Source of the DNA: Acetobacteraceae bacterium
Lineage (GTDB): Bacteria; Pseudomonadota; Alphaproteobacteria; Acetobacterales; Acetobacteraceae
Length of the DNA: 64,000 nt
Reading direction: 5' to 3'
NCBI GenBank assembly: GCA_025352375.1
Contig: JANXTL010000026.1
Location: 1 to 64,000, forward strand
Numbering within the stretch: position 1 is the stretch's first letter; each line of letters begins with the position of its first letter. Of the stretch, positions 1-64,000 are shown piece after piece. Below the pieces are notes generated by a model, which did no database searches, was not told the DNA's origin, and saw nothing but the letters and a program-made list of their open reading frames with translations. The position numbers and the translations under genes are program-made.

Positions 1-127
1 GTTCCGGATGGATTTGGCGACTTTTTCGCCAATCGACTTCGAGCATAAATCCATTGAACAAGTCCCTATCTGCGTCATCTTCGATCAGAACGACGATATG
101 CGGCCTGTAGCGATTGCTGGCGGTCAT
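1..127 (-). CDS. Partial ORF downstream of AAA ATPase (MTASNRYRPHIVVLIEDDADRDLFNGFMLEVDWRKSRQIHPE...), runs off the window edge
   Basis: ATG at 127 on minus strand, 42 open codons to window edge; same strand as and directly downstream of the AAA ATPase; possible TOPRIM-like start (VVLIEDDADRDLF). Confidence 0.6.
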   Translation of the reverse strand, partial: MTASNRYRPHIVVLIEDDADRDLFNGFMLEVDWRKSRQIHPE

Positions 128-150
128 GATCGTATCACGTCACCTCTTAC

Positions 151-264
151 TAGAGCGTGATCGCCTGAGGTTGACTTCAACCTCGGGCGATCACGCTCTC
201 AAACAAAGGCTTAGACCATGATCGAACGCCGCGATCGCGTGCAACCTCAAACGATCATGGTCTA
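151..264 (+). repeat. MITE/REP-like palindromic element, copy 1 (114 bp)
   Basis: tagagcgtgatcgcctgaggttgacttcaacctcgggcgatcacgctct...tagaccatgatcg...cgatcatggtcta; homologous to copies at 21845, 53523 and 56143. Confidence 0.93.
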
Positions 265-1477
265 AAGCAGCGATAAAATTGCCTGTAAATCCGCCCGATG
301 ACCGAATTTCCTCGACCGACCGGACGATCGCTGGTTCGAGGTGACTATTCCGGTACAGCACCAGAGTATTCTCCTCGGAGAACCGGCTGACCGCCTCGGT
401 ATTGTGAGAGGTTACAATCAGTTGTCTACGCGTTCTGAACGATTGCCGCAACGCCAGAATCATATTCCCAATCTCGGACGTTCCGACAAAATTGTCAGGC
501 TCGTCCCAGAAGCACAAAGAGGGCGTCGACGCTTCGTTCGCCGCGACGACAAGCGCGCAGATCACGAAACATTTTTCGCCGTCGGAGAGTTCCTCGAATG
601 GAATCGAAAGGCTGCTGTCTTTCACTTTGAATTGGGCCGTTAGCCGCTTGTGGTTCCCGCCGACAGATATATTTCTGACCCCCTGCAGGTCCGGCATTAT
701 GTCCTTTAAAAAATCGGACATTCCCTCATACGCTTCCGGCACATGAGCAAAAAGACCGGTAAACCATTCGCCGAGGTTCTCCACCTCGGCGTCGGGCTGC
801 GTGGTGCCCAATTCAGAATCACCACGAGCGCGACTCGGTATCGGCCGCAAAATCAGCATGGTCGCAAGCGATTGCCTGAAAACAGAGATCGGATCGTCGG
901 TCGCGGATCCCGGTGATTGAACGATCGGAAGAGCAACGTTGTTCCAATCGATGCCGAAGCTGACCTCTTGCGCCCTTCCTGCCCGCATGAGGCGCACCTC
1001 CGCAAGCTCGCGACTAAAAACGGTGGCACCATCGACAAGCAATTGCTCGTGAAAAACCCGCAACTCCTTAAATCCGCTCGGAAAATCGAATGCCACGGTA
1101 TATTTGTAAGCCTTGGCATCCAGCCTCGCTTCAACCTCAAACCGCATCGGCACGTCGACGCGGCCCCGGGTCAAATCTTTCGGCTTGACCAGATCGTCCA
1201 CTCTGGTCGTGCCCCGCCCAATCCGCTGGAGGATTTCCAACGCGAATGCGACCGTCGACTTCCCCGCACCATTCCTCCCTATCAATAGGGTGGAGGGGCG
1301 CGAACCAAGCAGCAGCTCGAAGTTCTCCAAACACCGGAAATTATGAACGTACAATCGCTCGATCATGCGCAGGATGATACGCCCCCCCGGGTCGCGTTCA
1401 AGGACCGAACGACCCCGGTCCCCGCCACCCCGGTCGCCATTTGCCAAGCCGGTGAAACCGCCCCACCATGCCTCCAA
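191..1477 (-). CDS. AAA family ATPase (RecF/OLD-like); probable start at internal MIERLYVHNFRCLENF
   Basis: Walker A LIGRNGAGKST, LSDGEKC signature, CFWDEPD Walker B; last residues ([23 protein letters not shown]) encoded by the repeat. Confidence 0.85.
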   Translation of the reverse strand: MEAWWGGFTGLANGDRGGGDRGRSVLERDPGGRIILRMIERLYVHNFRCLENFELLLGSRPSTLLIGRNGAGKSTVAFALEILQRIGRGTTRVDDLVKPKDLTRGRVDVPMRFEVEARLDAKAYKYTVAFDFPSGFKELRVFHEQLLVDGATVFSRELAEVRLMRAGRAQEVSFGIDWNNVALPIVQSPGSATDDPISVFRQSLATMLILRPIPSRARGDSELGTTQPDAEVENLGEWFTGLFAHVPEAYEGMSDFLKDIMPDLQGVRNISVGGNHKRLTAQFKVKDSSLSIPFEELSDGEKCFVICALVVAANEASTPSLCFWDEPDNFVGTSEIGNMILALRQSFRTRRQLIVTSHNTEAVSRFSEENTLVLYRNSHLEPAIVRSVEEIRSSGGFTGNFIAALDHDRLRLHAIAAFDHGLSLCLRA

Positions 1478-1499
1478 TCAGCCACAAGGACCCGTCCCC

Positions 1500-2339
1500 A
1501 TGGAATTCGGCGCCTCGATCTTCTTCACGGACTACTCCATCGGGCCCGCCGCTCTGGCGGTGGCGCTCGAGGAACGCGGGTTCGACAGCCTATGGGCCGC
1601 CGAACACTCCCATATCCCGGTGCCCCGCCGCACCCCGCCCCCCGGCGGAGGGGAGTTGCCTAAGCGCTACTACGACGTGATGGACCCGTTCGTCACGCTG
1701 GCGGTCGCGGCCGGCGCCACGAAAATGCTGAAAGTCGCCACCGGCATCTGCCTGGTGATCCAGCGCGACACCATCCAGACGGCGAAATCCGTCGCGTCCA
1801 TCGACCAAACCAGCGGCGGGCGCTTCCTGTTTGGCATTGGCGGCGGCTGGAACGTGGAGGAAATCGAATCCCACGGCACTGTCTTCAAAACCCGCATGCA
1901 GAAAATGCGGGAGCAAATGGAGGCGATGAAGGAAATCTGGACCAAATCGACCGCATCCTACGCCGGGGAGATCGTGACGGTCCCGCCGATGATGACCTGG
2001 CCCAAGCCAGTGCAAAAGCCCTACCCCCCGATCATCCTGGGCGGCGCCTTCCCCTACGCGGCGCGCCGGGCAATCCGTTACGGCGACGGCTGGTTCCCGA
2101 ATGCCAGCAGCGGGAACCCCGAAGAATACATGCCCCGCTTCCACCAAATGTGCTCCGAGGCCGGACGCGATCCGCTGCCAGTGACCATGGGCGGTGCGAC
2201 CGAGGATCTGAAGCAGTTGCACAGGTTTCGCGAACTCGGCGCGGTGCGCACGGTCGTCAGCCTGCCGGCGGAGAGTGAGGATAAGATACTGCCGGTGCTG
2301 GACCGGTGGGCGGCGTTGATCCGGCAGGTCCGGGGCTAG
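1500..2339 (+). CDS. LLM class F420/flavin-dependent oxidoreductase
   Basis: MEFGASIFFTDYSIGPAALAVALEERGFDSLWAAEHSHIPVPRRTPPPGGGELPKRYYD; start at ATG 1500 preferred over ORF start. Confidence 0.9.
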   Translation: MEFGASIFFTDYSIGPAALAVALEERGFDSLWAAEHSHIPVPRRTPPPGGGELPKRYYDVMDPFVTLAVAAGATKMLKVATGICLVIQRDTIQTAKSVASIDQTSGGRFLFGIGGGWNVEEIESHGTVFKTRMQKMREQMEAMKEIWTKSTASYAGEIVTVPPMMTWPKPVQKPYPPIILGGAFPYAARRAIRYGDGWFPNASSGNPEEYMPRFHQMCSEAGRDPLPVTMGGATEDLKQLHRFRELGAVRTVVSLPAESEDKILPVLDRWAALIRQVRG

Positions 2340-2656
2340 ACGGGCTCCAGCGTCCCGATCCCGTCGGCTGCGGAGAAGGTAATCCGGGTCCCATCCGGCA
2401 GAGCAACCGTGTTCCGAACGACGGCCACGCTTTCGTGGGAAACGACGAGCGGCATTTGCACGCCACCCCCGGTCATCGCGGCGCCCATCAACGATGCGCC
2501 CGCGCTATCGGCGGCGGATCGGTCGCGAAACAGCGCCTCTAGATCGATACGGGGCACATGGGCGCCCGATGCGATCGTGACTGCGCTAGCCGCCAACGCG
2601 CCGACGGCAGCTGCGCTTCGGCCACGCCGACGTTCAAAACTGGCTTTTTTCCGCAT
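2336..2656 (-). CDS. hypothetical protein (~106 aa)
   Basis: ORF from MRKKASFERRRGRSAAAVGALAASAVTIASG; stop overlaps the convergent stop via CTAG. Confidence 0.45.
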   Translation of the reverse strand: MRKKASFERRRGRSAAAVGALAASAVTIASGAHVPRIDLEALFRDRSAADSAGASLMGAAMTGGGVQMPLVVSHESVAVVRNTVALPDGTRITFSAADGIGTLEPV

Positions 2657-2756
2657 GACCAATCTCCAAGACGACGAATGGAGCCGCCGGTGGAGCCAAT
2701 TATGACGGGAGATGGTTAATGAAGGGTTAACGCGACAGCCTGTCAGAAAATAAAAT

Positions 2757-3314
2757 TCAGAGGTTGGCCAGCGGTTCCATTCGGTGCACGCCGCGCCGGT
2801 CGTCGGGCGGGTTGCCCGCCGGGGCACCCAGCACGCCGGATGGATTGTCGTGCCAGGCGTGCAGTGCCCAGCGAACCGATGGAAAGGCAATCTCGTCCCA
2901 CGGGATGCGGTCCCATTCGAACAGCCCAACCTCCAGGCTTTCGGGTCCGGCGCCGTAGACCGGCGTATCGGAATTGGCGAAGCGACCGCGAAAAATCATC
3001 TGCACCTGTCCAATGCGGGCGATGCTGAAAACGCCGAGAATGCCCTCGATGACGATATCCACCTCGGCTTCTTCCTTTGCTTCCCGAGCGGCGCCTTCTT
3101 CCAGGGTTTCGCCAAGCTCCATGTAGCCGGCGGGCAAAGTCCAAAACCCACGACGCGGTTCGATGGCACGCCGGCACAGCAGCACCGACGCCCCGAATAC
3201 AACGACGGTACCAACCACGATCTTGGGGTTTTCATAGGCGATATGGCCACAATCGGCGCACACATCGCGCTCGCGATTGTCGCCCTCGGGAATGCGGCGG
3301 ATGAATCCTGACAT
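2757..3314 (-). CDS. NUDIX hydrolase with N-terminal zinc ribbon
   Basis: CADCGHIAYENPK ribbon and Nudix box GYMELGETLEEGAAREAKEEAEV. Confidence 0.92.
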   Translation of the reverse strand: MSGFIRRIPEGDNRERDVCADCGHIAYENPKIVVGTVVVFGASVLLCRRAIEPRRGFWTLPAGYMELGETLEEGAAREAKEEAEVDIVIEGILGVFSIARIGQVQMIFRGRFANSDTPVYGAGPESLEVGLFEWDRIPWDEIAFPSVRWALHAWHDNPSGVLGAPAGNPPDDRRGVHRMEPLANL

Positions 3315-3537
3315 GGCACTACCCTGACGCTTCGGGCGGGAAGGATCAAGCTTAACCGGCGGTCGAGCCAGGGCAATCGCATTGGGCCCGACATCGTCCG
3401 AACTGAGTAAAGGAACAGGTTCTACCGAACCCCATGCCTGAGACAGGCCAAGCCCTGCCTCGCCGCCAATTTGAAGTCGCGGGCGACGCTTCGTCTCGGT
3501 CGTCTCGACACAGTTGTTGTCCTTACTAAGTTCCAGG

Positions 3538-4242
3538 TCACGTCATGCCGCACATACGCTTCAGCTCCTCCGGCCGCTTGATCGTGAGCAGCCCGCCTTC
3601 CTTCAATACCAGCCCCTCATCCTCCCAGGCGCGCATCTGCTTGTTGACGCTTTCGCGGGACGACGCGACGAGGCGGCTTAGGTCGTTCTGCGACAGTTTG
3701 ATCCCGATCCGTACCGCCGGCCCGACCGGCTTGCCGTAATCGCCGGCGAGCTTGATCAACGTGCGACCCAGCCGCGCCGGCAGGTCGAACATCACGAAAT
3801 CGCCGAGGGTTTCGCTGGTATCGCGCAGTCGCTCGCACAGCACCGCGAGCAGGCGCAGCGCGAGGTCTTTGTCGCCTTCGAGATACGGCACGAAATGGCG
3901 GCGTTCGATCACCAGCAGATGAACATCCTCGAACGCGGTGGCATCGGCGCTGCGAGGTTTGCCGTCGAGCAGTGCGATCTCTCCGAACACCTCCCCGGCG
4001 TCGATCATGTTGAGGGTAATTTCCTTGCCGTTCAGCGACATGGCACCGATACGAACCCGGCCGCTGAGCACCGCCATCATCGACGAACCCGGGTCGTCTT
4101 TCTGGAAAATCACCTGTCCCCGGCGATACCGCCGGTCGGCCGCCATCCTCAAAATGCCCTCCAGCTCCTCCGGTCGCATCGCTCGGAACAAGTCGCTGGA
4201 CAGCAAAGCGTCCCGCCTGTTGTCGCGTCCGTCATCCGGCAC
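3538..4242 (-). CDS. Crp/Fnr family transcriptional regulator
   Basis: cNMP-binding domain plus C-terminal HTH (LSQNDLSRLVASSRESVNKQMRAWEDEGLV). Confidence 0.93.
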   Translation of the reverse strand: MPDDGRDNRRDALLSSDLFRAMRPEELEGILRMAADRRYRRGQVIFQKDDPGSSMMAVLSGRVRIGAMSLNGKEITLNMIDAGEVFGEIALLDGKPRSADATAFEDVHLLVIERRHFVPYLEGDKDLALRLLAVLCERLRDTSETLGDFVMFDLPARLGRTLIKLAGDYGKPVGPAVRIGIKLSQNDLSRLVASSRESVNKQMRAWEDEGLVLKEGGLLTIKRPEELKRMCGMT

Positions 4243-4340
4243 GTCGTTCCCCTTCCCGCTTTTGTATCCCCAACCCCCGCACTATGCGCCCAACGCCGGC
4301 CGCGCCATAGTCCGGCGGCTACAAACCGGGGAAACGCCGA

Positions 4341-5453
4341 ATGAACCTGCCCTCCATCGTCCCACCGCCGTTCGGCACGTTTTGGCCGGAGGCCCCGGCG
4401 GATATCGCCGGGATGAACTGGATGTGGCTGGAGGAAGCCGCCCGTTTCGCCACGGAGAACGAAACGCCGTGGCCGCGCGATCTGCGGCTGCACCTGGAAG
4501 GCGGTTTTTTCGAGCCGGCGCCGCATAACGAAATCCTGGGCCCGATCCGCCCGCGCGGCGAACCCAACGGGATGGTAACCCGAGCGGGGCATAAGATCGT
4601 GTCGTGGGGCGATACGGTGCAGGCGGATTACACATTCTCGGCGGCCAAAAGTTATTTGTCGATGCTGGCGGGTATCGCCGTCATGGACGGGCTGATAACG
4701 GACCTCGATGAGCCCGTGGGCGCGACGGTGCACGACGGCGGGTTCGATAGTCCGCGGAACCGCGCCATCGCGTGGCGGCATCTGTTGCAGAATACGTCGG
4801 AGTGGGAAGGCGAACTGTTCGGCAAATCCGATCTCATCGACCGCAACCGAAACCTGGGGCTGGAGGGCAAGGGACGGAAGGGCGATGCTCGGCCGTTGCA
4901 GTTGCCGGGCACGCATTGGGAATACAACGATGTCCGAGTGAACCGCCTGTCTCTGGCGCTGCTGCGCCGCTTCAAGCGCCCGCTGCCGGAGGTTTTTGCT
5001 GAGCGAATCATGCGCCCGATTGGGGCGTCGGACGACTGGAAATGGCAGGGTTACCGGACATCGACAGTGGATGTGGACGGCGTCCCGATCGAAAGCGTGT
5101 CCGGCGGCACCCATTGGGGCGGCGGCATGCTCATCCATGCCGAGGACCAGGTCCGTATCGGCCTTCTGATGCTCCGGCGCGGGGAATGGAACGGCAAGCG
5201 CCTACTGCCGGAAAGCTGGGTGGCAGAGTCGCTGGTCCCCTGCGCGCTGAACCCCAACTACGGCCTGCTATGGTGGCTGAATACCGGCCACGGGCGGTAC
5301 AAGAGCGCGCCCGAGGGCAGCTTTTTCGCTTCCGGCGCCGGCGGCAACCTGACCTGGGTGCTGCCGGAATACGACCTGGTGGCGGTGATGCGCTGGCTCG
5401 ATCCAACCGCCGTGGATACGTTTACCCGACTGATAATGCAGGCTTTGGCATGA
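4341..5453 (+). CDS. serine hydrolase (beta-lactamase family)
   Basis: SxxK-type motif in FSAAKSYLSMLAGIAV, overall class C-like fold. Confidence 0.85.
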   Translation: MNLPSIVPPPFGTFWPEAPADIAGMNWMWLEEAARFATENETPWPRDLRLHLEGGFFEPAPHNEILGPIRPRGEPNGMVTRAGHKIVSWGDTVQADYTFSAAKSYLSMLAGIAVMDGLITDLDEPVGATVHDGGFDSPRNRAIAWRHLLQNTSEWEGELFGKSDLIDRNRNLGLEGKGRKGDARPLQLPGTHWEYNDVRVNRLSLALLRRFKRPLPEVFAERIMRPIGASDDWKWQGYRTSTVDVDGVPIESVSGGTHWGGGMLIHAEDQVRIGLLMLRRGEWNGKRLLPESWVAESLVPCALNPNYGLLWWLNTGHGRYKSAPEGSFFASGAGGNLTWVLPEYDLVAVMRWLDPTAVDTFTRLIMQALA

Positions 5454-6238
5454 ATATTTACGAAACAATTAAGGTCGAGCCGGCCGGAGAAAATACGGTT
5501 GTGGTGACCCTGAACCGGCCCGAGGTGGTGAACGCCATGAACACCCAAATGGGCCTGGACCTGTTGGACGCGTTCGATGGTTTCTGCGCCGCCCCTAACG
5601 CCCAGCGCTGCATTGTGCTGACCGGCGCCGGCCGGGTGTTCTGCGGCGGCGGCGACCTCAAGCAGCGCAACGGCATGACCGACGCGCAATGGCAGGACCA
5701 GCATCTAATCTTCGAGCGCGCCATCCGCGCCATGATCGCCTGCCCCGTGCCCATCATCGCGGCGGTGAACGGCGCGGCCTATGCTGGGGGCATGGAAATG
5801 TCTCTCTGCTGCGATTTTATCTATGCCGTCGAAACGGCGCGCTTTGCGCTGACGGAGGTGACCTTAGGAATCATGCCCGGCGCCGGGGGCACCCAGAACC
5901 TGCCGCGTGCGGTGGGCGCCCGCCGTGCCAAGGAAATCCTGCTGACCGGCCGCCCCTTTACCGCCCAGCAAGGGTTCGACTGGGGAATGATCAACCGCCT
6001 GTGCTCCGCCGAGACGCTGCTGGCGGAGGCCCTGGAAACCGCTGCCGTTATCGCCGGCAACGCACCGATTTCCACGCGCCAGATCAAGCAGTCGGTGAAC
6101 ATGGGCGCCAATATGGACCTGCAAAGTGCCATGATGTTCGAAATCGAGGCCTATAACCGCATGGTCCCCACCGACGACCGTCGGGAAGGCATTCGCGCGT
6201 TCAACGAGAAGCGCAAGCCGGTCTACAAAGGCCGCTGA
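5450..6238 (+). CDS. enoyl-CoA hydratase/isomerase family protein
   Basis: MNIYETIKVEPAGENTVVVTLNRPEVVNAMN...GAGRVFCGGGDLKQ; ATGA overlap with upstream gene. Confidence 0.93.
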   Translation: MNIYETIKVEPAGENTVVVTLNRPEVVNAMNTQMGLDLLDAFDGFCAAPNAQRCIVLTGAGRVFCGGGDLKQRNGMTDAQWQDQHLIFERAIRAMIACPVPIIAAVNGAAYAGGMEMSLCCDFIYAVETARFALTEVTLGIMPGAGGTQNLPRAVGARRAKEILLTGRPFTAQQGFDWGMINRLCSAETLLAEALETAAVIAGNAPISTRQIKQSVNMGANMDLQSAMMFEIEAYNRMVPTDDRREGIRAFNEKRKPVYKGR

Positions 6239-6259
6239 ATTCAGCAAGGGAACGAACCG

Positions 6260-7627
6260 ATGAATGCCATGACCGACCTCCGCGACCACGGCCTGACACG
6301 CGCGCTGGCCAACCAGGCCCGCGCTTTGACCCTGGCGGAAATCCCCGAGGTCACCCGCGCCTGGGCCCGCCAGTGCATCCTGGACTACACCGCCTGCGGC
6401 ATCGCCGGCGCCAGCGATGAGCTGGTACATATTCTGCTGGCGGAAATGCAGGAGCAAGGCGGGAAGGAGGCGGCATCCTTAGTGGGTCATGCCGGCAAAC
6501 TGCCCGTCGCATCCGCCGCGCTTGTGAACGGCGCCGCGGCGCATACGCTGGATTTCGACGACGTAAACTTGGCGATGCCGGGCCATCCCTCGGTCGCCAT
6601 CCTGCCCGCGCTGCTGGCGTTGGCGGAGGAACGCGGGTCGTCCGGCGCCGACGTGCTGACCGCATTCGTCGCGGGCTACGAGTTGCAATGCCGCGTTGGC
6701 CGGGTGATCTCCCCCGGGCATTACGACGTGCTGGGCTTCCATTCCACCGCCACGGTCGGCAGCTTCGGCGCTGCCGCCGCCTGCGCGCACCTGATGGGCT
6801 TGGACGCCGATAAATTCGCCACCGCGCTGGGCATCGCCGGCACCCAGGCCGCCGGGCTGAAATCGATGTTCGGCACCATGTGCAAGCCGCTGCATGCGGG
6901 CAAGGCTGCGTACAACGGGGTGATGGGCGCCAAGTTGGCGGCGCGGGGCTTCACCAGCCGCACCGACGTCCTTGAATGCGGCCAGGGCTTCGCGCGCACG
7001 CACAGCCCGGACTTCAATCCGGAACGCGCGATGGAGGCCCCGGTCGGCGGCTGGTACATCCAAAGCAACCTGTTTAAATATCATGCCGCCTGCTACATGG
7101 TGCACTCCAGCATCGACTCCGCCCGCAAGCTGCGGGAACAACATGGCGTCACCCCGGACAGGGTGGAGCGCATTCGTGTCCAGGTGGAAGAATCCTGCGA
7201 CCGAATCTGCAACATTCCTGCGCCTGTTACCGGGTTGGAAGCCAAATTCTCCCTGAAACTCGCCACCGCGATGGGCCTGTCCGGGATCGATACGGGTCGC
7301 CTGTCCACCTATTCCGAGGCGGTCGCCACCAACCCCAGCCTGACAGCTCTGCGCGACAAGGTGGAGCTGGATTTCCGCACCGGCATCCCCAACACCTTCG
7401 CCGAGATCGAGCTTCTGCTGACGGATGGCACGACCGTCACCGCCCGGCATGATTCCGGCATCCCGTCCAATGACGTGGTAAATCAAGGCAAGCGGCTGGA
7501 AGAAAAATTCAACGCGCTGGTTGAGCCGGTGCTGGGGGCGAACCGGTCCTCGGCGTTGATTTCGGATATCGGGCGGTTTGAGGAATTGGGCGATATCCGG
7601 GGGCTGATGGGTTTGGCTGAGGGGTGA
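6260..7627 (+). CDS. MmgE/PrpD family protein
   Basis: 455 aa; ANGAAAHTLDFDDVNLAMPGHPSVAILPALLALAEE motif region. Confidence 0.93.
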   Translation: MNAMTDLRDHGLTRALANQARALTLAEIPEVTRAWARQCILDYTACGIAGASDELVHILLAEMQEQGGKEAASLVGHAGKLPVASAALVNGAAAHTLDFDDVNLAMPGHPSVAILPALLALAEERGSSGADVLTAFVAGYELQCRVGRVISPGHYDVLGFHSTATVGSFGAAAACAHLMGLDADKFATALGIAGTQAAGLKSMFGTMCKPLHAGKAAYNGVMGAKLAARGFTSRTDVLECGQGFARTHSPDFNPERAMEAPVGGWYIQSNLFKYHAACYMVHSSIDSARKLREQHGVTPDRVERIRVQVEESCDRICNIPAPVTGLEAKFSLKLATAMGLSGIDTGRLSTYSEAVATNPSLTALRDKVELDFRTGIPNTFAEIELLLTDGTTVTARHDSGIPSNDVVNQGKRLEEKFNALVEPVLGANRSSALISDIGRFEELGDIRGLMGLAEG

Positions 7628-7824
7628 ACGCGCACCAGCGTCGACGCGTGGTAGGCGTAATAGCGCTTAAAATGACCACGGCAACGCCGTATATAACGAG
7701 TGCTTTTTGGTAAGGGAAGTGGCCCGACCATTGTGCCGTATTTAGGCTCGAAAGCGAGGGAATCGTCCCCGCTTATGAGAGGAACAGCACATGATCGGTC
7801 TCATCCCTTCCCCTGGAGTTCGAA

Positions 7825-8199
7825 ATGCACAGTGTCATCCAAACCCCAGACTTTCTCGCGGACGCTAAATATGCAGGAATGGGCGACGAAGAACGAGAGT
7901 AGGTTGTCGATTACCTCTCCACACACCCCACTGCCGGTGACGTCATCAAGGGCACAAATGGCGCCCGCAAAATCAGGTTCGCCGGGCGTGGCAAAGGCAA
8001 GAGTGGCGGCTATCGGGTCATAACCTACTTCGGAGGCGACGATGTTCCGGTCTTCCTGCTGAACGTTTATTCCAAAGGAGACAGAGTCGATCTGTCCCAA
8101 GCCAATCGCAACGAACTCAGCGAGGTACTCGGTGCTATCGCGAGCACTTACAGACAAGGAGTAATGCGGTATGTCACGAGCGGGCGATCGAATTCTTAG
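7825..8199 (+). pseudogene. RelE/HigB-type toxin interrupted by in-frame amber (TAG 7900-7902)
   Basis: [123 protein letters not shown]; frame otherwise intact. Confidence 0.85.
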
Positions 8200-8464
8200 T
8201 AGCGCTCGACAGGCCCTGGCCTTCGCCCGCGGCGAAACGACCGAAGGCTTCATCGTCCATGTCCCCAAACAGGTCGACGTGAAGGATATCCGCGCGAAAA
8301 CTGGCCTCACTCAGGCAGCATTCGCCCGCCGCTTCGGCTTCACCGCCGCCGCCGTCCGCGATTGGGAACAAGGCCGTCGCCAACCCGAGCAGGCCGCGCG
8401 CGTGCTGCTGCTGGTGATCGCACACAACCCCGACGCCGTTACCGAAGCCCTGGCCGCCGAATAG
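8171..8464 (+). CDS. XRE-family antitoxin partner of the RelE/HigB-type toxin
   Basis: [40 protein letters not shown]; overlaps toxin 3' end. Confidence 0.9.
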
Positions 8465-8532
8465 CGGCTGCTTGCGGCTTCCCATCAACCCCGGCCATAA
8501 TCCCCGGACAACAAAAACCAGGGAGAGAAATC

Positions 8533-9693
8533 ATGCGTTCAACGAAAGCGCTGCTCGGCGCCTGCGCGTTGTTGGTGTCGGTCGCGGCCGCCCACGCCGC
8601 ACCCTTCATGATCGTCGGCAACGACGCCAAGGCCGATTACGACGCCGCCGGCAAACCGGTCGTCAATCCCACTGGCAAAGATGCCGTCCTGATCGTCGAT
8701 CTGGCGAAGCCCGAGGACCCTAGGATCGTTGCCTCCCTGCCGCTCGAGAATTCGATCGTCGGTCCCCCCACAAACCTCGCGATTTCGCCAAACGGGGCGA
8801 TCGCATTGGTCGCTGACTCCATGACCGTCACGCAGGAGAACGGCGTCAACAAAGCCGGCCCGACAAACAAGCTGTTCGTGATCGACTTGAAGGCGAATCC
8901 GCCAAATCTGGTGGATACGCTGGAGGTTGGCAAGCAGCCCTCCGGCCTGTCGTTCAGCCCGACCGGCACCATGGCGCTGGTCGCCAATCGCGCGGACGGG
9001 TCGATCAGCGTGCTGAAGATCGAGGGGACGAAGGTGACTGTGACCGCCACGATCCCCATCAGTGCCGGCGTGTCGCATGTGGAATTCGCGCCCGACGGAA
9101 AGCATGCCTACGCGGTGCGCTCGCCGGACAACCGGATCGCGGTGCTGGATATCGATGGCGACAAGGTGACCTACAACAAGCTCGACATTCCGACGTCGTT
9201 GTTCCCCTACAACATCGTGATCGCGCCGAACGGCAAGCTGGCGCTGACAGCGGATAACGGCGGCGGCGGGTCGTCCGACGGCAGCATGGACATGGTCAGC
9301 GTCATCGACCTCGAAGGCGCCCACCCGCACACCATCTCTCGGATCAACGTCGAAGACGCGCCGGAAGGCCTGGCCATGTCGCCGAAGGGCAATATCGCGG
9401 TCGTGGTCAACGTCAACGGATCGAACATGCCCGGTGCGTGGTTCGCCAAGAAAACCGGCAGCGTCACGGTGCTGAAAATCGAGGGCAAGAAGGTCACCGC
9501 GATCAAAACCATCCAGGTGGGCCGCTTGCCGGAAGCCGCGATGTTTTCCCCGGACGGGCGTTATATCTATGTCAGCAACTATCTCGATAACGACTTCTCC
9601 ATCCTGAAGGTGAACGGCACCGATGTGGTGGACACCGGCAAGCGGTTCAAGGTTCCTGGCCACCCCGCCTCTGGCCGCATGGGCCCGGGTTGA
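8533..9693 (+). CDS. secreted YncE-like beta-propeller protein
   Basis: signal peptide MRSTKALLGACALLVSVAAAHAA followed by repeated propeller motifs (SPNGKLALTADN..., SPDGRYIYVSNY). Confidence 0.87.
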   Translation: MRSTKALLGACALLVSVAAAHAAPFMIVGNDAKADYDAAGKPVVNPTGKDAVLIVDLAKPEDPRIVASLPLENSIVGPPTNLAISPNGAIALVADSMTVTQENGVNKAGPTNKLFVIDLKANPPNLVDTLEVGKQPSGLSFSPTGTMALVANRADGSISVLKIEGTKVTVTATIPISAGVSHVEFAPDGKHAYAVRSPDNRIAVLDIDGDKVTYNKLDIPTSLFPYNIVIAPNGKLALTADNGGGGSSDGSMDMVSVIDLEGAHPHTISRINVEDAPEGLAMSPKGNIAVVVNVNGSNMPGAWFAKKTGSVTVLKIEGKKVTAIKTIQVGRLPEAAMFSPDGRYIYVSNYLDNDFSILKVNGTDVVDTGKRFKVPGHPASGRMGPG

Positions 9694-9725
9694 GGTCCTC
9701 TGGCCGCATGGGCCCGGGCTGACGT
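9668..9725 (+). repeat. 29-bp tandem duplication over the stop codon of the beta-propeller gene
   Basis: cctctggccgcatgggcccgggttgaggt / cctctggccgcatgggcccgggctgacgt, 27/29 identical. Confidence 0.93.
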
Positions 9726-9801
9726 CCTCGGGCCGGGGGCGCGACCTTGCTCCCGGTCCCTTCCCGTGCTTGGTAGCGCCACCATCCGCGCAGGAGGAAA
9801 C

Positions 9802-10977
9802 ATGAAAATCGTCCAAATCGAGACGCTCCAGGCCGATGCCGGCTGGCGCATGTTCTCCTTCCTCAAGGTCGTCACCGACCAGGGGATTATCGGCTGGTCC
9901 GAATTCAATGAGAGCTTCGGCAGTGTCGGCCTGTCGGACGTCATCCGCGGCCTGTCGCCGGTGCTGATCGGCCGCGATCCCCGCCAGTTCGAGCAAATCA
10001 CCCAGCATCTGCATGTCCTGACCCGCCAGTCGCGCGGCGGGCTGAACCAGCAGGCCATCGCGGCCATCGAGAACGCGATGCTGGATGTCGCCGGCAAGGC
10101 TTACGGTATCTCGGTCGCCGCTTTGTTCGGCGGGCCGATCCGTGACCGCATCCCGGTCTACTGGTCGCATTTCGCCACCTATCGGGTGCGCAATGCCGCC
10201 CTGATGGGGGTGACACCGATCGCCAGTTACGACGACCTCGCGCGCCACGCGAAGGAGGTCCAACGCCTCGGCTACAAGGGGCTGAAAACCAATATCCTGC
10301 CGATCGTCGATGGCAAGCTATCGTCCTACGTCCCCGGTTTCGGCCGCACCGCCGGCTGGCCGGAGCTGAACTGGGACAATAAATTGACCCGCGGCGTGAC
10401 CGAACAACTCCAGGCCATTCGTGCCGCCATCGGCCCCGACATGGGCATCCACCTCGATATCAACTTCAACTTCAAGACCGAGGGCTTCAAGCGCATCGCC
10501 GAAGCGGTGGCACCGGCCAACCTTACCTGGCTGGAGATCGACACCCATGACGCCCCGGCATTGGCGGAAATCAAGCGCAACGCGCCCTGCCCCATCGCTT
10601 CCTGCGAAACGTTGCATGGCCGTCGCGAGTTCAAGCCGTTTTTCGACAATTATGCCACCGACGTCGCCATCGTCGATGTCATTTGGAACGGGCTGAACGA
10701 ATCGCTGAAAATAGCCTCGATGGCCGACGTCTACGAAATCAACGTCGCCCCGCACAATTTCTACGGCCATCTGTGCAGCGCCATCAGCGCAACGTTCAGC
10801 GCCGTGGTGCCCAATTTCCGGGTGATGGAGCTGGACGTCGACAGCGCACCCTGGCGCGATGAGTTCTACACCGTCGTCCCCTCCATCGAGAACGGCGAAT
10901 TTGTGCTTCCGGCCGGCCCCGGTTGGGGCATCGATATCAACGAGAAGGCGGTGCGTGCCCGCCCGCCGAAGAACTAA
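9802..10977 (+). CDS. mandelate racemase/muconate lactonizing enzyme family protein
   Basis: MKIVQIETLQADAGWRMFSFLKV...; enolase superfamily architecture; RBS aggagga. Confidence 0.92.
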   Translation: MKIVQIETLQADAGWRMFSFLKVVTDQGIIGWSEFNESFGSVGLSDVIRGLSPVLIGRDPRQFEQITQHLHVLTRQSRGGLNQQAIAAIENAMLDVAGKAYGISVAALFGGPIRDRIPVYWSHFATYRVRNAALMGVTPIASYDDLARHAKEVQRLGYKGLKTNILPIVDGKLSSYVPGFGRTAGWPELNWDNKLTRGVTEQLQAIRAAIGPDMGIHLDINFNFKTEGFKRIAEAVAPANLTWLEIDTHDAPALAEIKRNAPCPIASCETLHGRREFKPFFDNYATDVAIVDVIWNGLNESLKIASMADVYEINVAPHNFYGHLCSAISATFSAVVPNFRVMELDVDSAPWRDEFYTVVPSIENGEFVLPAGPGWGIDINEKAVRARPPKN

Positions 10978-10994
10978 CCAATAGGAGCGTGAAA

Positions 10995-12044
10995 ATGGCC
11001 AAATTCAAAGTCGCGACCCCCGCCGGTCTCAGCTTCACGACCGCCGGCGCCGGCGACTACGGATACGAAATGGAAGACCTCGCCTATCTCGGCGCGGAAA
11101 TCGTCGAAGGCCCGACCGACGAGGACGGGTTCATCGCCTTCGCGCAGGACGCCGACGCGGTCTATGCCAAGGGCATGCGCTTCTCCAAGAAGGTCGTCGA
11201 TGCCCTTCCGGAACGCTGCCGCGGCATCGTGCTGGGCAGCGTCGGCGTGGATAGTGTCGATGTCAAAGCCGCCACCGCCCGCGGCATGCCGGTCACCAAC
11301 TGCCCCGATACGTTCATTGAGGAAGTGGCCGACCACGCCATGATGCTGCTGCTGTCGACCCACCGCCGCACCGTCGAACAGGACCGCCTGGTGCGCGAGG
11401 GCCGCTGGCGCGAAGGCCGCACCCCGCTGCTGCAAATGCCCCGCCTGATGGGCCTGACCCTCGGGCTCATCGCCTTCGGCCATGTCGCGCGTGCCGTCGC
11501 AAAGCGCGCCAAAGCGTTCGGGCTGCGGGTCATAGCCTACGATCCGTTCATCGAAGAACTGGTGATGGTCGAGCACGGCGTTCTGCCTTCAACGCTGGAA
11601 GAAGTGCTGTCGCAATCCGATTTCGTATCGATGCACGCACCCGCCCGCCCCGAAGTCGAAGGGATGCTTGGAGAAAAACATTTCCGGCAGATGAAACCCA
11701 CCGCCGTGTTCATCAACACCGGCCGCGGCCCGACGGTGCAGGAAACCGCCTTGATAAAAGCGTTGGACGAGAAATGGATCGCCTACGCCGGCCTCGATGT
11801 TCTGGAGCAGGAACCACCCGGCAACAATAATCCGTTGCTATCCATGAACAACGTCATCCTCAGCGCGCACACGGCATCGGCCTCCGCCCGGTTCGATCCA
11901 GCGCGCCGGCGGCACGTGGGACGCGAGTTGGCGTTGCTGCTGGAAGGCAAATGGCCCATGAGCTGCGTCAACCCCGCCGTCCTGCAATCGACAAAACTGC
12001 GCCGCTGGCAGCCGATTTCCATGGAGCGCGGCCCGAACAGCTGA
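10995..12044 (+). CDS. D-isomer 2-hydroxyacid dehydrogenase family (phosphoglycerate dehydrogenase-like)
   Basis: NAD-binding region and FINTGRGPTVQETALIKALDEKWIAYAGLDVLEQEP. Confidence 0.92.
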   Translation: MAKFKVATPAGLSFTTAGAGDYGYEMEDLAYLGAEIVEGPTDEDGFIAFAQDADAVYAKGMRFSKKVVDALPERCRGIVLGSVGVDSVDVKAATARGMPVTNCPDTFIEEVADHAMMLLLSTHRRTVEQDRLVREGRWREGRTPLLQMPRLMGLTLGLIAFGHVARAVAKRAKAFGLRVIAYDPFIEELVMVEHGVLPSTLEEVLSQSDFVSMHAPARPEVEGMLGEKHFRQMKPTAVFINTGRGPTVQETALIKALDEKWIAYAGLDVLEQEPPGNNNPLLSMNNVILSAHTASASARFDPARRRHVGRELALLLEGKWPMSCVNPAVLQSTKLRRWQPISMERGPNS

Positions 12045-12055
12045 ACACACAACAT

Positions 12056-12080
12056 GGGTTGGAGGCCTCGCCTCCAACCC
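12056..12080. terminator. bidirectional hairpin between convergent genes
   Basis: gggttggaggc-ctc-gcctccaaccc, perfect 11-bp arms. Confidence 0.75.
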
Positions 12081-13033
12081 TATCGCTGGGGAGACTGCCC
12101 GGCGACCAAAGCCCGGTATCGGGCGACGTTACGCTCATGCGCATCGAGGGTCGTGGCGAACGCGTGTCCACCTCTCCCATCCGCCACAAAATACAGGTCG
12201 TCGCTCTGTGCCGGGTGCAATACGGCCAAAATGCTGGCGACCGATGGCGCGCATATCGGCGCCGGCGGCAACCCGACATTCCGGTACGTGTTGAACGGAT
12301 CGTCCCGATCCAGCTCCGCTCGGGTCAGCGGATGGTCGAGCACCCCTGCCCCCCCGCTGGCCGCATAGACCACAGTCGGATCGGCTTGCAGCTTCATCCC
12401 CTGCCGCAACCGGTTTTCGTAGACCGCCGCGACATGCGCCCGTTCCTCGGGCTTGGCAGTTTCGCGCTCCACGAGGCTGGCCATGATCACCGCGTCGCGC
12501 GGCGTCGCCAGCGGAAGATCGGCTGCCCGGCCCGCCCACGCGCTCGCGACCGCTTTCGTCATCGCCGTACGTGCTCGGCCGAGGACCGAATCGCGGGTCG
12601 CGCCATACTCATAGGCGTAGGTTTGGGGCAAGACGCTGCCTTCCTCGAACCGCGCGACGTCGCCCAACATAGCGTCCGCCTTGGTCAGCAGCGCGGCGAT
12701 CTGGTGCGCCGTCAGACCTTCGGGGATGGTGATAAGGCGCTCGACCGGGTGCGCGGTACGCAGGATCGTCAGCACCTGATTCAGCGACGCATGCTCCGGG
12801 AAGGTGAATTCAGCCGCGTGCAGCGCGCCGTTCGGATTTAGCCAGACAATGGCCTTGAACAACAGGGGATTGTCGATAGCCCCTGCCTCGGCCAAGCCGG
12901 TAGCAAGCCGGTCGAGCCCCCCGCGTGGCACCACGATATTGGTGGTTTTGGGCAGCGGGCCCGGCGAGTCGCGCATGGCCCGCAACCAGGCCCGGCCACC
13001 GAACGCCCCGCCGGCCAGCAGCAGGACCACCAT
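12080..13033 (-). CDS. mltG: endolytic transglycosylase MltG
   Basis: YceG-like: ASLVERETAKPEERAHVAAVYENRLRQGMKLQADPTVVYA. Confidence 0.95.
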   Translation of the reverse strand: MVVLLLAGGAFGGRAWLRAMRDSPGPLPKTTNIVVPRGGLDRLATGLAEAGAIDNPLLFKAIVWLNPNGALHAAEFTFPEHASLNQVLTILRTAHPVERLITIPEGLTAHQIAALLTKADAMLGDVARFEEGSVLPQTYAYEYGATRDSVLGRARTAMTKAVASAWAGRAADLPLATPRDAVIMASLVERETAKPEERAHVAAVYENRLRQGMKLQADPTVVYAASGGAGVLDHPLTRAELDRDDPFNTYRNVGLPPAPICAPSVASILAVLHPAQSDDLYFVADGRGGHAFATTLDAHERNVARYRALVAGQSPQR

Positions 13034-13056
13034 GCCGACACTGATAGAAAGCCGTT

Positions 13057-14319
13057 TCAGGGCGCGGCGCGGAAGATGATGGAGGCGTTGGTGCCCCCGA
13101 AGCCAAAGCTATTGGACAGCGCAACATCGATCTTGCGTTGCTGCGCCGTCTTCGCCACACGGTCGATCACGCTTTCCCGGCTGGGATTGTCCAGGTTCAG
13201 GGTTGGCGGTGCCACGCCGTCGCGGATCGCGAGGATCGAGAAGATCGCCTCGACCGCGCCAGCCGCGCCCAAAAGATGGCCTATGGCGGACTTGGTGGAC
13301 GACATCGCGATATTCTTGGCGTGGTCGCCGAACATCCGTTCGACCGCTTCCAGCTCCAGATCGTCGCCCATCGGCGTGGAGGTGCCGTGCGCGTTGACGT
13401 ACTGGATGTCGGCCGGTGTGACTCCGCCGTTGCGCATAGCCGCCTTCATCGCACGGAAGGCGCCATCATGGCCCTCCGCTGGGGCGGTGATGTGGTGGGC
13501 ATCGCCGGACATGCCGTAGCCCGCCACTTCAGCGTATATCTTGGCGCCGCGCTTTTTCGCGTGCTCGTATTCTTCCAGAACCACCACGCCCGCGCCTTCG
13601 CCCATTACGAACCCGTCGCGGTCCTTGTCCCAGGGGCGGGAGGCGGCCGTGGGGTTATCGTTGAAGGACGTGGATAGCGCGCGGGCTGCGGAGAAGCCGG
13701 CGACGCCCAACTCGCAGACCGTCGCCTCGGTGCCGCCCGCGACCATGATATCGGCATCGCCCCACATGATGATGCGGGCCGCATCGCCGATCGCGTGCAC
13801 GCCGCTGGCGCAGGCCGTCACGACCGCGTGGTTCGGGCCTTTCAGGCCGTACTTGATCGACAGGTGCCCGGACGCGAGGTTGGCTAATGCGGAGGGGATG
13901 AAGAACGGCGACAGGCGCCGGATCTTGCCCTGGTGCAGCAGCAAGGCGGCCTCGGAGATCGTTTCCAGGCCACCGATGCCCGAACCGATCATGACACCGG
14001 CGCCCCAATGATCCTCATCGGTCTTGGGGACCCAGCCGGAGTCCTCAATCGCCATCGATCCGGCGGCCATCGCCAGATGGATGAAGCGATCCATCTTCTT
14101 CTGGTCCTTGACGGGGATCCATTCGGAGACGTTGAGTTTGCCCTCCGCGATCGGTCCGACCGGCACTTGCCCGGCGATCTTGCACGGCACGTCCTTCGTG
14201 TCGAAGGCCGTGATCGTACCGATGCCGGACTCGGCGTTGATCAGCCGCCGCCAGACGTGCTCGACCCCGAGCCCGAGGGGGCAGGCGATGCCCATACCGG
14301 TCACTACAACGCGCCGCAT
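13057..14319 (-). CDS. fabF: beta-ketoacyl-ACP synthase II
   Basis: MRRVVVTGMGIACPLGLGVEHVWRRL...TACASGVHAIGDA...NAHGTSTPMGD. Confidence 0.97.
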   Translation of the reverse strand: MRRVVVTGMGIACPLGLGVEHVWRRLINAESGIGTITAFDTKDVPCKIAGQVPVGPIAEGKLNVSEWIPVKDQKKMDRFIHLAMAAGSMAIEDSGWVPKTDEDHWGAGVMIGSGIGGLETISEAALLLHQGKIRRLSPFFIPSALANLASGHLSIKYGLKGPNHAVVTACASGVHAIGDAARIIMWGDADIMVAGGTEATVCELGVAGFSAARALSTSFNDNPTAASRPWDKDRDGFVMGEGAGVVVLEEYEHAKKRGAKIYAEVAGYGMSGDAHHITAPAEGHDGAFRAMKAAMRNGGVTPADIQYVNAHGTSTPMGDDLELEAVERMFGDHAKNIAMSSTKSAIGHLLGAAGAVEAIFSILAIRDGVAPPTLNLDNPSRESVIDRVAKTAQQRKIDVALSNSFGFGGTNASIIFRAAP

Positions 14320-14347
14320 CTGCCGCGATCCTCCCGCCGTTACCGGA

Positions 14348-14584
14348 TCAGGCCTTCTGCTTTTCGATGTAGTCGATCGCGTCCTTGACGGTGGCAATCT
14401 TCTCGGCGGCGTCTTCGGGGATTTCGACGGCGAATTCTTCCTCGAACGCCATCACCAGTTCGACCGTGTCCAGGCTGTCGGCGCCCAGGTCGTCGATGAA
14501 CGAAGCGTTCTCAGTCACCTTGTCTTCCTCGACACCCAGGTGCTCTACGACGATCTTCTTGATCTTATCGGCGATCTCGCTCAT
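14348..14584 (-). CDS. acpP: acyl carrier protein
   Basis: 78 aa with DSL motif: [23 protein letters not shown]. Confidence 0.98.
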
Positions 14585-14762
14585 CGGCTCCGAAACTCCT
14601 ACTATGGTCCCGCGTCTTAATGTGCGCCCGGACCTGATTATGGGCGGGGACAATCCCGACCCTTTCGATATCGCCAACCCGGTCGAACGCGAGTCTGTCT
14701 CAGGCGGTTTGGGGCGCTTAGCATGGTCCCGTTACCCTGGAAAGCGCGTCGCCGGCAAATCT

Positions 14763-15500
14763 CTAAAACATCGCCATCCCGCCGTTGACATGCAGCGTGG
14801 CGCCGGTGACCCAGGCGGCTTCGTCCGAGGCCAGATAGACCACCGACGCGGCGATATCCTCCGGCTTGCCGAGGCGCCCGAGCGGAATGGCTTCCGAGAG
14901 CTTCGCCTTTTGGGCTTCGTTCAAAGCGTCCGTCATGGCGGTGACCACGAAGCCGGGTGCAACCACGTTGACCGTGATCCCGCGCGAGCCGACTTCCTGC
15001 GCCAGCGCCTTGGTCATGCCCACGAGGCCGGCCTTGGCGGCGGCATAATTGGCCTGACCGGGATTTCCGGTGGAACCCACGATGGACGAGATATTGATAA
15101 TGCGTCCCGCGCGCCGCCGCAGCATGCCCCTCAGGGCCGCGCGGCACAGGCGGAACGGGGCGCTCAGGTCGACATCCAGCACCGACTGCCAGTCGGCGTC
15201 GCGCATGCGGATCGCCAGCATGTCGCGGGTCATGCCGGCATTGTTGACCAAGATGTGCAGCGGACCGGCGGCTTTCTCGGCCGCTTCGACCAGAGCGTCG
15301 GGTTCGGAGGCATCGCGCAAATCCGCAGGGCAGATATGCGTACAATCACCTAGTTCCTGCGCCAACAACTCCAACGCGTCGATTCTCGTGCCGGACAATG
15401 CTACGGTTGCACCTTGGGCGTGCAAAGCTCGCGCAATAGCTGCACCGATACCACCCGATGCGCCTGTTACCAGCGCGGTCTTGCCGTCCAGCCGAAACAT
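14763..15500 (-). CDS. fabG: 3-oxoacyl-ACP reductase
   Basis: TGASGGIG, NNAGMTRD, YxxxK (NYAAAKAG); fab gene cluster context. Confidence 0.96.
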   Translation of the reverse strand: MFRLDGKTALVTGASGGIGAAIARALHAQGATVALSGTRIDALELLAQELGDCTHICPADLRDASEPDALVEAAEKAAGPLHILVNNAGMTRDMLAIRMRDADWQSVLDVDLSAPFRLCRAALRGMLRRRAGRIINISSIVGSTGNPGQANYAAAKAGLVGMTKALAQEVGSRGITVNVVAPGFVVTAMTDALNEAQKAKLSEAIPLGRLGKPEDIAASVVYLASDEAAWVTGATLHVNGGMAMF

Positions 15501-15518
15501 CGCGGCCTCCCTATCTAT

Positions 15519-16487
15519 TTATAGTGTTTTGAGCACCGCTTCGATCTCCGCCGGAGTCGAGGCCGATACGCCGGTCACATCTGGTGCGATACGCTTGATC
15601 AGGCCGGACAGAACCTTGCCCGCGCCGAGTTCGACAAAGTTGGTGACGCCCAGGTCCACCATGGTGCGCACGCATTCCTGCCAGCGCACTGTCGCGGTCA
15701 CCTGCTTGACCAGCAGTTCGCGAATGCGGCCGGGATCGGTTTCCTTGGCGGCTGATACGTTGGCAACCAACGGCACGATGGGCGGCAACGGCGGGCGGGC
15801 TTCCAGCGCCTCGGCCATCGCGCCGGCGGCGGGGGCCATCAGCGCGCAATGGAAGGGAGCGGACACCGGCAACAGCATGGCGCGGCGCACGCCCTTGCCC
15901 TTGGCGATTTCGATCGCCCGCTCGATCGCCGCGCGATGGCCGGAGATCACCACCTGACCGCCGCCATTATCGTTGGCGGCTTCCACCACCTGGCGTTCGC
16001 CGGTGGGGCTGTCGGGAACCGCGGCGGCTTCGTCGCAGATCGCCTGGGCCTGCGCCATGTCGGCGCCGAGCAGCGCGGCCATCGCGCCTTCGCCAGGGGG
16101 GACGGCCTTCTGCATGGCCTGGCCTCGCAGTTTCAGCAGGCGCGCGGCGGTGGCGATGGGGAAAGCCCCGGCGGCGGCCAGAGCGCTGTACTCGCCAAGG
16201 GAATGGCCCGCCACGACGATGGCTTTGTGCTTCAAGGAGAACCCACCCTCGGCTTCCAGCACCCGCAACACCGCGAGCGAGTGAGCCATCAGCGCGGGCT
16301 GGGTGTTTTCGGTCAGGGTCAGCTCTTCGTTCGGTCCCTCGAACATCAGCTTTGACAGCTTCTGCTTCAGGACGTCGTCGACCTCTTGGAACACCGCGCG
16401 CGCCGAGGCGAAAGCGGCCGCGAGGTCGCGGCCCATGCCGACGGACTGGCTGCCCTGGCCTGGGAAAATGAAGGCATGAACCGGCAT
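15519..16487 (-). CDS. fabD: malonyl CoA-ACP transacylase
   Basis: MPVHAFIFPGQGSQSVGMG...VVAGHSLGEYSALAAAG. Confidence 0.97.
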   Translation of the reverse strand: MPVHAFIFPGQGSQSVGMGRDLAAAFASARAVFQEVDDVLKQKLSKLMFEGPNEELTLTENTQPALMAHSLAVLRVLEAEGGFSLKHKAIVVAGHSLGEYSALAAAGAFPIATAARLLKLRGQAMQKAVPPGEGAMAALLGADMAQAQAICDEAAAVPDSPTGERQVVEAANDNGGGQVVISGHRAAIERAIEIAKGKGVRRAMLLPVSAPFHCALMAPAAGAMAEALEARPPLPPIVPLVANVSAAKETDPGRIRELLVKQVTATVRWQECVRTMVDLGVTNFVELGAGKVLSGLIKRIAPDVTGVSASTPAEIEAVLKTL

Positions 16488-16769
16488 GAATGGGGCTCCC
16501 GACGGTCGTCGGCAAAGGAAGAAGTGTGGCGCGGGGGCGTAGCGGCGGGTTACCGGGCTGTCAAGGAAGGCGACAGGTGCGCGGGTTCGTCGCGGCGCAA
16601 TTGCGCGCCGAGATGAGGGATCACGTCTGAAGGTTGAACTAATTCCACCCCTCCATAATTGAAGGCAGTGGATCAATTTTTCTACAACATTGGGTTGTTA
16701 TTTGATATTATTTTAACCTGTGTGTTAGAATAACCTCGGTTCCACACAACCAAAACGGGAGACCAAAGC

Positions 16770-17810
16770 ATGCGCTACCTCGCGTCAACGATCGCCATCG
16801 CCGCTACCGCGCTCGTCACCAGCTTCCCCGCGCAAGCCGCCGACCCGCCCCGCCAAAAATTGGAGGAAATGGCCGCCACGCTCGCGGCAAACCTCGCCCG
16901 CGTCTGTCCGCAAACGACCTATAACGATGTCGCCGCGCTTAAATCCTGCTCCACCGCATTGTCCCAAGCCACCTTCCTGCCGTTCGCGAACGACGTCTTG
17001 TGGGGCGGCGATCAGGCCAGCCAGCCGATCAAAAAGCGGCATCTGACCCACTTCAATCCCAACGTTCTCAAGGAAATGTACCTGCCGCTGATGACCTTCA
17101 CCGGCAAGTGGACCGTCGCTCACGACGATCGGGAAAATCTGGATATCATCAGAGTGGAAGCCTATTTCCGCAACGACCTGCCGGCCGGAGATTACCCGTA
17201 CCCTTTTTGGCATAGCGCCGACAAGTGGAATGCTTATGAGACGATGAACCAGGTCAATTTCTATCTGAACGCAGAAGGCAAGATATTCGTCGGCACGCGT
17301 GGCGACGCCGGATCGAACGCCGCTAAGGGGCCTTACACGCACGTCGCGCACGAGCCCTTCCAGAAGGGCCAATGGCAGTGGACCGACCAGACCGGCAAGT
17401 CGCAGCCGGAGGTGACGCTGTTCAGCGCCCGCTATCAGTCCGGCAACCCGCATACCGAACGTCTCGACCAGAACTATCGTGCCTTCGCCTCGGAAATGCG
17501 GGCCGCCTCGTGCGACGGGTGCCATAACCCGTCCAACCCGGCGCATTCCGATCAACTCACGCTGCTGCAGACGCCGGCCCATGCGGCCGGTGAAATCGAC
17601 CGCGTAATCAAGGAGGTCCAGGAAGGCACCATGCCGCAGGACGAACTCGGCCTCAGAAAGGAAATCGATCCGGCGCTGCGGTCCGCCATCTTGCGGACGG
17701 CCGTGGCGTTCCGCAACGAACTGGTGGCCGCCAACCAGTGGGAGGCCCTAAACCCCGACGCCCCAGCGATTGCCTACTCCACCGACCGGAACGCCGGCCG
17801 CACCCGCTAA
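16770..17810 (+). CDS. exported protein with a single CXXCH haem-binding motif
   Basis: signal peptide MRYLASTIAIAATALVTSFPAQAA; CDGCH motif. Confidence 0.75.
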   Translation: MRYLASTIAIAATALVTSFPAQAADPPRQKLEEMAATLAANLARVCPQTTYNDVAALKSCSTALSQATFLPFANDVLWGGDQASQPIKKRHLTHFNPNVLKEMYLPLMTFTGKWTVAHDDRENLDIIRVEAYFRNDLPAGDYPYPFWHSADKWNAYETMNQVNFYLNAEGKIFVGTRGDAGSNAAKGPYTHVAHEPFQKGQWQWTDQTGKSQPEVTLFSARYQSGNPHTERLDQNYRAFASEMRAASCDGCHNPSNPAHSDQLTLLQTPAHAAGEIDRVIKEVQEGTMPQDELGLRKEIDPALRSAILRTAVAFRNELVAANQWEALNPDAPAIAYSTDRNAGRTR

Positions 17811-17833
17811 GCGCGGACCGGCGACGTCGGGGT

Positions 17834-18679
17834 TCAGATCCCGACGTTGCCGGACGCCCGTCGGGCCACCAGTCGTTGGTTAGATTCGAAGAACCGGTTC
17901 ACCGACGCGGCGTGCGCGGCACGTGAACCGGCATCGAAATTCCCCGTGGGCCTCGGTTCCAGGTCGAAGTGCCCGAAATTATCCTGGCCGCGCACCAGCG
18001 CCGCCGTCACCCTGGCATCGTTGACCAGCCGGCAATGGGTGGGGATGTAGCTGACGCCGATCCCGATCCGGCGCCGGTTCGTCTGGTTCGGATCGGAGCG
18101 GTGCACCAGATGGGTGTGATGCAGCGAGATTTGCCCTGCCCTTAACGGCATTGTCACAAAATTATCGTAATCCAGTTTCCTATCGATCGTCTGCCCGCGT
18201 GAGAGAAGATTGCCGGGTGAGACAGCATCCCGGTGCGGTTGCTGACCGATCGCGTGACTCCCAGGCAGCAACTTGACGCAGCCCATCTCCTCGGTGGCGT
18301 CGGTCAGCGCGATCCAGGCGGTGATCTGTTCCGCCGGTTCCAACCCAAAATAGGTGCCGTCCTGATGCCAGGGGACGAAGGCGCCGTCGTGCGGCTCCTT
18401 CAGCCACGACGTCAGGTGATACAGCAGGATGTTGGGGCCGATGACCGCCTCGACCGCGTCCAGCACCTTGGGGTGGCGCACCAGCGCGTCCATCCAGGTG
18501 AACAGCAGATGCGACTTCGACCGCACGAGGTCGGGCAACCGCCCAAACGTATCGCCCTGCTCGGCCTCGAACGCCTCCAAACGGCCGCGGTAATGGGCGA
18601 CCTCCTCAGGGGTTAGGCAGTCGATCGGGAACAGGTACCCCTCGCGGTGGTATTGCACGACCTGCTGGGCTGAGAGCAT
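17834..18679 (-). CDS. phytanoyl-CoA dioxygenase family protein
   Basis: MLSAQQVVQYHREGYLFPIDCLT...; HxD in PWHQDGTYF, distal His in LHHTHLVHRSDPNQTNRRRIG; N-terminal ORF extension is antisense to amidase. Confidence 0.92.
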   Translation of the reverse strand: MLSAQQVVQYHREGYLFPIDCLTPEEVAHYRGRLEAFEAEQGDTFGRLPDLVRSKSHLLFTWMDALVRHPKVLDAVEAVIGPNILLYHLTSWLKEPHDGAFVPWHQDGTYFGLEPAEQITAWIALTDATEEMGCVKLLPGSHAIGQQPHRDAVSPGNLLSRGQTIDRKLDYDNFVTMPLRAGQISLHHTHLVHRSDPNQTNRRRIGIGVSYIPTHCRLVNDARVTAALVRGQDNFGHFDLEPRPTGNFDAGSRAAHAASVNRFFESNQRLVARRASGNVGI

Positions 18680-18739
18680 GGCTTGGTCTCCTGGATCGTG
18701 GTTAGTGTAGCCTGGAATGCAATCGAACGGGAGACTACG

Positions 18740-20134
18740 ATGATCGACCTCGCAACCTGCACCGCCACGACGCTGTTGGCGCTGTACCGCTCCGGGCAGG
18801 CGTCCCCAACCGAAGCGACGAAGGCCATTCTGGCGCGGATCGAGCGACTGAACCCCGTCCTGAACGCGTTCTGTCATCTGGCGCCCGAGGACGCTTTGGC
18901 GTCCGCCGCCGCCAGCACCGAGCGCTGGCATCGCGGGGAACCCCGCGGTTCTTTGGACGGGGTGCCGGCGTCGGTGAAAGATCTGATCCTGGCGAAGGGG
19001 TGGCCGACGCTGCGCGGCAGCCGCACCGTCGATGCAAAACAGGCCTGGGATGTGGATGCCCCCGCCACCGCGCGTTTGCGCGAAGCCGGGGCGGTGATCC
19101 TGGGCAAAACCACGACACCGGAGTTCGGCTGCAAAGGAGAAACAAACTCCCCGCTCACCGGCATCACCCGCAACCCCTGGAACACCGGCAAAACCCCCGG
19201 CGGTAGTTCGGGCGGGACGGCAGCGGCGGTGGCGGCCGGGCTGGGTCCTATCGGTATCGGCACCGACGGCGCCGGCAGCGTGCGCATCCCCGCCGCGTTC
19301 TGCGGCAATTTCGGGTTGAAGCCGAGTTTCGGGCGGGTGCCGGCGTACCCGCTGTCGCCGTTCGGGACGGTGGCCCATCTGGGGCCGCACACCATGAGCG
19401 TGACCGACGCCGCGGTGATGATGAACGTCCTGAAACAGCCGGATGCGCGCGACTGGACCTCCCTGCCAGCCGATCCCACCGACTACACGATTGGCCTGAA
19501 CGACGGGATAAGCGGCCTGCGCGTCGCGTGGTCGCCAGCCTTGGGTTACGCGCGCAACGTCCACCCCGATATCGCCGCCGCCTGCGAAAAAGCCGTCGCG
19601 GTGCTGGCCATGCTCGGCGCCCAGGTGGAGGCGGTGGATCCCGGGTTCGCGGATCCGCTGGAAATCACTACCGGGATGTGGTTCGTCGGCGCCGCCGCGA
19701 TCTGGGATACGCTGACCGCCGAACAAAAAGCGGTGGCGGACCCGGATTTCGCGGCCGAGGCGGCGTTGGGGCAAGAAATCTCGATCGCCGACCTCATGCG
19801 GCTAACGATGCGCCGGATCGCGCTGGGCACGCATATGCGGCAATTCATGCAGCGCTACGATTTACTGGTGACACCAACAGTGGCCGTGCCCGCGTTCGAC
19901 GCGAAACCTGCCGGACACCAGACGTTGACGCCGGCGAATATGCTCGGTTGGTCCCCGTTTTCCTACCCGTTCAACCTGACGCAGCAACCGGCCTGCACCA
20001 TTCCGTGCGGGTTGACGGCGGACGGATTACCGATCGGGTTGCAGATCGTGGGGCCGATGTTCGGAGATGCGCTGGTGCTTCGGGCGGCGCGAGCGTTCGA
20101 GAGTGCGATGCCGATTATGCGGCCGACGATTTAA
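18740..20134 (+). CDS. amidase
   Basis: amidase signature GKTPGGSSGGTAAAVAAGLGPIGIGTDGAGSVRIPA. Confidence 0.96.
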   Translation: MIDLATCTATTLLALYRSGQASPTEATKAILARIERLNPVLNAFCHLAPEDALASAAASTERWHRGEPRGSLDGVPASVKDLILAKGWPTLRGSRTVDAKQAWDVDAPATARLREAGAVILGKTTTPEFGCKGETNSPLTGITRNPWNTGKTPGGSSGGTAAAVAAGLGPIGIGTDGAGSVRIPAAFCGNFGLKPSFGRVPAYPLSPFGTVAHLGPHTMSVTDAAVMMNVLKQPDARDWTSLPADPTDYTIGLNDGISGLRVAWSPALGYARNVHPDIAAACEKAVAVLAMLGAQVEAVDPGFADPLEITTGMWFVGAAAIWDTLTAEQKAVADPDFAAEAALGQEISIADLMRLTMRRIALGTHMRQFMQRYDLLVTPTVAVPAFDAKPAGHQTLTPANMLGWSPFSYPFNLTQQPACTIPCGLTADGLPIGLQIVGPMFGDALVLRAARAFESAMPIMRPTI

Positions 20135-20685
20135 AGAACGGCGGGTTCCATCGCCCGAACGCCCGACGCCGCCCGCACCGCCTCACCAATCGACGCATCC
20201 AGCATTGCGGCCGGGTCCATCGTCAGCGCGCCGGCCGTACCCGGGACAGTCCGAACCGCCGGCATGCGCGGCACCACCGGCGGTGTCTTGGTCTGCGCGA
20301 AGGGGTTAGGGGCCGTTTTTTTGGTCTTTTCCAGTGGCGGCAGCGTCGTCAGGACGGACTGGGCCAGGGCGTTCACGATCCGAAACACCCGCAGCGCCTG
20401 CCGCTCGGTCAATGCCGAATCGTAAATATATGGCTGAGCGAACAGGCGAACCGAACCCAGCAACAGCGTCAACTCGGTCGGCCAGACGCTCGGCAAACCT
20501 GCTGCCTTGCGGTACTGGCGGATCGTCCGCACGTAACCGACGACCACCTGAAAGAACCCGAGCCTCAGCAGCAGCGGCATATCCGGCTTCATGGCGCGAG
20601 CGGCGGCGTCGCGCAGCGCTGCCTCCAGGCCGGGGATTGCCGCGGCGAGGGCAGCGGCTTGGGTATCTGTGGTTGATTCGGTCAT
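20131..20685 (-). CDS. hypothetical protein
   Basis: 184-aa ORF from MTESTTDTQAAALAAAIPGLEAAL. Confidence 0.6.
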   Translation of the reverse strand: MTESTTDTQAAALAAAIPGLEAALRDAAARAMKPDMPLLLRLGFFQVVVGYVRTIRQYRKAAGLPSVWPTELTLLLGSVRLFAQPYIYDSALTERQALRVFRIVNALAQSVLTTLPPLEKTKKTAPNPFAQTKTPPVVPRMPAVRTVPGTAGALTMDPAAMLDASIGEAVRAASGVRAMEPAVL

Positions 20686-20730
20686 GACAGGCCTTCTGGC
20701 AGGAAGTTCATTTTTCGTTCTACACACCAA

Positions 20731-21834
20731 TTAGTTGTATGTCAACGATGATTTTCTTCCATCCAACACCTCAATCGCCACCGACTTAATCAGCGCCAGG
20801 ACGGGCGCGCCCTCCGCCAGCTCCAGACGAACCACCGCATCCGGCGTCACGCGAGCCAGGAAGGCGCCATTGGCCAACGCAATTTCCACCAGGGCCGCGT
20901 GTCGCATCGGTTCCTGGGTTACGGCGCGGACGGTGCCCCGGACGATGTTGTGGACGCTGATCGCGGTGGGCACCTCCCGCGCCAAAATGACCTCCCGCGC
21001 GGGAATGCGCACCCTGATTTCGGCACCGGCTGACTCATTGAGCAAGGGCACCAACAACGTCGCGCCTCCGGCCTCGATCCGGCTGAGCTGCCGCTCCGGA
21101 TCGTGCGACAGCACGCGGGCGGGCAGCACCGCCGCCGCATCGTCCCGGCGGGCCAGCGCCAGATCGGCGCGTGACGTCATATCCATCAGATCGCCGGTGG
21201 CCATCACCGAACCTTGCTCCATTAAAACAACGGAATCGGCGAGGCGGGCGACTTCCTCCATGGCATGCGTGACATACAGAACCGGCAGGCGCAGGACTGG
21301 CTTAATATCGGCGAGATAGAGCAGGATCTCGGCTTTGCGGGCGCCATCGAGGCTCGCAAGCGGTTCGTCCATCAGCAGCAAGCGCGGCTGGGAGAGCAGC
21401 GCCCGGCCGATGGCGACGCGCTGGCGTTCGCCGCCGGACAGGGTGTGGGGCCGGCGGTCCAGCAGGGCACCGATGCCGAGCAGGGCGACGACATCGTCGA
21501 AGCCGATAGGGCCGGCGGGGGCGCGACGCAGGCCGTAGCGCAGGTTTTTGGCGACCGACATGTGCGGGAACAAGCGCGCATCCTGGAACACGAGGCCGGC
21601 TCGGCGGGCCTCGGGCGGTACCCATTTGTTAGCGGCGGTGTCGGCCAGAACTTCGCCATCCAACACGATGCGGCATTCGTCCGGCCGCAGCAGCCCGGCG
21701 ACGGCGGCGATCACGGTGGATTTTCCCGCGCCGGACGGCCCGAATATGGCGGTCAGGCCGGGGGTCGGGACCTCGAACGTCGCGTCGATCGATACATTTG
21801 GAAAGCGATGTCGCAGCCGGACGCTTAGGGTCAA
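20731..21834 (-). CDS. modC: molybdate ABC transporter ATP-binding protein (TTG start)
   Basis: Walker A FGPSGAGKST, LSGGERQRVAIGRALLS, C-terminal TOBE-like domain. Confidence 0.9.
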   Translation of the reverse strand: MTLSVRLRHRFPNVSIDATFEVPTPGLTAIFGPSGAGKSTVIAAVAGLLRPDECRIVLDGEVLADTAANKWVPPEARRAGLVFQDARLFPHMSVAKNLRYGLRRAPAGPIGFDDVVALLGIGALLDRRPHTLSGGERQRVAIGRALLSQPRLLLMDEPLASLDGARKAEILLYLADIKPVLRLPVLYVTHAMEEVARLADSVVLMEQGSVMATGDLMDMTSRADLALARRDDAAAVLPARVLSHDPERQLSRIEAGGATLLVPLLNESAGAEIRVRIPAREVILAREVPTAISVHNIVRGTVRAVTQEPMRHAALVEIALANGAFLARVTPDAVVRLELAEGAPVLALIKSVAIEVLDGRKSSLTYN

Positions 21835-21844
21835 TGCGGTGCCC

Positions 21845-21961
21845 TAGACCATGATCGTTTGAGTTTGCATGCGATCTCGGCGTTGGATCATGGTCTAAGC
21901 CTTTGTTTGAGAGGGTGATTCACGCCCGAGGTTGAAGTCAACCTCAGGCGATCACGCTCTA
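21845..21961 (-). repeat. MITE/REP-like palindromic element, copy 2 (inverted relative to the others)
   Basis: tagaccatgatcgtttgag...gatcatggtctaagcctttgtttgagagggtgattcacgcccgaggttgaagtcaacctcaggcgatcacgctcta. Confidence 0.93.
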
Positions 21962-22405
21962 GCGGCCGGTGCTGCCGAAGCCGCCGGCGGCGCGGGTGGT
22001 GCTGTCAAGGATCTCGACCTCCGTCCAGGTCGCCCGCAACACGGGGGCCAACACGGCCTGGGCGATGCGCATGCCGCGCTCCACCACGAAGGCGGTGTCC
22101 CCGGTGTTTAGAACGATGACACCGACCTCACCACGGTAATCTTCATCGATGGTGCCGGGGCTGTTGGGCAGCACGATGCCATGCCGCAGCGCGAGGCCGG
22201 AGCGTGGGCGCACCTGCAACTCGTGCCCAGGCGGCAGCGCGACGGCGAGGCCGGTGGGGATCAGCGCCCGCTGGCCGGGGGCGATCGTCACGTCGCCGGT
22301 GACGGCGGCGAGCAGGTCCATGCCGGCGGCACCGTCGGTTGCATAAGTTGGCAGCGGCAGGCCTTCGCCATGCGGGAGGCGGCGGACTTGGATGGGAATA
22401 CTCAT
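21959..22405 (-). CDS. dut: dUTP diphosphatase
   Basis: [40 protein letters not shown]-terminal GGFGSTGR; stop TAG is the repeat edge. Confidence 0.97.
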
Positions 22406-22412
22406 ATGGGGA

Positions 22413-23360
22413 TCATGCGGCAGGGGCAGGAGTCGGGCAACCGGATAGCGTGACGTCCACGGCCACCGTCAGGCCGCAAAACGCATTTGTCGCCCCGATG
22501 AAGCTCCCGGCGACCGGCATCGCGAACCGGATGTCGCGCGCGACGGCGACCGGGATCAGGTTCGCCCCGCCGAGGCTGCGGTTGGTCGGATCGAAGGTGA
22601 TCCAGCCGGCGCCGGGCACGTAAACCTCCGCCCAGGCGTGAGTGGTGCCAGTATCTGATATTTGCTGGTCGGGATTGTGGATGTAGCCGGAGACAATCCG
22701 CGCCCCGAACCCCAGGCTGCGGGCGGCTTCGGCGAACAGGACGGCGAAATCCCGGCAGGAGCCGGCGCTTATGTCGAGCGTGTGGATGGGCGACTGGGTG
22801 CCCTCGTCCTCCCGCACCTGGTAACGAATGGCAGAGGAAACGCCTTCGCTCAGGTCTTTCAGCAACGAGAGCGTATCGGTTGGATTGCCGCGCACAAACC
22901 CCGATGCCCAAAGGCCGAGGCGCCGGTCCGGATCGGGGTATTGCTGCACCGTGAGCGCACCGAGGTCGGTCCAGGCCTCATCCGCATAGGGAAACGGGTA
23001 CGAAATAGCGGAAGCGGCGATGTCGAACACCGGCCAGGCCGCGGCATACAGTTCGATGTCCGCCGTGGCCTCGATCGTCAGCGTGTCCGTCATGTCCTGA
23101 AACGTGGCGGTCGCGACGGCGTTGCCGAACACATCGGTGGCCCAGGTGACCATCGCGCCCGGCGTCGTCGTCAGCGCATTGCCGATCAGCCGCAGGTCGC
23201 GGCTTTCCCGCGGGCGCACCATCAGCCGATGCGGCCCGAGGCTGACCGGCTGGGCGTAGCGATAGATGGTGATGTGACGGATGGTGAGGGCGACCAAGGC
23301 AGGCTCCGCTGGTGTGGCGTGGACCTTATCGTGAATTTTGTGCGATGGGTCCGATTTCAA
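22413..23360 (-). CDS. transglutaminase-like family protein
   Basis: [35 protein letters not shown]...[20 protein letters not shown]. Confidence 0.92.
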
Positions 23361-23454
23361 CTGAAGCCTGCATTACATATCTGACATGTTGTCGGATGCC
23401 CGGGTCGGCGGTTAGGCTGCGATCCAGAGGGCAAGCCAAAGGGGATTAAGTATC

Positions 23455-24354
23455 ATGCCGATCATTGCTTACCAATCGTTCAACGCGAATTCCAGTTCGA
23501 ACCATCACACGCTCGCGCTCGCATCCCAGCCTTTAACGAGAAGCACCGATGACAATATGAAAAAACGGGGCCACGATGTTCTGGAGTACCCGCAAGACCC
23601 GAACAATCTCAACAGCCCGATAGAAGGACCGGCATTTAAGCGGAGGATTGTAACCGTCGAAAAGAAGCGTTACACGTCGACCGTGTTCGGCAACCATATC
23701 TCCCAGGTTTGGCAGCACTTCCAGCGCGAATTGGGCGGCATGCCGAACATCATGGTCATCGGAGAGCTGGATTCGTCGCATTCCGATTTTAAACAAATAG
23801 TGAAAGGCACGGACCTGCTGGTCGAAGCCTTCCCGCAGAAAAAGGCATGCCAATCCTTTTCCGCCATCAGCCAAAGCGAAACGGGATCGCTCATTTCCCA
23901 GGTTGCGACCGGCATCGGCTATGTTGCCTATTCGGTCAGCGGACTGAACGTGGTATTCGTCCACGTTCCCAATGACTTTGCCACCAACTCCTTAAAAGTG
24001 GAGGTTTTCTATCAGCAGATTGCTGAAGAATTCAAATCCGGGGGTAAGATAATCCATCTCGTCATGGGTGACACCAACCAGAAATCATTGGATTTCACGG
24101 CAAGGGCTCTCAATGGCGCGTTCAAAACAACAACCTATAAAACCGCTGCGTCCAAGGCCGAACTGGTCGACACGTACCCTCTCCTCAAGACTGGAACCAA
24201 CAGCACCGGAAACGAAATGTACGACGTTGCCGTTTACCGGTCGGATTTGGTCGAGATGGAGAAAGCGGTCTACATCTCCCAGTCCCCAACCGGCATTACG
24301 GTCACAGACCATTGCGGGCTGGGGGTGGTCGTCAAACCGAAAACCACGAATTAG
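23455..24354 (+). CDS. uncharacterised protein, possible divergent endonuclease/exonuclease/phosphatase-like fold
   Basis: ordered weak motifs VVFVHVPNDF, HLVMGDTNQ, VTDHCGLGVVV. Confidence 0.55.
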   Translation: MPIIAYQSFNANSSSNHHTLALASQPLTRSTDDNMKKRGHDVLEYPQDPNNLNSPIEGPAFKRRIVTVEKKRYTSTVFGNHISQVWQHFQRELGGMPNIMVIGELDSSHSDFKQIVKGTDLLVEAFPQKKACQSFSAISQSETGSLISQVATGIGYVAYSVSGLNVVFVHVPNDFATNSLKVEVFYQQIAEEFKSGGKIIHLVMGDTNQKSLDFTARALNGAFKTTTYKTAASKAELVDTYPLLKTGTNSTGNEMYDVAVYRSDLVEMEKAVYISQSPTGITVTDHCGLGVVVKPKTTN

Positions 24355-25166
24355 GCCGAACGCACCATGCCCCCGTCGATCGCGATGCACTGGCCGCTGA
24401 CGTAGTCGGACAGATCGGTGGTCAGGAACTCCACCACCTTGGCGCAATCGTCCACCGACCCGAGGCGACGCAGTGCGATTTGCTCGGTGCGGTCGCGGTT
24501 GGCGTTGGCACTGCCGGGGACGACGGTGGCCATGATGCGGCCGGTGGTAATCGTGCCGGGGGCGATGCAATTGGCGTTGATTCCGAACGGGCCGAGATCC
24601 TGGGCGAGATAGCGAGTGTAGTGGAGAATGGCCGCCTTGGCCGCGCCGTAATGCGCGTAGCCCCCGTCAACCGACGGCCCGAGGCCGGCAATCGAGCCGA
24701 CCGTCACGATTTTGCCGGACCGTTGCGCCTTCATGACCGGCGCCACCGCGTTCACGCAGTAGACGGTACCGTAATAGTTCATCTCCGTCACAAGATGCAG
24801 CAGCGGGGTTTCCAGCGTGCTGGCCTTGGTGTCGATCGGCCGGCCGCGCCCGCCGCCGGCGTTGCAGACCAGGATGTCGATGCGGCCCCAGGCGTCCATA
24901 ACCGTCTGGACCATGGCCTTCACTGCGTTTTCGTCGGTGACGTTCATCTCGATGCCGATCGCTTCCCCGCCACCGGCGATTATTTCGTCAACCGTGCTAT
25001 CTCCGGTCATGGCTTTGGCTTCGGCCTCGAACTCCTCATAGGATCGCAGGTTCAGGTCGGTGACCGCGATTTTGGCGCCCAGGCTGGCGAGACGCCGAGC
25101 ATAGGCTCGGCCGAGGCCGCGGGCGGCACCGGTGACGATGGCGACTTTGCCGTCTAGTTTGCCCAT
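24351..25166 (-). CDS. SDR family oxidoreductase
   Basis: TGAARGLG, CNAGGG, YGAAKAA. Confidence 0.94.
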   Translation of the reverse strand: MGKLDGKVAIVTGAARGLGRAYARRLASLGAKIAVTDLNLRSYEEFEAEAKAMTGDSTVDEIIAGGGEAIGIEMNVTDENAVKAMVQTVMDAWGRIDILVCNAGGGRGRPIDTKASTLETPLLHLVTEMNYYGTVYCVNAVAPVMKAQRSGKIVTVGSIAGLGPSVDGGYAHYGAAKAAILHYTRYLAQDLGPFGINANCIAPGTITTGRIMATVVPGSANANRDRTEQIALRRLGSVDDCAKVVEFLTTDLSDYVSGQCIAIDGGMVRSA

Positions 25167-25167
25167 T

Positions 25168-25395
25168 TTAATGCCCCCTCAACTCGCCGGACTTCACACT
25201 GGCGATGGCGTTTTCCAGTACCCGGACGATGGCCTCATCCGGCATGGTGCGTGCCAGTAACGACACCGCGCCGCCGAGGAACGCGGATGCAATAGCGATC
25301 GGCGGGACGTTCTGCCCGGACATGTATTCGATGGCCTTGTCCACCACCGAACCGGCGAGGCTCAATTCCGGCGGGGCTTCTTCATGTTCTTGCAC
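25168..25395 (-). CDS. small hypothetical protein (GTG start overlapping ABC transporter stop)
   Basis: VQEHEEAPPELSLAGSVVDKAIEYMSGQNVPPIAIASAFLGGAVSLL. Confidence 0.6.
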   Translation of the reverse strand: MQEHEEAPPELSLAGSVVDKAIEYMSGQNVPPIAIASAFLGGAVSLLARTMPDEAIVRVLENAIASVKSGELRGH

Positions 25396-27227
25396 TAAAC
25401 GGGTTCCTCTTCCTGTTCGGCGGCCTGCATGGCCCACATTTGCGCGTAAAGCCCGTCGCGCGCCAACAGCGCCGCGTGGCTACCGCGTTCGGTTATTCTT
25501 CCGTTGTCCAACACGATGATTTCGTCGGCGTCGACGACGGTGGACAGGCGATGGGCGATCATCAGCGTGGTTCGGTCGCGGGACACAGCCTTTAGCGCCG
25601 CCTGGATTTCTTGTTCGGTGCGGGTATCCAGCGCGCTGGTCGCCTCATCGAGGATCAGGATGCGCGGGTTTTTCAGGATGGTACGGGCGATGGCAACGCG
25701 CTGCTTCTCGCCGCCGGATAGTTTCAGGCCGCGTTCGCCGACCCTTGTGTCGTAGCCCTCGGGCAGACGCAATACGAAGTCGTGCACCTGAGCAGCGCGG
25801 GCGGCGGCCTCGATTTCGTCTTGCGACGCGCCGGGCTGGCCGTAGGCAATGTTGTATCGGATGCTGTCGTTGAACAGCACGGTGTCCTGCGGGACCACAC
25901 CGATGGCACTGCGCAGGCTGTCCTGGGTCACATCGCGTACGTCGTAGCCATCGACCAGCACTGCGCCCTCGGTCACGTCGTAAAAGCGGAACAGCAGGCG
26001 GGAGATGGTGGACTTGCCGGCGCCGGTCGGCCCCACGATCGCCAGGCTGTGGCCGGCGGGGACGGTGAAATCCACGCCCCTGAGGATTTCGCGATTGGGC
26101 TGGTAGCCGAATTGCACGTTCTGGAACCGGACCTCCCCGGCATCGCCATGCGCCGGCAGCGCGATGGCGTCGGGCTTGTCGGTGATTTCCCGGTCGACGC
26201 GGAGCAGGTTGAACATCTGCTCCATGTCCACGAGGCCCTGCTTGATGGTCATGTAGACCATCCCCAGGAAATTGAGCGGCTGGTAGAGCTGGATCAGATA
26301 GGTGTTCACCAGCACGAACCGGCCGATGGTCATCGTGCCCGCCATCATGTCCTGCGCCGCCATCAGCATGATCGCCGTCAGCCCGATGGCGATGATCGCC
26401 GCCTGCCCGAGGTTCAGCATGTTCAGCGACACCTGCACCCGGACGGCGGCTTTTTCATATCGTTCGAGCGCTCGGTCGTAACGCTCGGCCTCGTGGCGTT
26501 CGTTGTTGAAATATTTGACGGTTTCGTAGTTCAGCAGGGAGTCCAGCGCCTTGGTGGAGGCGTCGTTGTCGGTGTCGTTCATCGTGCGCCTGTAGCGGCC
26601 ACGGCGGCCGGCCAGCAGCGTGGTGTAGGCGACGTAGGCGAGCACCGCGACGCAGGTCACGACGGCGTAGCGCCAGTCGAACATCTGCCAGATGATGACG
26701 GTGACCATCACCAGTTCCAAAGCGGTGGGCACAACGTTGAACACCGCGAGCCGCAGCACCGACTGCATCCCCTGCACGCCCCGGTCGATGACCCGCGACA
26801 TGCCGCCGGTCTGGCGGTCGAGGTGGAACCTCAGGCTGACGGCGTGGAGATGCTTGAAGGTGCGCAGCGCCAGCAGGCGCACGGCGCGCTGCTGGACCGA
26901 GGCGAACAGCGCGTCCCGCAGCTCCCCGAACCCCGCGCCGCCGATGCGCGCCAGCCCGTAGGCGATCAGGAGGGCGACCGGGACGGCCAGCATCGCTCGG
27001 CCGTCTTTGGGGGCCAGGGTGTCCACCACGTCGCCGTAGATGATGGGCACGCAGACCGTGACCACCTTCGACAGCAGCATGAAGATCATCGCGATGACGA
27101 CACGGACGCGCGCGCCGGGGTTGTCCTTGGGCCAGAGGTACGGCGCCAGCGACAGCACCGTGCGCATGCTGCCGTTGTTGACGCGTAGCTCCTTGGGGAG
27201 GGAGGCCGGGGGATGGACCGTCCTCAT
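25395..27227 (-). CDS. ABC transporter ATP-binding/permease protein (ATM1/HMT-like)
   Basis: fused TM + NBD: GPTGAGKST, LSGGEKQRVAIARTILKNPRILILDEATSALD. Confidence 0.94.
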   Translation of the reverse strand: MRTVHPPASLPKELRVNNGSMRTVLSLAPYLWPKDNPGARVRVVIAMIFMLLSKVVTVCVPIIYGDVVDTLAPKDGRAMLAVPVALLIAYGLARIGGAGFGELRDALFASVQQRAVRLLALRTFKHLHAVSLRFHLDRQTGGMSRVIDRGVQGMQSVLRLAVFNVVPTALELVMVTVIIWQMFDWRYAVVTCVAVLAYVAYTTLLAGRRGRYRRTMNDTDNDASTKALDSLLNYETVKYFNNERHEAERYDRALERYEKAAVRVQVSLNMLNLGQAAIIAIGLTAIMLMAAQDMMAGTMTIGRFVLVNTYLIQLYQPLNFLGMVYMTIKQGLVDMEQMFNLLRVDREITDKPDAIALPAHGDAGEVRFQNVQFGYQPNREILRGVDFTVPAGHSLAIVGPTGAGKSTISRLLFRFYDVTEGAVLVDGYDVRDVTQDSLRSAIGVVPQDTVLFNDSIRYNIAYGQPGASQDEIEAAARAAQVHDFVLRLPEGYDTRVGERGLKLSGGEKQRVAIARTILKNPRILILDEATSALDTRTEQEIQAALKAVSRDRTTLMIAHRLSTVVDADEIIVLDNGRITERGSHAALLARDGLYAQMWAMQAAEQEEEPV

Positions 27228-27256
27228 ATGACCGCGATGTGGTGACATGAGGGGAG

Positions 27257-28084
27257 ATGTGGCACGAGGGGGGCGCAATTGAAAGGTTGGACGTCGTGCC
27301 CTTGGACCCCGGTTTCATGCGCCATGTGCGGGCCTGCAATACCGCCGTTTTGCCGGGGAAGCGGTTGCCGTTCCTGCTGGCGGGGGTACCGGTGGGGTGG
27401 GTGCGGCGGGAGATTGCTTCGGCTCTGGCCGATTTTCCAGGCATCGACACCGGATCGGACGGGGTGAATCTGTCCACACCCCCTGCCCTTCCGGGCATCG
27501 CCCAGAGCCTCGCCGAACGCGGGATGTTCCGCTGGCGGCGCGAAGCGTTCGACGTCCGAGCGCCCGACGGCACCGTGCTGGGCACCATCGATCGCGGCGC
27601 TATTCCATCGTTCGGGATCGAGGCGACGGGGGTGCATGTTAACGGCCTGATCCACCGTCCCGACGGCCTGCACATCTGGGTCGCCCGGCGCGCCGCGAAC
27701 AAGGCGCTGGATCCGGGAAAGCTGGACCACATCGTGGCCGGCGGGGTGCCGGCGGGGCTTTCGCCGATGGCGTGCCTGATCAAGGAAGCCGCCGAGGAAG
27801 CCGCCATCCCGTCTTCGTTGGCCGCGACCGCGCGTCATGTGGGAGAAATCCGTTACGCCATGGAACGGCCAGAGGGCCTGCGCCGCGATCGTTTGCACTG
27901 CTACGATCTGGACCTGCCGCCGGATTTCGTTCCACAAGCGGCGGACGGGGAGGTCGAGTCGTTCGAACTCTGGCCCATCGAACGGGCGTTCGCGGCGGTT
28001 CGGGATACCGACGATTTCAAGTTCAACGTCAATTTGGTGCTGATCGATTTGTTTACGCGGCTGGGAATAATCGCGACAAACTAA
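27257..28084 (+). CDS. NUDIX family protein (DUF4743-type)
   Basis: LDHIVAGGVPAGLSPMACLIKEAAEEAAIP Nudix-like box. Confidence 0.87.
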   Translation: MWHEGGAIERLDVVPLDPGFMRHVRACNTAVLPGKRLPFLLAGVPVGWVRREIASALADFPGIDTGSDGVNLSTPPALPGIAQSLAERGMFRWRREAFDVRAPDGTVLGTIDRGAIPSFGIEATGVHVNGLIHRPDGLHIWVARRAANKALDPGKLDHIVAGGVPAGLSPMACLIKEAAEEAAIPSSLAATARHVGEIRYAMERPEGLRRDRLHCYDLDLPPDFVPQAADGEVESFELWPIERAFAAVRDTDDFKFNVNLVLIDLFTRLGIIATN

Positions 28085-28088
28085 CCTG

Positions 28089-28982
28089 TCAGCGCTCCCC
28101 ACCACGTCCGGTGCGCAGCAGAATCTCAGTCCTTCGGCCCAACGCGATGGCCTCCCCACGATCGGCGAGGAAGCCTGCTTCGCCGCTGGCGGCCCGGCGT
28201 ACCGCCGCCGCCAGGGCGTCTGGCATGGCAAAGCGCGAGGTCGCGGTCGTCAGGTTCATGCGGCAGGGACCATCGCCCGGCAAGCCGAGCCGCAGAACGA
28301 TGCGGTCCTGGTCGAGCCGATCGAACGCAAACGAACCGAGCAGGTCGTCCGGAACGATGAAACAGTCATCGCCCTGCCCGCTCGCGCCGCCCACGGCCGC
28401 CAGCAGTTCCGGGAGGGCCCTCGGGTTTGCGCCGGTTCTTTGCAGCACCTCACGCAGTTGCGGGGTGCTCGCCAAAGCAGCCAGAACGTCCGTCGCGGGA
28501 AACAGTTTGGTCAGCAAGACGGCTTGGCCCGGATGACGGGTATCGATCCGGCCGATAGCATCCCGGCCTGCTTGCGCCAACGGTCCGCTCGCGGCCAGAT
28601 CGACGGTGATCAGCCGAGTCATTCCCCCAGGATGCGCCTCCCTCCGGCAGCTGATTTCCACACGGTCTTCAAGGCTCATCATCGTCCCCACCAGGGCGAC
28701 GATGCGCATGTGGCGCTGGTAATCGCAGTCCGGCGGCGCTGTACCGCCAGCGGAACGGTTCACCATCAGGAAGTGCGCGAGGCCGGCCTTCGCCCAATCG
28801 CTCGCCGAAAACACGAGTTGCTTGCCTCTATGGACGGCGATGTCGCTCCGCGACCACTGGACCGCGAAACCGGCACTCGCTCCGGCCCATATATCACCGG
28901 CACGTTCCGCCTGACTGGCGATCGGTGTCCCGAGCAACACGAGCGCGACCGCGAACGCGCGCCAGCGCGACCACCGCCTCAT
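28089..28982 (-). CDS. exported hypothetical protein, candidate partner of upstream GH19 protein
   Basis: signal peptide MRRWSRWRAFAVALVLLGTPIASQA; ATGA overlap with GH19 gene. Confidence 0.7.
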   Translation of the reverse strand: MRRWSRWRAFAVALVLLGTPIASQAERAGDIWAGASAGFAVQWSRSDIAVHRGKQLVFSASDWAKAGLAHFLMVNRSAGGTAPPDCDYQRHMRIVALVGTMMSLEDRVEISCRREAHPGGMTRLITVDLAASGPLAQAGRDAIGRIDTRHPGQAVLLTKLFPATDVLAALASTPQLREVLQRTGANPRALPELLAAVGGASGQGDDCFIVPDDLLGSFAFDRLDQDRIVLRLGLPGDGPCRMNLTTATSRFAMPDALAAAVRRAASGEAGFLADRGEAIALGRRTEILLRTGRGGER

Positions 28983-30001
28983 GGATGTGGCCTGCCCGCC
29001 GCGGGGGCCTGAAAGCCCCGTTCGAAAAGGTTCGGCTGGTTGGCTCGAATCCAGGTCAGCCAAGTGTGCGCGATCTGCGCGATATGTTCAGCCCGGTCGA
29101 CCCCGTTGACCGAATGGCGTGCGCCCACGAAATCGGTTCGCCGAGCGTTGATGAAATGTGTCATTGCGGTACCAAAGGAGCCATTGGTCACACCATGCAC
29201 AAGCACGAATAGCGCGACATCCGGCTCCAGCGCCAGATCCGGGTCCTCGACAAGCGGGATCGAAAGTCGCAGCCCGTAGGATGCGTAGTTGCGTTTGTGC
29301 GTTAATTGCACGTAGCCACGTCCAAAATAAGGGTAGTAGCTCAGTCCCCGACGAAATGGCTCGCTTCCCTGCGCTGCGCGACCGCCAAACTGGCCTTCGC
29401 GGATCGGCCGGAAACCGCACTCGTGCTGGCATGTGGCCAGCAGATAAGCGACCTGGGTATCGAGCATGACATTCTGCCGTTGGGCTTCGGCCATGATCGC
29501 GTCCCGTGTCTGGTCGGCGGTGCCACCGGACCAGTTGGGGAGGTTGGTTCCGAAAGCGCCTTCCGGCGTGATCCGCAGCGGCAACTCACCGGCGAAAACC
29601 GACCCGGCGGGACGATTTGGTTCAACCACAGTGGTCACGCCCACGAGCCCCGCGTCAATCGGTTTAGTCAGGCATTGCCGCCAGTTAGCTGTAATACACC
29701 AAAGCCATAAATGGGGCGCGATCGGCGTCTCGGACACCAGCTCGATGCTCAGCCCCGCCACTGGCTTCGTCGTCGTGACATTAAGGCGCTGGCCACCGTC
29801 CTGGCCGCCCCACATCCCGATCAAGCGCGCCTGTAGGCCCTTTTCCACACCGCCTTCATTGTTGGGAACAATCAGGCGCCAAGCGTCCTCATCGAAGATG
29901 GAGTAGGTCCCCGGTCTCTTGAGAACGGATTTCCAATCGTCCGTGAAGGTGGGGGGAATGTTCTTTAGAACTTGCTGCGGAACCGCCTGGAAATTTGCCA
30001 T
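28979..30001 (-). CDS. GH19 chitinase/lysozyme-like hydrolase with uncharacterised N-terminal domain
   Basis: YLLATCQHECGFRPIREG...YYPYFGRGYVQLTHKRNYASYG; no obvious signal peptide. Confidence 0.82.
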   Translation of the reverse strand: MANFQAVPQQVLKNIPPTFTDDWKSVLKRPGTYSIFDEDAWRLIVPNNEGGVEKGLQARLIGMWGGQDGGQRLNVTTTKPVAGLSIELVSETPIAPHLWLWCITANWRQCLTKPIDAGLVGVTTVVEPNRPAGSVFAGELPLRITPEGAFGTNLPNWSGGTADQTRDAIMAEAQRQNVMLDTQVAYLLATCQHECGFRPIREGQFGGRAAQGSEPFRRGLSYYPYFGRGYVQLTHKRNYASYGLRLSIPLVEDPDLALEPDVALFVLVHGVTNGSFGTAMTHFINARRTDFVGARHSVNGVDRAEHIAQIAHTWLTWIRANQPNLFERGFQAPAAGRPHP

Positions 30002-30266
30002 CGAACGTTCCTTTTTGTCTCTGCATGCTTCATCCTACATGTCCGCGACAACGCCCCGCTACAATTTCACGTGTATTGTGTCTGAAACCACCTTCGCACC
30101 CGGCGGCGGCGCTGTGCGCGGATTTGAAATTAGACGTCGATCCCATGCCGCTCGGTCTGTTCGCGCGCCATGGGAGACCTGACGGATAAGCCGCCTTTTG
30201 TTGAGCTGCCTCAATGCCCATATGAACCCATGCGCTCAAAAGTGCAGGACGAAAAAGGGTCATCGC

Positions 30267-31334
30267 ATGCCGACCGAACCCGTTGCCCGCTTCCAGATCG
30301 AGCTGACCCGCTTCGTCGCGGCCGACGGTGCGGCGCTCCCGCCGCTACCAGACTTCGCCACCGACGAGAAACTACTGGCAACCCTCTATCGCGCCATGGT
30401 GTTCGTGCGAGCCTTCGACGCCAAGGCCGTTGCGTTGCAGCGCACCGGCCGTCTCGGCACATACGCCTCATCGCTCGGCCAGGAAGCAGTCGGCACCGGC
30501 GCCGCGAGCGCCATGCGACCCGAGGACGTGTTGCTGCCATCCTTCCGCGATCAAGCGGCCATGCTCGGTCGCGGCGTCACACCGCTGGAGATGCTGCTCT
30601 ATTGGGGCGGCGACGAACGCGGCAGCGACTTCGCCGGCCCGCGTCAGGATTTTCCCATCAGCGTGCCCGTCGCCAGCCATATCCCGCACGCCGCCGGGGT
30701 AGCCCTTGCCTTCAAGCTACGCCATGAAAAACGTGTTGCCCTCTGCATCTTCGGGGACGGCGCCACGTCGAAGGGCGACTTCTATGAGGCGCTGAACATG
30801 GCCGGCGTCTGGCAATTGCCGCTGGTCATGCTCATCAACAACAACCAATGGGCCATTTCCGTCCCCCGCTCGACGCAATCCGCAGCGCAAACCCTGGCGC
30901 AGAAAGCCATCGCCGCCGGCATCCCAGGCGAGCAGGTCGATGGAAACGACGTCATCGCAGTCCGCGACCGGGTCGGTAAAGCGTTGGACAAAGCCCGCAC
31001 CGGCGGCGGTCCGACGCTGATCGAGGCGCTGACCTACCGCCTCGGCGACCACACGACGTCCGATGACGCAAGACGCTACCGGGACGACGCCACGGTCTCC
31101 CCACATTGGCACGAGGAACCCATCGCCCGCTTGCGGCAGTTCATGCTGGCGCAAGGCGCCTGGAGCCGCGAACGGGAGGAAGCCGCGTTGGCCGACGCCG
31201 CGACGGCGGTGGACAGCGCAATGGAGGAATACCTCGCCACCCCCAAACGACCGGCGGCGTCGATGTTCGACCACCTGTTCGCTACTCTGCCCCCTGGCCA
31301 GGCATCGCAACGCACGGAGCTGGGCGATGCCTGA
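30267..31334 (+). CDS. 2-oxoacid dehydrogenase E1 component, alpha subunit
   Basis: ThDP region FGDGATSKGDFYEALNMAGVWQLPLVMLINNNQWAIS. Confidence 0.95.
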   Translation: MPTEPVARFQIELTRFVAADGAALPPLPDFATDEKLLATLYRAMVFVRAFDAKAVALQRTGRLGTYASSLGQEAVGTGAASAMRPEDVLLPSFRDQAAMLGRGVTPLEMLLYWGGDERGSDFAGPRQDFPISVPVASHIPHAAGVALAFKLRHEKRVALCIFGDGATSKGDFYEALNMAGVWQLPLVMLINNNQWAISVPRSTQSAAQTLAQKAIAAGIPGEQVDGNDVIAVRDRVGKALDKARTGGGPTLIEALTYRLGDHTTSDDARRYRDDATVSPHWHEEPIARLRQFMLAQGAWSREREEAALADAATAVDSAMEEYLATPKRPAASMFDHLFATLPPGQASQRTELGDA

Positions 31335-32307
31335 CGTCACACTCGTGCAAGCGATCGACCTCGCGCTCGGCAGAGCACTGGCCGACGACCCAACCGTCGT
31401 TCTCCTGGGCGAGGACATCGGCACCGACGGCGGGGTGTTCCGCGCCACCGACGGGTTGCTGGCGCGTTATGGGGCGGAGCGGGTGCTCGATACCCCACTG
31501 GCCGAGGCCGGGATCGCCGGCGTGTCGATTGGCCTCGCCGCGCAGGGGTTCCGGCCGGTCGCGGAGATCCAGTTCATGGCGTTCGCGTATGCGTGCCTCG
31601 ACCAGATGATCAACCATGCCGCGCGTCTGCGCACCCGCACGCAGGGGCGGCTGACCTGCCCCATAGTGTTGCGCATGCCCTGCGGCGGCGGCATCCACGC
31701 GCCCGAGCACCACTCCGAAAGCGGGGAGGCTTGTTTCACCAATGTGCCGGGCCTGCGGGTGGTGATCCCGTCCTCCCCCGCTCGGGCTTACGGATTGCTG
31801 TTGGCGGCGATCCGCGACCCCGATCCGGTGCTGTTCCTGGAACCGGCGCGCCTGTACCGCTCTCAGCGCGAGGCTGTGGAGGACACGGGCATCGCGCTGC
31901 CGCTGGACCGCTGCATCGTGCTGCGGGAAGGCGCCGACATCGCCTTGGTCGGATGGGGCGGCGTTGTGCCGGATATGCTGGCGGCGGCGCGGGTCCTGGC
32001 GGACCAGGGCACCGAGGCCGAGGTGATCGACGTCGCCACTCTGGTGCCGTTGGACGCCGACACCATCCTGGCCTCGGTCGCCAAAACCGGCCGATGCGTG
32101 GTCTGCCACGAGGCAGCGCTGACCGGCGGCTTCGGCGCCGAGATCGCCGCGCGCCTCGCCGGACCCGGCCTCCTGTCGCTGTTGGCTCCCGTGGAGCGCG
32201 TGACCGGCTACGATACGGTTCTGCCGCTGCCCCGGTTGGAGGAGGCACACCGGCCGAGCGTCGCTCGTATCCTGGCGGCCGCGCATCGGGCTCTGGCGCA
32301 TGGGTGA
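31327..32307 (+). CDS. 2-oxoacid dehydrogenase E1 component, beta subunit
   Basis: LLGEDIGTDGGVFRATDGLLARYGAERVLDTPLAEAGIAGVSIGLAAQGFRPVAEIQF. Confidence 0.96.
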   Translation: MPDVTLVQAIDLALGRALADDPTVVLLGEDIGTDGGVFRATDGLLARYGAERVLDTPLAEAGIAGVSIGLAAQGFRPVAEIQFMAFAYACLDQMINHAARLRTRTQGRLTCPIVLRMPCGGGIHAPEHHSESGEACFTNVPGLRVVIPSSPARAYGLLLAAIRDPDPVLFLEPARLYRSQREAVEDTGIALPLDRCIVLREGADIALVGWGGVVPDMLAAARVLADQGTEAEVIDVATLVPLDADTILASVAKTGRCVVCHEAALTGGFGAEIAARLAGPGLLSLLAPVERVTGYDTVLPLPRLEEAHRPSVARILAAAHRALAHG

Positions 32308-33457
32308 AGACATGAACGAGGCCCTTATTTTCCGTCTACCCGACCTCGGCGAGGGATTGCAGGATGCCGAAATCGTCGCTTGGCATGTGGCCGAGGGCGA
32401 TCATGTGGCCGCCGATCAGCCGGTGGTATCGGTGGAAACAGACAAGGCCGTGGTGGAAATTCCGGCGCCTCGGTCGGGCCGGATCGGGAAGCTGCTGGGC
32501 GCGTTGCACGAGCGGCTGCCGATTGGCGCACCGTTGGTTGCGTTCGCAGCAGACGAAGGCGCGGATCCGGGGTCGGTGGTTGGGGATTTGTCTCCCCCGG
32601 TCATCCTCGTGCCTGACCTCAGGACTGCCACGAACACCAGTGGCGACGGGGGTTCTCGGGTCACGTCCGAGGACGCCGGGAAGGGGCGCAGGCCCCGCGC
32701 TGCCCCGGCTGTCCGCGCTCTGGCGACCGAGCTCGGCGTCGACCTCACAACCCTGACAGGCACTGGCCCGGACGGCGAGATCACCCGTGGCGACTTGCGC
32801 GCCGCCGCATCCTCGCCGGGGATGGTGCCGCTGCGCGGCATCCGCCATGCGATGGCGCTTCGCATGGCCGAAGCCGGTGCGGCCGTGGTGCCCGCCACCG
32901 TCACCGAAGAAGCCGACATCGAAGCGTGGCCACCCACCACGGCCATCCTCGTGCGTCTCGTCGCCGCCCTTGTTGCCGGCTGTCAGGCGGAACCAGCCCT
33001 GAACGCGACTTACGACGGCCCGCGGCTCACCCGCCGACTGAACACCGACGTGCACATCGGCATCGCGGTCGATACAGAAGACGGGCTGTTGGTCCCAGTT
33101 CTGCGTAACGCGCACGGCCTGGACCCGGCCGGCACCCAGGCCGCGCTGAACACTCTCAAAGATGCCGCCCGTACCCGTCGTGTTCCGCCCGACGCCCTGC
33201 GGGGCGCCACCATTTCCCTGTCCAATTTCGGGCCGCTCGGCGGGCTGCATGCCGCGCTGGTGGTGGTGCCGCCGCAGGTCGCGATCCTTGGCGCCGGCCG
33301 GATCGTGACCCGCATCGTCGCCGAGGGCCTGGGCTTTACCGAACATCGCATCCTGCCGCTCTCCCTCACCTTCGATCATCGCGCGGTTTCGGGCGGGGAG
33401 GCCGCGCGCTTCCTGACCGCCGTCAAAGCCAGCATGGAGAACCCAGCCGATGGATGA
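32300..33457 (+). CDS. dihydrolipoamide acyltransferase (E2)
   Basis: lipoyl motif VSVETDKAVVEIPAP; C-terminal LTFDHRAVSGGEAARFL. Confidence 0.96.
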   Translation: MGEDMNEALIFRLPDLGEGLQDAEIVAWHVAEGDHVAADQPVVSVETDKAVVEIPAPRSGRIGKLLGALHERLPIGAPLVAFAADEGADPGSVVGDLSPPVILVPDLRTATNTSGDGGSRVTSEDAGKGRRPRAAPAVRALATELGVDLTTLTGTGPDGEITRGDLRAAASSPGMVPLRGIRHAMALRMAEAGAAVVPATVTEEADIEAWPPTTAILVRLVAALVAGCQAEPALNATYDGPRLTRRLNTDVHIGIAVDTEDGLLVPVLRNAHGLDPAGTQAALNTLKDAARTRRVPPDALRGATISLSNFGPLGGLHAALVVVPPQVAILGAGRIVTRIVAEGLGFTEHRILPLSLTFDHRAVSGGEAARFLTAVKASMENPADG

Positions 33458-34556
33458 ACCGTTCCGCTTCGCCGACGCCTTGGGCCCGGCCAAGATCGTG
33501 CATATCCACGTCCCCGCCGCGGGGTTGAAGGCCACCGTGGTGGTGGACAACGTCGCCTGCGGCCCGGCGATCGGCGGCGTGCGCATGGCACCCGATGTCA
33601 CCACCGAGGAATGCTTCCGCCTCGCCCGTGCGATGACCCTGAAGAATGCCGCCGCCGGGCTGCCGCACGGCGGGGGGAAGTCGGTGATCTCTGGCGATCC
33701 GCGCATGGATCATGCCGACAAGGAGCATTTGATCCGAGCCTTCGCCTGCGCCATCCGCGGGTTGGGCGAGTACATTCCGGGCCCGGACATGGGCACCGAT
33801 GAGACCAGCATGGCCTGGGTGCACGACGAAATCGGGCGGGCCGTCGGTCTGCCACGAGTCTTTGGCGGCATCCCGCTGGACGAAATCGGTGCCACCGGCT
33901 TCGGCGTCGCGGTCGCCATCGAGGCCGCACTGCCGTTCTGCGACCTTCAGCTCAAAGGCGCGCGAGTCGCCGTGCAAGGGTTTGGTGCCGTCGGGCAGCA
34001 CGCGGCACGATTTCTGGCGGAGAAGGGGGCGATCCTGGTCGCCGCCGCCGATTCCAGTGGCACGCTGGTGGGCAAGGATGGCCTCGATATTCCGGACCTG
34101 ATCGCCCTCAAACGAGAGGGCCGGCCGTTGATGGATTACCCCGCCGGCGAAAAGCTGGACCGCGACGCCATCGTCGACGTGGCCTGCGATATCTGGATTC
34201 CCGCCGCGCGGCCCGATGTGCTGCACGCCGGCAATGTCGGAAGGCTGAACGCGAAGATCGTCGCGCAGGGCGCCAACATACCCGCCACCCTGGAGGCCGA
34301 GGCGGCGCTGCACGCACGCGGCGTCCTGGTGTTGCCCGACTTCATCGCCAATGCCGGTGGGGTAATCTGCGCCGCCACGGAATACCGCGGCGGCAATGAG
34401 GCCGCGGCCTTCGCCGCGATCGCCGAGAAGATCGGGCGGAATACACGGACCATGTTGGAAGATGCTGCGCGCGACGCCGTCGCGCCGCGGACAGCGGCGA
34501 TGGCAATGGCAGAACGGCGGTTGCGTGCGGCGGCGCGGGAGCGGCGGTGGGGGTAG
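33450..34556 (+). CDS. Glu/Leu/Phe/Val dehydrogenase
   Basis: GGVRMAPDVTTEECFRLARAMTLKNAAAGLPHGGGKSVI; QGFGAVGQHAARFL. Confidence 0.95.
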   Translation: MDEPFRFADALGPAKIVHIHVPAAGLKATVVVDNVACGPAIGGVRMAPDVTTEECFRLARAMTLKNAAAGLPHGGGKSVISGDPRMDHADKEHLIRAFACAIRGLGEYIPGPDMGTDETSMAWVHDEIGRAVGLPRVFGGIPLDEIGATGFGVAVAIEAALPFCDLQLKGARVAVQGFGAVGQHAARFLAEKGAILVAAADSSGTLVGKDGLDIPDLIALKREGRPLMDYPAGEKLDRDAIVDVACDIWIPAARPDVLHAGNVGRLNAKIVAQGANIPATLEAEAALHARGVLVLPDFIANAGGVICAATEYRGGNEAAAFAAIAEKIGRNTRTMLEDAARDAVAPRTAAMAMAERRLRAAARERRWG

Positions 34557-34563
34557 GCAGCAG

Positions 34564-35172
34564 TCAGTTATTCCGCGCCAGTTCCCGCAAACTCTCCCGG
34601 ATCACCGTATCGATCGCGGCGTCGTCGCCCAGCCGTTCCATCGCGCGGCCGATCGCGGCCTGGGCCTCCGGCCGGCGGTAGCCGAGGTTGATCAGCGCCG
34701 ACAGGGCGTCGTCCGCTACTGTTGCGGGGCGGGTGGCGTGCGACGGGGCGAAGCCGGCGGATGAGGGCATGGCGCCGACCTTGTCGCGGAGTTCGGTCAG
34801 CAGGCGCACCGCCAGCCTCGGGCCGACGCCGGGGGCGCGGGTCAGCGCCGCTTTGTCCCCCGCGGCGATGGCACCGATCAGGTCTCGGGGGGACAGCGCG
34901 GACAGCACCGACAGCGCGACCTTGGCGCCCACGCCCTGCACCGTCGTCAGCAGCCGGAACCAGTCGCGTTCGGCCGAGTCGGCGAAACCGTAGAGGTTGA
35001 TCGCGTCTTCTCGGACGTGGGTCTCGATCAGGAGTTTTGTCAGGGCAGGGGCGGGTTGGAGGGCGGATAACGTGCGGGACGACGCCTGCACGAGGTAGCC
35101 GACGCCGTTCACGTCGATGATGCAGCTGCCGTCTTGGAGCGCGTCCACCCGTCCGGTGAGTTGGGCGATCAT
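34564..35172 (-). CDS. ruvA: Holliday junction branch migration protein RuvA
   Basis: MIAQLTGRVDALQDGSCIIDVNGVGYLV; HhH region GVGAKVALSVLSALSP. Confidence 0.97.
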   Translation of the reverse strand: MIAQLTGRVDALQDGSCIIDVNGVGYLVQASSRTLSALQPAPALTKLLIETHVREDAINLYGFADSAERDWFRLLTTVQGVGAKVALSVLSALSPRDLIGAIAAGDKAALTRAPGVGPRLAVRLLTELRDKVGAMPSSAGFAPSHATRPATVADDALSALINLGYRRPEAQAAIGRAMERLGDDAAIDTVIRESLRELARNN

Positions 35173-35233
35173 GGGCGTTGGCCCAAATGCGCGGCATGGT
35201 CGGACGTTACCCGAGGGGGGGCAAACGTCACGA

Positions 35234-35743
35234 TCACGCCGCCGGCCTCGCCCAGGCCAACCGCGACGACCGGTGGTGGGCGTGACAGATCGCCACCGCC
35301 AGCGCATCGGCGGCGTCGGCGCGTTTCAAAACTGCAGCCGGCAGCAGACGGCGGACCATCATCGTCACCTGATCCTTGTCCGCGCCACCGGTCCCGACCA
35401 CCGCCATCTTGACGGTCTTCGCCCCGTATTCCGCCACCGAGACCCCCAGCAGCGTCGGCGCCAGCAGCGCGACTCCGCGCGCATAGCTCAGTTTCAACGT
35501 CGAGGACCCGCTCCGGTTCACATAGGTCTCCTCGACTGCCGCCTCATCCGGCCGGTACAGCGCGATCAGCGCCGCCAGCCCGTCATGCAACGCTTTCAGC
35601 CGCAGCGGCACCGACTCGGTATTATCCGTCGCGATCACCCCATCCGCCACATGCGTCAGCCGATTGCCGGAGGCGTCGATCACCCCCCAGCCGGTGAACC
35701 GCAACCCAGGGTCGATGCCGAGCACCCGAACCCGATCAGCCAT
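35234..35743 (-). CDS. ruvC: Holliday junction resolvase RuvC
   Basis: RVLGIDPGLRFTGWGVI; KRADAADALAVAICHAHH. Confidence 0.97.
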   Translation of the reverse strand: MADRVRVLGIDPGLRFTGWGVIDASGNRLTHVADGVIATDNTESVPLRLKALHDGLAALIALYRPDEAAVEETYVNRSGSSTLKLSYARGVALLAPTLLGVSVAEYGAKTVKMAVVGTGGADKDQVTMMVRRLLPAAVLKRADAADALAVAICHAHHRSSRLAWARPAA

Positions 35744-37070
35744 GCGCGTAGCCGACCCGGCGGGACGGCGGAACGGGATGGCGGCCGGAAACCCGCTCGA
35801 TCATCAGTTGGACATCGGCATCCATGCCGGCTTTCAAGGCAGCGTCGAAAAAGACCTGCTCCAGCACATCCTGCTGCGCGTGGCTGCCGCCCAGCCGGTA
35901 CATTTCTCCCAATACCGGCCGCATCGCCACCACCGCTCGGCTGTAGCGGCCCTGGCCGAGCGCCAGAATGGCCTCGGACACCGGCAACGCGATTTGGCCG
36001 ACCAGCTTGGCGTTGATGCCGGCTTCGGTGAGGGCGAAATCGCGCATCCCTTGCAACATCCGGCCCGCCGCGGCCTCCCGCCCGGTCGCGGCCAGCGCCA
36101 TCATCCAGTGCGGCAGGGTGAAGGCGGACACGCAATCGCCGATGCGGGACTCCGCGTGGTCCGCCAACTCCACCCAGCGATCGCCCAAATCCACCCCGTG
36201 CCGCCCCAGCCGGAACAGCATGGAAGCGGCGTTTTGCGCGTCGATATAAAGGTCTGGTTGCGCCTGCGTCAGTGGCGACTCGAGATCCCGGTAGCCAGTG
36301 TCGTACAGCGCCAGGACCTTCGGAAAATCGCGCCGCTCCATGTGGAACATCGCCTGATGCCACCACAAGTGGTGCTTCAGGTTGTTCTTGCCGTCCCAGT
36401 TGGTTTGCAGCGACTCAACCCAGGCGATGCCCTCGCCCCGGCGGCCCTGCATTTCCAGCACATGGGCGACGGCGTGGGCGGACCACAAATCCCCCGGATC
36501 GCGCCGAATCGCTTCCCGCCCGGCATGTTCGGCTTCCGTGTAGTAGCCGCATTCCTCATGCGCGAAGGCGCGGCAGCCGAGTATGGCGTTGTAGCCCGCC
36601 TCCGCCTCGGACCAGTGTTTTTCCACCGCCAGGACTGACGCGAGCATCGCCTCGGGGCGGCCCAACCAGAAATTGACGAAATGGGCGAGGCGGAAGGCGA
36701 GGATGTCGTGCGGGTGGTTCCCCAATATCTGGTTCCAGATCTCCACTGCGCGGTCCGGGTGGCCGTTGGCCCAGGTATCCAGCGCGGCGGCGTGGCTGTG
36801 CTCCCGGGGCGTGCCAGCGACAACTTTCTGCCAGGTCTCGGCGGCGGCCTGCCGCGCGCCAGGGATCAGCGCCTGCTTGAAACCGAGCATGGCGAAGTAA
36901 CCCTTGAGGCAGTGCAACATGGGGCAGTCGGGGTCGAGCACGGTCAGTGCCGCCATGCGCGCCGGGATGTCGGCGGCGTAGGACACGTAGCCGTCGATGA
37001 CGCGGTCGTAGGCGGCGGCGGCCTCGGCCGATGCCACCGTGACCGTCAGGCCGCGCGCATCTTTGTGCAT
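35736..37070 (-). CDS. tetratricopeptide repeat protein (TTC38-like)
   Basis: 444 aa, HALEMQGR/HHLWWHQAMFHMERRDF repeats. Confidence 0.85.
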   Translation of the reverse strand: MHKDARGLTVTVASAEAAAAYDRVIDGYVSYAADIPARMAALTVLDPDCPMLHCLKGYFAMLGFKQALIPGARQAAAETWQKVVAGTPREHSHAAALDTWANGHPDRAVEIWNQILGNHPHDILAFRLAHFVNFWLGRPEAMLASVLAVEKHWSEAEAGYNAILGCRAFAHEECGYYTEAEHAGREAIRRDPGDLWSAHAVAHVLEMQGRRGEGIAWVESLQTNWDGKNNLKHHLWWHQAMFHMERRDFPKVLALYDTGYRDLESPLTQAQPDLYIDAQNAASMLFRLGRHGVDLGDRWVELADHAESRIGDCVSAFTLPHWMMALAATGREAAAGRMLQGMRDFALTEAGINAKLVGQIALPVSEAILALGQGRYSRAVVAMRPVLGEMYRLGGSHAQQDVLEQVFFDAALKAGMDADVQLMIERVSGRHPVPPSRRVGYAHG

Positions 37071-37082
37071 GGTGGCGCTTTC

Positions 37083-37412
37083 CTAGACCATCCCCCGCTC
37101 TTCCAGCACTTCCCGCAGCACACGGGCGGCCGTCATGGAGGCCGGCCAGCCGGAATAGAACGCCAGATGGGTGATCGTTTCCGCGATCTCGTCCTTCGTC
37201 AGCCCGTTATCCAGTCCGCGCCCAATATGGCCCTTGAGCTGCTCGGGGCGATAGGTGGCGATCAACGACGCGATCACGAACAGGCTGCGATCGCGCTTGG
37301 ACATGTTGGGGCGTTCCCAAATGTCGCCGTAGATCACATCTTCGGAAAGCTCGATCATGCGGGGCACGACGGCGCGCACGGCTTCTCGGCTCGGATTCGG
37401 TTTAACGGCCAT
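37083..37412 (-). CDS. carboxymuconolactone decarboxylase family protein
   Basis: RDRSLFVIASLIATYRPEQLKGHIGRGLDNGLTKDEIAETITHLAFYSGWPA. Confidence 0.93.
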   Translation of the reverse strand: MAVKPNPSREAVRAVVPRMIELSEDVIYGDIWERPNMSKRDRSLFVIASLIATYRPEQLKGHIGRGLDNGLTKDEIAETITHLAFYSGWPASMTAARVLREVLEERGMV

Positions 37413-37467
37413 GGGTTTCCTCCGGATTGCGGTTCCCGCCCAGCTTAGGGGGAACCGAGCCGGGCGG

Positions 37468-37872
37468 CTACGCCTTGGTCAGGACGACCTCAGCCAGGCC
37501 CTGGCTGAGAATGCCCAGTTCCTTCGCCGCGCCCTGCGAGAGGTCGAGGACGCGGGTTTTGGACGGCAGCCGGTCGGTGATGGTCACGACGACGGATCGG
37601 TCGGTGCCCTCGATGGTCACGCGGACCTTGGTGCCGAAGGGCAGCGAGGGGTGGGCGGCGGTCATCGCCCACATATCGAAGCGGTCCCCGCTGGCGGTGC
37701 GGCGCCCATGGTGCGCTTTGCCGTAATAGGACGCGGTTCCGCTATCGAGCACGGCCGGTGTTGCCTGCACCACCGGGGCCGGAGTCGGAGCGGTCGCCGT
37801 CGCGCTGGGAGGCGCCTGACAAGCCGCCATGCCAAGCACGGCGAAGCACGCCAAATGTGAATATTTCAGCAT
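37468..37872 (-). CDS. RlpA-like septal ring lipoprotein
   Basis: lipobox GMAAC; TASYYGKAHHGRRTASGDRFDMWAMTAAHPSLPFGTKVRVT. Confidence 0.9.
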   Translation of the reverse strand: MLKYSHLACFAVLGMAACQAPPSATATAPTPAPVVQATPAVLDSGTASYYGKAHHGRRTASGDRFDMWAMTAAHPSLPFGTKVRVTIEGTDRSVVVTITDRLPSKTRVLDLSQGAAKELGILSQGLAEVVLTKA

Positions 37873-37989
37873 GACGATGCCCCCTAATGGCCAAAAATGA
37901 AAGTATGTACTGAGTGCTGTCCGGGATGGTGAATTTCGGTACAGTCATCCCCCGCCAATGCGGCCGAAATGACCCCATTCGTCTCAAGA

Positions 37990-38012
37990 AAATTCACCAA
38001 GTTGGTGAATTT
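37990..38012. promoter_or_regulatory. 23-bp palindrome, candidate operator
   Basis: aaattcaccaa-g-ttggtgaattt, perfect 11-bp arms in a divergent intergenic region. Confidence 0.5.
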
Positions 38013-38083
38013 ACGGCATTTTTTTGTGCCGAAATGGTCAATTGCTCGCGCCATGACCTGGAACATGACTGTTTAGGTATCCA

Positions 38084-38902
38084 ATGGCAACCCTTCAACT
38101 GTGGCGAATTGTGGCAATCACGCCTTCATGGACAATCTGCCTTTCCGCGCCCAGTCTGGCGCTACAAATGCTGCTTACATTCCTAATTACGCTGATCGGC
38201 ATCTTCCTGGCCTCGGTCCTCCGCGGCTTCACGGGGTTCGGGTTCGGCTTGGCCGCGGTGCCGCTGCTCGCCTTGGTGCTGCCGCCGGCGCAGGTGGTGC
38301 CACTGGTGGTGGTGTTGAATTTGGTCATCGGTGCGAGCGGACTGCGCACCGCCATTCATCAGACCGACTGGCGCGCCATTCGCGGTTTGGTGCCAGGGGT
38401 GCTGGTTGGGATTCCCTTGGGGCTGCTGATCCTCACGGACTTTCGGGCGAACACCGTCCGGCTGGCGATCGGGTTGATCATCGCCGCTTCGGTCGCGATG
38501 CTCTGGCGGGGTGCGCGCCTGCCGCCGCGGCCGTCCGCGATCCTGACCCTGGCCGTCGGCACGGTATCGGGGGTGCTCACCGGCCTTGCGTCGATGGGCG
38601 GGCCGCCGATGGTGGTCTACCTGATCGCGGTGGGAAACGGCGCGGCGGCGGTGCGGGCGACGTCGATCGTGTATTTTATGTTCTCGGGGGCGATCTCGGC
38701 GCTCGCGATGGGCTACCGCGGCCTGATCGGGCAGGAGGTGCTGCTATGGACCGCCGCCGGCATACCCGCGGCCTATGGCGGCAACCGGATCGGCACCTGG
38801 GCGTTCCATAAAGCGAAACCGCACCACCACCGGATGACGGCACTGATCGTGCTGTCGGTCCTGGCGGCGGTGCTTATCGCGCGGTCTCTGCTAGCCCACT
38901 AG
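38084..38902 (+). CDS. sulfite exporter TauE/SafE family protein
   Basis: polytopic membrane protein, LRGFTGFGFGLAAVPLLALVLPP. Confidence 0.92.
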   Translation: MATLQLWRIVAITPSWTICLSAPSLALQMLLTFLITLIGIFLASVLRGFTGFGFGLAAVPLLALVLPPAQVVPLVVVLNLVIGASGLRTAIHQTDWRAIRGLVPGVLVGIPLGLLILTDFRANTVRLAIGLIIAASVAMLWRGARLPPRPSAILTLAVGTVSGVLTGLASMGGPPMVVYLIAVGNGAAAVRATSIVYFMFSGAISALAMGYRGLIGQEVLLWTAAGIPAAYGGNRIGTWAFHKAKPHHHRMTALIVLSVLAAVLIARSLLAH

Positions 38903-40242
38903 AAAGTCAGCCAGGCGAACACCAGGAGGGTGTTGTTGGCGCCGGCACGCCGGCCGTTGCCGTCGTAGTTGGAAGTGCCGCCGTCGAACTGGGTATAGGC
39001 GATGTATTGCGCGCCCACCTTCAGATTGACCCACGGGTTGGCCCAGGACTCGGCCTTACCGAACGGCACCCAGTCCACTTCCGCGATAAAGGCGTTGGAG
39101 TTGGGCTTGCCGTTGGCGGTGCCATAGGCAGGGTTCAGGGAGCCAAAGGTATTCTGCCAACCCAATGTCACGCCGTAAGTGTTCTGATACCAGTACGACA
39201 CATTGGCCCGGATCTGGTTCAGCGAGAACGTGCCGCCGCCGCCCGAGGCATTCAGCTTCTGGTCCTCGTGCATGTAGATGCCCTGCACCGTTACAATGTG
39301 AGTACCATCGCCGAGGAACTGGTAGCTGGCGTCGAAGGCATAGTCGCTATAGCGGTCCTGCCCATTCATGCCGCTGGACTGGAACGGAATGCCGGTCGGC
39401 GGATTGACGTCCGCGCGCATGAACAACGCGCCCACATGTGCCGATTGATTGTTCCATTGGTGCTCGTAGGCGATGCGCGCATAGGGCGCCGCGCCCGCGA
39501 TGGCCCCGTGCGGCGCGCTCAGATCGTTACCCCATCGGGCGAGCGTCCAGCCGCTGGGCGTGGTGTAGGCGCCGGCTTCCACATACAATGCGCTATCCAG
39601 CCACACATAGGCCGTGTAGCCGACCGATTTGTTAGCGAACGCCCCGGCCAGCATGGGCTGCGCCGCCGGGGTCGGCGCCAGGGCCGAGGCAATGAACGGG
39701 AAACCCCAGGCCGGGGTGGTGTTATAGGGGTCCTGCACCGTTGGATTGGTGTTGACCGTGATGCCGACGCGCAGATCGTGGCTACCCACGGTGAAACTCG
39801 TGGTGAACGGCCGCAGGTCGGTGTTATCCACATGGAATGTATTGTCCACCGGGGAATACGTCAGCTGTACGAAGCCGCCGTTGTAGTCGCTGATCCGCCC
39901 GGCGAGGAACACGCTGATCTGGTCCAGGGAGTAGTTGTTATTGACGTCGTAATGCTGCGGCGCGGCCGGCAGATCCTGGCGGGTATTGGTGAACGACGTT
40001 AACACCATCACCGACAGCGGCACTTTCGAAGCCCAGCCCTCGCCGCCGCCCTGCGTGTAACCGCCGATTTTGAATGCCCGCCCGAACGGCGTCAGTTGCG
40101 GCCCGAATGAGCCCACATGGCACATCGTGCAAGGCTGTCCCGTTTGCGCCCCGAAGCTCGGCACCGCCTCCGCTGCCCTGGGTGTGACAAGAGCCGCCGC
40201 GATCGCGAGCCCCGCAACGACCATTCTTGGTTTGTAGATCAT
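38899..40242 (-). CDS. putative outer-membrane cytochrome-porin fusion (single CXXCH plus beta-barrel-like region)
   Basis: signal peptide; VPSFGAQTGQPCTMCHVGSFGPQLTPFGRAFKIGGY then aromatic/Gly-rich alternating strands ending in F. Confidence 0.65.
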   Translation of the reverse strand: MIYKPRMVVAGLAIAAALVTPRAAEAVPSFGAQTGQPCTMCHVGSFGPQLTPFGRAFKIGGYTQGGGEGWASKVPLSVMVLTSFTNTRQDLPAAPQHYDVNNNYSLDQISVFLAGRISDYNGGFVQLTYSPVDNTFHVDNTDLRPFTTSFTVGSHDLRVGITVNTNPTVQDPYNTTPAWGFPFIASALAPTPAAQPMLAGAFANKSVGYTAYVWLDSALYVEAGAYTTPSGWTLARWGNDLSAPHGAIAGAAPYARIAYEHQWNNQSAHVGALFMRADVNPPTGIPFQSSGMNGQDRYSDYAFDASYQFLGDGTHIVTVQGIYMHEDQKLNASGGGGTFSLNQIRANVSYWYQNTYGVTLGWQNTFGSLNPAYGTANGKPNSNAFIAEVDWVPFGKAESWANPWVNLKVGAQYIAYTQFDGGTSNYDGNGRRAGANNTLLVFAWLTF

Positions 40243-40356
40243 TTTTTTGCTCCTCCAGGCCAACGAGCAAAACTTGACCCAAGGCGCTATACTTCGCATT
40301 GACATAAATCAATGAACAAGCCTAGGCAATAGGGGATGGCCCATCGCTCAAGGCGG

Positions 40357-40399
40357 GCAACGCCGACTTCCCTATTTGAACACGGGGCGGGACATCCCC
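40357..40399 (+). repeat. 43-bp direct repeat, copy A (upstream of sensor kinase)
   Basis: gcaacgccgacttccctatttgaacacggggcgggacatcccc; 40/43 identical to copy B. Confidence 0.9.
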
Positions 40400-40425
40400 C
40401 TGAGTCGAAAAAGGATAAAGAACAA

Positions 40426-41628
40426 ATGAAAAGTATTGGCAATGTCTCGATTCATGATGTTCTCCTTCGGGGCGTGGTGGACTACGCCATCTATATGCTC
40501 GATCCCGAGGGCCGCGTGATAAGCTGGAACGTCGGTGCCGAGCGGATCAAGGGATACACCGCCGAGGAGATCATCGGGCAGCATTTTTCGCGCTTCTATA
40601 CCCAGGAGGATCGCGCAGGCGGCGTTCCCGCGAAGGCGCTGAGGACCGCAATCGAAAGCGGCCACTACACCGACGAGGCGTGGCGCTGCCGGAAGGACGG
40701 CAGCCGCTTCTGGGCCAGCGTGGTGATCGCTCCCATCCACGAAAACGGAACGCTGGTCGGTTTCGCCAAGGTCACACGCGACCTAACCGAGCGCCAGCAC
40801 CAAATCGCGGCTGAAATAGCCTTGCGCGACGAGCGCAGCAACGCGGCTGAAATGGCCTTGCGCGACGAGCGCAGCAACGCGGAACTGCGGGACCAGTTCA
40901 TCGCTATTCTCGGGCATGATCTACGCAATCCCCTCGCGGCCATGGTCTCCGGGACGCAGCTTCTGCTGAAGATGCCCCTGAACGACCGCGCGGCGGAGGT
41001 GGTTCGCCTGATGGATGACAGCGGGCGGCGGATGTCGGAACTGATCGACAGCGTGCTGGATTTCGCGCGGGGCCGTCTTGGCGGCGACTTTCCCTTGAGC
41101 CGCACCGCCGATCGACCCATCGAACCGACGCTGCGCCAGGTCATCGCCGAACTGAATGCCAGCGCGCGGGATCGGGCCGTCGAAGCGGAATTCGATCTGG
41201 CCGAGCCGGTCAATTGCGACCATGGCCGGATCGGCCAGCTTTTCTCGAATCTTTTGGGCAATGCCATAACCCATGGCTCGGCGACCCGGCCCATCCATGT
41301 GCGGGCCATCAGTGGCGCGGGCATCTTCCAGCTTTCCGTCGCCAGCGCCGGTGAGGCGATCCCGGCGGCTGCAATGGAGCGACTCTTCCAGCCTTTCTTC
41401 CGCGCCGCCCTCCGGCCGAGCCGGGAAGGACTGGGACTGGGACTCTACATAGCCCATAAGATCGCGACGGCTCATGGCGGCACGCTCGACGTTGAGTCCA
41501 CGCCGGAGGAAACCCGCTTTACCTTTCGAATGCCTAACGGTTTACCTTCTACCTATAATAGACCTGTTGCGAAAGTCCAAACCTTGCCGCGCGGTACCGG
41601 CCCGATCCTCAGTATCGTGGCGGCTTGA
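40426..41628 (+). CDS. PAS domain-containing sensor histidine kinase
   Basis: PAS region; H-box FIAILGHDLRNPLAAM; N-box QLFSNLLGNAITHG; GLGLGLYIAHKIATAHGG. Confidence 0.94.
   Translation: MKSIGNVSIHDVLLRGVVDYAIYMLDPEGRVISWNVGAERIKGYTAEEIIGQHFSRFYTQEDRAGGVPAKALRTAIESGHYTDEAWRCRKDGSRFWASVVIAPIHENGTLVGFAKVTRDLTERQHQIAAEIALRDERSNAAEMALRDERSNAELRDQFIAILGHDLRNPLAAMVSGTQLLLKMPLNDRAAEVVRLMDDSGRRMSELIDSVLDFARGRLGGDFPLSRTADRPIEPTLRQVIAELNASARDRAVEAEFDLAEPVNCDHGRIGQLFSNLLGNAITHGSATRPIHVRAISGAGIFQLSVASAGEAIPAAAMERLFQPFFRAALRPSREGLGLGLYIAHKIATAHGGTLDVESTPEETRFTFRMPNGLPSTYNRPVAKVQTLPRGTGPILSIVAA
40810..40881 (+). repeat. 36-bp (12-codon) tandem duplication in the PAS-HisKA linker
   Basis: gctgaaatagccttgcgcgacgagcgcagcaacgcg x2 with 1 mismatch; AEIALRDERSNA/AEMALRDERSNA. 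Confidence 0.96.
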
Positions 41629-41745
41629 CCGGTCACGGCGCGATGGATTCGTAAGGCTTCCTTCCCTGTGAAGGAGCCGAGTCCATGGGCCACCTGTTTT
41701 CCGCCGCCCGCCTGCGCCGGAGCCCGAGCTTCCAGCGCCTGACGA

Positions 41746-41788
41746 GCAACGCCGACTTCCTTATTTCAACATGGGGCGGGACATCCCC
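41746..41788 (+). repeat. 43-bp direct repeat, copy B (downstream of sensor kinase)
   Basis: gcaacgccgacttccttatttcaacatggggcgggacatcccc. Confidence 0.9.
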
Positions 41789-41794
41789 AAGGAA

Positions 41795-41815
41795 ATTATC
41801 TATCCGATAGATAAT
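41795..41815. promoter_or_regulatory. AT-rich perfect palindrome
   Basis: attatctat-ccg-atagataat, 9-bp arms. Confidence 0.4.
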
Positions 41816-41892
41816 AAGGAGCGGTGACCTTTTGCTTTTGGCACCTTGGTTTCTTTTGGTATGAACCTTCGACCGATGCCGTTTCCTTTTTT

Positions 41893-41923
41893 CGTCATGG
41901 CCAGGCTTGTCCCGGACATGACG
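41893..41923. repeat. palindromic intergenic unit
   Basis: cgtcatggccaggcttgtcccggacatgacg; resembles palindromic intergenic units widespread in Alphaproteobacteria. Confidence 0.5.
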
Positions 41924-42048
41924 AGTTTGGAGCATGCCGCCAACGAGTCAAAGGTTCGGCCGTTCGGGTCGGGGAATATCTGAAATTGAAATTGCAGCGA
42001 TGCATGCATGACAAGGCGGCGGAAGGCGCTTCGCTTCCGCCGCATCGA

Positions 42049-42426
42049 TTATTTCAAGGTGGAAAGATAGGCTATTAGATCCCGTCGCTTCTGATCGTCT
42101 TTCAGACCGGCGTAGCTCATGGTCGTATTAACAACGGTAGCGCGCGGATTGACCAAATAGCGATCCAGGGTCACCACATCCCACGTCAAACCTGAGTTCT
42201 TGTTGGCATCGGAGTAGTGGAAATTCGGCACCGTCCCGGCCGTGCGCCCGACGATCCCGGCCAGCGCGGGCCCGATCTTATTTTTGCCCGGCGCAATGTC
42301 GTGGCAAATCGCGCAGTCGTGCTTGAATACCGCCTGCCCCGCTTCGGCGCTTTGCGCATTTCCCGGAGCGGTGGACAGCGAAAAACAACCAACGGCAACT
42401 GCGATCGCGACAATGCAACGATTCAT
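42049..42426 (-). CDS. class I cytochrome c (c2-like)
   Basis: signal peptide, CAICH, distal Met region TTMSYAGLKDDQKRRDLIAYL. Confidence 0.94.
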   Translation of the reverse strand: MNRCIVAIAVAVGCFSLSTAPGNAQSAEAGQAVFKHDCAICHDIAPGKNKIGPALAGIVGRTAGTVPNFHYSDANKNSGLTWDVVTLDRYLVNPRATVVNTTMSYAGLKDDQKRRDLIAYLSTLK

Positions 42427-42547
42427 GAGAGCATCCAGTCTGTTAACCTAGACGCACCATACGCCCATTCTTCCTGTCCCGCAACACATTCCAAACAGGT
42501 TTCATATGCAACGCTGACCGGAAGCCCGGGGAGAAATTGGCGCGGCG

Positions 42548-42736
42548 TTACCAGCGGTCGCGATCGTGGTGGCGATACCCCCATCCGCCACCATATCCGC
42601 CATATCCGCCGCCATAGTAGTACCCGCGCTCGCGGCCATAGCCATAGCCATAGCCATAGCCGGGATCGACGATGCAGCCGCCAAGCAACAACGCGAGGCC
42701 TAAAGCGATCAACGGCAAAACGGTGAAACGGCGCAT
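42548..42736 (-). CDS. small Gly/Tyr-rich lipoprotein
   Basis: MRRFTVLPLIALGLALLLGGCIVDPGYGYGYGYGRERGYYYGGGYGG; lipobox LLGGC. Confidence 0.7.
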   Translation of the reverse strand: MRRFTVLPLIALGLALLLGGCIVDPGYGYGYGYGRERGYYYGGGYGGYGGGWGYRHHDRDRW

Positions 42737-42887
42737 TGTGAAATCTCCAGTGAGCCAGCGAAGGGACCATCATCGACCGAAAACAAGGCCGAAGCATGAC
42801 ACGCTCGTGGCGCCAGTATGGCACGCGGACGTTGTTTCGCCACGATTATATGCCATTTAAACCAGTAGGACCTGATGGACGACTCAG

Positions 42888-45128
42888 ATGCTCATGCAAA
42901 CCGCGACCTTCCGCCTCACCGCCGCTCTGACCACCGCCGCTTTGTTGTTAGGCAGCACGGCGATGTCCCTGCCGGCATGGGCGCAACAGCCAACGCAACC
43001 CTTCCAGGTCCAGCCGCCTCAAAACGGGCCGGACCCTAACGCGCCAAACCAAAACGCCGTCGATCCGCCGGGCCGGGTCGGGCGTCTGGTCACCGCCAGC
43101 GGGGCCGTGTCCTACCACACGGCGGGCGATACCCAGTGGACGCCGGCTTCGATGAACTTCCCGGTGGCCTCCGGCAGCTCCTTTTGGACCGAACCGAATG
43201 CCCTGGCGGTGTTGGAATTGTCCGCGAGCCGCGTTTCCCTGGCCGGCGGGACCGAGGTCGATATCGTTAGCCTCGACGCCAGAGGATTGCTGGCCACCCT
43301 GACCCAGGGGGAGGTGCTGCTTCGCCCGCGTTCCCTGGAATCTGGGGAAATCTGGACGCTGGTCACGCCCCGCGGGACGGTCACGACGTCGCATGCCGGC
43401 CGGATCGCAGTGATCGCTGGCGACACAGCCTCCCCCACCATTGTGTCGGTGCTCGAAGGTGAGGCGACCATCACCGGTCCCGGCCTGTCGCAAACGCTGA
43501 CGGCTGGGCAGGCGGCAACGATCACCGGGACCGACCCGCTGGAGATCGCCATTGGACCCGCCCAGGCGGATGCGTTCGTGCTCGCCCAACAGGCCCGCGA
43601 CCGGCCGCCGCTGCCGCCCCCGGCGTCGCTGCGGTCGGTGCCGCCCCCGCCGGGCATCGCCAGATTGCCCGGCGGAAACGAACTTCAGGCCTATGGTGCC
43701 TGGAACAACGATCAGGAGTACGGACAGGTTTGGTACCCGTCGGTCGATCCGACCTGGGTGCCCTACCGGCAAGGTCATTGGGCCTTCATCGCGCCATGGG
43801 GCTGGACCTGGGTGGACGATGCACCCTGGGGTTTCGCACCGTTCCATTACGGCCGCTGGGTCGAACTGCGGGGACGCTGGTGTTGGACGCCCGGGTTCGA
43901 TCGCGAACGCCGTGAATTTTACCCGATTTACGCCCCAGCCCTGGTCGCGTTCATCGGCTTCGGCGGCGGCGGATCCATCGGCTGGGTGCCGCTCGGACCG
44001 CGTGAGCCTTACCGGCCGTGGTATAACGCATCGCCGGGCTATGTCGGTGCACTGAACGGCAACCGGCCGATCACGATTATTAACAATATCAATTTCGTCA
44101 ATCGGCGCGTCGCGACGCAGGTTCCGACCGACGTCATGATCGCGTCCCGCCCCATCCGCGGTATCGGGCAACCGATCGGTGCGCAGACGCTCGCAACGTC
44201 ACTCCCGATTTCGGGGTTGCACCCCATCCAGCCTGTCGCGACCACCGCTGGCATCACACCCGCGACCGCGCAGAATCTGCATCTGACGCCGGCCCCGACA
44301 GGTGCGGTGCATGCCCCGGGCCCGGTCATCCTTGCCCACCCGGCGACAACAACGAGTACGACGGTCCCGGGTTTGCGCCCGCCGTCACCCGTGATCCCGG
44401 GGTCCGCGCCGATCGCACCGCAAGTACCGGGGTCACAGCCCCCGGTCGGCGGGCCGCCGCAAACCGGGCAGCAGCTCACGACGCCGACCGGCCTACCACG
44501 TCCGCTACCGCTTGGTTCGCAACCTCCGGTCGGCGGACCGCAGCTCACGACGCCGACGGGCCTGCCACGTCCGCTATCGCCTGGTTCGCAGACCCCCGTC
44601 GGCGGGCCGCCGCAAACCGGACCGCAGCTCACGACGCCGACGGGCCTGCCACGTCCGCTATCGCCTGGTTCGCAACCCCCGGTCGGCGGACCGCCGCATA
44701 CCGGACCGCAATTCGCCACGCCGCAGGGCGCGCAGCAGCCGCCGCCAACCGCGCCGCCGGTCGTGACTCGTCCCACGCCGCAGTTCACACCTCCGCCGCC
44801 GGTCGTGACTCGTCCCACGCCGCAGTTCGCGCCTCAGCCGCCGGTCGTGACTCGTCCCGCGCCGCAGTTCGTGGCACCCGTGCAACACTTCCAGCAGCCA
44901 CCGCCACCACAGGTTCATGCTGCGCCGCCGCCGCAACCGCAACCGCAGGTTCATGCTGCGCCACCGCCGCCGCCGCAACCGCAGGTTCGTGCTGCGCCAC
45001 CGCCGCCGCCGCAACCGCAACCGCAGGTTCGTGCTGCGCCACCGCCGCCGCCACCACCGCAGGTTCATGCTGCACCGCCGCCACCGGCCGCCCCGCCGCC
45101 GCGCCAAAAGCGGCCAGGGGAGCCTTAA
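42888..45128 (+). CDS. exported FecR/DUF6600-like protein with repetitive Pro-rich C-terminus
   Basis: signal peptide; FecR-like region; WVDDAPWGFAPFHYGRWVELRGRWCWTPG; Pro/Gln-rich tail. Confidence 0.87.
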   Translation: MLMQTATFRLTAALTTAALLLGSTAMSLPAWAQQPTQPFQVQPPQNGPDPNAPNQNAVDPPGRVGRLVTASGAVSYHTAGDTQWTPASMNFPVASGSSFWTEPNALAVLELSASRVSLAGGTEVDIVSLDARGLLATLTQGEVLLRPRSLESGEIWTLVTPRGTVTTSHAGRIAVIAGDTASPTIVSVLEGEATITGPGLSQTLTAGQAATITGTDPLEIAIGPAQADAFVLAQQARDRPPLPPPASLRSVPPPPGIARLPGGNELQAYGAWNNDQEYGQVWYPSVDPTWVPYRQGHWAFIAPWGWTWVDDAPWGFAPFHYGRWVELRGRWCWTPGFDRERREFYPIYAPALVAFIGFGGGGSIGWVPLGPREPYRPWYNASPGYVGALNGNRPITIINNINFVNRRVATQVPTDVMIASRPIRGIGQPIGAQTLATSLPISGLHPIQPVATTAGITPATAQNLHLTPAPTGAVHAPGPVILAHPATTTSTTVPGLRPPSPVIPGSAPIAPQVPGSQPPVGGPPQTGQQLTTPTGLPRPLPLGSQPPVGGPQLTTPTGLPRPLSPGSQTPVGGPPQTGPQLTTPTGLPRPLSPGSQPPVGGPPHTGPQFATPQGAQQPPPTAPPVVTRPTPQFTPPPPVVTRPTPQFAPQPPVVTRPAPQFVAPVQHFQQPPPPQVHAAPPPQPQPQVHAAPPPPPQPQVRAAPPPPPQPQPQVRAAPPPPPPPQVHAAPPPPAAPPPRQKRPGEP
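44430..45105 (+). repeat. three consecutive coding tandem-repeat blocks
   Basis: ~84-bp units GSQPPVGGPPQTGPQLTTPTGLPRPLSP (44430-44726), 42-bp units PPVVTRPTPQFTPP (44754-44879), then QVHAAPPPPPQP units. Confidence 0.92.
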
Positions 45129-45131
45129 CGC

Positions 45132-45188
45132 AACTCTTTAACCCCCCACGCTTTAACCCCTCACGATTAACCCCTCACGCTTTAACCC
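45132..45188 (-). repeat. degenerate 14-15 bp tandem repeats at gene 3' end
   Basis: tttaaccccccacgc / tttaacccctcacga / ttaacccctcacgc / tttaaccctgggc. Confidence 0.8.
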
Positions 45189-46218
45189 TGGGCATGACCT
45201 CGGCGGCGAAGCGGCGCATGTCCGCTTCGAAAGGCTGGAATTGGAGCATGAACAGCTCGATTCCAGCGGCGTGGAAGGCTTCGATACGCGCGGCGACCTG
45301 GTCGTAAGAACCGACCAAGCCTGCCGCCGTGCCGCCATTGCTGCCGACCCGCGGCGTTTTGCGCATCGTCGCCGCCATTACCGACGCCGCATCCGTATTC
45401 GCTTGCTGCACCGCTCGGATCGGCGCGTCCTTGGCCGCCAACGCGAACAAACGAACCAGATGCGCCTCCGCCTCGGCCTGCGTTTCACGCGCGATGACGA
45501 ACGCGCTAAGGCCATAGCGCAGCCTCGGGCCTGAACGCGGACGCGACGCGACATCGGCGATCAGCGCTTTCACATCTTCGAGAGGCTGGCCGTTGATGAA
45601 CCAAACATCGCCCTTATCGGCCACCAACTGGCGCGCCGGCATGGACTCGCCGCCAACATAGATTAGCGGGCGCGGCCGGAACGGATCGGCAGGGCGCAGC
45701 ATGTAATCGTCGACCTTGAAGCGTTCGCCGTTGACGGTCAGAGCCTCCCCGCGCATCAGGGGTTCGACGACCGAGATCCACTCGCGGCCGTAATCGTAGC
45801 GGGCGTCGTGTTCGGGGAAACCGATGCCGGCTTTCTCCAGTTCCGGCCGGTTCCAGGCGTTCACCAGATTGATCGCGAAGCGGCCGCGGCTAATGTGCTC
45901 GATCCCCAGCGCCATCTTGGCGAGCACCACCGGATGATACAGATACGGTTTGATCGCGGCGATGATTTCGATCTTGCAAGTCAAAGCCGCCAAAGCGGAG
46001 GCAGCGGTCCAGGCCTCGAGCTGGTCCTGCGGCGCATGGTGCGGGTTGACCGTGTGCTGCGCCACGAGAGTGCTGTCGAAGCCCAGCGCCTCGGCCTCCA
46101 GCACCAGCTTGCGGTTCCGTTCCCAGGACGCATCGTAGGGTTCGTCCGGGTCCTGTAGCGCGGCACGGCTGCCGTGCACCAGCGCCCAGACACCGAAACG
46201 AATGGGATGGGTGGGCAC
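45175..46218 (-). CDS. LLM class flavin-dependent oxidoreductase (SsuD-like)
   Basis: MPTHPIRFGVWALVHGSRA...; GRFAINLVNAWNRPE. Confidence 0.92.
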   Translation of the reverse strand: MPTHPIRFGVWALVHGSRAALQDPDEPYDASWERNRKLVLEAEALGFDSTLVAQHTVNPHHAPQDQLEAWTAASALAALTCKIEIIAAIKPYLYHPVVLAKMALGIEHISRGRFAINLVNAWNRPELEKAGIGFPEHDARYDYGREWISVVEPLMRGEALTVNGERFKVDDYMLRPADPFRPRPLIYVGGESMPARQLVADKGDVWFINGQPLEDVKALIADVASRPRSGPRLRYGLSAFVIARETQAEAEAHLVRLFALAAKDAPIRAVQQANTDAASVMAATMRKTPRVGSNGGTAAGLVGSYDQVAARIEAFHAAGIELFMLQFQPFEADMRRFAAEVMPRVKA

Positions 46219-46222
46219 GCCG

Positions 46223-46915
46223 TTATTCCTCCGCGATCAGTTGGGTCAGTTCGTCGGGCATGGTCAGCATTGGGTAATGTCCGGTGTCCAGCTCATGCCA
46301 TTTTGCTTTCAGCCGCGCGGCGGATCGCCGCACATGCGCCTCCCCGGGGTTGGGGGCCTGGCGACACCAGATTACCGTCGCCTTCCAGTCCATATCCCAG
46401 AAATCGCCGAGCCGGACGGGGATTTCGGAGGTCCCGGTGGGGTGTGGGGTGTAGCGGTCGAGCGCCCAGGATTTCGTTGCTGGATCGAGATCGGCGAACA
46501 GGCCGTTCGCCGCTTCCTCCCGGCTTGGCCCCGCGGCCATGGGGACGGGGCCGGTGTTGGGCGGACGTTTGACGATGTCGCGGGTACGCTCGCCATTATA
46601 CAACGCCAGTGCGTCCACCAGCACGAGGCGGGAAACCCGGTGCCGCATCCGTTCGGCGACACCGCACACGATCATGCCGCCGGAGCTGGTGCCGACCAGT
46701 ACGGTGTCATTGAGGTCCTCGAAAAACAGCATTTCCGAAATTTCATTAACGAACGTCGTCGTATCGATGCCGGGGCGGAGTTCGTTCCGGCGTTCGGCGC
46801 AGCCCAGCATGGTGGGCGCATGGACATTGTGCCCTGCCGCCCGCAGCCGGCTGGCGACGCGCTGCCAGATCCAGCCGCCCTGGTAGGAGCCATGGATCAG
46901 AACGAAATTCGTCAT
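46223..46915 (-). CDS. alpha/beta hydrolase
   Basis: FVLIHGSYQGGWIW; VGTSSGGMI nucleophile elbow. Confidence 0.92.
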   Translation of the reverse strand: MTNFVLIHGSYQGGWIWQRVASRLRAAGHNVHAPTMLGCAERRNELRPGIDTTTFVNEISEMLFFEDLNDTVLVGTSSGGMIVCGVAERMRHRVSRLVLVDALALYNGERTRDIVKRPPNTGPVPMAAGPSREEAANGLFADLDPATKSWALDRYTPHPTGTSEIPVRLGDFWDMDWKATVIWCRQAPNPGEAHVRRSAARLKAKWHELDTGHYPMLTMPDELTQLIAEE

Positions 46916-46929
46916 CTTCGTTTCCCCTT

Positions 46930-47583
46930 TTATGTCCAGCGCTGGAGCGCTTTTTCTCCCAGTTCCGTCAGCCGGTAGATGCCGCGTTCCACCCGCTCGA
47001 ACCAGCCGTAGACGTTGCGTTGCAGGATGGAGGCGGCGTCTTGTGCCACCGGCTTCAGGTCGCGCGGCTTTTTCGGACCTTCCCGCAACGCGGCGGCGCA
47101 GTCCAGGGCCTGCTGGCGGTAGGCGGTCATGATGGGCTGGCGGGTGGACCCGCCCTCGGTCGGGTCGCCGCGTCTTTTCGTGTGTTCGCTCAGCAGGCGC
47201 TTGCGTTCAGGCTTGTTGGGGCGGGGCCGGTAGGGTTCGGTTTGCACCAGGATGTCGACGCGCGACCGCGCCGGATCGACCGCCAGCAACCCGAAACCGA
47301 GCATCCGGCAGAGGCGATGTGCGCGCGTGTCCCGATCCCTGCCCTTTCGGGTGGCGGCAACCGCCAGCCACACATCGTCGGCGATGCGCATGCGCTCGAT
47401 GCCTTGCAGGACCAGTTCCAGCGAGAACGCATTTTTGAGTTCGCAAATGACCAGGACGGGCGGATCGCCATCGCGCACGGCCACCACATCGCAGCCGCGG
47501 ATTTCCCCCTTCACGGTGAAGCCTTGCGCTTCCAGGAAGGTTTTTATGGCGGGATAGAGGGAGGTTTCGGGCGCTTTCGGCAT
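46930..47583 (-). CDS. DUF2161-type PD-(D/E)XK family protein
   Basis: GEIRGCDVVAVRDGDPPVLVICELK. Confidence 0.85.
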   Translation of the reverse strand: MPKAPETSLYPAIKTFLEAQGFTVKGEIRGCDVVAVRDGDPPVLVICELKNAFSLELVLQGIERMRIADDVWLAVAATRKGRDRDTRAHRLCRMLGFGLLAVDPARSRVDILVQTEPYRPRPNKPERKRLLSEHTKRRGDPTEGGSTRQPIMTAYRQQALDCAAALREGPKKPRDLKPVAQDAASILQRNVYGWFERVERGIYRLTELGEKALQRWT

Positions 47584-47688
47584 GCTGGGCTATAGGCCGA
47601 GACGTTGGATCGACGCCATCGGCAGATAAAACCGGCCTGGATATCCAGCCAGATCAGGCAACCAACGGACGGCAGATCGCCGCACAAG

Positions 47689-48291
47689 TCAAACCTCGAG
47701 CATCCCCATCAACTGCTCCACCATCGGTCCCGTCGCGGCCTCAAGATCGGCGGGGCGGCGGTACAGCAGCCAAGTGATCAGCATGTGCGCGATGCTGCCC
47801 ATCAGGATGGTGGCGGTGCGGTGCGGGTCCAGGGACGCGGACCATTCGCCGCGGTGGCTGCCCTCCCGCAGCATGGCAACGATGATACGGCCGAAATCGT
47901 CGACCGAGCGGCGAACCCGAGCCTCCTGGATCAGGACGCTCGGCCATATTTCGAGATAGAGCAGACGAGCCCAGTCGGGGTTCGCCCGGGCGTGGTCGGC
48001 GGTCATGGTCAGAAACAGGCTCAGCCGATCCCGCGTCGTCGGCAAAGCGGCGGCCCGATCTTCGAACTCCGCGTACAGCTGGGCGAGCCGCTGTATGGGA
48101 ATTTCGTAAGCCAGCGCCTCCTTGGTTGGGAAATAGTCGTAGATCGAGGACACGGCGATCCCGGCCTCCTTCGCGATATCCGCCATTTTGGCTTTGGCGA
48201 TTCCGTCGCGGGCGAAGACGCGGGTGGCAGCGGTCAGAACGTCGTTCTTCCGCTGGCGGCTGCGCTGCTGTTTTGGCTCTTGGGTGGACAT
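47689..48291 (-). CDS. TetR/AcrR family transcriptional regulator
   Basis: VLTAATRVFARDGIAKAKMADIAKEAGIAVSSIYDYFPTKEAL. Confidence 0.95.
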   Translation of the reverse strand: MSTQEPKQQRSRQRKNDVLTAATRVFARDGIAKAKMADIAKEAGIAVSSIYDYFPTKEALAYEIPIQRLAQLYAEFEDRAAALPTTRDRLSLFLTMTADHARANPDWARLLYLEIWPSVLIQEARVRRSVDDFGRIIVAMLREGSHRGEWSASLDPHRTATILMGSIAHMLITWLLYRRPADLEAATGPMVEQLMGMLEV

Positions 48292-48358
48292 GCTTGACAG
48301 CTTGGCATGGCTGGCGATAAAAAGCGAATATTATTCGGATTTGGTGACCTAGAAGCCC

Positions 48359-49879
48359 ATGCAAAAGCCGCCTGACAGCCGCAGCCTGGCAGACCTGGTG
48401 TTCGAACAGGCGGATCGGTACGGATCGCACCCTGCGGTGATCGCAGGGGATCGGGTGCTGTCCTACGCCGGGTTGGCGGATCGCGCGGCGCGCGTCGCCG
48501 GGGCCTTACGGGCCCGCGGCATCGGGCGCGGGGACAAGGTCGGGCTGCTGGTCAACAACCGCGCCGAGTGGGTGGAGGCATTTTTCGGCACCATGATCGC
48601 CGGCGCCACCGTGGCCGCCTTCAGCACTTGGTCGACGCCCGACGAGCTGGACTGGCTGATCGCCGATGCCGGTGTTTCGTTAACGATCGCGGTGGATCGC
48701 TTCGCCGACAACGATTACGCGGCCTATGCCGCTACGCGCCCGGTGCCGGAGATCGTGTTGTTGAGCGCATTCGAAACGCTGACGTCAGGACCGCCCGTCC
48801 AACCGGCACCGGGAATGAGCGCCGCCGATACCGCCATTTCGATCTCGACGTCAGGATCCAGCAGCCGGCCGAAATCGGTACCGCTGACGCATCGAGGCAT
48901 CATCGAGAATGGTTTCAATATCGGCGAACGCCAGGGCTACACGCCGGCGGACCGCGTATTGCTGTCACCGCCATTGTTCTGGTCTTATGGCAGCGCCAAC
49001 GCGATGTCCGCCGTGCTCACACATGGCGCTACGCTTGTGCTGCAAGGAAAATTCGAGCCCGGTGAGGCCATCGCGCTGATCGAGCAACATCGCTGCACCG
49101 CGCTTTACACCCTGCCGTCGATCACCAATGCGATTATTTCCCACGCATCGTTTTCCCCCGAGCGGGTACGCAGCTTGCGGACGGGTGTAACCATCGGTGC
49201 GCCGCAGGATATTTTGACAGCCGCTCAGGTTTTGGGTGCGACGGAAATCTGTAACGTCTACGGCCAGACCGAAAGCTACGGCAATTGCGCGGTCACGCCG
49301 CACGACTGGCCGCTGGAACGCCGCGCCGCCTGCCAGGGGCCGCCGCTGCCGGGCGTTACGGTGCGGATCGTGAACGCGGATGGCGGGGTTTTGCCCGCCG
49401 GGGAAGAAGGCCTGATCGAAGTCCAGGGTTACGTCATGCATGGCTACACCGGTGCCAGTGCGGACCAGACCGCGGCCGTCATGACAGCGGACGGGTTCTT
49501 CCGCACCGGCGACATGGGACGCCTGCTGGAAGACGGATCGGTATCGTTCAGCGGCCGCATCTCGGAAATGATCAAAAAAGGCGGGATCAATATCTCCCCC
49601 GCCGAGGTCGAAGACGTGCTGATGCGGCACGCCGGCGTCGCGCTGGCCGGCGTGGTGGGCGTGCCGGACGCGTTGCAGGGCGAATTGCTGGCCGCGTTTG
49701 TGGTGGCGAAGGCAGGGTCCATTGTGTCCGCCGAAGAATTGGCGGCGCATTGCCGCGCCGTCGCATCCCGCTACAAAGTCCCCGACTTCATCGAGATACG
49801 CTCGGAATTGCCGGTGACCGTGACCGGCAAGCTGATGCGCCGCGAATTGAAGGCGATGGCCGCGGGGTTGCGCGCATGA
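48359..49879 (+). CDS. class I adenylate-forming enzyme (acyl-CoA synthetase)
   Basis: STSGSSSRPKSVPLTHRG; GRISEMIKKGGINISPAEVEDVL. Confidence 0.94.
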   Translation: MQKPPDSRSLADLVFEQADRYGSHPAVIAGDRVLSYAGLADRAARVAGALRARGIGRGDKVGLLVNNRAEWVEAFFGTMIAGATVAAFSTWSTPDELDWLIADAGVSLTIAVDRFADNDYAAYAATRPVPEIVLLSAFETLTSGPPVQPAPGMSAADTAISISTSGSSSRPKSVPLTHRGIIENGFNIGERQGYTPADRVLLSPPLFWSYGSANAMSAVLTHGATLVLQGKFEPGEAIALIEQHRCTALYTLPSITNAIISHASFSPERVRSLRTGVTIGAPQDILTAAQVLGATEICNVYGQTESYGNCAVTPHDWPLERRAACQGPPLPGVTVRIVNADGGVLPAGEEGLIEVQGYVMHGYTGASADQTAAVMTADGFFRTGDMGRLLEDGSVSFSGRISEMIKKGGINISPAEVEDVLMRHAGVALAGVVGVPDALQGELLAAFVVAKAGSIVSAEELAAHCRAVASRYKVPDFIEIRSELPVTVTGKLMRRELKAMAAGLRA

Positions 49880-50736
49880 GCCAGGACAACTGGAGCCGCT
49901 GGGGGCCAGACGACGAGCGCGGTGCGCTGAACCACATCGGTTCGTCCGAGATCAAGGCCGCCGCCGGCTTAGTGCGCTCCGGCCAAGTGCTGTCGCTGGC
50001 GCAACCTTTGTCCCCACGGACGCCGGTTCCCGGACATCGCGGCGGGGTGCAACACTTCATGGGCCGCGACGGCGGCGATTACGCGGCGGGCGCGCGGCGC
50101 CCCGGCGGATTCCAGTTCGCCGAGGACACCGTTCTGCTCCCGTTGCACATCGGCACCCATATCGATGCGCTATGCCACGCCTGGTACGACGATGCGCTGT
50201 ACAACGGATTTCCTGGCAGCGGCACGCGTAGCACCACCGGCGCGACCAGATGCGGCATCGACAAGATGGGACCCATCGCGGGGCGGGGCGTGTTGCTGGA
50301 CGTCGCGGCGGTGCATGGCGCACCGCTGGCCGACGGCATTTCTATCGGGGCGGCCGATCTGGAAGACGCGGCACGACGGGCCGAGGTGCGGGTGGGTAAA
50401 GGCGACATTGTCCTGATCCGCACCGGGTGGGCCGAACGCGCCGGCACATTCGATGCTGAACCGGGCCTGAACCTCGAAGCCGCGCTATGGCTCGCCGAAC
50501 GCGAAATATCGGTGCTCGGCGCTGACAACTACGCCGTCGAAGTTCTGCCGTTCCCGACCGGAACGGTATTTCCAGTGCACCAACGCCTGATCCGCGATTT
50601 CGGCATTCCCTTGCTGGAAGGACTGGTGCTACGCGCATTGGCCGACACCGGCCGTCATGAGTTCATGTTCGCCGCCAGCCCATTACCGGTGGTCGGCGGC
50701 ACCGGCAGCCCCATCAACCCGATGGCGATACTATGA
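49876..50736 (+). CDS. cyclase family protein (kynurenine formamidase-like)
   Basis: LPLHIGTHIDALCHAWYDDALYNG; ATGA overlap with upstream gene. Confidence 0.92.
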   Translation: MSQDNWSRWGPDDERGALNHIGSSEIKAAAGLVRSGQVLSLAQPLSPRTPVPGHRGGVQHFMGRDGGDYAAGARRPGGFQFAEDTVLLPLHIGTHIDALCHAWYDDALYNGFPGSGTRSTTGATRCGIDKMGPIAGRGVLLDVAAVHGAPLADGISIGAADLEDAARRAEVRVGKGDIVLIRTGWAERAGTFDAEPGLNLEAALWLAEREISVLGADNYAVEVLPFPTGTVFPVHQRLIRDFGIPLLEGLVLRALADTGRHEFMFAASPLPVVGGTGSPINPMAIL

Positions 50737-50752
50737 AGGCAGGAGCAACACC

Positions 50753-51871
50753 ATGGGTCTAAAGGTCCAGCCAGGCGTCATCGGCTGCACGATCCGGCCG
50801 GTCATTACCGGCCGCACGCGTTCGCTGGAGGAAATCATCTACGACACTGCGCAAATGGCGCTGGCCGATGCCGGTCTGACCATCGATGACATCGACGGCA
50901 TCTGCGTGGCGTCGAACGATCAGTTCGATGGTCGGGCGATCTCGGTGATGATGGCATCCGGTTCGGTGGGCGGCGTGGATCGCGACATTTTGTCCACGCC
51001 CTCGGCCGGAGAACACGCGTTCATTCTCGGCGCATTGCGCGTCGCGACGGGGCAATTCCGCACCCAGTTGATCGTGTCCTGGAGCCCGACCGAGGTTTCC
51101 TCCATGCCCGAAGCGCAACGCCTCGGCACCGATCCGTATTTTCATCGAGCTTTGCCTTTGGACGAATTGTCGGCCCATGCGCTGCAAGCCTCGGCCCTGG
51201 AGCACGCACTTCCCGGGGCTCGGCGCGCCGCCGAAGCGGTCGCCGCGAAAAATCGCGCGCAAGGCGGCGCCCGCCCGGAGGAGGGAACATCGCGCTGGCC
51301 GTTGACGCCGTCGATGACGTCCCAGCCGGTGACCGGCGCCGTCGCATTGGTGCTGGCATCCCCAGATTTCATCGCCGAACGCGGCATGACGAAAATTGCG
51401 TGGTTACAGGGGATGGGCTGGGCGACCGAAGCCGGATTTCTGGGGGATCGCGATCTGTCCACCGCCCCCGCGTTGGAAGCCGCCGCGCGGCAGGCTTATG
51501 CGATGGCCGGCGTGACCGATCCCGCCCATGCGTTCGGCGTGGCCGAGATCACCGACGCGACGCCGTACAGCGAATTGCTGGCCTACGAAGCGCTGGGGCT
51601 GTGCCGCCGCGACGAGTGGGAATCCCGCACCGCCGACGGATCGTTCCGTGTCGGCGGGCGATTGCCCGTCAATCCATCCGGGGGCGTTCTGACCTGGAAC
51701 CCCGTGTTCTGCACGGGTATGATCCGAATTGCCGAGGTCGCGCAACAAGTCCGCGGTCGCGCCGGGGCGCATCAGATACAAGGCGTGAAACGCGGCCTGG
51801 CGCATGCCGGCAGCGGTTTCGCGATGCAATATCAATCGGCAATTGTTTTCGGATCGGAGGTTCGGACATGA
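50753..51871 (+). CDS. thiolase-like protein (lipid-transfer/thiolase family)
   Basis: IGCTIRPVITGRTRSLEEIIYDTAQMALADAGLTIDDIDGICVAS...INPSGG-type region. Confidence 0.83.
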   Translation: MGLKVQPGVIGCTIRPVITGRTRSLEEIIYDTAQMALADAGLTIDDIDGICVASNDQFDGRAISVMMASGSVGGVDRDILSTPSAGEHAFILGALRVATGQFRTQLIVSWSPTEVSSMPEAQRLGTDPYFHRALPLDELSAHALQASALEHALPGARRAAEAVAAKNRAQGGARPEEGTSRWPLTPSMTSQPVTGAVALVLASPDFIAERGMTKIAWLQGMGWATEAGFLGDRDLSTAPALEAAARQAYAMAGVTDPAHAFGVAEITDATPYSELLAYEALGLCRRDEWESRTADGSFRVGGRLPVNPSGGVLTWNPVFCTGMIRIAEVAQQVRGRAGAHQIQGVKRGLAHAGSGFAMQYQSAIVFGSEVRT

Positions 51872-53049
51872 GCGGCGATCGAGTCGGCATCGTCGGCATC
51901 GGCCAATCGGCGTTTCGCGCCCGCCGCGACGATGCGAACTACCCCGAACTGGTGCGGGAAGCTGTCGTGTTGGCGATGGCCGACGCCAAAATGGACTTCG
52001 ACGCGATCGAGGGTGTCGTCTATTCCCTCTCGCCCGATGCCATGATCGGCATCGGCAACGCCGAGCGGCTGGGCGTGGACGCCGTGGGGGGGCGCAATAA
52101 ACCGTTCCTGCGCATCAACACTGGCGGTGCCACCGGCATTTCCGCCGTCGCGGCAGCCTATTACCATGTCGCCTCCGGCATGTTCGACGTGGTGCTTACC
52201 GCCGGCGCCGACAAGGTGGGGGAATGCGGCGACTCCCAGTCGGTGCTGAACAAGATCTGGGATCCCAGCTACGAACGCCCGCTGCCGTTGGGCACCATCA
52301 ACATGCTGGCGATGTCCGGCGTGCGCTACATGCAACAAACCGGCATGACCGAGGTCGACATGGCCCGCGTGACCGTGAAGAACCGCCGGCATGCGTCGTT
52401 GAACCCCAATGCCCATCTGCGGAAAGTCGTGACGATCGACGATGTGCTGGAATCCCGCATCATCTCCTGGCCGATCAAGCTGTTGGATTGCTGCCCGCAG
52501 TCGACCGGTGGCGCGGCGTTGGTGCTGGCATCGGAGAAATACATCCGCGACAACCACCTCGACGCCGTCTGGATCACCGGCGTGGCGCATGCCGCCGAAA
52601 CATACTGGATGGGCGACCGCATGGGCAACAACCCAACAGCGGAACACGCGGGCGCGCATGCGCTGGGACGTTCGTTCGAGAAATCGTATCGCATGGCGGG
52701 AATCACCGATCCGATGAAGCAGGTGCATGTCGCGGAACTATACGCGCCTTTCAGCAACACCGAGTTCCACTCGATCGACGCCGCACGCATCGGCGGCGCG
52801 ATCGGCGATTCGGTGCCGCGCCTGCGCGATGGTGAGTTCGACATCGGTGGCCGCATCCCGGTGAACCCATCCGGCGGCACCCTTTGCACCAACGCCATCG
52901 CCGTGACGGCCATGGCGCGGGTGGCGGAAACCGCGCTGCAAGTGTGGGGACGCGCCGGTGCGCATCAGGTCGCGGGGGCGAAACTAGGCATCGCCAGCGG
53001 CAACGGCGGCGACCACCAGATTTTCGGCACCATGGTTATCGAGGCATAG
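51868..53049 (+). CDS. thiolase family protein
   Basis: VGIVGIGQSAFRARRDDANYPELVREAVVLAMADAKMDFDAIEGVVYS...PVNPSGGTLCTN...GRAGAHQVAGA. Confidence 0.88.
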   Translation: MSGDRVGIVGIGQSAFRARRDDANYPELVREAVVLAMADAKMDFDAIEGVVYSLSPDAMIGIGNAERLGVDAVGGRNKPFLRINTGGATGISAVAAAYYHVASGMFDVVLTAGADKVGECGDSQSVLNKIWDPSYERPLPLGTINMLAMSGVRYMQQTGMTEVDMARVTVKNRRHASLNPNAHLRKVVTIDDVLESRIISWPIKLLDCCPQSTGGAALVLASEKYIRDNHLDAVWITGVAHAAETYWMGDRMGNNPTAEHAGAHALGRSFEKSYRMAGITDPMKQVHVAELYAPFSNTEFHSIDAARIGGAIGDSVPRLRDGEFDIGGRIPVNPSGGTLCTNAIAVTAMARVAETALQVWGRAGAHQVAGAKLGIASGNGGDHQIFGTMVIEA

Positions 53050-53060
53050 AGGATACGACG

Positions 53061-53525
53061 ATGGAACTGTTAGGCCGCCAGGAAGTCTGGAGCATCACCT
53101 ACGACCACGCGCTCGGTGAGACCGCGAGTTCGTTCTACACCCGCATCCGCGATGAGGCCGCGATCTATGGCCGCCGCTCCGCCGGCAATGGCCGCGTGAT
53201 GGTGCCGCCGCGCTCGTTCTCCGACGAGACGCTGCTGCCGACCGAGGATTGGGTGAAGGTCGGCCCCGGCGGCAAGATCGAAGCGTTCACGATGGTCTAC
53301 GAATCCTTCAAGAATCTACCGCCGCCGCCGTACGCGTTCGGCTACGTGCTGCTCGATGGTGCGGACACCGCGCTGGGCGGGTTTTTCAAGGGCGTGGACC
53401 TGTCCGATCCGGCCGCCGCGGCGGAGAAACTGAAGATTGGAACCCGGATTATGACGAAATTCGCAGCCGAACGAAAAGGCGAGATGCTGGATTTCTGGTT
53501 TGAAGTGGACTCACCAGCCCGCTAG
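53061..53525 (+). CDS. DUF35/OB-fold protein with degenerate zinc-ribbon
   Basis: GRRSAGNGRVMVPPRSF then OB-fold-like region; clustered with thiolases; stop TAG is the repeat edge. Confidence 0.83.
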   Translation: MELLGRQEVWSITYDHALGETASSFYTRIRDEAAIYGRRSAGNGRVMVPPRSFSDETLLPTEDWVKVGPGGKIEAFTMVYESFKNLPPPPYAFGYVLLDGADTALGGFFKGVDLSDPAAAAEKLKIGTRIMTKFAAERKGEMLDFWFEVDSPAR

Positions 53526-53639
53526 AGCGTGATCGCTTGAGGTTGACTTCAACCTCGGGCGTGAATCACCCTCTCAAACAAAGGCTTAGACCATGATCCA
53601 ACTCCGAGATCGCGTGCGACCTCAAACGATCATGGTCTA
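53523..53639 (+). repeat. MITE/REP-like palindromic element, copy 3
   Basis: tagagcgtgatcgcttgaggttgacttcaacctcgggcgtgaatcaccctctcaaacaaaggcttagaccatgatccaactccgagatcgcgtgcgacctcaaacgatcatggtcta. Confidence 0.95.
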
Positions 53640-53767
53640 GGACCGGTGAGGGCCGGACCTGGCGGATCGCCTTGCTCGTCGTCCGTGTATTTCGCTCCTG
53701 TATTGCGTGTCGGCATGTGCCGTGCCGGCAAGCGCAGAATGCCACGACCATATCGGAACGTTAACCG

Positions 53768-54823
53768 CTATTCGTCGGCCGCCAGCCGAGCGGCCTGATC
53801 CTCGGCGGTAAGTTTGTCGACAAATTCGTCGAGGTCGCCCATCATCACGCGGTCGATTTTGTACAGCGTCAGATTGATCCGGTGGTCGGACACGCGGCCC
53901 TGGGGGAAATTATAGGTCCGGATCCGTTCGGAACGATCGCCGGTGCCGACCTGGTTCTTCCGGTCCGCGGCCCGCGTCGCGGCTAGCGAGGACCGCTGCT
54001 GCTCGTAGATCCGCGAACGCAGTATCTTCATCGCCTTGGCGCGGTTTTTGTGCTGACTTCGCTCTTCCTGCATCGCGACCACGATGCCGGTGGGAATATG
54101 TGTGATCCGCACCGCGCTTTCCGTCTTGTTCACATGCTGTCCGCCGGCGCCGGATGCCCGGTAAACATCGATGCGAAGATCGCCCTCGTTCACATCGACA
54201 TCGACCTCCTCGGCCTCCGGCAGCACCGCGACCGTTACCGTCGAGGTATGAATACGTCCCTGGCTTTCCGTCGCCGGCACGCGCTGCACCCGATGAACGC
54301 CGGATTCGTATTTCAAGCGGGCAAAGACGTTGCGGCCGGTGATTTCCGCGATGCCTTCCTTCATACCGCCGAGTTCGGTGTCGCCAAATTCCATGATCTC
54401 GAATTTCCAGCCGCGCCCTTCCGCGTATTTTTGGTACATCTGGAACAACGCGGCGGCGAACAAGCCGGCTTCGTCGCCACCCGCCGCCGGGCGGATTTCC
54501 AGAATGGCCGAACGCGCATCGGCCTCGTCCTTCGGCAGAAGTGTCAGGCGGATTTCGTGCTCGAGCGCCGGGATGCGCTCCTTCAACTCGAATAATTCGG
54601 CCTCCGCCAATCCGCGCATTTCCGGGTCCGACAGCATGGTCTCGGCTTCGTCCCGCGCCTGTTCAGCGGCGCGCAAGTCGCCGATGCGGGCGACGACCGG
54701 TTCGATATCGGACAATTCTCGGGACGCTTTGACATAAGCGTCCCCCGAAATGCCTTCCCCTAGCAACGCCCGCAATTCCTCAGCGCGGGCGGCGATCCGG
54801 TCCAGTTTCAAAGCGAGGTTCAT
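53768..54823 (-). CDS. prfA: peptide chain release factor 1
   Basis: GGQ motif: [25 protein letters not shown]. Confidence 0.97.
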
Positions 54824-56055
54824 GACAGGTGCGCGGCGACCGCGTCCAATGCGACCGCTTCCTGCGTCCCGGTAGCCAGGTCCTTCACCTGTGCCACCCC
54901 CTGCGCGATGTCGTTGTCCCCAATAATCACCGTTGCTCGGGCGCCCAATTTATTGGCGCGCTCCATCCGGCGTTTCAAATTACCTCGATATCCCATTTCC
55001 GCGCGCACCCCAGCGGCGCGCAGAGATTGCAGCACGGTCAACGCGGTGGCCTCGGCCGCCGTCCCGATGGGCACCACGACCACGGGTGCTGTTACCGGTG
55101 GTGCCGCGTCCATGAGCATGCCCAGGCGCTCGATACCGGCCGCCCAGCCAACGGCGGGGGTGCTGGGACCACCCATTTCCGCGACCAGCCCGTCGTAGCG
55201 CCCGCCGGCCATGACCGTGCCCTGGGCGCCGAGTTTCGACGTTACGAACTCGAACGCGGTGTGACCGTAATAGTCCAGGCCGCGAACGATACGCGGGTTT
55301 TCCCGGAACGGCACGCCGAATGCGGTTAGATACGTTTTCAGCGACGCGTAAAACCCCGCCGCGGCTTCCGTCAGGTACGGAACGATCGTCGGAGCGTCGG
55401 CCACGATGCGCCGATCGCCCTCGTCCTTGCTGTCGAGGATGCGCATCGGATTGCGTTCCAGCCGCATCAGGCTGTCTTTCGACATGCCGCCCTGGTGGCC
55501 GGAGAAATACCCGATCAGCGCGTCGCGGTACGCCGCGTGGCTTTCCTTGTCGCCAAGGGTGTTGATCTCCAGGATCGTGTCGTCCGCGACGCCCAACGCT
55601 TGCAGGATGTCCCAGCCGCAAGCGATGACTTCGGCATCGGCCAGCGGTTCCGACGGCCCGATCAGCTCGATCCCGATCTGGTGGAACTGGCGGTAGCGGC
55701 CTTTCTGCGGGCGCTCGTAACGGAACATCGGGCCGGCGTAGAACACCTTCTGCGGCAGCGACTGCGTCAGACCGTTCGTCACCAGCGCACGGCAGACGCC
55801 GGCGGTGCCCTCGGGCCGTAATGTCACCGACTCCCCGCCGCGGTCGTCGAACGTGTACATCTCCTTCATCACCACGTCGGAGGTTTCCCCCAACGTGCGG
55901 GAGAACACGCGGGTGTCCTCGAAGATCGGGGTGATCCACTCGTCGAAGCCATAGGTGGCGGCGATGCGGCGCGCGGTTTCCGCGACGTGGCGATGACGGC
56001 GCAGGTCGTCACCGATCAGATCGTGGGTGCCGCGGGCGGGTTGGAGGTCGGTCAC
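54820..56055 (-). CDS. hisS: histidyl-tRNA synthetase (GTG start)
   Basis: [15 protein letters not shown]...[25 protein letters not shown]; upstream ORF extension is read from the repeat. Confidence 0.95.
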
Positions 56056-56142
56056 GATTGGGAGTCCTGGTTGAACGCGGGCAAGCCGCTCGGCGCGCAA
56101 CGTAACGCCAGCGGATGGGGAGGCAAGGGTTGAGTGGGGGGC

Positions 56143-56259
56143 TAGAGCGTGATCGCTTGAGGTTGACTTCAACCTCGGGCGTGAATCAACTTCTCAAACA
56201 AAGGCTTAGACCATGATCCAACGCCGAGATCGCGTGCGACCTCAGGCGATCTCGCTCTA
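56143..56259 (+). repeat. MITE/REP-like palindromic element, copy 4 (hybrid right end)
   Basis: left end as copy 3; right end acctcaggcgatctcgctcta is the inverted repeat of the left end rather than cgatcatggtcta. Confidence 0.94.
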
Positions 56260-56595
56260 GGGCTGGTGTCGCGGGACCCAGTAGGACAACGTGTGGATGG
56301 CCGCGCGGTGTTGCCAGCGGTTCGCTTCGCGGAGTTCGTCGAAGTAGGCCCCAACGCGGTCGTACAGGGACGCAACGCCCCGGCGCGCAGCCACGACCAG
56401 CGGCAGCATCCGGTGGTCCATTGCCCAGACACTGAATTCCACCTCGGTCATGCCAAGGAACGCCGCCAAGGATCGGGTCTCTTTATCGCCGGACTCGTGC
56501 CAGGCCTCGATGGCATCGTGAATTTCGTCGCGGCTTGCCCGCCCCTCGGCATAGAGCTCGATGAACGGTGCGGTCGGGAGTTCGATGTCAGACAC
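56257..56595 (-). CDS. putative antitoxin/immunity partner (112 aa, GTG start) of colicin E3-like toxin
   Basis: MSDIELPTAPFIELYAEGRASRDEIHDAIEAWHESGDKETRSLAAFLGMTEVEFSVWAMDHRMLPLVVAARR; GTGTCTGA overlap with toxin-domain stop. Confidence 0.65.
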   Translation of the reverse strand: MSDIELPTAPFIELYAEGRASRDEIHDAIEAWHESGDKETRSLAAFLGMTEVEFSVWAMDHRMLPLVVAARRGVASLYDRVGAYFDELREANRWQHRAAIHTLSYWVPRHQP

Positions 56596-56839
56596 GCAGT
56601 CGTCTCTCCTTTCGAGCGGGCTTGATGCGATTACCCGTCACAGCATCGTGCGCGCCAGTATGCCGTCCCCGGTAATCGAAAGCCTCGATTTCGCCGTGGA
56701 CGTAATCCCAGGTGTACAGGGCCGCCTCTTTGCCCGAGCGCCATCGACGCTCGCCTTGAATATAGCCCGACTACTCGCAATCGTCCAGGAATCCTGGTCT
56801 CGGTATTTGCTTTCGGTCCAATCCCAGGCCTCCACGCAT
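56588..56839 (-). pseudogene. colicin E3-type cytotoxic RNase domain, N-terminal amber codon at 56771-56773
   Basis: MRGGLGLDRKQIPRPGFLDDCE*SGYIQGERRWRSGKEAALYTWDYVHGEIEAFDYRGRHTGAHDAVTGNRIKPARKERRLRV; catalytic-type WDxxHGxxE and GxHxGxxDxxTGxxxKP pattern. Confidence 0.75.
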
Positions 56840-56943
56840 TGCGTCGCGCGCAGTATGCGGGGGGACCAGTTAAGGAAGCGTTAACGCCCCGCCGCTATCC
56901 CGCCCCCCTTGCCTAACCCCCACACCTGCGCCATTTGCGTGGC

Positions 56944-58350
56944 ATGATCCCATTCGCCAACACCTATGCCCGGCTGCCCGAACGGTTCTACGCGCGGCTC
57001 AATCCCACGCCCGTCGCGCGGCCGCGGTTGATCAAGCTGAACATCGCGTTGGCCGAGCAACTCGGGCTCGATCCGGATGACCTGACGGCTGATGTGCTGG
57101 CCGGCAACCATGTGCCGGAGGGGGCGGAGCCGATGGCGCTCGCCTACGCCGGCCACCAGTTCGGCAATTTCGTGCCGCGGCTCGGCGACGGGCGCGCCAA
57201 TCTGCTGGGGGAGGTCGGCGGCCGCGACATCCAGTTGAAGGGTGCCGGACGCACCCCATTCTCCCGCGGTGGGGACGGGCGCGCGGCCCTCGGACCTGTC
57301 CTGCGCGAATACCTGATCGCTGAGGCAATGCACGCGTTCGGCATCCCCACCACCCGCGCGCTGGCTGCGGTAGCAACCGGAGAGACCGTGGTCCGCGAGA
57401 CCGGCCTGCCCGGCGCCATCGTGACCCGCGTCGCCGCCAGCCATATCCGCGTCGGCACCTTTCAGTATTTCGCCGCGCGGCAGGATACCGACGGGGTGCG
57501 GACGCTCGCCGATTATGCGATGGCGCGGCATTACCCGGGGGTGACGGGATACCGCGCGTTCCTGGAGGCGGTCATCGCCCGCCAGGCCGCGTTGATCGCC
57601 CGCTGGCTGCTGGTGGGATTTATTCATGGGGTGATGAACACCGACAACTGCTCCATCGCCGGGGAGACGATCGACTACGGCCCCTGCGCGTTCATGGACG
57701 CATACGACCCAGCGACGGTGTTCAGCTCCATCGACCAGCAGGGCCGCTACGCCTACGGAAACCAGGCCCGCATCGCGGCGTGGAACCTCGCTCGGTTGGC
57801 GGAGACGCTGCTACCCCTGCTGGACGACGACGATAACAAAGCGGTGGAAATCGCGCAGCAATGCCTGGCGGGCTTCGCCAAGACATTCGAGGCCGCGTAT
57901 TTCGGCGGCCTGCGCCGCAAGATCGGTCTTTCGTCGGTTCGCGACGGCGACGACGCCCTAACCCAGGACCTGCTGAAGGCGATGGCGCAGAACCAAGCCG
58001 ATTTCACCCTGACGTTCCGGGGTCTGGGGGAGGCCGAAACGCGGGACCTGTTCACCGATCCCACGGCCTACGATGCGTGGGAAGCGCGCTGGCGGCAGCG
58101 GTTGGCGTTCGAGGTTGAAACACCGGAGGCTCGGCGAGCAGCGATGCGCGCGGTGAACCCGGCGTTCATTCCGCGCAATCATTTGGTCGAGGCCGCACTG
58201 AACGCGGCGATCGAGCGCGACGATTTCGCGCCGTTCGAGGAACTGCTGGCGGTGGTGACGCAGCCGTTCGACGACCAGTCGGGGTTTGCGCGGTATGCGG
58301 CGCCGCCCACGGCCTCGGAACGGGTGCACCAGACGTTTTGCGGTACTTAA
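56944..58350 (+). CDS. selO: protein adenylyltransferase SelO (YdiU/UPF0061)
   Basis: [82 protein letters not shown]; ends QTFCGT. Confidence 0.96.
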
Positions 58351-58659
58351 CGAGCTGCCTCCGAACCGGCCGAAAGATGCCGCATTCCGGGCCGCATCCG
58401 ACGCCATTTCGAAACCGATACATAGGCGCCTTCGATCATCTACCCAAGCACGTCCATGGTCGGGTGGAAACCTCGATCTATGACGACGCCACTGCGGTTG
58501 CCAACGCAATTGATGAAGCGTTCACGGCCTATCATGCCTGGCTGTTCGTTCGAAATCCCGACCGACGATCCCCGTGCCCTATCGTGAGCTGAGATAGTAT
58601 CAGGCGCCGACACGCGTTCCTGGTGGGATGGCCACGACGACGAAGCGCTCCGACTGAGG

Positions 58660-58965
58660 TCATACAAGGTTGATCGCATCCGCCGCGATCCGCGCCCGAA
58701 ACCCCGGCTCGACCGTCGCGAGGTCGACGATGTCCACCTTGTAGGGCAAATCGGACTCCGATAACGCCTCCGCGATCGCCCCGATCGACGCCAATCCGAG
58801 CGGTCGCTCCCATTCCAGCGCCAGATCGAGGTCGGAATAACGCCGCGCCCCCCCATGCGCTCGGGAGCCGAAAACGTAGGCCTTGGCCCCGGCGGGGAGA
58901 TGCTCGCGCAGGATCCTCCGCACGATGGCGGCGTGGTCGTCTTGCAGGTCGAGCATGGCGGTCAC
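58660..58965 (-). CDS. MntA-type minimal nucleotidyltransferase antitoxin (GTG 58965 or ATG 58956)
   Basis: GSRAHGGARRYSDLDL matches GSX10DXD; GTGA overlap with HEPN gene. Confidence 0.9.
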   Translation of the reverse strand: MTAMLDLQDDHAAIVRRILREHLPAGAKAYVFGSRAHGGARRYSDLDLALEWERPLGLASIGAIAEALSESDLPYKVDIVDLATVEPGFRARIAADAINLV

Positions 58966-59402
58966 CCGAGCCGCCGGACCAGCGTGTCCCGCAAATAATC
59001 GGCCTCCGCGAGGAATTCCGGGATCCCCTCGACGACCTCGATTGCGACTTTGGCCGCATAGGTGTGACTGGTGCGGGCCCGCAGGTCGCGGTAATGGCGC
59101 CATTTGGGCCAATCTCCGCGTAACAGGTTTTGCTCGTTCCCCGTGCGGATCAGGTCCTGGAACGGCATCTGGTCGAATTCGTCGGGCGTGGCAGACACCA
59201 TGCGCAGATACCGCCGCAGCATTTTATGGGCGAGTTCGTAGGTAAACTCGAACCGCTGGATCAGGCCGTCGCGGAGTTGTTCGTCCTCCGGTTCGAGACG
59301 ATGGCGTTCATAGCCTTCGCGTAACCGGTCCACAGCACTCGCGAGCGGGCCGACGTCGAGCGATTTGCTCGGTTCACCTGCCAGATGGGGTGATTTTTCC
59401 AC
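58962..59402 (-). CDS. HepT-like HEPN toxin (nucleotidyltransferase substrate-binding, HI0074 family)
   Basis: RARTSHTY matches RX4HXY; adjacent MntA-type gene. Confidence 0.9.
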   Translation of the reverse strand: MEKSPHLAGEPSKSLDVGPLASAVDRLREGYERHRLEPEDEQLRDGLIQRFEFTYELAHKMLRRYLRMVSATPDEFDQMPFQDLIRTGNEQNLLRGDWPKWRHYRDLRARTSHTYAAKVAIEVVEGIPEFLAEADYLRDTLVRRLG

Positions 59403-59405
59403 CGG

Positions 59406-60557
59406 TCATTTCCCCAAATCGACAATAAGGTTTTTTCCAAATTTCAACGCCGTGACGCCGCAAGCCAATTCGATAATAACGGAAATTGAGCGACGACTAT
59501 AATTAGTACCCATCCACAATCCGGATTGCAATCGGATCGCATACTCTTGACAGAAGTCCGGGCGTCCAGGGTACAACTCAGATCGATTGCGTGCTAAATA
59601 GCGCCGGCTTCGCCCGTGCTTTAAGGACATGAAGCGTTCGGCAAATAAGGGGTCGCGTTTGTCGAGCAGATCGAAAAGCTGCCGCAGCACGTCAATGGCC
59701 GTCCTGGATGGATGGAACACTTCGTCCAACCTGAAACCAACGCCGTCGGGGGCCAAAACCGGTTCTGGCTGCTGCGATACGGCCGCTGTCGTGGCGGCAG
59801 GCAACTGAACGGCCGGCGCAATCGCTTCCTGCGCAGGACTTGTCGGCCCGGTCGATCGACCCGGTCGCGGGGGGACGATTTTCAGGGGGCCACGAGCAAC
59901 ATCGCTTTTGAGAAATGCCGAAACCATATCGGGTTCCGGTTTGAATCCGCAGATGCTTTCAACCCTATCCGCGAGAATCTCCAGCAACATCTCGTCCTCT
60001 TCTTCGATCAGCTTGCCCCAGGCCTTTGGCAGCGCGGCGCGCATCTGCCGCTCCCTGGAGACATTCTGGTAATCGTCCCGTGCCGACCGGATCGCTTGCC
60101 CCGTCACGACATCGTCATGCAAGAGATAACGACGCAAACGGAATGCCGATTCCAATATCTCCCGCTCGACAATATCGAGCTTGTAAACGCGTCGTTCGCC
60201 GTAATCGCCCTGTTCGCCAGGAAGGAAGAAGTTCCACTCCCGCCCATCCGTCAGGATCGCCATGGGAACACCGTTATGGAAGGCATATTCGAACAATTGC
60301 CGTTCGGCGCCGTCGCTCTGTCCGATCTGTTTGACCTCGATCAACGCAATCGGCTTGCCGGGGGGATGGCACAGTGCGAAATCGACCCGCTTCCCGCTGA
60401 GCCCGTATTCCGGCCAGACGACCTGTGTGTCGTACGCTGGCCAAGACAACGCATGGAGAAGGCGCAAAACGATACCCTGAGAAACCGCGGCTTCATTGGT
60501 GAACCGCCCCGCGGCAATGCCTTCGCGGATACTTGAGATCTCTTGCTCGATGCCCAT
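59406..60557 (-). CDS. stand-alone type I restriction HSDR_N-like PD-(D/E)XK protein
   Basis: KRVDFALCHPPGKPIALIEVKQIGQSDGAERQLFEYAFHNGVPMAILTDGREWNFF. Confidence 0.87.
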   Translation of the reverse strand: MGIEQEISSIREGIAAGRFTNEAAVSQGIVLRLLHALSWPAYDTQVVWPEYGLSGKRVDFALCHPPGKPIALIEVKQIGQSDGAERQLFEYAFHNGVPMAILTDGREWNFFLPGEQGDYGERRVYKLDIVEREILESAFRLRRYLLHDDVVTGQAIRSARDDYQNVSRERQMRAALPKAWGKLIEEEDEMLLEILADRVESICGFKPEPDMVSAFLKSDVARGPLKIVPPRPGRSTGPTSPAQEAIAPAVQLPAATTAAVSQQPEPVLAPDGVGFRLDEVFHPSRTAIDVLRQLFDLLDKRDPLFAERFMSLKHGRSRRYLARNRSELYPGRPDFCQEYAIRLQSGLWMGTNYSRRSISVIIELACGVTALKFGKNLIVDLGK

Positions 60558-60811
60558 CAGGCCGCCACCGGATGCCGCACTGTCATATCGCCTCGCCCGG
60601 CGAGCAAACCCTCGACCGAGATATCCTCGTTCAGCCTCTCCCAGTGCAAGCCCTGCCCGGTCGCGCCAATCCGGCATTGTTCGCGCTCTGTCGGTGCCGC
60701 GTGAAGCAAACGGGGAAACCACGCGAGGGGAACCCCGACCGTGCGGCCGTCGTTCAGTTCGACCCACATGGTCACATCGTCGAGCCGGACGGACTTAGCC
60801 GAAATGTTCAT
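60557..60811 (-). CDS. DUF2442 domain-containing protein
   Basis: MNISAKSVRLDDVTMWVELNDGRTVGVPLAWFPRLLHAAPTEREQCRIGATGQGLHWERLNEDISVEGLLAG. Confidence 0.92.
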   Translation of the reverse strand: MNISAKSVRLDDVTMWVELNDGRTVGVPLAWFPRLLHAAPTEREQCRIGATGQGLHWERLNEDISVEGLLAGRGDMTVRHPVAA

Positions 60812-61038
60812 GCCATGCCTCCATGATCGCTTGCAGCCGCGCCGTGACGATTCGGACCAGGTCCGCCTGCTCCCGCCGCGTGAAACCAGAACTTTCTGCT
60901 ATCCGGACATCCAGATTCAACCAAAACTTCGCTTCCGCGTCACCGCGGCCCGCATGAACGTGGATCGGTTCGCACGGGTTGCCCTCGTTGGAGAAGAAGA
61001 ATGAAGCGGATGCCGTCATGGCGAAAGACGACTGGCAT
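60795..61038 (-). pseudogene. DUF4160 protein with 1-nt frameshift near codon 13
   Basis: MPVVFRHDGIRF then shifted frame FFFSNEGNPCEPIHVHAGRGDAEAKFWLNLDVRIAESSGFTRREQADLVRIVTARLQAIMEAWHEHFG; removing one base at 61002 restores frame. Confidence 0.82.
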
Positions 61039-61106
61039 GGTGTTTACGTTCCGCCGCTACGGCTTCGGGAGGCGGTCGGCTCAGGGCCGACCATGACGGG
61101 GCAGCC

Positions 61107-62249
61107 CTACTCCGCCGCCAATTTCTCCGCGTCCGCCGCCGCTTTGAACAACGCCGCCTTCGCCTCCACCAACGCCACGATGTGCTCCACCATGGAAGCC
61201 CCGTCGATCGTGTGGTCGGTCTTACCGGCGTTGTAGATCATGTGCCGGCCGTTGCCGCCGCCGGTGACGCCGATGTCGGTCATCAGCGCCTCCCCCGGTC
61301 CGTTCACCACACAGCCGATGATCGACAGGGTCAGCGGGGTTTCGATGTGCGCCAGCCGGTCTTCCAAAGTGCGCACCGTCTCGATCACGTTGTAGCCCTG
61401 CCGCGCGCAAGACGGGCAGGAGATGACCTTGACCCCGCGATGCCGGATGCCGAGCGTCTTGAGCATGTCCCAGCCGACCCGGACCTCTTCTTCGGGTTCG
61501 TCGGACAGCGACACCCGAATTGTGTCGCCGATGCCGGCCCACAACAGGGAACCCAGCCCGATCGAGGACTTCACGGTGCCCATGCGGCGCCCGCCGGCCT
61601 CGGTAATGCCGATATGCAACGGGTGGTCGCACACTTCGGCGAGCTGCTGATAGGCGGCAACCGCCAAAAAGACGTCGGATGCCTTCACGCTGATCTTGAA
61701 GTCGTGGAAGTCGTGCTGTTGCAGGATGTTGGCGTGGTACAGCGCGCTCTCGACCAGGGCTTCCGGGTTGGGTTCGCCGTATTTCTCCAGCAGGTGCTTC
61801 TCCAATGACCCGGCGTTCACCCCGATGCGCATGGAGCAGCCGTAATCCCGAGCGGCCTTGATAACCGCCCGCACGCGATCGTCGGAGCCAATGTTGCCGG
61901 GGTTGATGCGCAGGCAGGCGGCGCCGCTTTGGGCGGCCTCGATGCCGCGCATGTAGTGAAAATGGATGTCCGCGACGATGGGGACGTTCACTTCCTTGAC
62001 GATTTCCTTCAACGCCAAAGCGCTGGGCCGATCCGGGCACGACACGCGCACGATATCCACGCCCGCCAGTTCCGCCCGACGGATCTGGGCGATAGTGCCC
62101 GGAATGTCGGTGGTCAGCGTGTTGGTCATCGTCTGCACGGTAATCGGGGCGCCGTCGCCGACGGGGACCTTCCCAACATAAACGCGGCGCGATTTACGGC
62201 GCTGAATGTCCTGGTAGGGGCGGTAGCTGCTCATTCTGGTACTCCTCAC
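61107..62249 (-). CDS. ispG: flavodoxin-dependent 4-hydroxy-3-methylbut-2-enyl diphosphate synthase
   Basis: [45 protein letters not shown]. Confidence 0.97.
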
Positions 62250-62304
62250 CGTCGGCCTTAAGCCGCTCGGCCTATCCTAAAACGCCGCAAAACCGGGGGA
62301 ATCG

Positions 62305-63288
62305 CTACTGCGCCGGGCGCGGGGCGGCTACAGTAACTTTGCCGGCCTTTAGCAGATCGTAATCCAGCGGTAAGTCGTGCCGCACCGAACTGGTCCCGCC
62401 AAGATTCCCGATCGCAACACCATCGAGCAGGATTTCCGTGGCGGCGGCCTTGCCGGTGGTCAACAGCAACCCGGGCGTAGGCGGCACCGGCCAGGTATCG
62501 CCCTGGCGCAGCACCTTGTTCAGCAGCACGGTGCCGCTCTTGTCGCGCACTTCCACCCAGGCATCGGCGGTCGCGCGCAACATCACCCGGCCCGCGGAAG
62601 GCGCAGGCGCGGGTGGCGGTGGCGCAACAGCAGGCGGTGGCGGGGCAACAGCGGTCACCGGGACGAGCAATGACGGCGGGACGGAAATCTGACCCGGCAG
62701 CAGACTGATCGGTGCCGCGGCAGCGGAACCCGGCGACAGACTTGCAAAACCTTGCGACGCCTCGGATGGCGCAGCCGGAGGCAAGGCCTGCGCGGCCAAC
62801 GGCGAGAGGCGTTCGGGGATGGTCGCGGCGGTTTCGGCCGGCAGCCGTCCCTCCCCCGACAGCCGATACCAACCGATGTAAGCCCCGACAGCGAGAATCA
62901 ACCCAAGTAGAATGACCGCACCGGTCGGCAGACCGCGCTCCGGCACCGGGGCCGGAAACGACAATTCGGTACGCTTGGATACCGCCGCCGCTTCCGCCTT
63001 GAAGCGACGCAACATTTCGTCTGGATCGAGGCCTAGCACGGTCGCGTAGCTGCGCAGAAAACCAAGCGCAAAGGCATTGCCGGGCAACTGAGACAAGTCG
63101 CCGTCCTCAAGCGCCTCGAGATAGGAACGGCGAATGCGCAGGGTCGCGGACGCATCTTCCAGTGGCCAGCCTAAGCGTTCGCGCGCACTTCGCAGGTCCG
63201 CACCAGCGTTGGGCGCGGCGCTCACCGGGACTTGCTTCGGTAATATGTTCAAACCATCCATGCGCATCGACCCGCGATCCAGCGTCAC
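62305..63288 (-). CDS. rodZ: RodZ-like HTH/DUF4115 protein
   Basis: LRSARERLGWPLEDASATLRIRRSYLEALEDGDLSQLPGNAFALGFLRSYATVLGLD; TM helix; C-terminal DUF4115-like. Confidence 0.87.
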   Translation of the reverse strand: MTLDRGSMRMDGLNILPKQVPVSAAPNAGADLRSARERLGWPLEDASATLRIRRSYLEALEDGDLSQLPGNAFALGFLRSYATVLGLDPDEMLRRFKAEAAAVSKRTELSFPAPVPERGLPTGAVILLGLILAVGAYIGWYRLSGEGRLPAETAATIPERLSPLAAQALPPAAPSEASQGFASLSPGSAAAAPISLLPGQISVPPSLLVPVTAVAPPPPAVAPPPPAPAPSAGRVMLRATADAWVEVRDKSGTVLLNKVLRQGDTWPVPPTPGLLLTTGKAAATEILLDGVAIGNLGGTSSVRHDLPLDYDLLKAGKVTVAAPRPAQ

Positions 63289-63446
63289 GACCGCCTCGTT
63301 TGTTTCTTGCCGGCTCAGAAAAATCGCAAGCCCTTACCCCTAAGGACCGACAAGTCCTTCTAGACCACGAGTCACTCGCTTGCCAACAGCCCAAGAATGC
63401 CGGGGCGAGCTTAAGCCGTCGACTCATAATTATGGATTTTTGACAA

Positions 63447-64000
63447 TTACACTGACAACCCGTGCTCGCGCGCCCAGGACACGATGGGGTCGCGCAGGCT
63501 ACCGGCGCTCATGCCGCCGCGACGAATCGACGCCAGCACGGGGCGGAAGGCGGTCAAATCGACCTCGGCCAGCACGGCCTTCACGGGCAGAATGGCGCTG
63601 GCCGGCATCGATAGCGAGGTGATGCCGAGCGCGGCGAGGGTCATGGCCTCGATTGGGCGGGAGGCGGCTTCCCCGCACACGGATACGGTCACGCCCGTGG
63701 GACGGGCCGCGGTGACCACTTGGTCCAATAAATCCAGTACCGGCTGCGACAGCAGATCGTACCGATCGTATAGCGACGGTGTGCCACGGTCGGCCGCGAA
63801 CATAAACTGCATCAGATCGTTGGTGCCGATGGAAATAAAATCGGCTTCTTTCAGCAGCCCTGGGAGCTGCCACATCAGTGCCGGCACCTCCAGCATGGTG
63901 CCAATCGACAGGCGTTCGGGGCTGGGGCGGACGCGTCGGGCCTCGGCGAGCAGCAGTGTTTTGGCGAGAATGAATTCGGCCACCGTCGCCACCATCGGGA
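63447..64000 (-). CDS. PEP-protein phosphotransferase C-terminal part (PtsP/PtsI-like), truncated by window edge
   Basis: IGTMLEVPALMWQLPGLLKEADFISIGTNDLMQFMFAADRG; SVCGEAASRPIEAMTLAALGITSLSMP. Confidence 0.9.
   Translation of the reverse strand, partial: PMVATVAEFILAKTLLLAEARRVRPSPERLSIGTMLEVPALMWQLPGLLKEADFISIGTNDLMQFMFAADRGTPSLYDRYDLLSQPVLDLLDQVVTAARPTGVTVSVCGEAASRPIEAMTLAALGITSLSMPASAILPVKAVLAEVDLTAFRPVLASIRRGGMSAGSLRDPIVSWAREHGLSV

Follow-up and report, generated by a model that had tools for sequence, protein, structure and literature searches.

The question raised by this locus is whether five closely packed genes on the minus strand of a 64,000-nucleotide stretch of Acetobacteraceae DNA (the window) make up a single system, as an earlier note proposed, or a patchwork. 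The genes were placed correctly by that note between selO and ispG, and all of the overlapping or near-touching boundaries that it described were reproduced. On balance the locus is read here as a patchwork in a genus-specific toxin-antitoxin (TA) hotspot, in which the inserted nuclease is a single-protein, likely type IV-like restriction enzyme; this reading is believed only somewhat more than it is doubted. The object of interest is the nuclease family itself, not a joint system. The features were as follows.

61107..62249, minus strand: ispG, a core gene upstream in the same orientation, to which the TA hotspot is anchored
60795..61019, minus strand: DUF4160 (DhiT-type toxin) ORF from an internal ATG (Pfam PF13711, E 1.3e-15; family frame comparison)
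60557..60811, minus strand: DUF2442 (DhiA-type antitoxin), intact (PF10387, E 2.7e-22; in relatives, matched behind ispG by HMM and by blastn)
59406..60557, minus strand: stand-alone nuclease, 383 aa (PF04313 HSDR_N, 2.2e-7)
60225..60494, minus strand: PD-(D/E)XK nuclease core, residues 22-111 (D59, E74, K76, Q87, Y91)
59418..59738, minus strand: predicted SeqA-C-like DNA-binding domain, residues 274-380
58962..59402, minus strand: HepT (HEPN RNase toxin; PF08780, 3.8e-30), conserved behind ispG in the genus
58660..58965, minus strand: MntA (adenylyltransferase antitoxin; PF18765, 4e-12; Polbeta/NTP_transf_2)

Each of the five genes exceeded the curated cut-off of at least one Pfam model. The DUF4160 gene runs 17 nt into DUF2442, whose stop codon in turn has one base in common with the start of the nuclease (TGATG), and the nuclease ends 3 nt before HepT begins. 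HepT and MntA overlap at GTGA, and in relatives a V-T-R or M-S-E start is found at the same place. The promoter scan, which was uninformative, returned no sigma-70-like site. The conserved frame around these genes is ispG-hisS-prfA; selO and a 112-codon ORF also lie between MntA and hisS.

Thirty-three genomes of the genus (uncultured Acetobacteraceae) were searched for the ispG locus, which was read wherever it turned up. The ispG-hisS gap in the genus is a TA hotspot, holding the unrelated modules HepT/MntA, DUF4160/DUF2442, ParE/HTH and E3-type cytotoxic. HepT-MntA lay directly or nearly behind ispG in G005, G014, G031, G020, G010 (broken), G006, G007, G025 and G029, and remnants of HepT were present in G015 and G026. 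The interval between ispG and HepT contained nothing, DUF4160/DUF2442 or a ParE/HTH pair. DUF4160/DUF2442 preceded HepT in G020 (C229), and G029 has DUF2442 with a mere remnant of DUF4160; a ParE/HTH pair preceded HepT in G025, together with DUF2442, and similar HTH ORFs were found in G006 and G007. Broken DUF4160 with DUF2442, and no HepT, was present at the locus in G016, and G021 contained DUF4160 alone. The HepT-MntA type VII module would reside in the ispG-hisS-prfA operon, with the DhiTA-type DUF4160-DUF2442 module in front of it and apparently in the process of losing its toxin. The significance of the site is that TA modules build up inside an essential operon, one toxin being repeatedly lost while its antitoxin persists. 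A ParE-type toxin and an HTH protein occupied the place of DUF4160 in L153 (1921-2537), between ispG and DUF2442-HepT-MntA, and similar HTH ORFs preceded HepT in L238 and L240.

Among the genus loci read, the nuclease was found behind ispG in the window only; DUF2442-HepT-MntA stood behind ispG, with the nuclease absent, in L152, L153 and L154/L254. By blastn, the colinearity of G029 with the window runs as far as the DUF2442 stop and resumes near HepT codon 14; in between, G029 has 24 bases and the window 1195 (extra stretch 60556-59361). GC content was lowest of the five genes in the nuclease (0.567), compared with 0.638-0.667 for ispG, DUF2442 and MntA (ispG 0.638). The nuclease gene would have been gained horizontally, landing precisely between the end of DUF2442 and the beginning of HepT; loss from all relatives is less parsimonious than gain. 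In near relatives the nuclease was detected in 1 of 144 besides the window genome, elsewhere in that genome and with a different C-terminus. The nuclease of congener G027 was 68% identical over the first 233 residues, at another locus and with another C-terminus. At L002:376-1524 (the same gene as in L064) the nuclease of a congener shares the N-terminal half, whereas its C-terminus is unrelated and has no domain assignment.

A scan of some 85,000 species returned about 105 relatives of the nuclease, in Proteobacteria, Chloroflexi, Poribacteria, Acidobacteria and further phyla. Eighty of these were kept and, with one locus on a viral contig, gave 81 other loci. Four more members were found in a class sample of 386 genomes and two in a phylum sample of 399 genomes. 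A plasmid collection gave one weak match and a phage collection none. DUF4160, DUF2442 and PF08780-HepT were not found near the nuclease in any of the 81 other genome or viral loci, so the five-gene operon is regarded as a patchwork. Recurrent neighbours of the nuclease were likewise not found at these loci beyond lineage-specific Poribacteria genes and generic ATPase or HTH families. The five-gene order, which the earlier note had asked to be sought across genomes, occurred in none of those examined besides the window genome. The modules occurred independently elsewhere, which covers most of the outcome that the note had named as telling against its proposal of one joint system. Recognising that the five-gene operon is not a conserved new system saves work.

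The DUF4160 and DUF2442 families form a TA family, demonstrated by experiment for DhiTA of Dickeya (PMC8198452), and a Thermus plasmid also carries such a pair (PMC12724237). The window pair resembles DhiTA in having the toxin gene first, overlapping genes and identical Pfam families, and it differs in a toxin gene whose reading frame is probably interrupted close to the start, the overlapping antitoxin gene being intact. An ATG at 61038 opens the conserved DUF4160 N-terminus (MPVVFRHDGIRF), from 61038 to about 61003, and this frame soon stops; the remainder of the domain is encoded in a different frame, which is open only from 61019. Compared with its family, the gene is probably frameshifted and the toxin gene thus broken, or the window contains a one-base assembly error. 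The proposal of a small TA-like pair stood at the level of the families, and an intact DUF4160 gene ahead of DUF2442, as annotated, was not recovered. In the relatives L154, L168 and L162 DUF4160 was broken at differing positions, and in L155 it was truncated; DUF2442 was mostly intact in relatives. From this pattern the toxin looks to have been lost repeatedly and the antitoxin retained. Programmed frameshifting was considered and rejected because the break falls at different places in different relatives.

HepT and MntA bore out the type VII assignment. HepT is a PF08780 HEPN protein (PF08780 or PF01934 being the families that define the type) with RX4HXY as RARTSHTY (59081-59058), and the adjacent, overlapping MNT gene encodes GSX10DXD (58869-58825), so that both motifs previously claimed are present. 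By sequence the pair meets the definition of a class I type VII TA system (PF08780/PF01909; PMC7641770). MntA scored 48.9 bits against NF047752 (MntA_antitoxin), under the 60-bit cut-off of that model. Unlike known HepT/MntA, the window pair follows a nuclease gene and is embedded in the ispG-hisS operon. HepT would be an mRNA-cleaving RNase silenced by MntA through adenylylation of the RX4HXY tyrosine, and TA activity would be expected in this host.

The nuclease comprises, in order, an HSDR_N PD-(D/E)XK domain, a helical region, a flexible linker and a SeqA-like C-terminal domain. The earlier description as an HSDR_N-like nuclease with no adjoining HsdM or HsdS was sound, and it overlooked the last of these domains. 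The catalytic D, ExK and QxxxY residues (D59, E74, K76, Q87, Y91) were invariant in 59 of 59 family members aligned, and E22 and E50 nearly so. An AlphaFold2 model of the full protein had a mean pLDDT of 89.5, with the flexible linker at about 225-270; Foldseek matched the N-terminal half to HsdR 3h1t (prob 1.00) and DrdV 7lvv. The PD-(D/E)XK fold and QxxxY motif are shared with the N-terminal nuclease of type I HsdR (PF04313) and with type IIG DrdV, from which the window nuclease differs in having no helicase and no HsdM/HsdS, and in being 383 aa with a SeqA-like tail. No HsdM or HsdS was found among the five genes; of the helicase-bearing HsdR, HsdM and HsdS that define type I restriction-modification, only the HSDR_N part is represented. 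DNA-cutting activity of the protein is predicted. At L080:6001-6984, an HSDR_N nuclease homologue was observed in which an Mrr_N domain replaces the SeqA-like tail. Such a swap would be expected of a nuclease domain that can be combined with interchangeable DNA readers.

SeqA is an E. coli protein that reads DNA methylation and regulates replication. The Pfam SeqA model matched 20 of 59 nuclease family members (best E 1.5e-6); it gave no match to the window protein alone, which family profiles do match. SeqA chains headed a profile search of the PDB, with E about 1e-3. Foldseek matched the C-terminal half of the full model to DNA-bound SeqA (3fmt, 1lrr; prob 1.00). The isolated C-terminal domain was modelled with a pLDDT of 93.0 and retrieved the five SeqA chains at ranks 1-5 (prob 0.99-1.00, TM 0.58-0.65); this search of the PDB gave no other credible fold match, all lower entries having prob <= 0.05. 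Since the E-values are modest, the case for SeqA rests on the agreement of three methods, in which both fold and sequence similarity to SeqA-C were found.

The fold is shared with SeqA-C (PF03925, a reader of hemimethylated GATC) in 1lrr (TM 0.65, 2.1 A, 89 columns). The GATC-contacting residues of SeqA are R116, T117, R118, N150 and N152 (PMC6225831), and the window equivalents are R316, S317, R318, N352 and S354, so that R116, R118 and N150 are retained in the nuclease tail. The window has Ser at the N152 position, as have 49 of 59 members; the site recognised and the way it is methylated may therefore depart from hemimethylated GATC. The protein also differs from SeqA in the absence of the N-terminal oligomerisation domain and in the attached nuclease. 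A literature search from which subscription journals were mostly missing, and which is weak evidence of novelty, found no SeqA joined to HSDR_N or a nuclease domain. A one-protein nuclease family combining HSDR_N with a SeqA-C-like domain looks undescribed.

The HsdR-like PD-(D/E)XK domain would cut DNA where the SeqA-related domain binds. Because no methyltransferase or specificity subunit lies beside the nuclease, modification-dependent restriction is the likeliest mode, namely type IV-like cleavage of foreign, adenine-methylated DNA. The protein is most likely a solitary restriction nuclease, possibly modification-dependent. Type IV enzymes such as Mrr likewise combine a nuclease and a DNA reader in one protein, as the Mrr_N homologue illustrates; in the window nuclease, dependence on modification is putative. 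No D12 methylase was found in the host genome and GATC is not depleted in the window, which lends the type IV mode indirect support. An anti-correlation between the nuclease and D12 methylases was sought and was absent (10 of 30 nuclease hosts against 53 of 150 in the phylum), so the type IV mode gains no support from this comparison. If the reading is true, a widespread solitary SeqA-domain nuclease would be a known methylation reader turned to DNA restriction.

Other readings were weighed against restriction of modified DNA. A type II-like nuclease acting on unmodified DNA with a distant cognate methylase, or a replication or repair role as for SeqA, is judged unlikely. SeqA is itself a replication regulator, and HsdM_N was matched by 2 of 124 close nuclease neighbours, and type I/II methylases by a few; against this, nearly all loci lack a methylase adjoining the gene, GATC is not depleted in the window (489 observed, 468 expected), and the patchy distribution is unlike that of a housekeeping protein. 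Selfish addiction, in which the TA pairs keep the locus in place and the nuclease is merely carried along and plays no part in defence, is the least probable account: unrelated TA modules do gather at the ispG-hisS site and the neighbours of the nuclease are not conserved, but its catalytic and DNA-contact positions are strongly conserved across many phyla, which a passenger would not need.

A working composite, in which the nuclease and HepT/MntA (MNT-HEPN) cooperate, for example with the nuclease attacking DNA that enters the cell and HepT as a back-up or guard upon inhibition of the nuclease or operon, is distinctly improbable, although the tight gene overlaps suggest a single transcript. 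An MNT gene lay within 700 nt of the nuclease in 4 of the 81 loci (L015, L051, L059, L066, all in other phyla), a distance picked post hoc after inspection of the data. These were the sole MNT matches in 791 kb of flanks (P about 4e-4 under random placement), and three also had a HEPN gene or domain (PF05168 or PF01934). Both orders occurred: MNT-HEPN-nuclease in L066 and nuclease-MNT-HepT in L059, with MNT and a short fragment in L015. Adjacency is thereby commoner than expected, and this weak association with MNT-HEPN may be more than coincidence. However, 77 of 81 loci had no MNT neighbour, gene order and HEPN family changed each time, and HepT-MntA stood behind ispG with no nuclease in about 10 congeners. 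A further proposal, that the SeqA-domain nuclease targets adenine-methylated, perhaps hemimethylated, foreign DNA and is yoked in a subset of genomes to a cell-arresting MNT-HEPN as a second defence, is a speculation given slightly less credence than the composite.

Several minor observations concern the surroundings of these genes. In L051 (4195-9840; Dehalococcoidia) the MNT-HEPN and nuclease unit is flanked by hemC and a tetrapyrrole methylase/hemD-type gene, another insertion within a core operon, and in L071 the nuclease is just upstream of a similar tetrapyrrole methylase/hemD-type gene. In a class-level relative (L007:2894-9568) ABC-type ATPase-like and HD-like phosphohydrolase ORFs were noted by eye near the nuclease.

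The 112-codon ORF of the window (56257-56595, minus strand) belongs to a family with no Pfam match, and it may encode an immunity protein or antitoxin left without its partner. Further members of the family stand alone or in tandem in the ispG-hisS gap of L153, L152, L240 and L237. In L153 the family members come after colicin E3-type Cytotoxic (PF09000) ORFs, and in L152 an ORF similar by appearance (no domain scan) precedes one member.
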